Assembly (NCBI GenBank): GCA_037042915.1
Contig: CM073193.1
Location: 1,860,001-1,924,000, forward strand
Source of the DNA: Auricularia sp. M13
Lineage: Eukaryota > Basidiomycota > Agaricomycetes > Auriculariales > Auriculariaceae
Direction: 5' to 3'
Length of the DNA: 64,000 nt
Each line of letters opens with the position of its first letter. Within the stretch, counting starts at the first letter, position 1. The notes beneath the pieces were generated by a model that saw only the letters and a program-made list of their open reading frames with translations, had not been told where the DNA came from and searched no databases. Positions 1 through 64,000 of this stretch are shown one piece after another. A program made the position numbers and the translations under genes.

Positions 1-208
1 AAGCCACCATGTTGCATGCAGACTGAGAATTCCGTCTTAAGCAGCTGCAGAAGATATGGTGTGTTTAATTCTGTTACGAACATTGAGGCGTCGGAAGCGC
101 CCCCTGTGTCAGCGGGTGCAGGGGCGTCAGGGATCCCGCAGTGCAAGCAAGGAGCAGCAAAGTCATGCTCGAGGTACCGCATCCGTATAGCATATCCTAG
201 GATTACAG

Positions 209-216
209 TATAAGAG
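209..216 (+). promoter_or_regulatory. TATA-like box of the C2H2 gene
   Basis: TATAAGAG lies about 97 bp before the ATG at 313, in a short AT-rich leader. This is a plausible core promoter by spacing and sequence only. Confidence 0.4.
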
Positions 217-312
217 CTCCCCTTCATCCCCAGCTCAAATCATCATCATCAATTTTCCATTCTTCCACATTACGCCTTTCTTCCGTCCCTCAATAACTTT
301 CGCATACTACGA

Positions 313-1070
313 ATGTCTGGCCATCCTCAGCAGCAGAACCAGTCTGGCAGACCCACGCTGCCTCCTATAAGAAGCGTTCTTCCCGCATGTGAGCGCGTCG
401 ATATTGCGGGCACTGATGACAGAGTTGAACAAGTTTTCCCAGCTGCATTCCCGCCTCAGCAGGGACATCCTCAGCCGCCGGCTGCATATGCAGCGGTAAG
501 TCTTCAGACAGCGATTTGCGATTCATAGCTAACTGGATATGGAGGTTCCTCAACATGGCGGCCAGCCGGCGTACCCACATATCCTGCGAGGGCAAACACC
601 AGCTCCGCCAATTGGGCCCATTCCTCCCCACCCTGCTATGAGACCCCCTCAGGCACCAAGGCCGGGAACCCCAGGATTTAGCGTATTGATCCCGTCTCCC
701 GGAGGAGGCCTACGTGACCAGCAGACTCGACCGGGCACTATCCTCAGGCAGCCACATCCCGAAGGCTCAGTAACTGCTCCTCGACCGAGACGCTTTATAT
801 GCAACTTTCCGAATTGTAACGCAGCTTTCGATCGCCAGGCTGCCCTCGACGTATGTTAACCTTGACTATCTTTCCGCCTACCAACACTTGTCTCACTCGA
901 TTGTAGAACCACATTCGTACACACACTCACGAAAGGCGTAAGCTTATTGACCATTCTCATGTACCATCGTTGACTTCAGGACAGCATACAGGTGCAGATT
1001 CTGCCCGGCCGATTTCACGACCAGCAGCAACTTGAATCGTCACGAAAGAGACCAGCACCCTACCCGCTAG
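313..1070 (+). CDS. C2H2 zinc-finger protein, two adjacent fingers
   Basis: Four exons are inferred: 313-495, 545-850, 907-937 and 985-1070. The N-terminal two thirds is a Pro/Gln/Gly-rich low-complexity region (PQQQ, PPIGPIPP) typical of fungal regulators. The C-terminus holds two C2H2 fingers. The first runs from FICNFPNCNAAF to HIRTH. The second has YRCRFCPADF and ends NRHERDQH. They are joined by a THERPY linker, which is close to the classical TGEKP linker. That linker is only restored when the last intron ends at the AG of 983-984, so this fixes the acceptor. Two fingers with a conserved linker suggest sequence-specific DNA binding and a nuclear role; the target is unknown. The stop follows six residues after the last zinc ligand, so the fingers close the protein. 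Confidence 0.8.
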
Positions 1071-1508
1071 AGCTCAAGATGAACCATCGTATCTGCAATA
1101 TTTATTGAAACCATAGAGGCCGTGACCAATCACCAGAGTACTGTATCCATAGCTTTGCATAGAGCCCTCCCCCCCCAGACTGTAACACTATCACCATAGA
1201 TTTATGTACGCTTTGTAGAGGTAGAAGATACGTATCTAAATTTGTATCAATTTCTGTAGTACTGTGTCACTAGCTAGACTCTAGAGTACTTTTACATAAT
1301 CATGTAAGAAGCTTCGCGGGCTCTTGACTGCAACCGGCGGGCCGGTCGAACAGTTGAATATGTGGAAGCCGACGCCGTGGAGAATTTTCGGGAATTGTGG
1401 ACGAAGCGGGCGCTACCGCGGGCCGCAGGGCTTGTGCTACGTGGGAGGGTCGTGCGCGTGATGCATAAAGGCTGCACGAGACTGTACGTTCCTCCAAAGC
1501 CCCTTGCC
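1071..1508. other. Intergenic, C2H2 to GH3
   Basis: This is the 3' flank of the zinc-finger gene and the upstream region of the glucosidase. It has a C-rich run near 1170 and no supported gene or clear TATA box. Confidence 0.5.
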
Positions 1509-4500
1509 ATGCTGACGCGTCTGATCCTGCTTGCTCAGGCATTTCTTGCGTGCCATGGACGAGAGGGCAAGCCGCTGTACAAAGACCCGAGTGCGTCCAT
1601 CGAAGCGCGGGTCGCGGATTTGCTGCCGCGAATGAGCGTGCAGGAGAAAGTGGCCCAAATGTAGCGCATTCTCGCAGGCAGTAACATTCGAACTGACCCC
1701 AATCTCAGCATTCAGGGTGATATGAACGGATGGATGGACTTCAGTGACCCCAACGATAACACACTCACGTTCAATGCGTCGGGACTCGTGAGTTATCATT
1801 GCACTCCGGAATGTGTGTTGACAGTTTCAGGTCGACATGGCGAAAACGAAAGCGGGTGCATTCTGGGGTCAGACTTTGGCTGTGAAAATCCTTGGCGGTA
1901 CTGACATTCAGTTACAGGTGGCTACGCGACACCCTGGGAAAAGTTTACGTACGGTGTCACCATTGGGCAAAAGTATCTCATGGAGAATACGACTTTGGGC
2001 ATCCCAGCGCTCATCCAGTCCGAGGGTCCGTACCGTCGAACTTTCCGAGTTCAGCGCGCAACCCTAATCGAGACACAGGATTGCACGGGTTCACCAACAA
2101 CGGCACCATCTTCCCCAGCCCGATCTCGATGGCGGCATCGTTCAATCCTTCGCTTCTGCAGTCAGTTGCAAGCGCGATAGCCACGGAGGCCGAGGGACTC
2201 GGCGTCTCGCACATCTTCGCCCCCGTCCTGGATCTCAGCCGCGAACTGCGCTGGGGCCGTGTCGAGGAGAACTTCGGGGAGGACCCTTTCCTGTGAGCTG
2301 AGCGGAATCAGCCCTCCGGGATGCTGGACTCCCCGGTTCCACAGGCTGATGAGCCGACAGCACAGGCGAAATGGGCGCTGCGTATGTCGCGGGCCTGCAG
2401 AACGGCAGTCGCAGGAATGCCAGCGACACGGCGATCGCGCGCATGGCGGCGACATGCAAGCACTTTGCTGCGTTCGGGTCGCCCCAGGGAGGCTTGTGAG
2501 TGCCGTTTCGGGCCCTGCGTGAATCGATGCGCGGACGCCGATGGGCTGTTATCAGGAATATTGCACAGGTTTCGGGAGGAGAGCGGGAGTTGCGCACCAC
2601 ATTCCTGAAGCCGTTCAACCGGGCCTGCCTGGATGCACTGTCGATCATGACGGCCTATTCGTCCTACGACGGCATCCCGGCTGCAGCGAATAAACGTAAG
2701 TAAGCTGTCCGCCAATTAATGCTGCGGCGGCAGAGCAATGCACTGACTGTACGGTGCATGTATATGTAGACTTGCTCGTCGACGTGGCGCGTAGTGCCCA
2801 GGCGGCTCTGTTGCCATTCAACCGTCTGCTAATTTGTGATTTCAGCTGCGCGACGAATGGGCCTACAAGTACTGGGTCACCACGGACGCCGGGGCGGTGA
2901 GTTTCCCCCCTGGATTATTCGGGAGGACCTATCTTCCAGTACCTGAGGGGCATCGGTCCTCCCTGGCACCTGCAATGATTCGCCCTCAGGAACCCGTTGT
3001 GTTGACGAAACTCCTATTACTGTAGGTCGATTTGCTGTACAGCCTGCACGGGATATGCGCCACCCGAGAATGCGCCGCAAAGCTCGCGCTGGAGAATGGT
3101 CTGCAAGGCGAGATGGGCGGAGGGACGTTCACATACCTCACAATTCCTGGTCCGTTAAACCTTGCGCTGCACTGCATTGGCTCATGGCTGCCGCAGACCA
3201 AATCGAAGCCGGTACCATAAGCGAGGACGCGCTCGACAAGACTGTCGCTGCGATGCTTCGCACGAAGTTTGCGCTTGGCCTCTTCGAAAGTGCGTGATTG
3301 CCACGGACACGATTGGACCTTGACAAACAAAAAATTCCTGCACGTCAGATCCATACCCATATGAAGACTATGCGACGTACCTTCGCACGGAGAAAACGAG
3401 AGCTACACTGCATGCGATGGAGCGCGAGTCCATCGTTCTCCTGAAGAACAACAACGGCACGCTGCCGCTCAAGAAGAGTGGCAAAGTAGCGCTACTGGGG
3501 CCGCTGGCCGACTACGTATCGGTGCGTCCACCCTGATCATCAGCTCATTGACAGAGAGACTGAAAGGATGCTCCTTTACATCAGTTTGGGTGCGTACTTA
3601 GCTACTGACAGCTACTCACTATTCATGCTGAGTGCGAGCCTTGCACGCACAGAGACTACGTCTTCTTCAACGCAACGAACAACGGCATTTCGCCCCGCGC
3701 CGGATTCAACCAGCTATTGGAGGGCACGGGGGTGCAAGTCAACTATGCCGAGGGCGCAAAGATGTGGTCGAACGACCAATCGGGCTTTGCGGAGGCTGTT
3801 GACGCGGCCAAGGCGTCGGATGGCGCGGTCGTCCTTGTGAGTAACAGGCTGCACAATGCTGTAGTGGAAATAAGTGTCGCTGATGAGATGGAAAGGTTGG
3901 AACGTGGAGCCTGGACCAGGTCAGCATGAATCTCCATCTCGGGCGTCTGAAAGAAACTCACAACAGCAATGCTGTTAGACGCGCCTTTGGCAGCCGGGCA
4001 CGAACGCTACGACAGGCGAGCACGTCGACCTGTCCGACCTCGCGCTGGTCGGCGCGCAGCTCGCGCTCGTCAAAGCGGTCAAGGCCACGGGCAAGCCAAC
4101 TGTACGCAAACGGACCCTCCCACCCCTCGCATCCAATCCTGCTGACACCCTGGCAATGGCATTGACAGGTCGTCGTGTTCGTCTCCGGGAAACCCGTTGC
4201 GGAGCCGTGGATCGCCGACCGTAAGCTTGCCTCTCGCCGTCTCAGACAGCAGCGAGAACGTCCTGACCGCTATTTCCTTTCGCGAGCAGACGCCGACGCT
4301 GTCGTGCAGCAATTCTACCCGGGCGAACTGGGCGGCCTGGCCCTGGCGGAGGTCCTCTTCGGCGACGTTAACCCGTCCGGTGAGTCCGGCGTCCGCGTCC
4401 TCGTCCTCGCTGCCACTTCTACTTCACCGGCGGCGGTCGCTGCCATTTCACCGGCGGCCGTCACTGCCACTTCACCTGCGGCGGTCACTGCCACTCCACC

Positions 4501-5428
4501 GACGGCGCCCTCGCCGCCCCGTCATCGGCATCGCTAACGCTAGCCACAGGCAAGCTCCCGGTCTCCATCCCACGCAGCGTCGGCACCACGCCGGCGTTCT
4601 ACAACTACCTCAAGGGCAGCCGGCCGCTCGACGCCGGGTCCGTGTCGGATGCTGGGGTGCTGCATTTCGGGCATCAGGTTCGTCCGAGGGCCGGGCAAAC
4701 TGGGTGAGGGAGATGAAACTGACTTTTGGTGTACGGTGCGTGTAGTATGTGCTCGACAGCCCGGTGCCTTTGTGGAGCTTCGGACAGGCGAGTCCTCCTC
4801 ATCGAGCACCAAGCGCGGTGGGACGGAATGCTGACTGCGAGGATTTGGAATGTAGGGTCTGAGCTATACGACCTTCAGCTAGTGCGTACCTTCAATCCCA
4901 CTCTACGCACCTTCAGAAATCAGAAATGCTAACACCTCCTGCATGTAGTTCCGCCCTCCGCGTACCACAAACAGTCAGCGCCACAGCCAAATCGTTCGAC
5001 GTCTCCGTCACGGTGACGAATACGGGCAAAGTGGCGGGCATGGAGGTCGTCCAGGTGCGTCGTCACGCTGACTTCGCATCCGGAAGAAAGCTAGGCAGAC
5101 ACTGAGCCCGCGCTTGCAGATCTACCTGACGCACGCGCAAAGCTCCGTCGTGACGCCGAACCAGTTCCTCGCGGGGTTCCACAAGGTCGCTCTCGCGTGA
5201 GTCTCGCCGTCCCACACCAGTCCGTTGAATCAAATGCTGCATGCTGATGCTGGACGCCGCTTTGACAGACCCGGCGCATCGCAAACCGTCACGATCCCCA
5301 TATCAGTGCCGGAGAATCTGGCGGTGTGGGCACTGGACGGCGCGTGGGCCGTCGAGCGCGGCACGGTCGCGGTGAAGGTGGGGGATAGCGTGCGCAGCGT
5401 GCTGGGTGCGTCGTTTGTCGTCGTGTAG
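1509..5428 (+). CDS. Secreted GH3 beta-glucosidase-type glycoside hydrolase
   Basis: This is a retaining glycoside hydrolase that should release glucose (or possibly xylose) from the non-reducing ends of oligosaccharides outside the cell. The start at 1509 gives a hydrophobic leader (MLTRLILLAQAFLACHG) suited to secretion. Many short introns must be removed. The spliced frames give, in order: EKVAQMQGDMNGWMD; GAFWGGYATPWEKFTYG; a substrate-binding block ending RWGRVEENFGEDPFLTG; KHFAAFG; WVTTDAGAVDLLYSL, whose TDAGA Asp matches the GH3 nucleophile; the second GH3 domain (ESIVLLKNNNGTLPL, VVLVGTWSLDQ, FVSGKPVAEPW); FGQGLSYTTFSYS; and a C-terminal fibronectin-III-like domain (VTVTNTGKVAGMEVVQIYLT). 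All parts expected of the three-domain family are present and no break is needed. The splice around 2780-2845 could not be settled. One intron, 4788-4855, needs a GC donor. A beta-xylosidase activity cannot be excluded. Confidence 0.88.
4409..4500 (+). repeat. Minisatellite inside a GH3 intron
   Basis: There are about three and a half imperfect copies of a roughly 27-bp GC-rich unit (GCTGCCATTTCACCGGCGGC and variants). They lie inside the unusually long intron 4380-4549, between the exon ending NPSG and the one starting KLPVSIP. The repeat stays open in the frame of the upstream exon and would read as Ala/Thr/Pro-rich if retained, but a stop follows before the next exon. Confidence 0.7.
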
Positions 5429-6264
5429 CATGCAGTGCCGGAGACAGCCCGTAAGAAACTGTGCTGGTGAACGTCTGGCAACGATGCGCAAAGTTACTGT
5501 ATGGCACAAAAAAGAAGTGGGCTTTCATCCGGCGGCGCGGGCGTGATGGTCCTACAGCAAGTACTGACAGAGGAGAAGAGAGGCGGAGCATCGGACCTCG
5601 AAAGCGCGCTTCCGGAATCCGTCCGGCCTCTGCTTCTCCCCCTTGGCAAACCTGCTTCTCTCCTGCACATATCCTGCCCGTCTACACGCGCGATGGCTTC
5701 GGCTTTGCCCGAAACTCTCCGTGATACTTTGCGTCCACGACACCACAGTCGCTGCTCAGGACATTGCGCTTCTCGCTGCAGTGTGCACCCACCCGAATTT
5801 TCCGACATGCTTTCCAGGAGCTCATCATGACTGTTAGTGTTAGTAACTCTAAAGTAGTTTCCTGCAAATCACCGGCTCGACGGCCTTGCGCATGCTTCCA
5901 AAGTTGGGCTGCCCGTTTCTCAATCCGCTCCTCGCGATCCGCTGCTCGAATTTAAAGCGCTGGACGAGTACATCGGCTTAGAGCTTGGACTTTGGTTCCA
6001 GGCCTATTTACCACTATCATGGAGATACGACGTCTCGTTTACCTGTGAACTGATTGATTCTGAACCTTCGCCACACGCCCGCCTGCCCGCCCGCGCACTG
6101 TCAAACCTCGCGTCCAACACAATCAATAAATACGAATTAAATAAGTATACAGACCATCGATATCAGCAAGTAAGTAAGTACCGCCCAACACACCTCCACC
6201 TCAACCAACCAAACTCTACAACCCACTCAACCTTCTCCTTCCCAACACCGAGAAACTCTACAAC
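5429..6264. other. Intergenic, convergent 3' ends
   Basis: This lies between the GH3 stop and the stop of the minus-strand peroxidase. The segment 6120-6260 is AT-rich and then CCAA-rich, as expected of 3' flanks. No gene is seen. Confidence 0.5.
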
Positions 6265-7198
6265 CTACTCAGTCTTCGCCTTCAGCCCAGCACCGAGAAT
6301 CTCATCCACGCGCCGCTTGACCTCCTTGGCCAGGCGCTGCGTGGCCAGCAGGCCGTGCGGCGCCGCGGGCGGCGCCCAGCCGAGCTCGAACGGCAGCCGG
6401 TCCTCGCCGAACCACGCGCGCAGCTGCGCGGCGGGTGCGCTGTGCGAAGACGAGTTCGCGCTGCCATCGCTTACGCTGGCACGCGGACGCGCAAAGAGCG
6501 CAAAGGCGAGCGCGACCTCGCCGCGCGCGATGCGCGCGTGCAGGCCCGACAGCGGCCGCCCCGCCGCGACGGTCTCTCTATCGCGTTCCGCGCGCACCCG
6601 CGCCAAATCCGCCAGCGTCAACTCCCCCTCCCCACCACCAGCACCGGCCAGAAGGGACTCAACACGCCCCGGATCCGGCACCGTAGGCGCAAAAGCCGAA
6701 GTCGGGGACGGCGCGTCTGCGCGCGAGAGCGAGCCGTCGTGCTCGACGAGGTTGTGCTGCGCGAGGTCGCCGAGGTCGAAGGACGTGCGGCGCAGGAGGA
6801 GCAGCGCGCCGAGTGTGAGGAGGAGCGCGAGGGGCGTGGAGAGGTTGTACCCCGCGCGGAGGGCGCGGTAGGCCGTGAGGAAGGTTATGCGTTTGCCGTC
6901 GTGCGGGCTGTGAGTGGGCGGGGCGGGCGACAGCGAGTTCCGAGGGGCGAGGAGTGAGAGAGCAAGTTCGAGTAGCGAGAGAGCGAGTTATGGGTTGTGA
7001 GTTCGAGTCACGAGTATCGAGCAGAACACCAAACGAGGAGAGCAGAGCAAAGCAGGCAGCGCGTCAGCCTATCACAGCGCGTCGATATCGCGGGACGCAC
7101 AGGTATCCATGGTTGGCGAGCGAGTTGAGCGCGGGGCACGGCGAGCGGGAGTCGCCCGGCTGCGCGGGGCGGAAGGGGTGCAGGGCGGGCGCCGACAT
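6265..7198 (-). CDS. Short haem-thiolate peroxidase (chloroperoxidase/unspecific peroxygenase family), copy A
   Basis: Two exons: 7198-7101 and 6907-6265, joined in phase to give NHGYLPHDGKRITF (about 246 residues). Family members use H2O2 to oxygenate or halogenate aromatic and aliphatic substrates at a Cys-ligated haem. Signatures seen are SPCPALNSLANHGYLP near residue 20 (PCP Cys = axial haem ligand), EHDGSLSR near residue 85 (EHD motif at the haem propionate/Mg site), and the ARGEVALAFALF block that carries the likely acid-base Glu. A hydrophobic stretch (LALLLTLGALLLLRR) sits between the first two motifs. There is no N-terminal signal peptide, so an intracellular role is likely. Its 193-bp intron is long for this window. 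A diverged paralogue is at 33015-33760; both sit next to a P450. Confidence 0.85.
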
Positions 7199-7482
7199 CG
7201 ACGCAGAGAGCAGAGCAAGAAGGAGTGATCACGAAAACGCTGAACAGGGAACGAGATTTGAGCGCAGCGCAGCACCATCTGCATCATCGCCTGCGCAGCG
7301 GCGCTCGCGTGGCGCCGGGCCTACATAAATCATGCTCATAAGCAGTCATTGCCGGATACATATGATAAGTAGAGTAGTTCGCGTGCTGGTTGTGCGCTGG
7401 TATCATGTTTTTTTTGTGGGGCAGTGGGCCCCGAGAGGGGATATATACCGGGAGCGGTAACGCTGTGAGCGCTGGACGTTGC

Positions 7483-8215
7483 GGGTAACAGCACCGGTCC
7501 TAGTAGAGTAAAGCCGCGGAAATAGGACAACGAACTGAAACAAAGCAAGAGCTCGGATGAACAACCGAAGTAGTACCCGTACGCTCGCGTTACAGCCATA
7601 GCGACATCGCGACATAGCAAGCGTGAGCATATGGCAGGGCCATAGTTTGTAGATTATGGATATCCACGATGGCATGCATGTGTCGCCGGGCACGTTCGTC
7701 ACCCGGTAGTTGTCGCTACGCGCGTACGCTGCGGTTTAATCGCCCTCAGATATTCAGAGCCTGTGGTCACGGCGCGGCCAGAGTGGTGTACAGTTGAGCA
7801 AAGCGAAGTCTTGGAAACTCAAATTTAAAGTGAACGTCTGGCATTTGAATTGTCGGTGCGCATAGCGCTGGCGAGGAGGACGAGAAGGGACCCCAGACTC
7901 CGACTGGCATGACTTCCTTCCAACAGCTATTTCTCCTTCACATGTTCTTGGCGATAAAGACGCAATTCTTTCCAATTGTGGCTCTGGTGTTTACAATGGT
8001 GCACGCATGGTTTTTTCAAAGTACCCGAGGCCGCGTGAGAGGTACCATCGTGGTTCAACCCGCAAACGGCGCGTCGTGCGTAGCACGAATCAGGGACTCA
8101 GCCCGAGCATTGCGTGGTTTAATGTCGCATTCAAAAGCGGACGGATGGCTGACGAGAAGGTCAGCTTTCCAATGCGTTAGGGGTGCCGCTGTAGAACATA
8201 CGAGACAGCGCCACT
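7483..8215 (-). repeat. Inverted duplicate segment, copy 1 (P450 last exon plus downstream flank)
   Basis: Read on the minus strand, this block matches 34407-35137 on the plus strand at high identity and nearly equal length. It covers the last exon of the P450 at 8055-9882 (FECDIKPRNARAESLIRA) and about 570 bp of non-coding flank. The match stops at the CCGGTGCTGTTACCCGCAAC end. Beyond that the two loci differ. Confidence 0.85.
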
Positions 8216-9882
8216 GGAGTATTTGACGGTCGGTGTGATAGGAACCCCATCCTTGCCGACCTTCTTGCTGATCTGCAGCGTCGCGAGAACGTTGGAGAAT
8301 ACGAAAAACAGAGAGGATTCTGCGAGCTGACTGCCAGGGCAAACGCGCCGCCCGAATCCGAAGACGTAGTCGCGAGGATCGGGTTGCGGCTCGTCGCCGA
8401 GAAAGCGGCTGGGGTCGAACTTCTCCGGGTCAGGATAGACGGTCGCGTCTCGCGTGAACCCCCTATTTAAGAAATCATATGAGCCGCCGACGAAGCCTGG
8501 CATGCAATGCAAACTTACCAAATGTTTGGCATGAGCATGGAGAGTTTTGGGATGAAATAGCCGCCAAACGTGCCGTCCGCATTTGGACAGTGAGGAAGCG
8601 ACTGCGGGGAAACCGGAGCCCAGCGCAGGACCTCCTTGATCATAGCTTGAGTGTAGGGAAGTCGCTCGCGGTCTGTCCAAGTTGGGAGCACGTCCGGCCC
8701 CACGACACTGTCAATCTCGGCCTGCGCCTTCGCCTGGACGTCTGGGAAGAGCATCATGCAGAGGAAGAACGAAGCCATAGCCGAGACGGAGGTGTCCGCT
8801 CCGCCCGCATACATCGATTGGGCGGCCCAAGCTAGAAGGTCCGCGTCTTTCTGCTCGTCCCCATCCGACTTCATGAGCTCTGACGCAACGAAAGAGGGAA
8901 GTGCAGTTCCGGCAGCCTCGGGAGGAAATGGAAGGTAAGACCAGGAAATCTCCATTTCTGTAAATCACTGACCAAATGCTGCTTGACGAAGTTGATCGGT
9001 TTGGTGAGTGCGTCGTTCAAGCTTGCATGCATGCGATCGCCCTCGACCTTCCAGCCCGTCCCGGCGAACCAACGAGGCACGTACGCAACTACATATGGGT
9101 GTCGTCTGTGAGTTCGTATTGGACTGCTCGGGCCAAACGTACGCGCGGGAATGAGGTCCACCAGGAAGTTTCCCGTGATAGACCCCTTTATAATGTCATC
9201 GTTGACGGTTTCGGCTAGATTAACATATTCGTCGTCACCCGGCTTGACGTCGTATCCATAAACTATGCGCAGAATAAGGGTCCCCGCAAACCTCAAACGG
9301 CAGCTTCTCAGCCTCACTGAAACGAAACCCAGACGTGTACAGTACTTACTTGCGCAAATGGGCTCGCAGATTTTCGGGCGTATCGATAAGACGGAGTAAG
9401 AGCCTGCGCACTTCGTGTTCCTCGAGAGGAATATAGTTATCAAGCGCGGCGCGCGAGCCGACAGCCGAATAAAACAACCGGCGAGCGGGCTTGAAGTACG
9501 GGTGGTCGGCGTTGCACATTATGGGGCTGTTCTTCCATCCAATAATGTCGTGCACAAACCGCAGATGGGGGCGGTCAGAATAGACGGCGCCGCGCTCGTC
9601 CAGGATCGCCTTCGCGGTTTCCGGCGAGTTGAGCACTATGATATCCGTGCCCAGGACGTTCGCGTAGACAATGTCGCCGTACTGCTCGCGCCATTTGCAG
9701 TAGGTCAACCACTCTTGACTTGTCGGCCACGAGAAGAGGCTGCCAATAAGAGGGTAGCCCTTCGGACCAGGTGGAAGAGGTGCGCGAGACCGCTTGCGCG
9801 ACAAGGCGAGTAGAGCAGCGGTCGAGCACGCGCACGCCGCCGCCGCGAGTGCCAGCTGTCCTTTGGTGAATTCGAGAGGCAT
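8055..9882 (-). CDS. Cytochrome P450 monooxygenase, copy A
   Basis: This is a membrane-anchored haem monooxygenase that oxidises hydrophobic small molecules with electrons from a P450 reductase. The chosen ATG at 9882 gives an N-terminal anchor (LALAAAACACSTAALLALS) followed by basic residues and the PPGPKGYPLIGSL hinge. Later exons show the I-helix AGGADTS, the K-helix ExxR (KEVLRW), a YPDPEKFDPSRFL segment and the haem loop FGFGRRVCPGSQLAE with its Cys ligand. The last exon ends FECDIKPRNARAESLIRATH. Exon 1 ends at 9350 in phase 2, the same position and phase as in copy B at 35288-37096. All family landmarks are intact. The ending resembles the large Agaricomycete group of O-methylsterigmatocystin-oxidoreductase-like P450s; I cannot assign a CYP number or substrate. 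Confidence 0.9.
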
Positions 9883-10639
9883 AAGCAGAGCAAAGGGAAG
9901 CAGTTTGCGACTGTTGCCTCCAAACAGTTCGCGTCTGATTGCCGACACCCGACGGTGAAGAAGGGCTAAAGACGAGCTGCCGAGATGCCTATAGAAGGAA
10001 AATTTGGCGAGGACGAGCCTTCCAAGTTCCTGATGGAAAGGTGCATTGCCATGACTCCATTATTCGAGGCCCCAGGACGAGCGCAAGCGGTCGAGCATGC
10101 CAGGAGCGCGCAGAAGAATGCAACGAGTTGAAGACACGCACACAAAAAAACGAGTCGGCACCGTTCATCTGTCCTTCGACAGCCACCCTGAGTGTGTCCT
10201 ATTGCAGCTAAGCTCCAGGATGCAGTGGCGGTTACAGTATGGGCTGGGATGCTGTCGAACAGGAGCCGTCTGCTGTCAAGCTCATCACGTGTCATAAAAC
10301 TCCGCCCTAAAACGCGTCCGGACCCTGAAGTGACAGATGGCCGTCCAATTTCGTAGGAACTCCCCAGCTTCAGGCAGTTTTTCGAAATCCCCAAGGTCCA
10401 AGAATCATTTTCCTCCAATTAACCGTTGTGAAGACACGGTGCTCATGCCAAGTTTCAGCCGAATGCGCAATGTACAATTTTGCGACTGTCATCTGTGCTC
10501 AGCTTCGCTCCACCGGAAAGACGAGGGAGAAAATACAGCCATGGAATTTCTATGATTATCATGACTACGTTCTCGACAGGCGCGTTTAATGTATTGCACG
10601 CGGAGAAAAATATCCAAGCCTGCAGTAGACTCAGAGTAA
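9883..10639. other. Intergenic, P450 promoter and MFS 3' flank
   Basis: This holds the upstream region of P450 copy A and the 3' flank of the MFS gene, both on the minus strand. No convincing TATA box or extra gene was found. Confidence 0.45.
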
Positions 10640-12660
10640 TCAGAACTTGCCCCGGAGTACGTGCCCTGTAACGGCCCATTTCGAGATGGCCATAAGTGCG
10701 GTTCCAACGAGAACCATCGTGCCTAAGCAACGTCAGTTACAGTAAAGAACTCACTGACTGAGTACCTGGCCCCGCGGAACGAACCTGCAAAGGCACCAAG
10801 ATTGACGTAGCTTCCCGTCGCAGACGCAATGGCTCCGCACGCCGGCGGGCCCGCGAGCGCCCCGAACGCCAGGATGGTGTTCTGCATCCCCGTTCTCCGC
10901 CCGACGTCTCCGTGCGCGCCTAGGTGCGCGATCGGCACGACGAGCAACGATACATACGTCCCCGACGCGAATCTTCAGGTTCATGTCACCGTCAGCCTGG
11001 GGCACGGTATCGAACGAAGGAATGAGGAGGAAACTTACCCGTACAGGATCGAGACGACGATGAGCGTTGGGTAAGAATGTGCAAACGGCCACGCATATGT
11101 CATAATCGCCGCGGCGACTGTCGAGGGGATCAGCGTGTTGACGGCGCCGATGCGGTCTCCCGTGAGCCCAGCCGCGAGCCGCCCCACTCCGGAGCTGGCG
11201 TTAGCTATGGAGATGAGGTAGAACGTCAAAGACGGGTCTATGCCGTGCGAGATGGCAGCAACATCCAGGTAGGTGAGCACTAGAAAGCCTTTCAGTACGA
11301 AAGCAAACAGACTGCGAGATCGACTGAGACTGAGGCACCTGCGTAGATTCCCAAGAAGCAGAAGAACGAAGACGCCACGTAAGCGCTGAACGCCGTATTT
11401 TTGAACGCGCGGAAGTTGAAGAGGCCCCCGGCGACTTTCACAGGAGGCAGACGGCGCCGCAGAGTCTGCATGTGTACGTTAGATTGGCGCTTATAATGAC
11501 TTAATTCCCGCATACTAAATTTGCTATTGCGAGCAGAGCTGCTATTATAAGTCCCATGATGCGTAAAGACCATTTAAACCTGGCAGCGTCAACGAATGCG
11601 TCAGTGGAGTGTATAAAACTGACCCTAGACTCTCTTGCAGCTTGCGGACGATGATAGGGAAAACCGTGCCCCCGACGGAGCTGCCGATAGCCACAATGCC
11701 GAAGGCGGTCGATCGGCGCTTTTTGACTGGATAGTATCAGTCATTTGACGCGCGAAAACGATGTGCGACGCACACCAGTGGGTCAAGACGGCCATGACGG
11801 GTCCGAATAAGCAACCGGAGGCAAGCTGGGCCGCTTCAGATAATGCAGAATGTCCACATGAAACGGTACTGACGCCAACGAGAATTCCTTGGACGAGGAG
11901 AAAGTGCCAGTACGTCGTGCACTCCGCGATGAGGAATACGGAGGCAACTTGAATGACCGACCAGAAGAGCTGGGGTAGACGATACCAGCCCAGGTCAAAC
12001 ATCCGTCCGGTAAGGAGACCCTACGTGAGGTATGAGTCATACTGGACGATGCGAAGGCGGTCAAATGACTCACAGGAAAGAAAACGAGAGAGTACTATAG
12101 CCACAAGATCAGCAGCCACGGCTTACGTTTAGAACTTGACTGAGCATACCTGAATGCTCCCAATCCATGCTCTGCCGTATTTTAGCTCCGTCGACGCATA
12201 GAATATGGACTGAGCTCACATGGTTGACGCCGGAGTGCCCTTGAGCCGTTCTTCCTCATACAGTGACTGGAACACGCCCCACGAGTTAGTAAAGCCAAAC
12301 CTAAGGACAAATGTGAGAGAAGTATTGCCGGGGTACAGAGAAATGAACATACGTTGCACAAGTCACGCATGCGGCCTAGGAATCATTGAGTTAGCCTGCG
12401 CAAACATTGAGGGGCTCATAACTCACCCCGAAGACCGTTGCCCATGCTCTAAGGCCGCCATCAGGATGGTCGTCGACTCCTGGGATGGGTCTGGCCTCCT
12501 CCAAAATGTTTTCGCCGTTGTTTGTCGTGTCGTCGCGCTTCTCATTCAGTTCGCCAGGCTTGTCAGGCTGCACGACGGCCGTCGCGCTCAACCGAGTGTG
12601 GCCCGAGTCAGCAGAAAGCCGCGAACTCGTAGCATGGTCCTGCGGTGCTTGCAGAGACAT
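10640..12660 (-). CDS. Major facilitator transporter, monocarboxylate (MCT/SLC16) type
   Basis: This is a multi-exon 12-helix transporter of the fungal MCT-like group, expected in the plasma membrane and moving small organic acids or related compounds. It starts MSLQAPQDHATSS with a polar cytosolic tail of about 70 residues. Then comes the group signature DGGLRAWATVFG, followed by GFTNSWGVFQSLYEEE and AWIGSIQ. Further exons give GLLTGRMFDLGWYRLPQ, ILVGVSTVSCGHSA, AFGIVAIGSSVGGTVFPII, the central loop RRRLPPVKVAGGLFN, ISHGIDPSLTFYLISIANA, GRLAAGLTGDRIG and GMQNTILAFGALAGPPACG. It ends KWAVTGHVLRGKF. The substrate cannot be told. It is co-oriented with the P450 and peroxidase, suggesting one functional neighbourhood. 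Its 5' part was copied to 33870-34405. Internal exon edges are approximate. Confidence 0.82.
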
Positions 12661-12700
12661 TGTTCGCGCGTCCTAGGACATGGAGGAGGGCAAAGTCGCG
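12147..12700 (-). repeat. Inverted duplicate segment, copy 1 (MFS 5' end)
   Basis: On the minus strand this block (5' leader, first exons and introns of the MFS gene) matches 33870-34405 on the plus strand at high identity. The other copy has short internal deletions. Homology also picks up a little further upstream, near 12795-12825, across a gap of about 75 bp that is missing from the other copy. Confidence 0.8.
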
Positions 12701-13165
12701 CCTTATGTAGCCCTCTCGTAACGCAGCCGAAGCCGATGGTGCCGAAGCTGTGCCGGTCCGGGATTTTTGGCTCATTGATCCGCTACGACCCTTTCCTCCG
12801 CACCGTGTCGGTGGTTGCAAATCTTCTCCGCTTGGCCTGGGTGGCGGATGCGATTTGTTCGACGACCAAGCCAGGTACTGGCCTAGTCGTCGACGCGCGT
12901 ACCCCTACCGCAGAACCTCAACAATCTTTTATACTTGGTCGGCCCACGTGTCCGAAACAGTCCCCAGACACGCACTGCACGCTACTCCTGGCTGCGACCC
13001 TCTGAACTGGCCACAATATTTGCAGATAATAGCTGACCACCTAAGTGGCAACACACAAAACGCCTCGCTCAGTCTCCTCTTCATCACTCTTGATGCTAAC
13101 TCATTGCTGCCTATTGTTCACCGTTCCACATAACTCCGTTCGTAACCACCTCCGCGCGCGCCTCC

Positions 13166-14602
13166 ATGGACGCCCTTTTACCTGACCGATTGCTATCTCG
13201 CTCATTCAACTGGCTTGACCTGAACTCCCTAGTGCGTTCTTCGCACGTCTCGCGGCGGTGGCGGGCACTCGCCCGAGAGCATCCGTCCTACTGGCAACAC
13301 ATCGAATTCGTCGACTCTGACGAGTATGACGGCTCCAAATCGCGACTTTCTGCGCACAAGGTTGCACGCTTTCAAGACCAACTTCGCCAAGGCGGGCTGC
13401 GTCGCATCAGCGTTGCAGTCGATATCGACTTTGGCTGCACAGACGTCGAGACAGATGTGTTTTGCCACATCAACGATCATCTGGACCGTGTCTACGCACT
13501 GACGCTGCACATTCCCGACGTGACCTTCATTGATGAGTTTGGTGCGCTTTCGAAGCCTGCTTTGGTCCTGCATTCGTTACATATCTGGCTATACCCTCTG
13601 GACATAGACCCGAGCTCCGGCCACGAGATACCTCCCCACTTGTTCGGTGGGCATGCTCCCAAGCTCTCGCGGATAATTCTGCAAGATCTCGACCTCATGC
13701 CTACCCAGCCGCGCGTTCCAGCGTTCCAAAATATCAACTACGTTCATTATTTTGCTATCGAAAAGGAGGATGAGTATCCTGCAGCCACAGTATTTGACGT
13801 TGCCTCCCTGTTTCCCAACTGCGCGCACCTCACATGGGTTGTTGGCGACGTGTCGATTCGAAACGGGGCTCCGAGAGCGCTTACGGAACAGCAGAAGGAA
13901 TCCTTCAAAGCGCTCCGTTCTGTGACATTACGCGCCAACGCAGTGGACGGGCGAGCTCTGGGCGGCTTTCCTCTTACGCTGTCGCGCAATCATGCAGTCA
14001 CCGCTACCGACATCCAAGGCGCCTGCCTGCGCGATCTCCTGCACGTGCGTAGCGCGTTCGAGCGTATCTACCTCGTCGTCGACCGCCCGACCGCCGACGA
14101 GACCCGGCTCACGTTCTTCGCGGACGGCCGCTCTCGGGCGGCGCACATCACACTCGTCCGCCAGCCCCAGCCGCTGTCCATCCTCAAGCCGTACATCGAC
14201 TGGACGCGCGTCCGCACGCTGCGCACCACGCTCTCAGACCTGTGCTGGAAGTTCTTCGTCGAGCTCTGCGACGGCGTGCTGCCCGCCGTGAAGCGGCTCT
14301 TCGTCACGCTCCCGGCGCGTGGGAAGATTCCCCCGATCTCTCGCCTCAAAGCGGTCGCGCCGCCGCTGAGCAGCCCGGCGCTCGAGCATGTGTTCTTCGA
14401 GACCGCGGGCCGCGAGACGCGCAAGCTGCGACAGAGCTGGCTGCAGGCGTTCGTCACGACGCGCTTGTGCCCGACCGACGCTGTGCACGTCGTCTTCGGC
14501 GCCGGAGTCGAGGTCGAAGTCGATCTGCCTGGTGCAAAGAACGAGCAGGAGGGGTGGGCGAAGAAGGAAATATTGGCCGTCTCTCGTGTTCTCGTCCTTT
14601 GA
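13166..14602 (+). CDS. F-box protein, single exon
   Basis: A 478-residue open frame without introns. The first about 45 residues read as an F-box: LLPDRLLSRSFNWLDL, then SLVRSSHVSRRWRALA and HPSYWQHIEF, the usual L-P/W pattern that binds Skp1. The rest is an alpha/beta region of the loose leucine-rich type common in Agaricomycete F-box proteins. By family role it would choose targets for an SCF ubiquitin ligase; the target is unknown. Such genes are greatly expanded and fast-evolving in mushrooms. The start is the first ATG of the frame and lies directly before the F-box. Confidence 0.85.
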   Translation: MDALLPDRLLSRSFNWLDLNSLVRSSHVSRRWRALAREHPSYWQHIEFVDSDEYDGSKSRLSAHKVARFQDQLRQGGLRRISVAVDIDFGCTDVETDVFCHINDHLDRVYALTLHIPDVTFIDEFGALSKPALVLHSLHIWLYPLDIDPSSGHEIPPHLFGGHAPKLSRIILQDLDLMPTQPRVPAFQNINYVHYFAIEKEDEYPAATVFDVASLFPNCAHLTWVVGDVSIRNGAPRALTEQQKESFKALRSVTLRANAVDGRALGGFPLTLSRNHAVTATDIQGACLRDLLHVRSAFERIYLVVDRPTADETRLTFFADGRSRAAHITLVRQPQPLSILKPYIDWTRVRTLRTTLSDLCWKFFVELCDGVLPAVKRLFVTLPARGKIPPISRLKAVAPPLSSPALEHVFFETAGRETRKLRQSWLQAFVTTRLCPTDAVHVVFGAGVEVEVDLPGAKNEQEGWAKKEILAVSRVLVL

Positions 14603-14935
14603 TGGTGGGATTATTTGTATCGAACATGGTCATCGTGGATCTGAAGTCCCATCGTTGTACTCGTACTCTGGTTATCGTCGCTTTGTTGCTAATGGGCTCA
14701 GTATTTGCTTTCCTGCTGCCATATATCAGTAAGGGACTTTGCTAACGCTATTGTAGAAGGATGCCAGGCTTCTGAGAAGCTCGTTTGTATCAGTTCCGCA
14801 CGACATGTTGGCAACACGTGTTGTCACGGCCATCTACTAGCGTACACATTCCCACGCCGTCTTCCGGAACACACCGGTGTTTTTGCTGTATGAAGTTTGG
14901 AAAGGCCGTCGGGATGGCACCTTGGTTTCGCAATC
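14603..14935. other. Intergenic, F-box to coiled-coil gene A
   Basis: This is the 3' flank of the F-box gene and the probable promoter of the next gene. No TATA box or further ORF is supported. Confidence 0.4.
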
Positions 14936-16907
14936 ATGCCTTCAGCCTCGCCACTCGAACAGCCGGCTGAAACCCCGTCCAAGTTCAAACTACGGCCTGT
15001 CAACTTCGATGGGGCGCTGTCCGGGAGCTCCTCAGACGAAGACTTCAACGAGACCAGCGCAGTGACGACAGAGCCGGCGCATCAGCGATCCAGATCTCCA
15101 CCACAGTCACTGGCAGAGCAGACCGATAGCAACGGCGCGAGCATGTACAAACCTGGGGGTAGGCCACGCTCTGCCAGCGCTGAAAACCGCGATAATCAGA
15201 GGTAAGCAACCGCCAGCGACAGTTCTGTCCGCGGGATGTTCACTCTGTTTGGGGACCAAGCGGGCTTCTGCATGATTGGAGCCTAGAACCAGTGCCAGTT
15301 GCAAAGTCGAATGAACATGCGGGCTCTGCCCCGCTTCCTCGGCCGAACGGGAAACATGAAGTCGTAGCCCCCGCAGGCACCGTCGCCGCCGTCCTCGAAA
15401 CGTCTGTACCCCAGCAGTCGCCTACTGTGGCTCAGGCGTCAATGCCCGCCGTATCTTCCGCGACCACCACCGCAGCTGCTGCAGCGCCCAAGAGCAGTCT
15501 TCCTCCGGAGATCGCCAACCTGGATCCCGAGCAAATTCAACAACTCCTCACGAGTCTACAACCCGAACAATTGAGCAAGATGTTGCAATTGATCGCGCCG
15601 TCTATCCTAGCTCCAATGGGCATTATGTCCAGCACTACATCACTCCCAGCATCTCCAGCTCCAGGTCGACCGTCCTCGATGGCACGAGCTAATACGTAAG
15701 CGATCCTCGTTGTCTGCCGCGACGATAATACTCACCCAATCCACAGTCTTCCGTCCAATATCCCTGTTCGTCCCGTTTCGAAAACTGTATTGAACTCGTA
15801 CGTTCCCATTCTCATTTTCCCGATAAGATTAGATTAATCAATAACTGGACCAGGTTCAATGCGAGAACTTCTGCTCGCGGTCAAAATACGATTGGAGAGC
15901 AGCAACACGATCCCTCAGGCGGCGGGCAAGGATCGGATTCTGACGGCGACGCCGACCGCGACGTCTCGGTCTCTGCCACCAATGATCCCGCCGACCTCTC
16001 GCGGTCAGCAGACAGCGACCGCCGCCCGCGCGGCCGCCAGGCCGCGCCTCCCGATCCCGCCGCGGGCTACAAACCTCGGGAGGGCCATGCGTATCAGCCG
16101 CGGGACGCCCGCCGAAGTGCCAGCGGTGCCGAGCCTGTCTGGAATTATTCCAGCGGCGGGCGCACTTCGAATGCGGAGCCGAGGCAGACGCCTTCTCGTC
16201 AGCCCCCATCCCCGGGCGTCCCGCCTTCGCAGTCTCACGGCCACTCTTCGGCGGCTCACGAAGATGCGTCGGTCGCAGCTCTGCGTATCGCAATGGAGAC
16301 CATGACGCGGGAAGCCGCTCGCGCCGCCACGATGGAGGCTCGCTATCAACAGGCTTGTGCCGAGATAGAGAAGTTGAAGGACAAGAACGGTGCGATGCAG
16401 AGTCATTTCGACATTCAGATGGAAAAAGGTATGTTTCTGCGCCATTTGCGTTCATGAGACTGATCTTCGCTGCAGTTCTGCGCGACCAACAAGCTCTCAG
16501 AGACAGTGTGCGCTCTTTGACTTTGAGCTCAGCCCTCAAATGCACTTGTTGACTCCGGGATTTACAGATGTATCAGCAGCAAGCCGATCGAATACGCTTC
16601 CTAGAGGAGCGCTTGAAGCAAGCGCAGGCTGACCATCAGGCTGCATGGGTGCGTTTCAATGAGAATTTCGTCTCATTGCTAATTGTACATGTATAGAACG
16701 CGCTTCGTCATGCTGAGATGCAAGCTGCCCAGGTACTATCAACATTTGCAAGTTCGTTTCTACGACTTTATTCATATTTTCACAGCGTCAAGGAGACCAG
16801 CGTCGCGAGCCATACGTCAATACAGCCACTGCACCAAGATATCCAGGACCTCCCAACCCTCCCCCACCTATTGACACAGGATCGGGTCTCAATCTCGGTC
16901 AGAGCCA

Positions 16908-16939
<32 letters not shown>

Positions 16940-17634
16940 ATGTACGCCCCAAAGAAGAATCTCACCATCAATCACCCGCCTCCAGCTATGCATCGCGAAC
17001 TGCGCCGGCGTCAGAGGTTCACTCAACCGTATCTCCTCGTACGACCGACCCAGGTGCGCAGCGACAGAGAGCATCGAAGTTTCCTCCCGGGCCCACGAAT
17101 CACGGCTCGCCCCCCACTCCTGCTCCCGCTCCTGCTCCTCCGCCCCATCCTGTCGTTCCATCCTCTGCGCCGCCTCACGCTCCCGCTGCGTATGCACAGG
17201 ACGCGCCGCGGGGTATGAAGCGTGCCCCACCGGCGCCTACTCCAGCGTCTCTCTCGGGCAGCCCGCGGCCGGCGCAGGCGCAGCGGCAGGAAGGGCCTGC
17301 TGCGGAGGATGACGAGCGCGCGCGCAAGCGCAAGCGGACAGAGCACGTGACCGACCCCGACAAGGAGCTCATGCACTTCAAGATAAGCGCACTGTACGAG
17401 CCTGATCAGGCAGGGAATCACGTCTGCAAAGTCTGCACGTATGTCGCATTGCCCCCGCTCAGCTTCCTCTTCCTGCCTGACCATCTCCCCAATTGTAACA
17501 GTGCACATCAGGCTCCTGGCGGCGGACGGGTCGGCTTCCCGCGTGAGACGGCGCCTGAGTTGCTTGCGGCGCACGCACAAGCTGAGCACCATGGAGCCTG
17601 GGAAATGGCGGGGCGGCCAGGGAAAGGCTCGTGA
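14936..17634 (+). CDS. Unknown coiled-coil protein with C-terminal C-x2-C-x2-H module, paralogue A
   Basis: A multi-exon gene of no family I recognise. The start at 14936 gives MPSASPLEQPAETPSKFKLR. Long Ser/Pro/Arg-rich disordered segments follow, including NLDPEQIQQLLTSLQPEQLS. Next is a predicted coiled coil in exons near 16250-16650 (ALRIAMETMTREAARAATME, then RIRFLEERLKQAQADHQ). After that comes a Pro-rich stretch with a run of about ten prolines, a basic KRKR patch (possible nuclear signal), and the terminal module HFKISALYEPDQAGNHVCKVC. An in-phase intron leads to TAHQ, then VGFPRETAPELLAAHA and the stop at 17634. The neighbour at 18576-20804 has the same layout (ALRMALETISRESARA; KLIYELDSKGNHVCRVC; VGFPVGTPD), so the pair arose by tandem duplication. 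The exon 1/2 junction (15158 or 15201 to about 15287) is unresolved. Zinc binding and nuclear location are inference. Confidence 0.7.
16909..16937 (+). repeat. CCG trinucleotide run coding for polyproline
   Basis: About ten consecutive CCG codons in paralogue A encode a run of prolines just before HVRPKEE. The run is absent from paralogue B, so it is probably a recent microsatellite expansion. Confidence 0.8.
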
Positions 17635-18575
17635 GTTCAGTCGGCTGGACGTCTTGCTTAGGCTGTCGCTACGCCATATGAAATATGGATTGTATGCTGC
17701 AGATCACATCCCTATGTCGGCGCGTCAGGGGCTGGCCATACCAGGTAACCAAAGATCTCGAGGATGGATGTTCCCAATTAGGCTTCCCCTCCGTTTACAA
17801 TTGCCATTGACAAATTTGTTTCCTTCCTCCGAGGCTGCGCAGGCGCAGCATTCTCCTCGCTACCCAGAGGGCTGATTACCAAGTACCTGAGGGGTCACTT
17901 GGCCGGTTCCGTTCGGGAGAAATAAATTAGCTGCTCGCGATCACAGTCGCCGAAGAGACTCCGGCAGTAGTAGACCGGAATAGACGGTACTGTAGCATGT
18001 ATTGCACGTCAGGCGTGGCATTTCGATTGACAGGCTGTTTGTTTAGGACGAGCCTGGATGGTGGGACGCCGTGGGCGGGTGGCAGATGCGATGGACAGAT
18101 GTCAGAAGCAGCACCTATCATGTCGCCAAAAGCGGCCAAGCGCCCATGTTGCATTTTTGATGGATACCGAGATGACATCGGGTTTAGCCTGGTTTGTCAT
18201 CTGACGTGGCGTCTGTCAACGACATGTGAGCCCTTCAATTGTCCTGGTCTAAGCCTCGTGCTAGGGCTGCGCCAGCCGCCCCTGCCGCTGTATTCAATGA
18301 GAGCGCGAGCAGACGAGCCGCGCTTCCGCTGCTGACACGCTGCTTGGATGCGGCATGCACGTGGCGCGAGTCGTTCAATTTGGTTGATGAGCCTCGCTCG
18401 CACGGTCAGCGGATCAAGGCGACGCTCCAAAACGGTATGAGCGCCTAGTCAAATCAGCCTGTCAGGGCTGCCCAAAGCGTCCGAATGACCTGCCTAGCAT
18501 TAGCCGAACACGCCTTCTCTTTTGACCACCATCATCCCGCGCTCGTCCTCCACTCAGCCCACACAGCGACCTGAG
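17635..18575. other. Intergenic between tandem paralogues A and B
   Basis: About 940 bp with no supported gene. It carries the 3' flank of A and the promoter of B. Confidence 0.4.
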
Positions 18576-20804
18576 ATGACGGCAGTGCACCCTCGCAGCC
18601 CGGCCCTGGGCCTGAACGAACGAGCCATCCAGCCGTGAGTTCGCGCTGCGCAATGGTTTTTCCGCGCTGGTTAGCTTATCCCCCGCAGACCGCATGAGCT
18701 TCCCGCAGCACCACCGTCGTCTCGCTCCTCTCTCGACGCTCTACTCAACCAGGAACCGTCTGGTAAGCCCACCAGCAAATCTCCTACGACCACGCGGACA
18801 AACCGCCCTATGCACGCTATAGCGCCTCACCCCGCGATTGCCGTTTCGGGTGTAAACGGCGTTGAGCGGCGCGAAGCGACAGCCACCACCAACCAGGCTC
18901 GCTCTCCACCAACGGGCGAACCCATCCGGAGCAGTGAGCCCGCAATCATGTCCCCGCATACGACGCAGGAGTCACGTAGACCTCAAGAACGTCGGGATTC
19001 GGAGCAGTGCGTGATTGTCTCGATATGCTTCTCGACCAAATCAGGCCGACTCGCGCTCGCGCTTCTGATACAGCCCCGGATCCCGTGCTTCTTCGCAAGT
19101 CCAAAGTCAAGCCGCGAACGCCACGGCACGGGAAGTCCACAAGTAAGCCGCTGCTGCCGCTCTCGTCCTCTTCCCACTGACCAATCTTCGCCGTTGTCAC
19201 CTTCTTCAAGACCACAACAGCTCCCGTCAAAGCCTCCGCCACTCACTCTTGCCATTGCGCCGCGCGACCTCGACCGCGACATGAGACCGGCCTCTAGCCC
19301 CGCCCAGGCCGCTACGACGACTTCCCAGACTAATAACGTCAAGACCAATAGCCGGCGTCAGCACGCAGCACCAGCTGAAAATGGAAACGCCATCCCCGAA
19401 CATCTCATTCGTGACGTCTCATACGTTCCCAAGCGACGCGGTCGCCCGCCGGCAGCCCCGACTAACGGGTACGAACGCGTGCTGTCTCCTGTTGCGCCTT
19501 CCCCAGCGGCGGTGCCGGAGTCAAATACCGAGGCGTTACGGATGGCGCTTGAGACGATTTCGCGCGAGAGCGCACGGGCGGGTGCGCTGCAAGCACAGCT
19601 CACCCGTGCGCTAGACGATGTGCAGCATCTCCGTGCAAAGGAGCAGGCGATGCTCACCGAGTTCGAGCATCGCGTCGCTAGAGGTGAGATCTCATTGACG
19701 CGATCTCTGGCGGTTTGTGGCTGAGTTTGCTTGTATTCCAGCTGTCAAACATCACCAACAGAAGTTTGAAGCGGTGAGCTATCAACCTTTGGGACATGCT
19801 CCCACCCTCGCTGATCTGGTTGCGACAGACTCTAGCTGCACAAGAGGCTAGAATCGAGGAGCTCGAGGAGCGTTTGAGCCTTGCCGAAGGCGGTCATTTG
19901 AAAGTACGTTTTCGAGGACTGCTCTACGCCGGATTGCTGATGATCGATGCAGCATGATGCCGACTCCCAAACCATGGTTCCCGACAATGATTCCCAGCGT
20001 ACCACGAGCTTGTCACCCATGACCACTGAAGACGCCGCCAAAGCTCTTCTGTCCGCCAAACACCCCCATTTGTGCAAGCGCCCCATTCGCCCCGCGTCTC
20101 GCAGCGCCTCTCCTACGCAGCGCTCGCCCACGGAGTCGAGGGCGCCTCCCTCACGCCCTCATTCACGACAGTCTCACGCGGACGGTGCTATCCACCCTGT
20201 GGTGTCGCACGCCCGTGTCCGTCCTGGAGCCTTCTCTGCAGACTCCCGGCACATTGGCGATTCGTTGCCCGGAGCGCACGAGAAACGCTCAGCCGGTTCG
20301 TCGCCCGATTCCAGAATGTGGCCGATGCTAATCGAGATCTCAGACAACATGGATGTGTCGCGTGACGATGCGTCTAGCGTTGCCGGGTCCGAGCGCTCTG
20401 CGAAACGACGCCGCACGGAGTCGGCCACTTCAGCCGCCGCGGACATGCCATTTCCCGAGGTGCGCCGCGTCGCCAGTGGAAGTTCGGACGCCGTTGCGCG
20501 AATGAGAGCTCACGTGGCGGGCGGGGCACCCGTGCCTGAGTACGATCTCGACCATATCAAGCTCATCTACGAGCTCGACTCTAAGGGGAACCATGTCTGC
20601 CGCGTCTGCAGGTGAGTATTCAATCACGCAACGGGATCCTAACCGTTCTGACAGTCACGCAACTATGTTAGTATGCATAGCAAAGGCAATCAGACAGTGG
20701 GCTTTCCGGTCGGTACGCCCGACATCGACCTCGTATTGCATGGGATGGGCGCCCATCCCGCCCTCTGGCACTCGCCCATGGCCGCGACGACGCCGCATGC
20801 CTGA
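18576..20804 (+). CDS. Unknown coiled-coil protein with C-terminal C-x2-C-x2-H module, paralogue B
   Basis: The first exon is 18576-18634 (MTAVHPRSPALGLNERAIQ). The next opens at 18689 and continues in phase through LDALLNQEP into a long Ser/Pro/Arg-rich region holding an AT-hook-like KRRGRPP near 19435. The coiled coil follows (ALRMALETISRESARAGALQ, ARIEELEERLSLAEGGH), then KRRRTESATSAA (possible nuclear signal). The C-terminal module is DLDHIKLIYELDSKGNHVCR with VC, joined by the 3' splice near 20670 to SMHSKGNQTVGFPVGTPD and GMGAHPALWHS. The spacing Cys-x2-Cys-x2-His, with later His residues, matches paralogue A and suggests a small zinc site. The AT-hook-like motif suggests a chromatin or DNA-binding role, but this is inference. 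Confidence 0.7.
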
Positions 20805-21584
20805 TTGGGGTTCCTTCTTCCGCGGTAAACTATCGCATTTCGTCTTATCCGTACGTTTGTTTCCCCAGCACTATTTCTTGACATGTCTTCCCCATGCTAG
20901 TTTTGTTGCTGCCTAATCGACGTAGTCGAGCTCTCTGCTCAACGTAAATACCGATCTCGCAGACGCATGTTACGTATACCTTACTGTACTGGTACCATTG
21001 CCTTTTTTGTAGATTCTGTGATTGTGATTAGTCCTGCGGCTGAGGCCTCGAGGCGCCGGACAACTGCCACAGGGATCCTACTGCAGCCAAGCCGGCGTGT
21101 GCAGTGCGCATCAGCCCAAGGCCCGAGAAATGGGGTGCGCGGCGGCAAAATCGTAGCCTCAGTCAGGTTCAATGCAACTGCCAAGTATCCCTGAATCTGG
21201 TTTGAAAGGTCCTATAGGTCCTTACGCTGTTGCGATCCGAAGGTTTTGCTCCGAGGCCCTGTTTCTGGATGATGGAGTCATGGAGAATGAGGGTCTCACA
21301 CATAAAGATCAGAGCCCGAAGCAGGGGCCCATTCTATTGCCAGCATCCCTTATTCGGAGCTGTCATTGCGTAAGAGATGTGCCAATAGATAAACAGCGGC
21401 ACCTTCAAGATCGTATTGTAAAGGAAAGAGGGGATACAACTGAAAGAGCACGTAGCAATACAGTGATAGTGTCTATACGTGCATGACGCCGGTGAGAATG
21501 TTAATCCAGGGTGCAATGCAAAGCGTAGAAAGGACGATCTGGAAACTGCAGGAAGTTGGAGTATGACAAGGAGCGGCAGAACGG
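20805..21584. other. Intergenic, convergent 3' ends
   Basis: This lies between the stop of paralogue B and the stop of the minus-strand dsRBD gene. Nothing supported is seen. Confidence 0.4.
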
Positions 21585-21971
21585 CTAAACGTTCCAACCA
21601 AAGTGCTTCAGGGCCTGGCGAGCAGCCTCATCGCGGGCGGCCTGCTTGGTAAGTGCGACGCCGCGGCCGTACTCTGTGTTATTGACTAGTAGATTTATCA
21701 GCCATGAGCTATGCGTTGTGCGCAGACATTTACTGTATACGATCGAGCGCCACGCGGGTGCGTGGCCAACGCCATTAGGAGTGTCGTCCTATAGGTAGTG
21801 AGAACTGAAAGCGAGAGCGTTCTGTGAGTTCTTACCCAGCGGAGAGCATTGAGGATATTGCGGCGCTGAAGCTCGTTGTGCAATTGCATCGCAAACTGAG
21901 TGCTAGCCTGGGAGCCTGCAGGACACCATGAGACTTCCTCACCGTTGTCCTGAGCAGCTCAGCTCACTCAT
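21585..21971 (-). CDS. Small dsRNA-binding-domain-only protein, copy 1
   Basis: Four exons fit exactly: 21971-21968 (just ATGA), 21915-21836, 21788-21734 and 21685-21585, giving 79 residues. The protein is a single double-stranded-RNA-binding fold: LHNELQRRNILNALRW (helix 1), GHAPAWRSIVY (strands), INNTEYGRGVALTKQAARDE and ARQALKHF (loop 4 to helix 2, with the conserved KQAARDEAA block). No catalytic domain is present, so it could act as an RNA chaperone, an RNAi or editing partner, or a decoy for dsRNA; this is inference. Exons 3 and 4 have the same lengths (55 and 101 nt) and phases as the last two exons of the paralogue at 25254-25659, which supports both models. The 4-nt first exon is unusual. 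Confidence 0.78.
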
Positions 21972-22045
21972 AGTTGTCGAGTAGATGCCTAGGAAATTAA
22001 TGGATGAAGTTTGGGTGTTAAGAAATTGTCGACTATTCTGCCTGG

Positions 22046-22052
22046 CTTTATA
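22046..22052 (-). promoter_or_regulatory. TATA box of dsRBD copy 1
   Basis: TATAAAG on the minus strand, 75-81 bp before the ATG at 21971. It supports the 4-nt first exon as the true start. Confidence 0.5.
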
Positions 22053-23160
22053 TCGGCGAGTGTGTATCGGCTGTGAGGGTCACGAGTCACATGTGCGTGC
22101 CCATACGTGGTCCGATACCGGCTAATCATCGTAGCTCGTCTAATAGCCTATGCTACAGTCAGGCCGAGGAAGTCCGACCCAATAAAGTCGAGGATCAGGA
22201 GCAAACAGCTTCAGAGCCAACTTCGCGGTGATCAGCATTGCACTGCTTGACCACTGTGTCATGCGCCTCACCAGATACCATTCGTGCAGGACTATCCTTG
22301 TACTGTTGATGAACTAACGATGTTTGAACTGTGCATGAGCTAGGATACGCTGGTACGAGTTGGTCCTTTCAGAGGACGAAACTAGTCCCACCAGCGGAGG
22401 CGCCGCGGGCATCATGTCTGCTCCTGCCGCCCTGGTGACTTAGAGTAGCTGCACCGGGCCGAACAGCCACATCTGTGGATTAATACAACAAGAACCGGCA
22501 CCAGATTCGACATGACAAGCCATGGCAGCTCCGGCGATCGGACGTACTTAAGCAAACAGAATGATCGAGCGACAGATGCTGTCGACACTGCGTTGACAGC
22601 TCAGAAAGAACAATAATTCATCCAGAGCGCCCTCGGCGGCTATGCCTAAGCCGTTCAATGTGCGTTTCCAATCCATATGGCTCCACACGATTACTGTATC
22701 TCCTTGTGACAACATAACACTTAGGTACACATACTGCTGCAGCAGACTTCGTCTCATCAACTTGCCTATGCCTTACGAAGCCTGGCAATGACGCCGTGCT
22801 GTACGGATCTTCAGTTTGAGCGTCGGCAGTTCATGCTCAGCATTGACCATAGTGCCGATCGTTCCCAGCTTTCAGTTGGCGCGGGTAGCCCAGAACACAA
22901 CGCAGATGAATAAGCGTTGGCTGGACAGAAGGGTTGAGCATAGCTTAAAATCATTTCATACACAGCAAGACGAGAAGAGCAAGATCTGCTCCTGTCGCTG
23001 CCGGATGAACTGAAAAAATCAAATCTTTAGCATTGCGCGGAAGGCGAAGGGCCACGAGGATATGGTAGCGGCGTTAGGATAAGGTGACATGAGATGGATA
23101 CAGTGTGCCGCGGCCAGTTTGACGAACAGGTTAGCGTGAAGATCGTGGCGAGCGAAGGAG
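22053..23160. other. Intergenic between dsRBD copy 1 and secreted protein
   Basis: About 1.1 kb of mixed composition with only short unsupported ORFs. No repeats or RNA genes were recognised. Confidence 0.4.
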
Positions 23161-24000
23161 TTACAGGCGATACACAAGGATCAGCAGCGTTAAGATTGTG
23201 GGCATGACGAGACTGCCACAATGATGCGTTTTTAGAGCCACGGCGCCGCTATCGGGGCCAAACCAGCCATTCGGCTTAGATATAGAAATAGAGTTCGGGG
23301 ATGCGGAGGGCTGCCCAGACGACGACGATATCGAGCTTGTCGCCTCTAAGGTGACCGAGGGCGCTCCAGTCGATGCGGAGGAAGAACCAGTCGAAAGAGG
23401 TGGCACTGCAACACCATCCAGCTCCAGCGTCTGCGTAACGGGTACGCCTGAGACAGAGCAGGCGAACGAATAGTCATGCAGTGCTGATACAGCGGCAGCC
23501 TTCATGGCCGTTTCCTCCGCAGAGGGTTCCTTGGGGTGCGCTAGCGAGGATGGCTGGATCGACGCTGTTGAGTGTCGCCTTGCTGCATGTTTCGTGATGG
23601 TTGAAGCTGCAGCCGTTCTGGAGCTGATACGGGAAGAGCCTGAGGCCGCACGGACGGACGAAATAGCGCATTGCCAGCACTGCTGGAGGCTGAGCGCGGT
23701 AATAACTCCGCATGCGCAACTAGGGTCGTGAACACAAGTCGACTGGGATAAGGCGAATTCTATCGGAGCGCACGCGTGCGCACACTCCGAATTCGGTGTC
23801 GAGCCGGGGAGGACGATGCTGCGCCCTCGTAGGTCGAGTGCCCCAGCCATCAGCGAGGGTCCAGGTGCCGAGCGTATAACAATTGCTGGTACGAGTCCGC
23901 GAGTCGCCTCGAATAGCTCAGGCATCGCATTACAGAGGGCGACACGGTAAAACGAGAGGACGAGCGAAAAAAAGCTCAGGACGTTGATAGTAGGGTTCAT
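23161..24000 (-). CDS. Predicted secreted, GPI-anchored Ser/Thr-rich protein
   Basis: A single-exon 279-residue frame. The N-terminus is a clear signal peptide (NVLSFFSLVLSFYRVALCNA). A Cys-containing block follows (SECAHACAPIEFALSQSTC, DPSCACG, QQCWQCA), with seven to eight Cys that could form disulphides. Then comes a long Ser/Thr/Ala-rich stretch (SSSASTGAPS, ATSSISSSSGQ) likely to be O-glycosylated, and a C-terminal hydrophobic tail (VMPTILTLLILVYRL) fitting a GPI-attachment signal. This layout is common among Agaricomycete cell-wall proteins. No enzymatic motif is seen. It is not CFEM by Cys spacing. Confidence 0.75.
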   Translation of the reverse strand: MNPTINVLSFFSLVLSFYRVALCNAMPELFEATRGLVPAIVIRSAPGPSLMAGALDLRGRSIVLPGSTPNSECAHACAPIEFALSQSTCVHDPSCACGVITALSLQQCWQCAISSVRAASGSSRISSRTAAASTITKHAARRHSTASIQPSSLAHPKEPSAEETAMKAAAVSALHDYSFACSVSGVPVTQTLELDGVAVPPLSTGSSSASTGAPSVTLEATSSISSSSGQPSASPNSISISKPNGWFGPDSGAVALKTHHCGSLVMPTILTLLILVYRL

Positions 24001-25155
24001 CGTACGCGGGCGGGCGGGTTAGATGCGAGGCTGCATTTTGGCAGGGTATATGGGGCTCCATGGACAATAGAGAAGGCGTCAGAAACTTCCACGAAGGTGC
24101 TCAGCAGACAATAGCCGGATGCAATCGGATTGTTCCGTCGAACAAACACCTGTCCTCGAATTTCATATACTGTACTGCGCAGTGAAGCCAACATTACGAT
24201 TATCTACGATTGAGGGCCCTCAGGTTTGTGAGGCTGAAATGTAACCGCAAGTAACCTACGCCAAAGCCGAGCGAATGACGATCCGCTCCCCGCCCGGACA
24301 GACGAACAAGCGATCAGGATCGCCTTCATTGGGGTCCTGTAACATTTTGTTACCAGGACTATGTTCCGCGTTCCTCGGACTATATTGAAGTTGAGACTGC
24401 CTGAGAGACATCCTGAGCGTGGGATGATGGATTGATCGTTTTGTCGTCGTCGCATCCACGATCGAACGATCCCCCGAAGTTTGGCAATGTCATGTGAGGG
24501 CGATTCCACCCATATTCGGACCTCAGGAACGAGCACTCATTGGGAGCGGTGGCTTGCAAATGATCTTCAGAAGCACTGCATGCACCGCTTTGCCGGTTCG
24601 TTGCAATGACTCGCACTTTGACGGTTAGACAGGCCGCTGTACACTGACGACCTCCAGCAGCGTCTCCAGTGCCCGCTCAAAGCATCGACATGACTACGAA
24701 AAAGCAATAAATCACGGGTCCTTCATGTCAGTAGTATCGGCAAGTCAGCAGAAAAGTCAGATCTCATACTCATAGCCATTCGCTGTTCAGAGGCGGAAAA
24801 GCGGTCGCAATTCGGCGCGAAGGTGGTCGTCTCTCTGGCTCCGAGTTTGCAGTGCGCTGGTCCACAGGGAGGAGGAGCCCTCTTGCCCGCACTTCCGCAG
24901 CGAGGTTGTATGGAACATGCGGCGTAGAGCTATGTATTCCGAGAGCACGAGAGCGTAAAGTGCGTCATTCCCAGGCCCATGATCTCAGGATCTGCATGAA
25001 CTCAACCTCTTGATTGTTTGAGGTACGCCGATCCCTGTGAGTCAAAGTCAGCGCCGTCCGTTGTCCATCATCGGTTGCCTCAATTTCCCAGGTGCGCTCA
25101 AGCCGGATATGCATGTCCAGGGCGAAGAGGCAGTATCCAGTGCCTTCCCCCAATG
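24001..25155. other. Intergenic, divergent promoters
   Basis: This lies upstream of both the secreted protein (minus) and dsRBD copy 2 (plus). No gene or clear repeat is seen. Confidence 0.4.
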
Positions 25156-25162
25156 TATATAA
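25156..25162 (+). promoter_or_regulatory. TATA box of dsRBD copy 2
   Basis: TATATAA, directly after a CCCAAT element and about 92 bp before the ATG at 25254. Confidence 0.5.
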
Positions 25163-25253
25163 TTCCCAAGCTAGCTAGATTGGCTCCTCAGATTCCAGAA
25201 GCCATCTGCCCACCTCACTCATACTTTCTCGTTCACGCCTTCTCACTCCAATC

Positions 25254-25659
25254 ATGAGTACGTCCAATGGAGTTACAGAGCCGATCTTCAGCTCTAAAAA
25301 CCGAGTTATAGATGCCAACAGCCGCAGCGACCCCAACCGTCAATATGCCATGCTCCTGCACAACGAGCTGCAGCGTCGCAACTGTCTCAACTCTCTCCAC
25401 TGGGTATGTTCTCTTCACGTCCTGCCGAAGCGAGATGACTGAGGCACCTGTCCAGGATGACAGGCCCAACGGAGTCCGCCACGCACCTGCTTGGTTGTCA
25501 ATTGTCTACAGTAAGTTCATGATTTGGAGTCGTAGCCAGTAGCTGATTGGGAAAGCAGTTGGAGGCATGGAGTACGGACGAAGCGTTGCTCTCACGAAGC
25601 AAGCAGCCCGGGACGAAGCCGCGCGACAAGCCCTCAAATGCTTCGGCTGGAACGTCTGA
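25254..25659 (+). CDS. Small dsRNA-binding-domain-only protein, copy 2
   Basis: Exons 25254-25403, 25456-25510 and 25559-25659 give 101 residues. After an N-terminal tail of about 30 residues (MSTSNGVTEPIFSS) the protein is one dsRBD: YAMLLHNELQRRNCLNSLHW, GVRHAPAWLSIVYIGGMEYG, then SVALTKQAARDEAARQAL and KCFGWNV at the end. It has an unspliced N-terminal extension compared with copy 1. There is no RNase III, helicase or deaminase domain. Copies 1 and 2 are in opposite orientation about 3.3 kb apart. A role in binding cellular or viral dsRNA is inference from the fold. Confidence 0.8.
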
Positions 25660-26055
25660 ACGATCAAGCCCACGGAAATAGTTTATATGGCCTACATAAT
25701 CACCAAGATAGCACTGCCAGCTCCCAGACCAACTCGTAGACTTGAATTTTCTTCTTATCACGATTACTGTAATTGCCGTTTTCTTTGCCGCGGACTCACA
25801 CTGTATTATGTAAACCTTTTCTGGAGAGACTATCGATCTTGTATCACTTAGTTTTGTAGTACTCACAATTCACTGATCTGGGAGGTGACCTTCAGCTTTC
25901 GCACATGTGACATGGACAGCAAGGCAACACAAAATCACAGAGCATTCCCTCCAGCGGCGAATGTATCGTTTCCGAGTTGCATTAGGAAGACTATTCAATA
26001 ATTCACGTAGCACGAACAGATCTAGAGGTCATTGACAGATACATATGGTTCAAAA
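25660..26055. other. Intergenic, convergent 3' ends
   Basis: AT-richer flank between dsRBD copy 2 and the small heat-shock gene. No gene is seen. Confidence 0.4.
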
Positions 26056-26716
26056 CTAGTTGAGGGCAACACGGGTCTTCTCCTGCTCCGGGACGCTCTT
26101 GCGCATTGGGAAGGTCAGCGCAAGAAGGCCATCAGCCAGCTCGGCCTTCACGTCATCCGCCTAAACGATGGTAACTGTCAGTAACGGCTCGCATAGTCGA
26201 ATCAACTGAAGTACTCACCGTCACCCCCTTTGGCAGGGTTAGCGTCCTCTCAAATTTGCCGAAGGTCCTCTCCTGGGTTGTAAGCCTCCCGGCACCCTGA
26301 GAGCGTACGTAGTCCCCGGAGACTTTGAGAGACGACTCCGAGACGTCAATGCAGACAGCGTCACGCGGGACACCGGGGAGTTCGAGAGTCACAATCGTCT
26401 CGTTGGACTCGGGCCGTTCCTCCACATCCATCCTGATAATCAAGTGCATTAGCCAATAATCTAGCTCTGAGAGGTTATGGACGTACTTGGGAGAGAAAGA
26501 AGAAGTGGCTGAGCGAGGCGCGGCGCCGGCAGGTCCGTTCGTGGCGAGGTTTTGCATTAACGGAGCGAAATGGTTGGCAAGATGCGGCCACTGCTGAGCG
26601 AGGCCGGGGAACAGGTTGGACGCAATGTCGACCATGGTCTCCATGTCAAACGGCTGGGGGTGAGGACCGTGGGCATTGGCGCTGGCGCCGGCGCAAGGGT
26701 GAGAGTAGAAGTCCAT
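26056..26716 (-). CDS. Small heat-shock protein, HSP20/alpha-crystallin family
   Basis: An ATP-independent chaperone that holds unfolding proteins. Three exons are inferred. The first ends SSFSPK near 26488. The second carries the alpha-crystallin domain (MDVEERPESNETIVTLELPG, SSLKVSGDYVRS, FGKFERTLTLPKGVT). The third gives ADDVKAELADGLLALTFP and ends KTRVALN. The start at 26716 (MDFYSHPCAG) is preferred over the in-frame ATG at 26752 by distance from the TATA box, though both fit. The A-x-L-x-DG-x-L-x-L-x-x-P motif that closes the domain is present, and the short C-terminal tail is typical. Heat induction is supported by the upstream TATA and heat-shock element. Confidence 0.9.
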
Positions 26717-26791
26717 GGCGAAATAGGAGGTAGGCGATGTGAGATAGGGCAACGAATATGTTGTACAGTACTGCAGTAGCTGCTAGCTGGC

Positions 26792-26799
26792 TTTTATAC
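26792..26799 (-). promoter_or_regulatory. TATA box of the HSP20 gene
   Basis: TATAAAAG on the minus strand, about 76-83 bp before the ATG at 26716. Confidence 0.65.
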
Positions 26800-26855
26800 C
26801 GCGAGCGCAGCAGGGAACGCGTGTGCTCGACGCGTAACCCTGGACGCGTGTGATG

Positions 26856-26868
26856 TTCTGGAATCTTC
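26856..26868 (-). promoter_or_regulatory. Heat-shock element
   Basis: TTCTGGAATCTTC gives three perfect alternating units (TTC-nn-GAA-nn-TTC) about 60 bp beyond the TATA box. A fourth GAA follows with one-base-short spacing. This is the binding pattern of Hsf1-type trimers. Confidence 0.65.
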
Positions 26869-26942
26869 CGAAGGACGCGCGTTTCGGTCACGTGAGTTGC
26901 TCCGACCCGCTCTCTGACTCGACTTGGGCGACCAGGAGCTGC

Positions 26943-27104
26943 TCATACAGGGCACTGGCCGCGCTTCTGCTCGCCCTGGTTCCGTAAGCCGGCCAACCGG
27001 CGGGCTTCGTCGTTGGCCAGGTCGTTCTTGAGCAGCGCCAGGGCGTAGTACATCGCGGCGCATTGGAGGACGGCAGCCAGCGCTTTGACAACCAGACCGA
27101 GCAT
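26943..27104 (-). CDS. Possible small protein or terminal exon, hydrophobic
   Basis: A 53-residue frame, MLGLVVKALAAVLQCAAMYY then ALALLKNDLANDEARRLAGL, ending GQCPV. It has one hydrophobic helix followed by a charged helix, which reads more like protein than the two overlapping Arg/Ser-rich frames. It might be a stand-alone small membrane protein or the last exon of a gene running in from the right. No family is recognised. Confidence 0.3.
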   Translation of the reverse strand: MLGLVVKALAAVLQCAAMYYALALLKNDLANDEARRLAGLRNQGEQKRGQCPV

Positions 27105-28459
27105 CGCTGGCCACGGCGCACGGCGTACGAGGAAGAGCTGCTACCCGACGCCGCACTGCTCTGCCTATTTGAACTCTGACTGCTCTTCACATCGCTTGCG
27201 AGCGCTTCCGACGACGCTGGCGGTGTATTGTTTGCATGACAATCATGTTGGGCGACATGGAGGCGACAGCGTCTCACACTGCTCGTCGTCAGGCGCGCGT
27301 AAACGAGCTACCTCCGGCCTACCTACCTGGCTCGTCACTGGTCTTGTCAACGTGCGCTATATCATAGAACGCGCATGTTCGCCTCGCAGGGGTGATGGTC
27401 GTTCTTCGCGTTGCCAGGATATGCAGATAATTCTCTCGTTATATGGACACGCCGACTAGCTCGCCTGCTTTGCAGTTTGACCAGTGTGCTCGCAAGTGTT
27501 TCTACGCAATCATGAAGGAGACACTCTAGACAGATATGGGGATTTGCAAGCGCCATAGTCCAACCTGCGTCTTCATACGGAGCAGAGCCTCCTTTCGATT
27601 TCCGACTTCCGACAACGTGGGACGGAGGTGGCTGTTTGTTCAACTTGATTGCCAGACATCCGACCCAATCCTCGCGTCTCGCGCGCTAGCACAGGTTTTT
27701 AACTGGAGCCTCCCAATTTCACGATTCTCCTGGACGCCGCGAAAGGCATTGCTGAACCTCCTGGACACTGTCAACTGCTATATGGCCGTAGAATAATTGC
27801 CACCGACGACAAGGAACTGCGAGCTATCCGGGGACCGTTCATAATCACACGCCCATTGTCGCCGCAGTGTCGCCACTGAAAGCTCCTTTTAATCAATTAC
27901 AACGAGTTTAAGCTTGACTCTGACAGTCTCGATGAGTCGCCGTCCCGGCCTAATTCGCCTTGTGCATCCGCTCTTTTTCCAGTATGCCTGACTCATCTCA
28001 TGGGCTGCAGAATTCTTCAGGAGGTAGATGTGCAGTCTTTGTGCTGCGCCCTCTTGGACAGTAATTCAAGTTTGTACACTGGCTCTCATCGAAATTCCTG
28101 CTTTGGCCGCGCATGTATTGCCCGCAGCATACTCCTTGACAGCGGTGGCGATCCAACAAAGCGCCGGCCGAAGGGATCCGGTACAGGATACCCGGGTTTC
28201 TGTACCTCGAGGTCAGCTTGTCATGTCTCTCTTGGTGCCTTGATGTTCTCATTCGCAGCAGTTGATTGGTCCATGGTGGCGAGAGGCGTACTGCCCACGC
28301 ACTGTCCTGGGTAATGGCTCGCGTTTCATTGGATCGGACCCCTTCTCGGAGGGACGGCAAAGCAGTCCACGGGCCTGGAAACGGTGTTGTGGCAGATATC
28401 CGTCAATAATCTGCGCTTGTTGTCGACATCTCACATACCCGGGAAAGCAGGGGTCTCGA
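27105..28459. other. Intergenic upstream of the peroxidase
   Basis: About 1.35 kb with no supported gene; probably the peroxidase promoter region in its right half. Confidence 0.4.
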
Positions 28460-28466
28460 GTATAAA
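28460..28466 (+). promoter_or_regulatory. TATA box of the class II peroxidase
   Basis: TATAAAG about 61-67 bp before the ATG at 28527. Confidence 0.6.
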
Positions 28467-28526
28467 GTTGAGTCCTGCGATTCGTTTCTCGTTCTCTCAG
28501 CTCCCTCCCTCGACTCGTCCTCGACC

Positions 28527-30297
28527 ATGTCCTTCGCGGTTCTCCGCGCGTTCGTTGTGACTCTGGCGGCAGCACGCCTTGCGTTTGGTGCCAGTGCGTG
28601 TATCACATGACTGTATGCCACGGCGTAGCTCACTCCGACGTCCGTAGCGTTGCCGGATGCCCTTCACACTTGCCCCAACAGCAAGGAGCGGGTGAAGAAT
28701 GTTCAGGTTGGAAATTTCTTCGTGTTCCCGTTTCATGTCCTCAAGTCCCCCACCGTCTAGTGCTGCGCATGGGCTGCCATCCGCGACGACTTCATCAACG
28801 ACCTCTTCGAAGGCGTCTGCGGCGAAGCTGCACACTCTGTCATTCGCATTGCGTTCCACGATGTAAGTCCGCTGGCTAGCTGGCTATGCTGCTAGCTTCT
28901 GACGTTTGTCGCAGGCCAGTACGTACCTTCAAATACAGCTATGCTTCGGGACTGCTTCTCATTCCAATCACAGTCGGATTCAGCGCATATGGAAACCTGT
29001 GAGTGCTTCCTCCATGTCCGAAAATGCGAATGTGAAACTAACCTTCAACCCCAGCGGTGGCGGCGCCGACGGCTCCATCATCCAGTTCGACGACATCGAG
29101 CTGGCCTACGGTAACTGCACAACTCCGCGCTCGACTTGACCTGTGCTGAATCGGCCTCAGCTGCAAACGCCGGTATCGACGAAATCGCGGCGGATCTTCG
29201 CCCGTTCGCAGACGCGCACGGGATCTCCTACGGTGACGCGTGCGTATGAAACGAAAACGGCAATTTCAGAAACATCCTAACACGCCGCACCGACTCAGGA
29301 TCCAGTTCGGTTCTTCCGTGGCTCTCTCCCTGTGCCCGGGCGCTCCAGTTGTGCAGACGTTTGTCGGCCGCAAGGTGTGTGGCAATCTGTCATTGAAGGC
29401 ACCGGAATCACGGACTCATCCACGGCGATACTATCAGAATGCCACAGCGCCGGCGCCGGACGGCACAGTACGCATCGTCCTTGCAACCCGTGCCCCTTGC
29501 GAAACTCACCGAAAAACCTCGCAGGTGCCCGAGCCGTTTAACTCGGTGACGCAGATCCTCGCACGGATGCAGGACGCCGGCTTCTCGTCCAAGGAGCTCA
29601 TCGCCTTGCTCGCGTCGCACTCGGTCGCCGCGCAGGACGAGATCGAGCCGGCGATTGCGCGCGCGCCGTTCGACAGCACGCCGGACGCGTTCGACCCGCA
29701 GGTGTACCTCGAGGTGCTCCTCAAGGGCGACGTGCTCCCCGCGAACCTCGGCCCCGGCCCCGGCGAGGTGCGCTCGCCGTTCGAGGGCGAGTTCCGCTTG
29801 GAGTCGGACTTTGCGCTCGCGCGCGACCCGCGCACGGCGTGCACGTGGCAGTCGTTCGTTAATGACCAGGCGGCCATGGCGAGGAAGTTTGCCACGGCCA
29901 TGGCGAAGCTGGCGCTCCTGGGACAGAACCCCCGCAAGCTGATCGACTGCACCGAAGTCATCGTATGTCTCGCGGTCTCCCTCCTCTCTCGATTCTGTCC
30001 GAACTTGCTGACACCCTTTGTTGCCACGCTAGCCGAAAGCGCCCGCGGCGAAGGCGAAGACTGCCATCATTCCTTCTGGCAGGACCAGCAAGGACATTGA
30101 GGCTTCCGTAAGTCATTGCTCCTTCTGACTGCATACAAATGTGCTGATTTTGGACCCGCCTCAGTGCCGTGGAACTGCGTTCCCCGCTCTCCCCACCGCG
30201 CGCGGACCTCCGCTCACCTCCGTTCCTCCTGTGTAAGCTCCATCCTGCTCGTTATGGAAGGCTAATGCTCACCTTTCTGCACAGTCCTGAGCAGTAG
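28527..30297 (+). CDS. Class II secreted haem peroxidase, atypical Mn-peroxidase-like
   Basis: An extracellular peroxidase of the lignin-attack family. The leader is MSFAVLRAFVVTLAAARLAF. Many short introns are removed to give CCAWAAIRDDFINDLFEG; GEAAHSVIRIAFHDAIGFS (distal Arg and His); GGGADGSIIQFDDIELAY (calcium-site region); LIALLASHSVAAQDEIEP (proximal His) with FDSTP; a typical C-terminal third; and a Cys-containing tail, CRGTAFPALPT ending PPVPEQ. Against Phanerochaete MnP1 numbering, the Mn ligands Glu35 (GEAAH) and Asp179 (six residues after the proximal His) are present, but Glu39 is Ser. The exposed Trp of lignin and versatile peroxidases, five residues before the proximal His, is Ala. 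It is therefore either an atypical short-type MnP or a generic low-potential peroxidase. The gene appears intact. Confidence 0.88.
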
Positions 30298-30622
30298 ACG
30301 TCGTACTCACGACATAATAACAGTTGCTCGCTGATGTTTCTCCGGTAATTTGTGGATAACGCTCGTTGATAGCTCGCACATAATAGATTGCATCTCTGGT
30401 AGATGCTTCACGACTACAACTTCAGGAGCGAATTATAATTAGTATCCGATACGACGGCCCAAAGAATATATGGAGCACGCCCACTACACATCGCATTCGT
30501 TATACAAGTACAACTCTATGAGTCTGAAAAGCCGAGAGCGAAAACCAACTCCAGAGGACGGCACAAGTATTACATTGGCAGAATTCAAACCAGAAGATTA
30601 GCTTGGATTGAAGGCCGGTCAC
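30298..30622. other. Intergenic, convergent 3' ends
   Basis: AT-rich flank between the peroxidase and the LURP-one gene. No gene is seen. Confidence 0.4.
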
Positions 30623-31266
30623 TTAGTCGTTGCGCCGCTCGTCGAGGCAGATGCACATAGCAGCGATGATGGCCATGTCGACGTTGGGCGCGACGGTGAC
30701 GACGTAGGTCTGCACGCCGCCGAGGAGCTGGCGCGCGTTGAGGAACTGGCGGTCGATGCACGCGACGACCTGGCCGGAGGACTTCTCCGTGATGTCGGCG
30801 TAGGTGTCGAAGAAGTCGCCCTTCATGACGAGCTTGGCCGGCCGGCCGTCGGACGCGACGAACGTGCACTCCGCCTTGGACGTGAAGACTTGACTCGAGG
30901 CGGCAGTCAGCGAGACGGTGGAGTGGAGACGAACTGAAGACGCGCACACGTAAACTTGCCCTCGACCTCAAACAACACATTCCCACTGGGCAGCTGTCCA
31001 TAATAGCTGCGCGGGACACTAAACAGGTGCCGGCGGATGTCGAACAGCACGGTGCCCGCGGCGTCGCACACGTGCTTGCGGCCGCTGAGCGAGAAGTACT
31101 CGCCGTCGACGCGGAAGAGCAGGCGCCCGTCGAGCGTCTTGATGCCGTAGTCGTCGCCGGAGAGCGACAGGAAGCGCTCCTTGAGCACGATGCTCTCGCT
31201 CTGCTGCGCGAGGAAGGACGGGAAGCAGCCCAGCGGGCGCGGGAACGCCGGCAGCTGGCGCGCCAT
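30623..31266 (-). CDS. LURP-one-related (tubby-like C-terminal fold) protein
   Basis: Two exons. The first (from 31266) reads FLAQQSESIVLKERFLSLSG, DYGIKTLDGRLLFRVDGEYF and SLSGRKHVCDAAGTVLFDIR. The second opens near 30890 with VFTSKAECTFVASDGRPAKL and continues through the DFFDTYADI and DRQFLNARQLLGGVQTYVV repeats to NVDMAIIAAMCICLDE. The alternating beta-strands with the internal DG/D-x-x-G turns and the final hydrophobic helix are the LOR/DUF567 signature, a closed beta-barrel related to Tubby and scramblases. Roles in lipid or phosphoinositide binding are proposed for the fold; the function here is unknown. The length is normal and the gene looks intact. Confidence 0.82.
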
Positions 31267-31392
31267 GCGGGCGAGCGGGCGAGGGGTGACCGGTGACGAA
31301 GGCAGGCGCGGATGAGGCGGACCTGCCTGGCTGGCAGACAGAAAGAGGGTGGGCGGCGGGATCGGATGCCAATGCTTGCAAGTTGCACGGGA

Positions 31393-31400
31393 TTCTTATA
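31393..31400 (-). promoter_or_regulatory. TATA-like box of the LURP-one gene
   Basis: TATAAGAA on the minus strand, about 127-134 bp before the ATG at 31266. Confidence 0.35.
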
Positions 31401-33014
31401 CATAAACGCGCCTGCACAGCCCTGCCGGCGTCTTGCTCCAAAAGGCAAGGATCCCGAAGCTCACGTGCGCGGCTGCGCAAATCCCGCCTGCACAGTGCAC
31501 AGCGCAAATCTGCGCAGAATCGCAATGGCAACTGGGATTATACAGTATACGCAACGTCGCATACTACGTACTACCACAGATCAACAACGCGCAGGATCGC
31601 ATTTGAATTTCGCTGACTCGGACTCGGACTCGGACGTCCGTATCACACGTACTGCCAGTGAGCACTGGAACATAAAACCCGCCGCACTCGCAATTAGTAC
31701 TCGATATTTATCAGCGGGCATTCCTTTGCTTTGGTACTGTATACCCGGAGATCATGACTGTGAGCTCAGAGTAGCGTCCCCCTCGAGAATGATGCCTCCT
31801 TTAGAGTAAGTACCGAGAGCAGCTAGCCATTCATAATTAAGCATATCAGCGTTCCTAGTACTTGAATGCAGTAGATCAAGAGGTCGGATGAAACCGCACG
31901 CGCACGTGCATTCGTTGTGATGCTTCGGAATATGCAAGGCGGTGCAGTAGCAAGACCGGCTCGAGTCCCCCTTTGCGCCGGAGTCCGAGACTGTACTGTA
32001 TCTCTCTGCGGACTCGGCCCGGGAAAAGTGAAGGCACAGGGACCTAAAGGCTGGAATGCACTAAGAGTCAGAAGTATGTAGATATTCGCGGTGCCTCGTA
32101 AACTCCCAAGTGCCCGGGTTACAGTCCTGCCAGTGATTCCGCCGGTGATCCAATCCAACTCGACAGACCGACCCGGAATACTTCAAGTTGCACGAACGAT
32201 GCGCAGAGTCAGATCCTAAGCAAGCAGCCGTGCACCGCCTGCACACTTGGACAATTCGAATCGCGGCGGAAGGGTTAGTTGCCAGTGAGAGCGGGAATTA
32301 CAGCCTGAGGACGTCACGGTGTCGAGTCCTGAGATCTCGTATCATACCTATGTCCAATTCGCAGCGGGAGAGTCGGCGACGAAGCAGGAGCAGAAGTTGT
32401 CGTGTGGACTCGGGTGCGGCCACGCCAATAGGAATGATGGCGAGCGCTGTTCTGCCTGCGTGAGCGCCCTCCGAAGCTGACTTTCCGAGTCGCGTGCAGA
32501 GTCGAAGGCGAAGAGCGCCGAGCGACAGCAAAACGGCAGAGAGGACGAGGTATAGGAGAAGCTACGGTCGTGCAAGAGCTATCGCAAAGGAGACATGTAT
32601 TACTCTGCGAGCAGCAGCATCGCGTAGGGGCTACAGATGAGTTAATTAGTGAGAGCAAGAGTGCAGATTAGATGCCCGAGGTATCATTCATATTAAGTGT
32701 GGGCTATGTGTCAAGGACTGGCGCCGCGAATGGCGGAATTTGAGGTTGGGATAAGTGGGAAGGAGAAGAAAGAGCGGGAGCGATGCGCAAAGCGCCGAAG
32801 CATTTCTTCTGCCCCCTATTACAGTACACGTTCCACATTCAATTTCAGCTTAGGCCAGGGCGCAGCCATCGAAACCCGCGAACGTGTGCACTGGACACAG
32901 CGCCAAATGCGTGAGCGCTGATTGGCCCGGCCGTTCTGTCATAAGTAGCTGTCGCCGAGCTCGGGAATGACAGCCCCGGCGGCGCGTCTTGGCTCTTGAG
33001 CTTGTACACCCAAG
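31401..33014. other. Intergenic, divergent promoters
   Basis: About 1.6 kb with no supported gene. A short GACTCG tandem (four to five units) lies at 31615-31636. Confidence 0.4.
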
Positions 33015-33760
33015 ATGCACGCCCACGGTCACGACGCGCGTCCTGCGCTGCACGAGTACAACCCGCCGCAGTTCGACGACGTGCGCTCGCCGTGCCCCGC
33101 CCTCAACGCGCTCGCCAACCACTCCTACCTGTCCGTCTTCGTCTCCGTCTTCGTCCGTCGCGCCCACTGACACAGCGCAGCCCGCACAGCGGCCGCGACA
33201 TCTCGTTCTGGACGTCCGTGCAAGCGCTGCGCGACGTGTACAACCTCTCGCTGCTGCTCGCCGCGGTGCTCACGCTCGCCGGCTGCCTCCTCCGCGGCGG
33301 CCGCGGCTTCCGCCTCAGCTACAGCCTGGACGACCTGGCCGCGCACGGCGCGCACACGATCGAGCACGACGGCTCGCTCTCGCGCCCCGACGCGGCGCCC
33401 AACGCCCGCGCGGCGCCCTGCGCGCCCGACGCCGCGCGCCTCGCCGAGCTCTGTCCGCCCTCCGCCGCCACGCTGACGCTGGACGACCTCTGCCGCGTGC
33501 GGCGCGCGCGCGACCGCACGCTGGCGCGGCCGCTCGGCGCGTTCCACGCGGAGGTCGCGCGCGGCGAGGTCGCGCTGGCGCACGCGCTCTTCGCCGGCGC
33601 GGACGGTCTGGTGCCCGCCGAGCGCCTGCGCGCGTGGTTCGCGCAGGACCGCCTGCTGCCGGCATGGCGCCGGCCCGCGCGCACGATTGGCTTGTTCGAG
33701 GCTGCGCGCCGCGCGAGGGAGGTCAGGAGGCGCGTGGAGGCGCTTGCGAAGAGCGAGTGA
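33015..33760 (+). CDS. Short haem-thiolate peroxidase (chloroperoxidase/unspecific peroxygenase family), copy B
   Basis: Exons 33015-33130 and 33181-33760 encode about 231 residues. The intron sits at the same position and phase as in copy A (SYL|PHSGRDISF). Motifs are RSPCPALNALANHSYLP with the haem-ligand Cys, EHDGSLSR at the propionate/Mg site, and VARGEVALAHALF with the likely catalytic Glu. A Gly/Arg-rich hydrophobic stretch (LLLAAVLTLAGCLLRGG) follows the first motif. There is no signal peptide. Coding sequence is extremely GC-rich and Ala/Arg-heavy, more so than its neighbours. Copy A at 6265-7198 is clearly diverged, so the two are older than the near-identical flank next to this gene. 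Confidence 0.85.
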
Positions 33761-33869
33761 CGTTGCGAGTGGCATGATTCCAGCAGCTGGCTTACTTTCT
33801 TTTTTTGTGCACGCTACCTTAGATGGGATTGGTGAATGTAGGTCTGTAATGACATAGGAAAATTTGCAA

Positions 33870-34405
33870 CCACCGACACGCTACATAAGGCGTGACTTTG
33901 CCCTCCTCCATGTCCTAGGACGCGCGAACAATGCCTCTGCAAGTACCGCAGGACCATGCTACGAGCTCGCGGCTTTCTGCTGACTCGGGCCACGGTTGAG
34001 CGCGACGGCCGTCGCGCAGCCTGACACGACAAACAACGGCGAGAACATTTCGGAGGAGGCCAGACCCATCCCAGGAGTCGACGACCATCCTGATGGTGGC
34101 CTTAAAGCATGGGCAACGGTCTTCGGGGTGAGTTATGAGCCCCTCAATGTTCGCGCGGGCTAACTCAACGATTCCTAGGCCGCATGCGTGACTTGTGCAA
34201 CGTGTGTTCACACCTCTCTACCCCGGCGATACTTCTCTTACATTTGTCCTTAGGTTTGGCTTTACTAACTCGTGGCGCGTGTTCCAGTCACTGTACGAGG
34301 AGGAACGACTCAAGGACACTCCAACGTCAACCATGTGAGCTCAGTCCATATTCCATGCGTCGACGGAGCTAAAATCGGCAGAGCGTGGATTGGGAGCATT
34401 CAGGT
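33870..34405 (+). pseudogene. MFS transporter 5' relic
   Basis: A high-identity inverted copy of the leader and first exons of the MFS gene at 10640-12660. It starts MPLQVPQDHATSSRLSADSG from the ATG at 33930. It has a 4-bp loss after GGGCCAC, a loss of about 30 bp near 34025 and a loss of about 75 bp in the leader, so the frame is broken. It keeps the GLKAWATVFG block and the exon ending GSI, and then stops dead near 34404. Everything encoding helices beyond the first is missing. It cannot make a transporter. Confidence 0.8.
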
Positions 34406-34406
34406 A

Positions 34407-35137
34407 ATACAGCGGCACCCCTAACGCATTGGAAAACTGACCTTCTCGTCAGCCATCCGTCCGCTTTTGAATGCGACATTAAACCACGCAATGCTCGGGC
34501 TGAGTCCCTGATTCGTGCTACGCACGACGCGCCTTTTGCGGGTTGAACCACGATGCTACCTCTCACGCGGCCTCGGGTACTTTGAAAAAACCATGCGTGC
34601 ACCATTGTAAACACCAGAGCCACAATTGGAAAGAATTGCGTCTTTATCGCCAAGAACATGTGAAGGTGAAATAGCTGTTGGAAGGAAGTCATGCCAGTCG
34701 GAGTCTGTGGTCCCTTCTCTTCCTCCTCGCCAGCGGCCAGCGCTATGCGCACCGACAAGTCAACTGCCAGACGTTCACTTTAAATTTGAGTTTCCAAGAC
34801 TCCGCCTTGCTCAACTGTTCACCACCCTGGTCGCGCCGTGACCACAGGCTCTGAATATCTGAAGGCGATTGAACCGCAGCGTATGCGCGTAGCGACGAGT
34901 CGACGACTACCGGGTGACGGACGTACCCTGCGACGCATGCCATCGTGCATATCCATAACCCCGGAACTATGGCCTTGCCATTGCATCTGCTCACGCTTTC
35001 TATGTCGCAATGTCGCTATGACTGTAACGCGAGCGTACCCACCGGCTGTTCGTCCGAGCTCTTGCTTCGTTTGTTGCGCATTCACGCTCTATTTAAGCTT
35101 TACTGTACCAAAACGATCTACCGGTGCTGTTACCCGC
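34407..35137 (+). repeat. Inverted duplicate segment, copy 2 (P450 last exon plus flank)
   Basis: This matches 7483-8215 reversed. In this copy the non-coding part ends about 150 bp before the ATG of P450 copy B, so the downstream flank of copy A doubles here as upstream sequence of copy B. Confidence 0.85.
34408..34546 (+). pseudogene. P450 last-exon relic fused to the MFS relic
   Basis: Directly after the MFS relic comes the end of the last intron and the complete last exon of P450 copy A (HPSAFECDIKPRNARAESLI through PFAG and TGA), nearly base-perfect. The junction CAGGTA/ATACAGCGG shows that about 3.9 kb present in the first cluster was deleted between the two parts. No upstream P450 coding sequence is present. 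Confidence 0.8.
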
Positions 35138-35287
35138 AACGCGCGCGCTAACACTGTTGGCGTGCGGACCATGGGAATCGAAGGCGTCAATGCCTCAATA
35201 ATGTAGCCGGTGAAGCGCACAGTGCGCGCAGCTCTGTCGTTCGGCTTGGTGCCTCTCGGGTTGACGTCTCTCCACTACCTAGGCGTC

Positions 35288-37096
35288 ATGATCACGAGCT
35301 TAAGCACAGCGCAACTCGCCGTCGCTATCGCTGGTGCGGCCGCTGCACTTCTTGCCTGGTCGAACCGTTCTCGGAATCGTCTACCTCCCGGCCCCAGAGG
35401 CTACCCGCTTATCGGAAGCCTCTTAGCATGGCCTACACGCCAGGCATGGCTTACCTTCACCCAATGGCGCAAGACCTATGGCGACATCGTATATGCGAAC
35501 GTCGCAGGGACCCACTTCGTCGTGCTCAACTCGCTGCACATGGCAAAGGCTATTCTGGACGACGGCGGTGCCATTTACGCTGACCGGCCGCATCAGTATT
35601 TCCTCCAGGAAATCGTGGGCTGGAAGAACAGTCCTGCTATGTGCAAGCTCGGTCACCCGTTCTACAAGCCCGCGCGCCGGATGATGTACTCGGCCGTCGG
35701 CTCGCGCGCTGCGTTAGAAGGCTACATGGCGATGGAGCAGCATGAAGTCCATCGGTTTCTGCGCCGCGCAATCGACGATCCAGAATGTTTGAGCGCGCAT
35801 CTACGCAAGTGCGTGGGCTTTCTTACTTCGTATGTACTCTTTCTGACTGCCTGCACTCATAGACTTGCCGGTACGATCATCATGCGCCTTGTGTATGGTT
35901 ACGACGTCAAGCCGGGCGACGATGAATATGTCGACCTCGTCGAGAAAGTCATCCAGGACGTGATCAAAGCCGTGGTACCGGGAAACTACATGGTCGACTT
36001 CATCCCTGCACGTGCGTCTAACTATTATGTATATGCTTCACATCATGCTGACGACGCAAATTAGTCTCCTATGTACCCCGCTGGCTCCCCGGAACAGGTT
36101 GGAAGGTCGAAGGAGACCGCATGCGAGCGACACTAGACGAGGCCCTGTCGAAACCGATAAACTTTGTCAAGGGCCAGCTGGTGAGTAATGCTGCCGCGAA
36201 TTTTGGTCTCCCATTCTCACTATGTAGGCCGCTGGTGTCGCGCAAGCCTCTTTTGTCGGCTCAGAACTCATGCGACCAGATTGGGATGAGCATCAGGAAG
36301 GGGAAGTACTTGCTTGGACAGCTGAATCACTTTACAGCGGTGGCGCTGATACCTCCGTCGCGTCAAACTACACATTTTTCTTGTGCATGACGCTGTTCCC
36401 GGACGTTCAATCCATGGCCCAGGAGGAGATCGATCGAGTCATTGGCCCCGACGTCCTCCCAACATGGGATGACAGGGAGCGCCTTCCTTACGTCGAGGCG
36501 TTGATGAAGGAAGTCTTCCGCTGGGGACCCGTCGGTCCGTTGGCGATACCTCACTGTGCGAGCACCGAGGGGACCTTCAGAGGGTATGTTATCCCGAGAG
36601 GCACGGTAATCATTCCCAACGTATGGTACGTTCGTACACGGCGTCCCGCTCTCACCCAGCGGCTCACATAGCTCGGCAGGGGTATCACACGCGACGCGAC
36701 CATCTATCCTGACCCGGAACGCTTCGACCCCGCGCGCTTCCTCGGCGACCAGCCTCAAATGGATCCAGGAGAATACACATTCGGGTTCGGTCGGCGCGCC
36801 TGTCCGGGTCGCCAGCTAGCCGAAGTGTCGTTGTTCCTCGTTATTGCCAACTCGCTGGCCACGTTGAACATCAGCAAGAAAATCGGCCGTGATGGGAAGC
36901 CGATCGTGCCAACTGCAGAATACTTGAGCGACATTATATCGTGAGCCACTTGTGCGCGAATGATCTTTTTTGCACTCACGCCGTGACGTCTCTCCTCTCC
37001 AGCCATCCGGCCCCTTTCGAGTGTGACATCAAGCCTCGCGATAATCGCGCAGAGTCTCTCATTCGCGCTGTCCATGATGCGCCATTTGGCCACTGA
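35288..37096 (+). CDS. Cytochrome P450 monooxygenase, copy B
   Basis: Six exons fit: 35288-35808, 35863-36011, 36065-36180, 36228-36625, 36680-36940 and 37003-37096. The first ATG with an anchor is at 35288 (MITSLSTAQLAVAIAGAAAA), followed by LPPGPRGYPLIGSL. Landmarks are the I-helix SGGADTS, ExxR in KEVFRW, YPDPERFDPARFL, and the haem loop FGFGRRACPGRQLAE. The last exon reads HPAPFECDIKPRDNRAESLI and ends FGH. Every landmark is intact, and intron positions match copy A. Protein similarity to copy A is clear but moderate, unlike the near-identical flank between them. It probably sits in the ER and oxidises a lipophilic substrate; which one cannot be read. Confidence 0.92.
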
Positions 37097-37869
37097 AACG
37101 CGTACGAACCACGCTATTGCAGCACTGTGGTCGCTGTCTGAATGCATGAGCAGCTTGCTTCGCGAACGATACCCCTCTCCGGGTTACTTACTCGGAGATC
37201 ACATCCTCCCAGACCGCGCCTGTATCCGGTTGCGTCCTTGCACCATCCATACTCGTGTCTTTCACTAGATTTGAAAGGCTAATCTGATTCATTCTACACA
37301 TGGACCAGCACAAACCACGCGAGCAGCTGAGCCTTCTCGATGCCATTGCACGTGGCATTTGGCGGGCGCCATCGGCGGAATCGCTCGCTTCGTATCTGCA
37401 GCCTCGTTCGCTGCCGCGGACGTCCGCCGTCCGGCTTTCGGCCGCAGTGTCGGCGTCGTCTCGAACGTCATCCATGGCTGTGAGGCGTGGTGCAATAACT
37501 CATTCAGCCTCGTTACGCGTGGAGAGAAGTTGATGGTTGATTGAATCTGAACCACGCTCTTGTGACCATGAAGCGAGGGATAGCTTCACTGGCATCGGTC
37601 GCGACGTCATGAGTGCAACTTTCAAGACTATTCGCTGCTGCCTGCATTGCCATTGGACCCGCAAGCATTCCAGCACGCCAAACGCCCTTTATTCTGTAGC
37701 GTGGGCCTTGATTTTGACACTGAGAGCCCCCCACCACGTCGGATGTAGTGTTGCCGTTATCGGCTTCCTTACCCGGTTCGTCCACCACGACTCCAAATGA
37801 ACTTCCCACGCATTAAATGGGACACGTGGCTGAGCAATTTTCGGTTGCTATCGCACCATTCGGGATTCA
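37097..37869. other. Intergenic, P450 B to hypothetical
   Basis: About 770 bp with no supported gene. Confidence 0.4.
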
Positions 37870-37876
37870 TATAAAG
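37870..37876 (+). promoter_or_regulatory. TATA box of the 38002 gene
   Basis: TATAAAG about 126-132 bp before the ATG at 38002. Confidence 0.5.
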
Positions 37877-38001
37877 CCGCGGGCGAGCAGAGTTTTGAAC
37901 TTCATCACCCCGACTCAACCAGCTTCCCTCCCCTCCGGACAAACTCGTCTTCGTGCCATCGCCCTCCTGGTCCTCCCTTTTCTCAAGGCAGAACTCGCGA
38001 A

Positions 38002-38902
38002 ATGAATATGCCCACGCTTCAAGTCGACCCCGCCGCGCTGACTCAATTTCCGTTGCATTATGTGTACCTTTTTGCTGCCATCAAGAAAACGAGCCGCGTT
38101 CCTTGCTATATGGTCGAGGTGCGCGGCTCCTACGTCGGCGACCGCGATGTCTACGTTCCAAAGGTCAATCAACTGCCGGCATTCTGGGTCCACGAGTCCC
38201 ATTTCTGGGCCTGGCTCCTTGCCATCTGCAAGCTGCAGGGGCGCGCCCTGCCTCCGTTCGAGACTCGGCAGATCGCCTTGAAGGCCATGCCTGAGGTACG
38301 TGTTGGGATACTTTTTGATGCGAATGTGCAGTGTGCTGACCTTCGACGGTTATTAGTGGATGCGATCGCCCCCGCCCAGTGCCGTTTCGACACCCTCGCG
38401 CGCCCGCTCCGACCTGGCGTCGAGCCCGACCCAGCCTCCCACCACCGTAGCGCCCGCAGCTCTTGTGCTGAACCCGTACATGCTGCCTCCCGTCACCCCC
38501 TCCCGCATCGCCCCCGAGCCCAGCGCGACTGTGCAGCTCCCTCCACTCACGCCCGACACGCCTGAGCTCGCCGAGCCGAGCGATGGAGGATCTGACACTG
38601 AAAGCGAGGGGGGAGACGAGGAGGCCGAGGCCGCGAACTCTGACATGGAGCTGGACGGCGAGGCTGACGATCGATCCTCGATTGCGGAGGAACGCGAGCT
38701 GTCGATGACACCGAGGGGCAGTCGCAAGTGGCCCGTCACGCTCACTGGTGGTCCGGCATCGGAGCAAACGCCTTGCAACTTTACGGCCTACTTGGCCGAC
38801 TTGTTCGCGCCGGACAACAAGAAGAAGCGCAGGCACGAGGACGCGGACGATGTGCTTGACGCTAAGCGTCGTCGTCTCGAGGCCCGCCGCGCCGTCGGCT
38901 GA
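38002..38902 (+). CDS. Hypothetical protein, acidic with basic C-terminal tail
   Basis: Exons 38002-38295 and 38357-38902, joined in phase 0 at PE|WMRS, give about 279 residues. The first exon encodes an ordered region of about 95 residues (ALTQFPLHYVYLFAAIKKTS, FWVHESHFWAWLLAICKLQG). The second is disordered: Pro/Ser-rich, then acidic (GGSDTESEGGDEEAEAANSD), then a conserved-looking FTAYLADLFAPDNKKKRRHE and AKRRRLEARR with two basic clusters that would serve as a nuclear signal. I do not recognise the family. A nuclear regulatory role is inference from the acidic and basic segments. Confidence 0.7.
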
Positions 38903-39690
38903 GCGCGCTGTCCCCCATCTATCGCCAAGTCTCGCTTGCACGTACTCCATTCCTGCTGCTGACCCCACTGCGCTTCCTTCCCTCCTTTCTGCCTACGTTA
39001 CGGCTGCGCCGTGCACCCATCCTCTCATTTTCCATGACTCGTGCTGTCCTCCACGCTCTCGTTTCCTTTCCATCTGTCTCCCTGATCTCTCTATCCCGCC
39101 CCGTACCCACGCTCTCTGTACCGCAAGCACACGCTGTATCGTCTAGTCTCTGATGACATGACGCCCACTCATGCTCCTTTTCATGAATTTCGTCTGCTGT
39201 CTTGCTTTCCCTCTACAATTCTTTCCCTCTTACATCCGCATAATTGGTTTCCCGTACCACGTAATACTCTATGACAACCTAATAATTCTTTGTGCCCCAT
39301 ATATTATGAACATCGCGTTCGTTGTCGTGTGGGCTGAACACTGAACTCACCTGCTCCATCCTGACGGTCTGGTCACGTGCCTGTTAAACCCGGGTGTTAA
39401 TCGTATTCAAGCAAATAGACCATCACAGCGCGTCTCGCTCCTTCCCCCCATGCACACTCCGTCGACCAGCTCGCGCGCCACGGCGCATTGCCAAGTTCTT
39501 GCACACCCGTACATATTTGAATGCCTCGGATGCATACAAGCGCTTTGCTGGACCTTTTGCGTGCCGTCCGAATTGCGGCCTGAACATACAGCAGGTATAT
39601 ATCGACCTTCTTGTATCCGCAACGGTTTTCTGACATGAGCAGGGCAGCATAGCAAATACCAGCTCTGCGCATGCTCTGATGCGTGACCAG
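38903..39690. other. Intergenic, T/C-rich 3' flank
   Basis: A pyrimidine-rich, CT-heavy stretch (38900-39300) follows the stop. No gene is supported. Confidence 0.4.
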
Positions 39691-41150
39691 GCTGTCCAGC
39701 TGCACGTTTTCGCTGTCTTTGTGCCGTTGCGGCAAGCTGCGCAAGCACGGGATGTGCTTTGCACAGTTCAGAGCGCACACTGCCGCCCACTTCTCACTCG
39801 TATGCCGTCCTACCACCCTTGCACTTTCCTATGGTTGCCCCGGAGGCGTGCTGGCAGCTGAACACGCTCAAATATCCATACGCCTTCCGCCCACTACTTG
39901 CCCGCTACTGCCCAACTTCCAAGAGCTCGAGTTCCTGTGCTACCGCTCGGTTACACAGGATGGCTTCATATGCCATTTGGATCTCCTGTTCATTTGGTTC
40001 GCCTGATCCTTACAAGGCAAGGACAGCGAGGACACCGTCCTGACCATCGAGAGGAAAACGTGTGTTTGTACAAGTCTTCGTTGATTTGGATTCTTGAACG
40101 GCGTTGACAGTTTTCCAGGTTGACCGCCCTCAGACCACCCGACATGTGTAGGCGCCATGGCATCGGCTCTGCGCACACCGCCGTCCGGGTACACGTTGGC
40201 GCGCGGCATGATTTTATTCGACGCCAGTGGTCAATTTGAACCCCAATCCGCCTGTCTTCGACCTCTCGTACTTGCGCGCCCAGTGAAGCGCCACACATCC
40301 TCGTCGTCCTGTCGCTGCTCTGACACGACCCCAATTTGCGCTCATACCGCTGGATGGCCCCCAAAACCCGCGCTCCGGCTTTATCCACTTGGCGGTTTCC
40401 CAGTGCGCGCACCGGTCGGCTCGCCTTTGACCTTGTCTGCGCCCTTGCCCGTCTCCAGCTCGGACGCCAGCCATCCGCTGGTCGGGCTTGAAGTCCTTTG
40501 CGTCGCCCTAGCGCACACTCGGCGGAGCGCACGTTTGAGCAGCACGTGCACTGCGTCGCGTTTCTCCTCGAAACTATGGAGAGTCCGCCCACTGCGCCCG
40601 CGGCGGCCCATAAACGCACTCGTCGAATGCCAGCTCCGTGGCGACGTTCCAAATCGACATCGCGCGTCGAGCAATGTGTGCGCGTCGGCGCAATTATATG
40701 CCGGATAGCCATTGCCATTTGCTCAGCCTCGTCGCGCGGCTTGTCAACGTCCTCCAATGACGCGCTGGCGCGCGTGAGCTACTGTGCTGCAGCCTGAGGT
40801 CGTCTAGTCATAGCGCGCAGACATCCGACTTAATGGCCGTCGCGGACGTGTCGCGCTAACTACATGGCGACCTGGTCAAGCTCACGCTGCACCCGCCGTG
40901 GGCGAACACAGCGTCCGCGCCATCAGCGCGGCGAGGCAGCACCGACGAGCGGATGGACTGCATGACCGTCGTGCACGAGCTGGCACCGCTGCGCACCGTC
41001 ACGGCACTCGCGCGGCTACCACGACAGTGTCAACGGCCTGCTTCAGAGCATTGTTACGCCCGCGTGCGCGAGCCACGGCGCACGTCGTCCTGCTGATAGC
41101 TGCTCTGCTGCTCGAGCGGGCGTCGCACATCCCTTTATCGTGATCCAAGC
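39690..41150 (+). pseudogene. Possible degenerate F-box/leucine-rich-type gene
   Basis: Coding-like fragments on the plus strand shift between frames: LLPNFQELEFLCYRSVTQDG near 39900, NALVECQLRGDVPN near 40610, DLVKLTLHPPW near 40880 and CMTVVHELAPLRTVTALA near 40960. They resemble the beta-strand/helix repeats behind the F-box in Agaricomycete F-box proteins, but stops interrupt every frame and no F-box itself is seen. The call rests on the pattern only. Confidence 0.25.
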
Positions 41151-42724
41151 GTGTTCTGTGTATGGCGTAGTCGCAACCGTGTCCGGCAGCCATAGCCCAC
41201 CGAAGGGCTTATACGCTCCGGCATGTCGTGATCAACGCTACCGCCACCCTCGTTTACGCTCAGCAGCTCGGGCAGCCCACTCCACATCCTCATCAATCAA
41301 CGACGGGGCCAATAAAGCTCACGAGGATGACTCGGGTGCTCCGACACGCACAACCCGACGCTGCGCGTATCCAGTCTCTCGCGACTGCCCCGTCATCCCG
41401 TGCAGCGCAACCTGCTGAATTTGGATTTAGTTGGCCTGCTGGACACTGTCCATGCTACGAGCTACCCTCCGTTTCCAGACGCGCGCCAACGACACTGGAA
41501 CGCGGATAACGATGTGGGCGCACACTCTGCCATGCGGACCTTACGACGTCGGACTCCTCGATAGCGAGCAATATTGTCGCCGCCTGCTTCACGCCCGTTG
41601 TGCTCCTCCTGAGCGGCTGGTCCTGTCTGCGGGTATACTAGTCCGAATGACGCTTATTCGGGGTGTTTCTGTGGTACTGCTTCGCCCCAGTTTGTAGCGG
41701 GCACCAAGCACTGTCGCGGAGTAGTGGGTATTGGCCGAAAGGCTCATACTGTTCGCTTCAAGTTGTGATGAACGACGCTGTTCAGTCTGGCGCACCCTTA
41801 TACAGCACACGACCGTCAGCATGAGAGCATAAAGGCCGACAGGGCCCCTGTGCTTCGCGCGTACAACGGCGCGGTGCAGTCTGTATCCTCATCGCCGTTC
41901 TGAACGCCATGCGCCAACACGCGGATTTGCAGGACAACCGAGTTAGTTCTAGCAAAGTACTGTACGCACGCAATTCCTACTTTACAGATGAGCCATGGCG
42001 TTTCTGACACTATCAAACAGCAGCAGCTGCTGCAGTGTTCGCGGCTGGTGGGCACTTCTATCTCGCCGACGCAAAGCAGCTCGTGCGCAAGTACTGGCAT
42101 TCGGAACGACTGGTCGCCACGGCTGGCCGCTCACCTTCTACATTTTACTACAAGGATCAGGTGCTAGCTGACAGCGAAGATAACCTTGCAAGAGACAAGG
42201 CCGCCGCGGCGACGCAAGACAAAGTCAACGCACCCCTCTCAACAAATGAGCGCTTGCCATGTCATCCCGCTTCGTATGTTCGTATCGCTCTGAATTTTCA
42301 TTGTTTTGCTCGCAATGAGCAACACGCACCTCAATTCCCAATCCGTGCATGATCACCGCTCATCAGGCGACTTGCCCTCTTGGGACGAGGATCTTGATCA
42401 TGCGCTGGGCGGCGGGGTTGGCTGGGCATTCCGATGACGATGACGACACAAATGTTGGCGAATCTTGCAGTGCAGAGCGCTCTCGTCGACTTTGCACACA
42501 CGATAGGTATATCGCATCCAGGCATGCACGCAACGCTGACTACAATATGTGAGCGGTCGCGTCCGGTAGCATCACCGGCGACCGTTTCTAGAACTCCTCC
42601 GCACGGCGACTGCGCGACGCCGACTACAAATACATGGCGTCTGCTGAGCCGCAGCGCACCTTCTACCCCGCCCCCGCTTACTTGATCACTTCTCTTCACC
42701 GTTTCTTCTTCATTCCCGTTCACG
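41151..42724. other. Intergenic, no supported gene
   Basis: About 1.6 kb with short, mutually overlapping ORFs and no recognised domain. The right end is the GH43 promoter; no canonical TATA was found. Confidence 0.4.
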
Positions 42725-44350
42725 ATGACTCGCGCTTTGGCGACCTTTGCGCTCACGGCTGCCATTCTGGTGCAGCTCGCGACACCCGCGAGCGCGACGT
42801 CGCGTACGGCCGGCCGCCTTCGCAGCGTGAAGCGCCAGTGCAACCAGACGACGACCCCTGAGCCGCCCCAGGAGCCGCTCCCGCCTGCGCAGAATCCTGA
42901 GCCTTTGCCCGACCTGGGTACCTTCACGAATCGTGAGTCCGCATCCTGCTCGCTATATAACCTGTTTGTTGCTGACTTACGCGGCAGCGACGATCGACGG
43001 CAACTACGCAGACCCGTTCGTGTTCTCGTTCAATAACGCGTACTACCTGCTCGCGACCGAGTCCGACGGCAGCGTGTCCATCTTCAAGTCGAGCACCTTC
43101 GCCAACTGGCGCGGCGCTGAGCATAAGCAACTTTGGATGCCGTCCAACCCGCCTGTGTGGGCGCCGGAAATGCACAATATCGATGGGAACTTTTATGTTT
43201 ATTGCGCACTGCCCGATGGGCCTGCGGACTCGGACCATCGGTGCGCTTTCAATGAAATAATCCTAGAGGTCGTTGCACTCATAGATTACGGCTCGCAGCA
43301 CACACGTTCTCAAGGGTACCGACCCCAACGACCCGACTGCGCCATTCGAGGACCTCGGCGTGATCAGCACGCCGGATTTGAACTATATGATCGATGTCTG
43401 TGGACCCTCACTTCGTCGCGCGCGCCCCTAATTGTGTCTGTAGTCAACAGTCCTCAAGTACGGCGGCAAGAACTACTTGATCTGGTCTGGCAAGGAGAAC
43501 CCTCAGACAGAAACGGTCCAACACATGTGCGTCTTCACATCGCCTGCTGTTCGCTGAATATGTTGAGCAGGGCACAGCTATATTGCAGAGATGTCTTCGC
43601 CCTCAACTCTCATTGGGGAGCGTGTGGATCTGCACGCTCCGTACCACGCAGATGGCTCGAAGATTGACTGGCAATGGGTGCCGAATTTCTCTTTGATGTC
43701 GGCGTCACCTCTTGCTGAGACCGTGTCTCGCTTCCAGTCCCCCAACCAGTATGGCGTCAACGAAGGCCCGCAGATTCTGCAGAACGGCAACCAGACGTTC
43801 TTGATATACTCGGCATGCGGCTCGTGGGACCCGTGCTACTCGCTGTGCGTGACCATGGCCAGTATCCCGAGAGCAGAGTACTCATTCCTATCAAAACAGC
43901 GCCATTATGGGACTCGATGGAAATGACAAGGATCCGCTGGACCCGGCCGCCTGGTGGCGCAACGACGATGGACCCGTGTTCACAAGGAGTGACAAGACTG
44001 TAGGCACTGGGCACGCGAGCTTCACGACGGACACCGTAAGGGCTATAAACACATTTGTGGCCAGGAACTTATCTTCGCTCGCAGCGCGGCACGCCGTACA
44101 TTATCTACCACGCGTGGCCTGTTGAGGCCAGCGGAGGATGGGGTGCTCGCACGGTCTATACTCAGTACACCCACGCGCTCCCGCCGAGAATCCAGCTAAT
44201 ATGATTGATCCAGGCCTTTCGAGTATGGCGCTGACGGGAAGCCCATATTTCCTTCTCCAGGTAGGCATCCAGAATCCTCTCGTCCTGCTCCTACCAATAT
44301 CTCCTTCAGTCGCCCAAGGGGTCGAGGTCCCGGCGCCCGCAGGTTTCTGA
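42725..44350 (+). CDS. Secreted GH43-type glycoside hydrolase
   Basis: A five-bladed beta-propeller enzyme family that acts on arabinan, arabinoxylan or galactan side chains outside the cell. The N-terminus is a signal peptide (LATFALTAAILVQLATPASA) followed by a Pro-rich linker (PEPPQEPLPPAQNPEPLPD). Spliced exons give IDGNYADPFVFSFNNAYYLL (ADP: the general-base Asp), PPVWAPEMHNIDGNFYVYCA (the second family Asp is expected near this WAPE block), VTVLKYGGKNYLIWSGKENP, YGVNEGPQILQNGNQTFLIY (NEGP: the general-acid Glu), GLDGNDKDPLDPAAWW and GTGHASF. The last intron restores FPSPVAQGVEVPAPAGF at the end. Several short introns are needed and internal edges are approximate. The substrate cannot be fixed from the sequence. 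The gene seems intact. Confidence 0.83.
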
Positions 44351-45280
44351 AGTCCACGGACAGAACGCGCATGTATTTATGTGCAACATGGAACACGTCT
44401 GCTTTGTTGCAACGCTCGCCATGGGTTGGTTCTGATGTCAAGCCAAAATCACACTAGTGTCTCAGGAGCGTTCCATAGTGAGACTGTAATATCCGAGAGC
44501 TATGATGCCTTGCTGCACATCTGACTCGTCCCAAACAAACCTCGACTTTGAGGCGTTCCTTTATACCAGGAAACATCCATGCGTCAGCTGGTTAACCCCA
44601 TACCCACCAGAGCTTAACATTTGGTCCCTTTCGGCAGGGAGTGCACAACGTGTGAAGAAAGCTCAGATTGACCTGCTTTGCCTTAGATCCAAACAGCACT
44701 CCATCCGAGACAGCTGCGCAACTTTCCGCGGATTGACACGAGTCGGGACCCCAGACACCCCACAAGTACCCATCCCGCACCCGAGACTTTGCCGTCCGGC
44801 GTCAATCAACTCATGCACTACTCGATGTGCTATGCGAATCGATTTAACTCATATTCGCCAGATCTCACAGCGGACGGCCAGTCTCACATTTCTCAAGGCC
44901 TACCGCAAAGCATAGCGCGGGCGTGCGGACACTCTGGGGCGCGCACGTTGACAACAATCACGGAGAGGCATGCCGCTTTTCGCAGAGCCACCCGCGGCGG
45001 CGTCGGTGAGCTCGGATCCGATCGTCGCATCACGCCGGCGGAAGTTCCTGCGTGACTTGTCACAGTAGTCCGAGCTGAAGTTTGTCGGTATCGGCCGTGC
45101 TGGACTGTCGCCGTGTACTGCTCCTGCCTGCTTACCCACCCCATCATCTTCCCTCCTAAAAGCCTTCTGTCGGCGTTGCGTATGAAAGACGCTTTTTCAG
45201 GAGAAATTGCGCATATCTATTATCAAGTCTGCCTCAGAGCGACGGTCTACACAGCAAGCCTCTTGTCGGCGGACAGCACA
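44351..45280. other. Intergenic, GH43 to LysM remnant
   Basis: About 930 bp without a supported gene. Confidence 0.4.
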
Positions 45281-46289
45281 AGATGGCGGCTTACTGCGTT
45301 GGCGGCGGCGGCAAGTACATCCTGAAAGTTGCGTCAGGCCCATGTTCAGTGCTCATCTGGCTCCATGAAATGAAACTGCAGGAAATGCATGCTCGAAGCT
45401 GTACACAGTCGTTTCAGGCGATTTCTGCTCGCTGATCGAGTCAAAGACGGGCTTAAAGCCGCGCAGCTCCAAGCTTTCAACCCGTGGATGGACGCCAATT
45501 GCGACCTTCAAGTGGGGCAGGTGTTGTGCGTGGGTCCGTTCGCCGTCCACAACGTCCACAACCACCACGACGAGCAGAACCACTACCACCTCAGCGCCAG
45601 CCTCGACGCCTACGAACATCGCTACTGGAACTTGGACAAAGTGAGCTCGGTAATATCAGTGACCGCGAGTGGCTCGGCTAAACCTTTCCCAGCTGCACGA
45701 GTTATTGTTCGTCCCTCCTCCTCGCAGCTTCGCCGTTCATCATACTGAACACTCTACCTCCTCGTAGACACTGTCAAGCTGGGCGATGACTGCGCCGCCA
45801 TCGATACTACGTGAGGAGTCTGTCCTTCCTCGAGAACAGCATCATTCACGCCTTTTCTAGATGCAAGATCGAGTTCAGCAATTTCCTGCGCTGAAACCCT
45901 GAGATATCCACTTCCTGCAGCAGTGCGTCCTCAGGCTGCCCTCTTTGCATTTCGCGTCATCCTAATATAAGAATACTAGATCTGCAGCTCGCTGTATGTG
46001 CTATTCCTTCGAGTTATCCTCAGAAGCCCATGCTGAGTGCTCATCGCAGGCGTACTGTGTCAAGGCCACACCGGCCCCGTGCGCCAAGATTTACACCGTC
46101 GCGAGCGGCGACTTCTGCTCCAAGATCGAGACCGCAAACGGCATTACAGACGCGCGCTTGCGCTCGCTGAACACTTGGATCGATGCCGCATGCGGTAGGT
46201 CATGGCCATAGAAAGTCTGAGACATATTGCTCATGATCTTGACGCGCGGCGCAGACCTGCAGCCGGGTCAGAACCTCTGTTTTGGGTAA
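45281..46289 (+). pseudogene. LysM-domain protein gene, probably broken
   Basis: Three LysM-like units can be read. Unit 1: KLYTVVSGDFCSLIESKTGL, continuing one frame over as AAQLQAFNPWMDANCDLQVG and QVLCVGP. Unit 2: TVKLGDDCAAIDTT near 45770, then after a splice KIEFSNFLR, a TGA where the family has Trp, and NPEIS. Unit 3: KIYTVASGDFCSKIETANGI, TDARLRSLNTWIDAACG and, after an intron, DLQPGQNLCFG with the stop at 46289. LysM proteins bind chitin or its oligomers and often hide fungal wall fragments from hosts or competitors. The start is unclear; a signal-like RLTALAAAASTS lies near 45290. The frame change in unit 1 and the stop in unit 2 point to a pseudogene, unless base errors or unseen introns explain them. 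Confidence 0.6.
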
Positions 46290-46909
46290 CCTGTGATGGC
46301 AGAATCCGTCCTGTCGCTTCCGCTTCAACTAAAGTATTCATTCATTCATCTGTGGCCTTGTCGAGTCGTGAGACGTTGGCTGTTGTTGGCTGATAGCCAG
46401 TCAATCATGTCCGAATTGCTCTTCGCTCCGTGTTGTTTCTACTACTCACAATGATTCGGCATCGGGTTGGCCTCGAGGTATCACAGTATATTGGACGAAA
46501 GCTCAGTATCTACTTGACGGAACCTGCAAGGCCAAGCAGCAGCGCAGAAAATGATGACGCAAATGACATCGATTACGACCCAAGGGGAGAGAAGCGAGCT
46601 ACGTACTGTAGACTAAACCAGGTGATAGTAGGAGAGCGTTACACACTACAAAATCCGTATAGAGCATGCGAGCGGAGGAGTCCATACTGAGGCGAAGAGT
46701 ACACGATGCAATAAAAAAGAATGTGTCCAGCCAAATGTTAAAGGTTGAGGGTGGAGCGTTGAATGCTGCGGGGGAAACCGGGCGATGGTGAAGGTGTGTG
46801 TGGGAATGCATAAAGTGCGGATGATGGGATGAGAGGAGTGGAGCCGCCACCGGCTATGGGGGAAATGGCGCAGATGCAGCAGACAGGGAGCGCGAGAGAG
46901 GACGGAGGC
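46290..46909. other. Intergenic, convergent 3' ends
   Basis: About 620 bp between the LysM stop and the phosphatase stop. No gene is seen. Confidence 0.4.
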
Positions 46910-49900
46910 CTACGCAAGCCAGATAGCGCCCTGCTGCGCGTACCACTCCCTCGCCTCGCGCAGCATAGCGCCGGCAACCCGATCCCAATCGCGCAGCACC
47001 TCCTTGCGCTCCCTCTCGCGGCGCGCCCAGTCGACCTTCTTCACCGTCATCTCAAACGCCGCGCTCACCGGCCGATGGTCGCTCACGTCCACCTCCCACC
47101 TTCGATAACTGCCCTCGAGACACCGCACGCGCTCCGGCTCGCGCGCGCGCACGAGCACGCGGTCGCACCACGCCGGCGCGCGCCGCTTCTCGCTCGTGTC
47201 GTACGCGTCCGACCGCCTGTCGTACTTGTACGTCGGCGCGAACGCGATGCGCGCCGCCTCGCGGAACACGCGCAGCCGGAAGTATGGGTTGCCCGCCAGC
47301 TCCTTGAGCAGCTGGTCGTGCTGCAGCAGAAAGTCGTAGTCGCCGCCGCGCACGTAGGACATGACGGCCTCGCGCCGCTGGTCGATGCGGTAGTTGAGGT
47401 CCCCGTTCAGCTGCGCCCGCACGTTCAACCTTCAGCCAAAAAGTCAAGCAACCGACTCACGAAGCAGATTTCATGGTCCAGGATCATAGACCCATCGCCT
47501 CCCCCGACATAACTGACATCCCATCTAGCATCCGAGCCCTCAGAAGGCGAGAATGCTGCGCGGTCTTCGAGTATAGCCGCGACGTCCGCATTGCGCGTCT
47601 TGACGTGTTTCTGCCCCGCCGCAAGATGGCAGTTGACAAAACACACGCTCGAGTCGTCAATGACGAAGCGCGCCGCAATAGCGCCCTAAATACCCAAGTC
47701 AACCCAGTACCCCGATCACAAACCACGCCCACAACGCACCTTATTGCCATATCGCCCACCGAGGCCGCGCTTGACCGTGCTGACAGCAACATCGCGCAAC
47801 GACGCGACTTCGGTGCTCTTGACGAATATACACGTGAACAGCCCGACGAGGTTCTCCGTATGCACGACAGTATACGGGCACGTCGCCGGCATCGCAACGC
47901 GCACAGCGAGGACGAGCGCGTCGTGCCAGAGCTTATAGCTGCGCGACACCTTGCTCGAAATCGAGCCGTCCGCCTTCTTCTTGTTCCCGCCGAGCAGCAC
48001 GTTCTCTGCACCATCGTTTCGTCAGCACCCAAAGAAATCAAAAGAAAAAAAAAGCACGCAAAGAATCGAAATATGAGGAAAAAAGCAAAACGAGGAGACG
48101 GACGCACTGGCAGTAAGCTTCCGGCTCTCGAGGTCGATCAACTCCTGGAATCCAAACACAATCACATCCGGAGTCTCCACGCTCTGCAACAAGTTTTCCA
48201 AAAACGTGACGTTCGCCGGCGAGCCCGTGAGGCCGTCCGGCCGCGCAGCGTCGACGTTCCACGTGCAGATGAGCGTGCGCAGCGCGCGGTAGGTGCAGAA
48301 ATGGCGCTCGCGCTGGAGCAGCTGGTCCTCTGCACAAAATCAAGCGATGATCAGCCACCGCCAAACCGAGACTGAGAAAGAAAAGGACATACCAACCCAC
48401 TCCCCGCCCAGCAGCCCATCCCAAAACCGCACACACTCGTCCCGCCCCACACTCCACACGCCCACCCTGCCGGTCTTAACGATCCCAACGACGTCAACGC
48501 CCAAGCGCAGCACGGGCAGCTCGCCATGCGCCTTCCACACGTTCGTCGCGCGCCACGGCCGCGCGCCGACGTCGTATGCGGCGATGTACCCCGAGCGCCC
48601 GCCGGCCCACAGCCGCGCGCCGACGCCGGCGAGCGCGAGCACGTCGCCCGCGCCGATCTTCAGCGTCTGCACGCACACCGGCGCGCTGCGCCCTCCATCC
48701 GGCGAAGACGTGGAAGTGGGAGAGGGAGATGTGGTGGTGGTATCCCACAGCGAGACGACGCCGCCCTCGTGCCCGAGGAAGACGACGCCGGGCTGCGCGG
48801 GCAGCGTCGCGCCGCACGTCACCGCGCCGACGTCGTGCGTCGGCAGCACCGCGCACGCCGCCGCGCCGCCGCTGCGCAGGTCGTACGCGCGCAGCGTCCA
48901 CTGCCCGCCGCTCCCAGTAGACGAAATATTGTCCACGCTGGTGGCGCTCGCAAAGCCCTTCTTGAGCGTGCTGCCCAGATTCAAATTCGAGTTACTCCCC
49001 GCGGGGGTGCCGCCGCCGCCCGCGGCGCTGGCCGCCCACATCCAGCCCGCATGGACGCCCACAAAGCCCGTGCGCTCCGGCAGGCGCACCAGCCGCGCGC
49101 TCTGGCGCAGCACGCCCGCGCCGCCCTTGCCGCGCGCGCCCGCCCAGCGCAGCGCCTTGCCGTTCTCGTCGACAGTCACCATCTCGCGCTCGCCGAGCAG
49201 GATGTGGACGACGGCGCCGCTGTGGATCGCGCTGCGCACGTCGACCACGCGCCCGGACCACGCGTCGAGCTCGAGCAGGTGCCCGTCGCGCGTCCCCAGC
49301 CAGACATACCGCCCCTCCTCCTCCTCGCCCTCCAGCGCCGGCCGGAATTCCGCGGCAGTCACGCGGTGCTCCTTGGAGCGCCACTCCAGCCCCAGGTCGC
49401 GCACGTCCAGCGTGATCACCGGCGCCGGCGCCATGTGCGGTGGGAGCGTGGCGTCGCAGTATGCGGACTCCTCGCCGGACAGGTCGAAGATGCGGATGGT
49501 CGAGCTCGCGATGAGCACCGTGTGGCCCGCGACGGCGACGACGCCGGTGTGCGCGGGCACGTGCAGCGCGGCGCTGTGCAGCAGCGGCGGGCGCCGCGAC
49601 GCCGACGACGCGTCGGGCATGTCGTCCAGCGTTTTCCGGCGGTACGGCATATGGCTCGTCCTTGTCGACGGCGAAGGCGCGAGCTCCGCATCGTCTTCCG
49701 AATCAGACGAGCTCCCGCCCGGCGACGTTCTGCGCGTAGGCAGCGGCGCGCCCGGAGCAATTATTCGCGTCGGCGGGGGCGCGAGGTGCGGGCGCGCGGG
49801 GGGCGGCATAGTCGCCGACGGCCTTGGAGGAGGGAGCGGGCTGGGCGGGCCTTTTGGCGTCGGTGTCGTGGCGACTGTCGCGATTTTGTTCTGAGGCGGA

Positions 49901-51062
49901 TTCGGCGTCGAAGGCCTCGGCGGCAAGCTGGGCGATGGAGAATTCGGAGCACCGCCAGGACGCGAGGGCAGCGGGGGCGGCGGCGCTAATTGCGGACTGC
50001 GCGAGGGGAGCATCGGCGGCGGCGTGTCGCTCGTCGGAGAGCCGGAGCTCGTGCTGCCCTGCCGCCGCACAGGCAGCGGCGGTGGGTGCACGCTCAGCGA
50101 GCCCGTGCTGCCCGTGCCCGGACGCGCAGGCACGGGCGGCGGCGGGCCGCGTTCGTGATTGTTGTTGCTGCACTGTTGCGGGTCGTCGCACGTGCTGCTG
50201 CTGCTGCTGCTACTACTCGTCTCCGAGGACGAGCGGCTCCACAGGTCGCCATTCAGCGAATGCCCGGAATCCGAGTCGCCCGTGACGTGCGTCGATGTGG
50301 GGCGCGAACGTGAGGGCAAAGGCGGCGGCGACGGGCTGGGCGGCTGCTCGTGCGCGCTGCTTTCCGAGGGCTGTGGGCGACTGACTGCTATCCGCGGCGG
50401 GCGGGTCAGGCGGTCTGGGATGGGCGGCGGCTTGTGCTGGCCGCTGGTAGACGCGACAGGCGAGGCGGGGCGCTGCCAGTCTCGTTTTGACGGCGAAGGC
50501 GGCGGGCGCGGCGAGGGGGCGCGCTCGATGCTAGATCCGGGGCCGGCGCTGCTGGTGCGAACACAGGGGTTAACAGTCAACAAAGGTCATAATGAATGAA
50601 TAAATGAATGTATATCCCGCGTGGAAAGCGCAAGACTTACCCTGCAAATTTCGAGCGCAGGCTAGCCACGCCGCCCGACGGCGGCTCAGATTCGATTGTC
50701 GGCGGCGCGCTGTTGAACGCCGGCCGCACAGGCAGCGACGGCAGGCCCGAACTGAGCTGGGCGTTCGAGCTACTGCTGGTGCTGGCGACGGGCGGGGTGG
50801 GCACGGGCCGCGACAGCAGCGCACTGCGCGTCGGCGTCGGCGTCGTCTCGTGTTCGCTGGGCGCCGGCGAATGCGACGCGGACACCACGCGCCGCGGCAC
50901 GACAGGCGGCCCCGGGCGCCCGCGCCCGAGCTCGTGCGCGATGCTCGCCCGGGGCTTGTGGTTGTGGCCGGCGCTGGGAGTTGCGCTGCCGGCGGCGAGC
51001 TGCTCGAACCGCGAGCGCAGGCTGCTCACGGGCGGCGGCGGCGACGGCGGCGGCGAGCTCAT
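46910..51062 (-). CDS. Inositol polyphosphate 5-phosphatase with WD40-type N-terminal propeller
   Basis: Removes the 5-phosphate from inositol phosphates or phosphoinositides, so it shapes membrane identity and traffic. Exon 1 (51062-50637) starts MSSPPPSPPPPVSSLRSRFE. The large second exon (about 50575-48392) adds several hundred Pro/Ser-rich disordered residues. It then encodes a propeller with degenerate WD-like blades (GRYVWLGTRDGHLLELDAWS, VVFLGHEGGVVSLWDTTTTS, LWAGGRSGYIAAYDVG, RVGVWSVGRDECVRFWDG). Further exons give LICTWNVDAARPDG and DVIVFGFQELIDLESRK. The phosphatase core follows: SVCFVNCHLAAGQKHVKTRN, LNGDLNYRID, FAPTYKYD, PAWCDRVL and SDHRPVSAAFE, all catalytic blocks present. It ends WYAQQGAIWLA. 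The layout resembles plant FRA3-type enzymes. Some acidic and basic antisense ORFs over this gene are shadows. Confidence 0.9.
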
Positions 51063-51778
51063 CGTTCAGCGTTCTGTTGTACAATATTCAGAGCGCGCGG
51101 GGTGTAGCGTCGAGTTGGAGCGCGAGGACGCGCTGCGATGGCGCAGCAGCCAGAGGGGTGGTACGACTCGGCCGACGCCGCATTGCTGTCATACTCCTCC
51201 CGTTCACCTTGTCCCTTCTTCATCTGAGTCTGTGGTTATAAGCTATATAAAATCACAATTATCTGCATATTAGAACGCATAACCACACAATCCAAGCCTC
51301 CGAGCTACAATCGCTGTGTTCAGTTCCAGTTCAGTTCCCTGCTACACTTTTAGCGCCCGTGATCATTCCACACCCTAAATATAGGAGACTGTCCTCGCCA
51401 GCAGCTCAGAGCTGGCCATGACAGGAACAATTCGAAGGAACCCAACGGCCCTGGGCGTCTCCCGAATCAACTTCCTATCGCGGACAGCGACCGAGCGACG
51501 TGGAAGGTAATAAGTAACAGGATGCAATTGACGACCCCGCGTGCCGTAAGTTGCATTATCACCGAGCACGGACTTAACGCGACGGACACCGTCGCGATCA
51601 ACCGACGTGAGACTGAGAGTCCGAGGATAAAAGTTTGTATCAAGGGGGTGTTCTATTCAGTGGGCAAGCAAGGCGGGGGATACATGGATGTGGCGGCGGC
51701 GGAAACATGGGCGGGGGCGTCATGGCGATGGTGATGTAGAGGACAGAGCAAAGCGAGAGTAAAAGGGGATAGGACTGG
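51063..51778. other. Intergenic upstream of the phosphatase
   Basis: Promoter side of the phosphatase and 3' flank of the next minus-strand gene. No gene is seen. Confidence 0.4.
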
Positions 51779-51881
51779 GCATACAGCGAGGGTGGGACAA
51801 CAAGCGAGCATACAGCGAGCGCGGGACAACAGGAGGGCAGCAGTGAGTGTGTACGAGAGCGGGATATCATGAGGCATACAG
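51779..51881 (-). repeat. Three GCATACAG (CTGTATGC) motifs 3' of the 51898 gene
   Basis: Copies at 51779-51786, 51808-51815 and 51874-51881, within a purine-rich stretch that also repeats GGGACAACA. On the mRNA strand of the flanking gene the motif reads CTGTATGC and would lie in its 3' UTR. The same motif recurs at 54082-54159. Confidence 0.6.
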
Positions 51882-51897
51882 AAAGGGTATGTGGGGT

Positions 51898-52663
51898 CTA
51901 AATGTGCTCGGGCCAGTGCGCGACCAGCTGCGCCTTCCTGTACAGCTCCAACCACTCGCGCACGGTGAACTCTTCGTCGTCCGCAAGCTTCAGCGCGGCG
52001 GAGCCGTCGGCGAACCTGAAGTAGAACGCCTCGGGCTGCACCTCGTCGCCCTCGTACTCGTACTGGTCCCGCAGAAGCTCGCACATCTTGTCGTGAAGCA
52101 TTTGCGCCGTATAGGCGTCGCCGAAGTTCATAGACTGCGCGAGGACCCAGCGCGCGTCGACGGCGAGCGCGTCGTAGGCGTCGTTGGTGAGCTCCTCGAG
52201 CTCGTCGGGCGTCAGGTGCGCGAAGATGGGATCGACGGCAGCGCCGCCGTCGCTCTCGGAGTCGTCGTCCGCGACGTCGGGCGCCTTGCAGTCGTTGTCG
52301 GTCTGCGTCTGCGTCTGAGCATGTCACGTGAGCGGCGGTTCAAGAGGACGAGGACGGGCGATGGACGTACCTCAGGCTCATCTGCGTCGTCACAGTCGGC
52401 CACGCCGCGCTGCTCCTCCGACGCGTCGGACACGCCGGGCTTGCCGGCGTCGTTCGACGCGTCTTCGTCGTCAATAGTAGCACCGGCCAGAAGAGTGTTG
52501 GTGCGTTCAGTAAGCGGCGTGCGCGGGGGCCTGCCAGTCTGCGGGCGAATCAGCGCCTGTACAAGAACATCCTGATTCCTGACGCGCACTGGCGTGGTAG
52601 ACGTACGTTCGCCGTGTAGCCCGTCGCGGCGGGCGAGGAAGGAGTTGACGCGTTCGCAGACAT
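51898..52663 (-). CDS. Hypothetical acidic protein
   Basis: Three exons are inferred. The first is 52663-52607. The second starts at 52556 (ALIRPQTGRPPRTPLTERTN) and ends DADEPE. The third runs TDNDCKAPDVADDDSESDGG to the stop at 51898. The C-terminal half looks folded: LTPDELEELTNDAYDALAVD, then MLHDKMCELLRDQYEYEGDE and AFYFRFADGSAALKLADDEE. No known family is recognised. Acidic runs are like those of the next gene at 54226-54843, and both carry the CTGTATGC motif downstream, but the proteins are not convincingly related. Confidence 0.65.
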
Positions 52664-52780
52664 GAGTGCTCAAGTCGAGTAACGGAAATGGGTGGGTGGT
52701 AGAGGGGGCGAGTGCGGATGCAAGTTGGGAGATGCGGGCACTGGGGGAGGAGTGAGGGAACGAGCAGCGTCTCGCCGCCC

Positions 52781-52788
52781 CTTATAAA
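52781..52788 (-). promoter_or_regulatory. TATA-like box of the 51898 gene
   Basis: TTTATAAG on the minus strand, about 118-125 bp before the ATG at 52663. Confidence 0.4.
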
Positions 52789-53559
52789 CCTTTCAAGCAA
52801 GGAATGATGCGGCCGCGGCAAGAACTCGATCACTGGCTCACTGGCAGGCGGCGCTTGAAACCGTCGGGCTTCTCCAGCTTCTCGACGCTCGCGGAACTGC
52901 GCGGCCGTCGGGACTTGCCGTCGTCCCATTGTCCGGGTGTCAAAACACACGCACACACCAGCTGGCGGCTCCAGATGGACCACGCTCCGATGGGGTCCGA
53001 GATAAGACGGTGCAGCAGCATGGCAACGCGCTGGAAATGAACGGCTGGCTAAACGGCAACCGTCCCGCACGTCTGCTCATGATCAGGCTGCGGGATCGTC
53101 CGTGCCCGCCGCCCGGCCTATCGTGGAGAGCGCCAGGGGCCAGCTGGACGGAAAATTTTTTTGGGCTCCAGGCGCATCTGCGCCTTACTGCCGTACACAG
53201 GCGCTAATTCTTTGTACCAAATCATTTGCTAAAATCGCGCTTCAAGTTCTGAGATGCAGACGACGCCGCCGGCAATAGCGGCCTCTCGTGTGCTCAGCTG
53301 CAAGCCCCTCAAGCTTGCGGCTTGCGGCTTGCTGCCACAGAGCATTCGAAAGACGACGCACTCTCCGGAAGCAACCATCCGCCCGGCGGCACCCGGCATG
53401 CGTGGTGGGGAACGGCATCTTGGTTCTTATCGTTAGTAACTGACTCCTGGTATCAACGCCCACGTGTACAGTACATCGATTGACGTCATGCTATTTTTCC
53501 GCGCGCTTGGGGGTTGTGGCAACAAAGAGGGCAGAGGGCGGTATTATTGGAATCGGCGG
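52789..53559. other. Intergenic, left of the TIR element
   Basis: About 770 bp with no supported gene. CTTGCGGCTTGCGGCTTG, a short direct repeat, lies near 53310. Confidence 0.4.
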
Positions 53560-53567
53560 AACTAGAC

Positions 53568-54062
53568 TTAGGATGCTGTTAAAAAGTCGCCAGGACTTTT
53601 TAACGAGTTTAAAACACAATGTGTTTAAAACAGGCCGTTAAAAACACTGTTAACAACATATGTGCCATATATAGACAGTACAATCAGCAGCTGGAAGCTG
53701 AGACTGTCTGTATGTTATCCAGCTGCGATTTTTCGACCACACAGTGTGCAGAAAGTGATAGTTGACGGTTTGAAATGCCACTCTCAGTGTCCGTGGCTAA
53801 ATCTCACCCCTCACCCCCAGTCTGAGGTGTATCCAGCTGCTGAGTAATCACAGACGGTGTTGGAAGACTGAATGAAGTCAAAACATGTGGGAAAACATGT
53901 ATTAGACCGCACATTGAGTGGTCTCATGCAGAATCCCAGCTTAATGATATGTACATACTGAGTTAAAAACATGTTTCCAGCGGCGGCTGGGTGTTTAAAA
54001 CGTGTTTTAAACAGCCTGTTAAAAACAATGTTTTTAACTTGACCCTTTTCCACAGCGTCCTA
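53568..54062. mobile_element. 495-bp non-autonomous TIR DNA transposon, hAT-like MITE
   Basis: The ends form imperfect terminal inverted repeats: TTAGGATGCTGTTAAAAAG on the left and, reversed, TAGGACGCTGTGGAAAAG on the right. Both sides are flanked by the perfect 8-bp direct repeat AACTAGAC (53560-53567 and 54063-54070), read as a target-site duplication. The interior has no transposase. It is AT-richer than the surroundings and full of short GTTTAAAAC and GTTAAAAAC inverted motifs. An 8-bp duplication with TAGG-type ends fits the hAT superfamily; that is inference. The perfect duplication suggests a young insertion. Confidence 0.8.
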
Positions 54063-54081
54063 AACTAGACTACAACTCGGA

Positions 54082-54159
54082 GCATACAGGATACATCAAT
54101 CAAGGAGAGCATACAGGAGAGCATACAGGAGAGCAGGACAACACATGCAGAGCATACAG
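54082..54159 (-). repeat. Four GCATACAG (CTGTATGC) motifs 3' of the 54226 gene
   Basis: Copies at 54082-54089, 54109-54116, 54121-54128 and 54152-54159. Two of them are in a 12-bp direct repeat (GAGAGCATACAG). They sit between the TIR element and the stop of the minus-strand acidic gene, in the place of its 3' UTR. Confidence 0.65.
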
Positions 54160-54225
54160 CAATTGATGACAACACGATTGGAAACAACATGGACGACTGC
54201 AATGGACTCGAGAGAAACACTGCCT

Positions 54226-54843
54226 TCACCCGACCAGCTCCAGCTCGTCGGCGTCACAGCCGAGCTCGCGCAGCATTTTGTTCATCTCCTGCAGGCGGTC
54301 GGCGGTGTCAATGATCTGCTCCTCGAAAACGGACGACTCGCAGGGCGTCGCCAGCGCGTCTGCGTCGGGGTTGTCTGACTCAGACTGGTCTGAGTCAGAC
54401 GGCTCGTCGTGCGCCTTGTCCGTGTTGGCATTTTTGGCGGGGGAGTCAGCGCCTGCTGGCGCGTTGTAATGGTCGGGCCCAGAGTAGGTGTAAAACGACG
54501 GATACATGCCGGCTGGGATGTATCAATAAGGGAATTGTGGGTACACGGCGGTCTGAAGCGTGCCTCGGCCGTCATCGTTGGCGTCAGCGTCGTCTTGCGC
54601 GTCCTGATGGTGGGTGCCGGTGCGGCTGCGCAGAAGCGCTTTGTACTCGTCGGCCTCATATGCGAGATACGTGTTGTAGAACCGCTCAATGCTCTCCGGG
54701 GTAACCTCATCGGACTCGTCGGACGTAGCCTCATCGGACTCGTCGGACGTGGCCCTGTCACTGCCGCCTTGCGCTTTGCGGCTGTTGTCATCTTGAACCT
54801 CCTCCTCATCAGGCTGGGTCTCATGGACACCAAATACCATCAC
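54226..54843 (-). pseudogene. Acidic repeat protein with an internal TGA
   Basis: One continuous frame of about 205 codons from MVFGVHETQPDEEEVQDDNS to ADELELVG, interrupted only by TGA at 54523-54525 (context QFPY*YIPAGMYPS). The first part has a tandem ATSDESDE repeat, then TPESIERFYNTYLAYEADEY. The second part is Tyr/Pro-rich, then acidic (SDSDQSESDNPDAD), then a helical ending (IIDTADRLQEMNKMLRELGC). Composition is the same on both sides of the stop, so the two halves were surely one gene. A frame-keeping intron over the TGA was not found. It may be a recent nonsense mutation, a base error, or read-through. No family is recognised. Confidence 0.5.
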
Positions 54844-56006
54844 CCAATAATGACAGAGGAGTCACTCCGAAAGGGCGATGATGACGGCATCTTCTTCGGG
54901 AGGATGTGTCCTGATTGTCCGCAAGGATTCATGCAGCTGAACAATATGCGGCTTCCAGACCTTGTTTTGCAGTGGGTCTGATCCCAGGTCGAGGAATAAA
55001 AGTCTGTAGAAATTAAAAAAAAAAACGCGCCCGGCTCGCGCGCGGATGATGGCCTGCTGCTCAGGCTAGTGGCGGAGTCGCATGAGTAACACGCGACGAC
55101 GTGCAGAAGGGAGACGGTACGAACATCTGCATCAGCCTCACCAACAAAGGACGAGGTCTGCAATCCCGAGGACATAGCGGCAAGTGGTGTTTCGCGCAGG
55201 GGACGAGTGTGAGAGCAAGTGTCAGTCGAGCAAGGACGGTTGTGGCGGGGATGAGCATGCGGGCTGCAACCGGGGAAAATGTAGCTGGGAGGGAGAGAGC
55301 GAGAGAGAGAGCAGCGGATTTGCATCCCTGGTAAAGTAAGAGTGCGTGAGCGGTGTTTGTTTTGGAACCGCGACGTGTTCTCAGATCCCAGGCGGACCTG
55401 GACAAAAACTCACAAGATCACGTACGTTTATTGGTTCATTGGCACCCAACACTGCCAGAACCATGCTGGGACACGAGACAGGGCCCTGACTGCCTGTGTG
55501 ACAATAGCGAGGGGCCGGGCACGAGTTCTGGCGTGACACCACCTCGCGGCCGGAGGATTCCTCGTGGTCGTTGTCGAGGTCAATAGCAGAAGCAACGTCA
55601 AGGGGCTAAAGTAGGAGTGAGAAGGAGTGCGTCTAGATGAGATCTTGAGATCTTGACCCGTTCATGGACCATGCATCACAAGGCTGTCATCACCTGTGGC
55701 GTGAGACGCAAACAATACCACACTCATCCACTGCCACGCTGCTGCCGTCCGAATGAGCGCTCTGGCTCAGTGTGGTAGGTTATTGGCACCCCACAGGCCC
55801 ATATTCTGATCGCGATCATCCGTTTGCTACCCATGCGCCTCAGCCTATATGTTGATTGCGCTTCAGTGCGATCAGGCAAGCCACAAGCAGAGAATATTGG
55901 ACACAGTGGCAGCCAGCTTCCAGATAACATATCCATAAGGTGCACTGTCTTTCTATTACTGCAACCAAGTGCTGGGCCGAAAAATACTGGATACGTACAT
56001 CTCTGC
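54844..56006. other. Intergenic, gene-free
   Basis: About 1.15 kb. It holds an A-tract of about eleven at 55016-55026 and a GA-rich run (GAGAGCGAGAGAGAGAGC) near 55290. No gene is seen. Confidence 0.4.
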
Positions 56007-58253
56007 TTAGCCGTCTACAACGTTCACACGCTCCTCTTCGTCCTCCGTGTCCTTTGCCTGGAAGATTGTCCAGAACGTCAAGCCTGTGCACGCAGCGACG
56101 ACGGCCATGACAGCATAGTTCCACACAAGCAGCGGGTCCGCGGCCAGCCCTAGATATATACCAGCGTCAGTGAGCCAGGATAACAGCAGCAGACCTGAAC
56201 GCACAGACCAAGCCCTCCGCGAGGAAGCTGGCAAATGCAGCCGTGCTCTGGAAGACGGCAGTGACGACGCTACACATTCCAGCCAGGGTGCTGGCGTATG
56301 CGTATTCAAGCCCTGTGACGGCCGCGAGGATCTTGCTAGCCGCGACAAGCAGATATCTGTGCGGCAGTGGCGCGCTCGTCAGTCACGGGGAAATGGGCAT
56401 GAACGCGGGGCCGACAACGTACGTCCCAGACTGCCACCAAACGCTTACAGGCGCGACAAGCCTTCTGTCCGGCGCGTCCCTATCAACGCACTCCGTCGCA
56501 AAGCGGCCGCACGGGCTAGTCGCATACACCGTGGCCTGCACAACGGTCTCCTACAGCATGGCGAGCGCGGCAACACCAAAGCCAAGCACGATGCGATTCA
56601 GCGGCGTCGTACGGCGCGCACCAAGCCATGGGTAGACGACTTTGTCGCAGAATGGGATGAGGACGAGGAGTGCAAGCGGGTCTATGTTGGACAGGACGTT
56701 GTTGGGGAGGCTGTGCGTCTGCATGGACAAAGCTTGCGAGGTTAAGTTGTTTGTTAGCTGCTTGTACGACAGCCCTGTGAATTTAGCGATTGCGATGTCA
56801 ACCAACTACGCGGTGTACTCGCGGCAAGAAGCACACACAGTAGAACAGGAAGAACCCGAACACGTCGCACGCGCCAAACCCGCGCTTAAGGTCATCCACA
56901 AATGTGTCGTCGAAGTCCATCCAGCGCGGCCGCCGGCCATGCACATTGCTCGGTTTAATGCGGTCCCAGAATGTCAGCGAGGCAATGTTGCGATACAGTG
57001 TCACGGGATTCAGCGACCATTGCCCGCGCGCGGCGTAAAGGAAGGCTCAAACAGACGTCACGAGCATAGATGAGCCGCCTGGCGGTGAGGTAACGTAGCG
57101 GTTGCGCCCAAAGTAAAGGATGATTGGGCATAGCAAGAAGACGACCGTGGGTAGCGTAAATGTGAGCCAGAACCCGACATACTGTGATAATCAGCTTCCA
57201 GGTGTGCAGACATCTTGGGATTCACCTTCTCTGCATAGGTCATGCTGACCTGGCCGGTCACGGCACCAACATTGATGAACCTAGGAGTGGCTGTTAGCAT
57301 AAAACATGGAGGGTGAAAAGTAAAGTCACTTGCAGATAAAAGTACATGTAGATTTGAGCGATGGTCATGCCCGGATCCACCAGCACGTGTTTGCCTGAAT
57401 CAAGCACTCGCACAAATGGCGTCGTTCGTTGATACTGCTCTGCCACGAGCGGGGAAATATTGCTTTTGAAAGCACCAGTTCTCGTCCCCATAACGAAAAG
57501 AGCGCACAAGAAAACTTTGAACACGTATCCTGGGTCTTCGAACATAGATGGTAGGGCAGAATAAACGAGCATAATGTGTCCGACCAGCACAATGCCTACA
57601 GCAATGCAGATGGTTTTGTATCAACCCCAGTAAGAGTCAGCGAGGTACGCTCCAAGGAGGGGAGTGATATAAACCCTGGACAGTGTGAGCAAGCATTTGG
57701 GGATGCTCTGTGAACATACCACATAGCATTGAGTGTTGTGACGGCCGTCGAGGTGCGCTGGCCCAGGTTCAGCGCGCCAGCCTGGCCATTGGCCTCAAGT
57801 GGCGCGCCTGTGCGCAGGCCAGAAGGTAGAGGTTGTTGGATGAAGTTGACGAATACAACAGTGGCACCATAATACTACGTTGCGGACACGCAATTCGTGT
57901 GATCAGGAGGAGACGTTCAGAAGTTAAGCTAAAACTCACAGAAAAGTGTTCAGCAAGCTTTATGATTGCGATAACTTGGTTCATATGAGATATTGGAATA
58001 GAATAGCATAATCATACTGTCACGCACGATAGGCATTCCAGGGAATATCGTCCGAGATGAGTCGTAGCTGCAGGTCAACATCGATGGCCGGGTCCTCTTC
58101 AAGGCTATCCCTCCGTACTATGTCCTCAAGCTCTATCGGCTCGTCAGCCGCCAGAGCATGGTAGTGCTGGCCGGTCTGGTTGAATATGGTGGTACGCTTG
58201 TCGGCGGCCGCATTCTGTGACTGCAGAGGGCTGTTGTTGCCGTCAACTGGCAT
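56007..58253 (-). pseudogene. POT/PTR2-type oligopeptide transporter, probably inactivated
   Basis: Proton-coupled di/tripeptide importers of the plasma membrane. The N-terminus is MPVDGNNSPLQSQNAAADKR, with an acidic tail. Helix 1 reads LIKLAEHFS|YYGATVVFVNFIQQ (family EFCERFSYYG-like motif). Next come LGQRTSTAVTTLNAMW, TPLLGAYLADSYWG, then FKSNISPLVAEQY with the FxxNxxPL-type PTR signature, FINVGAVTGQVSMTYAEK, LTNNLTSQA, LPNNVLSNIDPLALLVLIPF and a normal ending (AKDTEDEEERVNVVDG). Three in-frame stops interrupt otherwise continuous homology: TGA at 57621-57623 (YWG*YKTICIAV), TGA at 57047-57049 (LVTSV*AFLYAARG) and TAG at 56551-56553 (AAL AML*ETVVQ). At least the first two lie where Arg-type codons are expected, as if by C-to-T change. 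The intron pattern is otherwise normal. Base errors are the alternative. Confidence 0.7.
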
Positions 58254-58270
58254 GCCATGGATTCCGTGGC

Positions 58271-58278
58271 CTTTTATA
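58271..58278 (-). promoter_or_regulatory. TATA box very close to the POT start
   Basis: TATAAAAG on the minus strand ends only about 18 bp before the ATG at 58253, leaving almost no room for a 5' leader. Confidence 0.45.
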
Positions 58279-60326
58279 CTCGCAGTAAGACTTATATAGC
58301 GCAGAGAGTATTGTTGCTTCAGCGCCCACCAACTAGAACTAAGTTGGAGTGCGATCCAAGTTCAACGTCCGCTGGGCAGCTTGAACTAAGCCCGCTTTAT
58401 GCACTTGCCAGTTATGCAGCACTTCCATCGCCTTGCAGGTCACAACTACGCCCATTATGGTGCCTATTCCATGCCATCAGGTGTTGAGCTGCTTGAACGC
58501 GGTGCGACCGCATTTACACCGTCCTACGGTGACCATCACTGCTTGCCATGCTGAGCTTCCCAGCATGCCGCCGCTTGCATGATCTGCTCAGTTGTAGTCA
58601 AAGCTGTGCTCTAGTCGCCTCGATTTGGACGCTTGGGCCTCCTTGGGGCATCTGCAGTCGCACTTCTAGACTCGGAGCCACTGGGCTTATAATCGCACTA
58701 CGGGGGGTGTGCTCCATTGCCCGCAATACTGCAACAATGCAGATGCAGCCTCGCTGATAGCTGCTCTGACCCGGACCCGGTCACACACCTAGACTCACTG
58801 CGGCTCTCGCTGCCATTTATACGTCGCCATCATTCCAGAGAAAGCTCCGCGATAGCGCTGCACTGTGCATGTAATGGTCACGGTTGAACACTATGTCCTG
58901 GCTTCAGACCTGGACTTTTGTCCATCACTCTGTTATTGTGAACCGTGCAAACCCGCCGACTCTTCATTCCGACGCACTGCTCGTCCTTCGCCCACTCACC
59001 GATGGCATATTCCTCAGCATGCGACACGCCGCATCTAATTCTGCAATGCAATGGGGAAGTGCGCCTCGAATTTCGCGCGAGCAGCGTGTAGCGCGACGAC
59101 TTGGACACAGCCTGACGACCTCCGTGATACGATGAGCGAGGTGTACGGCTACGATCCACATTCTTTGCCCACACCACTCCCGCGTTGTTTTATTGACGCT
59201 CAGTCCGTGCTCGTCGTCCTTCACTCCCACCACTGCTACACGCTCGGACCCTTGACCTCGGGTGACATGCTCCCGCAATGCCCTTCGGAGTCGCTTGCCG
59301 GACGTCACCCCTCTCTCGTCGCCGCGCCGATGTATCCCAGCAACGTCGGTGTGCTCCCACCGCCGTTCGGGCCATCGGCTGTGCATGCCTGCTATTGGCC
59401 TTTGGTACCGTCCTCGGTCTTGGTCCTGGGCACCGTGCTCGTTGCACTCTCGGACAATCGGACCCTTCGCTCGGAGTACTCCCATGGTGGATCCCAACCA
59501 CTCGCTGCGCCACAGCATGCGTTCCTCGGCCTCAGCCCTTCGCCGCACAGCTGCCGCTGCACTCCCCCTTCTTGGCCCTTCTCAGATACCCGCCTGATAC
59601 CCCCATAGGCATGGACTCTAGTTTAGTATGGTTCCCTTCACCTTCCATTCGTCACCCCCTTCAGTGGTTCCACTTTCATTCTCTTCGTCGCTGTCCCCTC
59701 GCACTGCCGCGGCACCTCGGTGTCCTTTCTGTTTGTGTCTTTCCCCTCGGTCGTTGCCCCGATCTTTACCCCTTCTATTCTGCACCTCGGTCCGCTTTAT
59801 AGTGTGTTGTGGCTGCGCTTCCATTGCTTCCGGACCCGCTATAGTTACCGGCTATCGCCGAGCTGTGTACCCTAGGTTGGATCTGGTCAGCTATGTGTAC
59901 GACCTTCCCCTCCCGAGTACCCTTCCTGGTCGGCTATGCCTCCTGGTCGGTGGTGTATGCAGCACACTGTGACAGCATTCAATTTATGTCATATCTTCGA
60001 CTTCTTGTACTGGCTGGACCGGCGTGTCTTCGACACTCACACCCACGCACCGTAATCTCAGAGTTTGCTTCAACTGTTCGAATTTCCGGAAATACATCAC
60101 AAATTTGGCAAGCTGTAAGCTTTGACAGAAAAATCAACAAGCGAGTGCGCTGCAACAACATGCGCCGCTGCGCTTGCCAAAACAAAGAGCTGAGCCCATG
60201 ACGGCTGCGGGGCCTGGGGCCTGCCATTTCCCCAGCCCTCGCTGCTTCCAGGGCTTATGGACTGGTCGTCGAGATTCCGTGCGGGTATTTCGTCGCCAGG
60301 CCTGTATTCAGGAGGGATAATAGCAT
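58279..60326. other. Intergenic, no supported gene
   Basis: About 2 kb. Overlapping plus-strand ORFs at 59050-59800 are Pro/Ser/Cys-rich in several frames at once, with no domain, so none is called. Confidence 0.4.
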
Positions 60327-60620
60327 TCAATCGGAATGCGTGAGCTGATGATGCTCGATGCTCGACGTGGAAAGGGACATGGTGCCGCCGTACCTCACGC
60401 AGCTGTGTCCTCCCTTTTCGCAGTGAACACAAACTCCGTCTCGCTGAGAAATGGGTCAGCCTGAGAGGGCACCATTGCATACATGATAGATGACCGTCCC
60501 ATGTACGGGACCCACGCAGTGCAACTTCTTCACCCTGCAGCGCTCACACGTCCAGCGTTGCTGAGGATGCGTATCACTGTGTCTCCGTGAAGGTGGAATG
60601 GCTGGCCAATTGACCTTCAT
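60327..60620 (-). CDS. Very small Zn2Cys6-like protein
   Basis: Two exons fit in phase: 60620-60483 (46 codons) and 60443-60327 (38 codons plus stop). The first reads MKVNWPAIPPSRRHSDTHPQ then QRWTCERCRVKKLHC. The second opens RDGVCVHCEKGGHSCVRYGG. Together they give C-x2-C-x6-C-x15-C-x2-C-x6-C with the CxxCRxxKxxC half-site, the pattern of the fungal binuclear zinc cluster; only the middle spacer is a little long. Normal regulators of this class add several hundred residues, but here the frame ends about 20 residues after the cluster, so it is a mini-protein or the front of a gene with further exons. The 39-nt intron is short. Confidence 0.5.
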
Positions 60621-62069
60621 GTTGAGGGATGGTTCTGAATGTAGGGAAAGCGAGTAGGTGCAGGTTCAAGGTGGGGTGGGAGAGGCTCGCACTGGCAGAC
60701 TGCGGGACTGTCCGGAAAGTTAAATATACCTACCTGTGCGTCCGCGAAGCATCCTTCTGTAGAATCTCTTGCCAGGACCTGCAGAGAAGAGGGGTGTTTG
60801 GAGCTGTCAGGTCCTCGGGGGACGCCGCCTGACAGCATTTGCAAGCTATTGACTTCTCCAAAGTCTCTGACACGTTGAACTGCCTAGCGAGGAACTGGCG
60901 GAGGAACGTAGCACTCCTCCGTCTCTCTCCATGTACAACAAAGAGAGATGGAGTCTTTTTCCTAGAGAACGATTAACAGGCCTCAAATCTGCTTGCCATG
61001 GAACAACACCCAAAGCGAAACAGGCGTTGGCCTCCGGAATGCACCCATAACAGCAGTACCAACCCTGCACGCTGGCACTGATGGGTGGGTGGCCTGCCGT
61101 GCAGAATACAAGCGAGGATCATGCATTCACAACCCCATCTGGCAGAGAATGTGCAGGGTGCGGACGCACATCAAAGAGCTCTGATAAATCTAGGTTGACT
61201 GGCGCTGACAGGGCATTCAGTCATTTAATCTAGATCTATGCAGCTGCCCGTTGCCACAAAATGGGCCCTGAGACCTGAGACCCGGTCCTGCTGTCAGAAC
61301 TCCCATGGATGTTGCTGCCGCGGAATGAAGGTATAACTGTCTGCGCTGTGGTTGAGCTGCATGACCATCTTCCAGACGATACTTCTCGTTTGTCAGATGC
61401 ATGGGGACAATGAGAGAGGCTCGTAGGCGGCTAGGGACCGTTGGGAATGCGTGCGCGATCCGCTGGACGCGCCAGAAGTTCTTTGACACAGGAATGACGC
61501 TTGCCTATATTATGTAGCATTGTGACGACGGCGGCGGGATACTCTCCCACCAGTGACAATCAATCCATCTTATAGACGCCTTCCATAACGTGTACAATGC
61601 TGATTGTGTTGCAGCGGCCGAACAGGAAGTCCTGCACCAGTCAAGTTCCTCAACGGCGTGCGTTCGAGACTTCCAGGGCACAGAGACTCAGACTATTACC
61701 GCAGGAATCCACATCCCACTCAGGCGATGGCTATCTAATATGGAAAGCCGGAGTGAGCTGCTTCAGAAGTGATGTGATCTGATGGTCTGTCGATGTAAGG
61801 GTCAATCCGCTTACTTGTGAATAAATGCCGAGATGCGTGAACTCTCCGGGGCTCGAGTCCGGGCACGCAAATGGAACGCGGGATCTTCGGATGTATTATG
61901 TAAGATCAGCCACCAACAAACACGGAGTCGTGTCAGTGGCTGTGTATCGAGCAATCGGGTTTGGAGTTGAGGGCGAGTGCGAGAGGAGCGGGAATTCAGG
62001 TTGAAAATAAGTTAATCATTCACAAGTCAGAAACCAAGCCTTAAATACAAACGAGGATATAGAAATAGA
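60621..62069. other. Intergenic, no supported gene
   Basis: About 1.45 kb. Short ORFs only; no domain or repeat recognised. Confidence 0.4.
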
Positions 62070-62071
62070 TA

Positions 62072-62714
62072 AGATAGCGGCCACATAGAATCCGCACCCC
62101 CCCCCCCCCCCCCCCGGTGATAGCCGATTCGGCTATCTCCGGCGCTGAAATTTTGGGTCATCCGGACCTTGGGAGCACCAATCAACTCAAAAGTCATTTT
62201 AAACGCATGTTGGAAAAACCCCTGATGAATATTATTTTCATAGGATCAAGTCTTACTCAAACAATACTTCTTCAACAGAGAGGGCAGTGGCTGGTGCTCT
62301 CCAAGCCATCCTGAAGCTGAGGAACCTTGGGGAAACCAGCGGGCGACGGGCAGCAGTGAACGGAAGCTGATCAATTCCGTCCCGGCTCCGAGCCAAATGC
62401 AGCCGGAAAGGGCCCGATCAGCTTATATAATCATATAAGCGCCCGCTGAAATCTGAGGACCCAAAACTCATGTTGACTCGGAACTTGCTGAAAAGCTTCA
62501 AAAGACACTTAGCCACTTTTTTAATAAAACTTATATTCTCAAGGTTTGAATCAGTATTTCTCAAAATCCCTCTATCACTTTGCTCTACCCTTCCTTCCGA
62601 AGGTTTTGATCAAGCCACTAAGAGAGATACCCTGTGGTTGTCGAGGAATAGCGTGTCTAAGTCGGCGGTTATCGGAATTAGCCGGGGGGTGCGGATTCTA
62701 TGTGGCCGCTATCT
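62072..62714. mobile_element. 643-bp non-autonomous TIR element with long perfect ends
   Basis: The outer 31 bp of each end are perfect inverted repeats, starting AGATAGCGGCCACATAGAAT and finishing in six C (left) or six G (right). The similarity continues, weaker, into the interior. TA dinucleotides flank both ends (62070-62071 and 62715-62716), which fits a TA target-site duplication of Tc1/mariner type; this is inference. The interior is AT-richer, with only an 87-codon ORF and no transposase. The left C run is expanded to 19 (62097-62115) against 6 on the right. Perfect ends suggest recent activity of a related autonomous copy elsewhere. Confidence 0.75.
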
Positions 62715-62716
62715 TA

Positions 62717-63800
62717 TAGCGGGGAGGTGCTAGTGTAGAGGGGAACCGAGTGGATCCTTCTGGGAGGTTCTCCTCAGTCCGACCAACTCGTCCGGTTACA
62801 GTCGAGCTCAGTGAAGCACGGAGCATTCTCACAATCACCGCAGCATACTCAGTGCATCTTAAGGCCATCACCGTCAGAGTCGAAGTTGATGATATCTTGA
62901 AGCCAGTACGTCGACCGAGGAAGCAACCAAACTCGGCTCTCGAACGAGAGCGAGTACCCCGACTGCTCTCGTAAGACTCCATCTAAATGCGGTGAGAAGG
63001 AAGGTCACTTGATGAGATTGAGATGGTAAATAAAAGCTCGACTTTGTTAGTTTACAGTTACTCATACCAATGTGAAAGCAGTCTATTTCTCAAGCAACCG
63101 AACAGCACCGAAAAGTAAATGAGCTGACCTGTAAATATTTATGAGTCGACCAGGTCGCATCTACGATATGAAATGTAGCACACCTTTGACTCAGTGTCGG
63201 AGGAGGCAGGTGCGGGCGCGGCCGGATCGATTGACGGTTTGACCACAGTTGCGAGCGCGTCGTCTTGGCCTTGCTATCCTACTTTGCTCTTGAACCACCA
63301 TCCGAGTATCTACAATGAAGTTCCATTCCTGTGTCTGCATAATACCCTAATGACTGAATTAATCTGCCAGATTTGTTCACAGATACTGCAGCGAGCTCAC
63401 CCGGTCCACCGCACTTCAGAATGCATCGCATGCTGACCAGAGACTGGCGAGCACAGGCACACCAGCAGGCATGGACGCGCCTATTGACAGCGATGACAAC
63501 CAGCATTGTGTTCGCAGCCATGCCATTGCTTTCGCAATGGTGCCGACCGCTGTCGCAAGGACCGGTGGCGCGTGTTCCAAAGGGCATGCATCAAGACTCG
63601 GGCGCTGGCAAGCCCGCCTCGCACGATGCACAGGTGGTCTTCCTGGTGGCGGACTATGCTTCTTAAAGTGTACATTTATTATTGCCCACTGAAAAGGGGG
63701 TGTCACACAAACTTGGGTGTCTCTCACCTGTATAAAGTGTGGGAAAATCACTTTTGACGTTCGGACACACTCAGTTGGAGTGTGGACACACTTTGTCAGC
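62717..63800. other. Right flank, no supported gene
   Basis: Short ORFs at 62750-62974 and 63470-63690 look weakly protein-like (SHAIAFAMVPTAVARTGGAC) but have no recognised domain or clean start. Confidence 0.35.
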
Positions 63801-63880
63801 AGTGCCGACACTCCCATCAGAGTGCCGACACTCCATCAAGGTGCCGACACTCCAATCAAAGTGCCGACACTCTTGCAGGT
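63801..63880 (+). repeat. 20-bp tandem repeat, four units
   Basis: Four units of 20 bp built on GTGCCGACACTCC followed by an ATCAA-like spacer. Each core holds the near-palindrome AGTGccgACACT. Related inverted motifs (GGAGTGTGGACACAC) lie just upstream at 63776-63791. It may be part of the subterminal region of an element running past the window end. Confidence 0.7.
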
Positions 63881-64000
63881 GGGTGGAACACCAAGTTCCC
63901 TCACCTCCCAGACCTTCTCCAAACACTGAGATATGATTGGGGATCATGCTCAGAGTGCATTTAAGCCTATATTTTGAGTTTATTCAAAATTTTATTTTAC

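Follow-up and report, generated by a model that had tools for sequence, protein, structure and literature searches.

The 64,000-nucleotide stretch of Auricularia sp. M13 DNA analysed here (the window; GC content 57%) contains two loci at which P450 and Peroxidase_2 genes are found together (Table 1). At locus A, MFS_A and P450_A each have an uninterrupted reading frame and a match to a Pfam family; the copied module discussed below ends 278 bp before the start codon of Peroxidase_2 A. At locus B, a relic of this MFS-P450 pair lies between Peroxidase_2 B and P450_B, and all three are on the plus strand. Gene models were built by hand without transcripts.

Table 1. Features of loci A and B (positions in the window)
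Feature	Positions	Strand	Remarks
Peroxidase_2 A (chloroperoxidase-type family by Pfam)	6265-7198	-	246 aa; downstream of P450_A
A counterpart: part of P450_A intron 5, last exon, 3' flank	7477-8193	-	BLASTN, alignment, edge search
P450_A	8055-9882	-	516 aa; hand model, 5 introns; Pfam p450
A stretch without counterpart in the relic (rest of MFS_A, most of P450_A)	8194-12146	-	3,953 bp
MFS_A	10640-12660	-	477 aa; hand model, 11 introns; Pfam MFS_1
A counterpart: MFS_A 5' flank and exons 1-4	12147-12822	-	BLASTN, alignment, edge search
Peroxidase_2 B, left neighbour of the relic	33015-33760	+	231 aa; Pfam
Whole relic	33862-35141	inverted relative to A	~1.28 kb; counterparts A 12822-12147, then 8193-7477
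MFS_A 5' relic (5' flank, exons 1-4, introns 1-3, first 3 bases of intron 4)	33862-34406	+	copy of 12822-12147, minus strand
Hybrid 49-bp intron	34404-34452	+	MFS_A intron 4 donor, remainder P450_A intron 5; unmatched base 34407
P450_A relic (part of last intron, last exon 34453-34546 with stop, 3' flank)	34408-35141	+	copy of 8193-7477, minus strand
Spacer between relic and P450_B start codon	35142-35287	+	146 bp
P450_B, right neighbour of the relic	35288-37096	+	512 aa; hand model, 5 introns, open from start to stop

Two further features of the window were noted. A class II peroxidase gene (~28527-30300, limits by eye) has manganese and versatile peroxidases as its best solved-structure matches (best 60 of 108), likely indicating a basidiomycete of the wood-rot type. 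At 62069-62717 lies a 649-bp element with 34-bp perfect terminal inverted repeats, of which two more copies, ~96% identical, occur on other contigs (C3:1497222-1497858 and C6:1664240-1664873), while matches resembling its ends stand ~3.26 kb apart on both C8 and C11. These features suggest that the element is a MITE and that the C8 and C11 matches may represent a longer relative.

The relic corresponds to the MFS_A/P450_A module at 7477-12822, ~21 kb distant, of which it is a single inverted and collinear copy. The first-pass annotation of this DNA had described an internally deleted, inverted copy of the MFS-P450 locus, and both base-level alignment and a self-BLASTN of the window bear this description out. 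Two collinear inverted blocks are present: 12147-12531 and 12561-12711 match 34406-33880 on the minus strand at ~94% identity (E 6.8e-165 and 2.9e-59), and 7538-8193 matches 35072-34408, likewise on the minus strand, at 90.5% counting gaps (E 0.0). These matches are far beyond chance. Two blocks that are distant in A are indeed fused in B, as had been proposed, but the opposite orientation ascribed to them holds only for the copy relative to A: both keep the order and relative orientation that they have in A, and the copy is inverted only as a whole. The limits first given, 33870-35137, were right to within 8 bp, the copy reaching 8 bp beyond the left one and 4 bp beyond the right one. Our limits come from base-level alignment extended by edge-pattern searches, the free ends of the alignment carrying no meaning. 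Nor are the blocks "nearly identical", as had been stated, since aligned sites are ~95% identical and indels are many. At the outer edge, 22 bases are identical between 35120-35141 and 7477-7498 while the adjacent ~50 bp align poorly, which may reflect chance or a kept element.

A search of the whole genome (52 Mb in 14 contigs) with the relic block returned four matches, namely the block itself, the two A pieces and one match on C2, with no further full copy. The C2 match (77% over query positions 554-749, 196 bases) falls on a P450 paralogue, in its last exon and the flank next to it.

Alignment confirms the join proposed at CAGGTA/TACAGCGG, with one addition. The relic reads CAGGTA, corresponding to A down to 12147, then an unmatched A at 34407, then TACAGCGG, corresponding to A from 8193. 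Both ends of the missing 3,953 bp fall at intron donors, as MFS_A intron 4 and P450_A intron 5 each start with GTATG. Three bases (GTA) are shared at the B junction and five (GTATG) between the two A breakpoints; when 50,000 breakpoint pairs were drawn at random in the two genes, three or more bases were shared by 5.4% of them and five or more by 0.6%, figures to be read in the knowledge that the intron-donor coincidence was spotted post hoc. End-joining at a short shared sequence would be a reasonable cause of such a deletion.

Besides the 3,953 bp (A 12146-8194), four shorter stretches are absent from the relic: 93 bp ahead of the MFS start, two pieces of MFS exon 1 (4 and 33 bp) and a single base pair of MFS intron 3. 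All four small indels of the MFS part are thus losses in B, while the 12 indels of the P450 flank divide evenly, six missing in A and six in B (12 of 13 rows of the gap list, the remaining row, "3 bp missing in A at 34408", being a cut-site artefact and excluded). Such a pattern is expected if the A genes have been maintained. The 4-bp loss shifts the relic MFS frame, so that reading from its start codon ends after 22 residues, and in a relic transcript spliced as it stands every one of the three frames would meet 4 to 6 stops within the first 450 nt. Decay is not far advanced, as single MFS exons can still be read piecewise; the frame of the relic exon at 33996-34133 is stop-free and 89% identical to MFS_A. 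As the relic still has MFS introns 1-3 and most of P450 intron 5, the module was copied as DNA and is not a retrocopy. The relic is a pseudogene of both genes, without protein function.

Substitutions separate the relic from A at 5.3% of sites (63/1187). The MFS block (5.1%, 28/545 aligned sites) and the P450 block (5.5%, 38/690, a count that omits three identical bases because of the cut made in the A sequence) diverge similarly, and the MFS exons carry eight synonymous and eight non-synonymous differences. By a simple counting method, P450_A and P450_B have a Ks of ~2.1 and 65.6% amino-acid identity, and the two Peroxidase_2 genes a Ks of ~0.86 and 57.3% protein identity. The comparison of the flank with the coding pairs, which had been suggested as a check, points to a copy much younger than the neighbouring paralogue pairs, in agreement with the first-pass annotation.

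That this young copy landed on an older duplicated locus, as the first-pass annotation had it, holds only in part. Peroxidase_2 A and B are reciprocal best non-self matches in the genome, in keeping with an older duplication. P450_A, however, groups with the C2 paralogue rather than with P450_B (support 1.0) in a rough tree of six sequences, four of them pieced together from tblastn and the C2 sequence broken and on a long branch. Its identity is 70.0% to the C2 paralogue, 66.7% to a C9 paralogue and 65.6% to P450_B. Gene order differs as well, Peroxidase_2 lying downstream of P450_A in A and upstream of the relic in B. Given this grouping and the differing gene order, loci A and B need not share one older duplication, and a single older duplication of the whole P450/peroxidase locus fits the peroxidases but not the rough P450 tree.

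Other members of these families were observed elsewhere in the genome. At C2:1105200-1115100, the first exon of the closest P450_A paralogue is split by ~1.2 kb of other sequence, and ~1.3 kb from this P450 is a gene that by eye resembles a terpene synthase. At C9:814328-819997, an MFS gene with ~30% identity to MFS_A has another P450 of this family ~2.6 kb away; P450 and MFS genes are thus neighbours at more than one place in the genome. C9:801187-822152 and C12:113001-142999 share long stretches 97-99% identical, as if allelic or recently duplicated; on C12, ~9.8 kb of extra sequence sits inside an MFS gene, with a 6-bp overlap of its ends as a possible target site duplication.

We regard segmental duplication followed by decay as highly probable, its simplest form being one inverted, linked duplication of DNA plus a later deletion. 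An MFS-P450 pair of ~5.3 kb with its flanks would have been duplicated at the DNA level, in inverted orientation, between sites ~21 kb apart on the same chromosome. The copy at B would then have decayed through a 3,953-bp deletion that fused MFS intron 4 with P450 intron 5 where their GTATG donors resemble each other, and smaller deletions would have broken the MFS frame, leaving a 1.28-kb double pseudogene between Peroxidase_2 B and P450_B. We infer that duplication preceded deletion.

The edges of the copy were also searched in the genome. Allowing up to two mismatches, the left-edge 18-mer occurs at just these two loci, and the right-edge 22-mer has two exact places (A and B) and two with three mismatches. 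A genome search with 12711-13200 found nothing else similar, so that past the missing 93 bp only the left-edge 18 bp are included in the copy. Between the 15-bp flanks no shared word of at least five bases was found at either B or A, one 4-mer being shared at A, and neither the 345 bp left of the A module nor the 102 bp after Peroxidase_2 B has any similarity at E 0.01 to the rest of the window or the ten loci compared. With edges that are not repeated in the genome and no target site duplication found, a copy carried by a transposon was discarded.

Within this account the direction of copying may be the reverse of the A-to-B order taken in the first-pass annotation. The original pair would have stood at B, beside P450_B, with A as its copy and B as the version that decayed. 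The relic P450 and P450_B would then become ordinary tandem neighbours on the same strand, and none of our findings excludes this order; positive evidence for it is likewise lacking. We hold this variant, which is compatible with duplication and decay, to be a distinct possibility of somewhat less than even probability.

Repair by template switching, in which both pieces were drawn from one locus into a break in a single discontinuous event, would mean that the 3,953 bp were never in B. It would fit the order, orientation and similar divergence of the blocks equally well, could make use of the three to five bases shared at the main join, and has a counterpart in the discontinuous duplications mixed with deletions that PMC2621351 describes. 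However, it explains nothing beyond what a copy and a deletion explain, and the four other stretches absent from B indicate that deletion has been active there. We consider it unlikely.

Gene conversion between older paralogous loci, in place of a new insertion, appears less probable still. The first-pass annotation had left "copy or conversion" open. Peroxidase_2 and P450 paralogues do exist at both sites, and divergence is uneven along the relic: the most conserved tract takes in the last exon of the P450 and the 3' flank next to it (34408-34750, 6/333 aligned sites differing), while 34751-35072 differs at 8 to 12% of sites. In a scan of 250 sites at a time, differences ranged from 3 (34386-34639) to 26 (34790-35052), with permutation fractions of 0.0085 for the low and 0.0065 for the high extreme (n=2000). 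A later conversion tract, or two events, could produce this unevenness, though conversion is not needed to explain the relic. However, P450_B retains its own complete last exon (37003-37096), the relic standing beside it rather than overwriting it, gene order differs between the loci, and an older MFS gene was not seen at B. Conversion over older P450_B sequence was accordingly rejected as the main explanation.

An assembly artefact at the junction is very improbable. The near-identical stretches on C9 and C12 suggest that the assembly may hold allelic or otherwise duplicated sequence, but on either side of the join the relic is ~5% different from A, and it carries indels of its own, and so is not misplaced A sequence; nor did the genome search find another full copy. 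Least credible is a working chimeric MFS-P450 gene created by the deletion: although both breakpoints lie at intron donors and the hybrid intron retains a GT donor and the P450 acceptor, the frames led to its rejection. When the relic transcript is spliced as it stands, no start-codon frame of more than 18 residues crosses the join, and reading from the MFS start meets the early stop described above. The P450 last exon would contribute just 30 residues and lack the heme-binding cysteine, which by its motif falls in the preceding exon of the P450_A hand model.

Duplication and decay leave the copied 3' flank of P450_A just upstream of P450_B, and a contribution of this flank to the P450_B promoter, as first suggested by the annotation, is plausible from its position. 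At E 0.01, BLASTN finds nothing similar to the 146-bp spacer, or to the 280 bp before Peroxidase_2 A, among the ten loci compared or elsewhere in the window, and the spacer contains no TATA-like motif among four patterns scanned. The sequence TATTTAA, 198 bp before the P450_B start and inside the copied block, is the only such motif in the 400 bp upstream of the gene (same four patterns, that strand), and A reads differently there. As TATA-like motifs occur in the window at ~0.3 per kb per strand, a single motif in 400 bp is weak evidence. In A, the copied flank makes up the intergenic DNA ahead of Peroxidase_2 A, stopping 29 bp short of the TATATAT of that gene. That the flank acts as the upstream control region of P450_B seems doubtful; if it did, the duplication may have placed P450_B and Peroxidase_2 A under shared upstream sequence. 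The P450_B model has no nonsense changes and no frameshifts, where a rough argument predicts ~1.3-2.5 and ~9, respectively, had the gene been unconstrained since the copy arose. P450_B has thus probably remained in use with the relic upstream.

Taken alone, the relic is a routine product of copying and decay, found in a fungal genome rich in P450 genes. Its interest would be modest: if the flank does drive P450_B, as an instance of a gene borrowing regulatory sequence from a decaying neighbour, and as a putative case of a deletion that exploited intron-donor sequence common to both genes. Among the papers listed by the literature searches, none names the locus in its title or abstract opening, although we do not claim its absence from print.

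Several known processes offer comparisons. Repair-mediated duplication by capture of nearby chromosomal DNA has been described for closely linked human duplications of up to 619 bp, with RDs in other vertebrates (PMC2671141). Like the duplicates treated there, the relic is intra-chromosomal, closely linked, genic and not derived from a transposon; unlike them, it has a source span of ~5.3 kb and a fungal host. Microhomology-mediated break-induced replication, as modelled in PMC2621351, would yield a discontinuous duplication with short shared sequence at the join, but is not needed for the relic, as a copy and a deletion cover the same data. The closest likeness is to segmental duplication of a gene pair followed by pseudogenisation. 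As in such cases, the collinearity of the relic with an intact source extends beyond a single gene, introns and flanks are retained, and coding capacity has been lost through a broken frame and internal deletions. The relic differs only in detail, being inverted, ~21 kb away from its counterpart and marked by a main deletion that joins two intron donors, and is an ordinary new instance of segmental duplication and decay.
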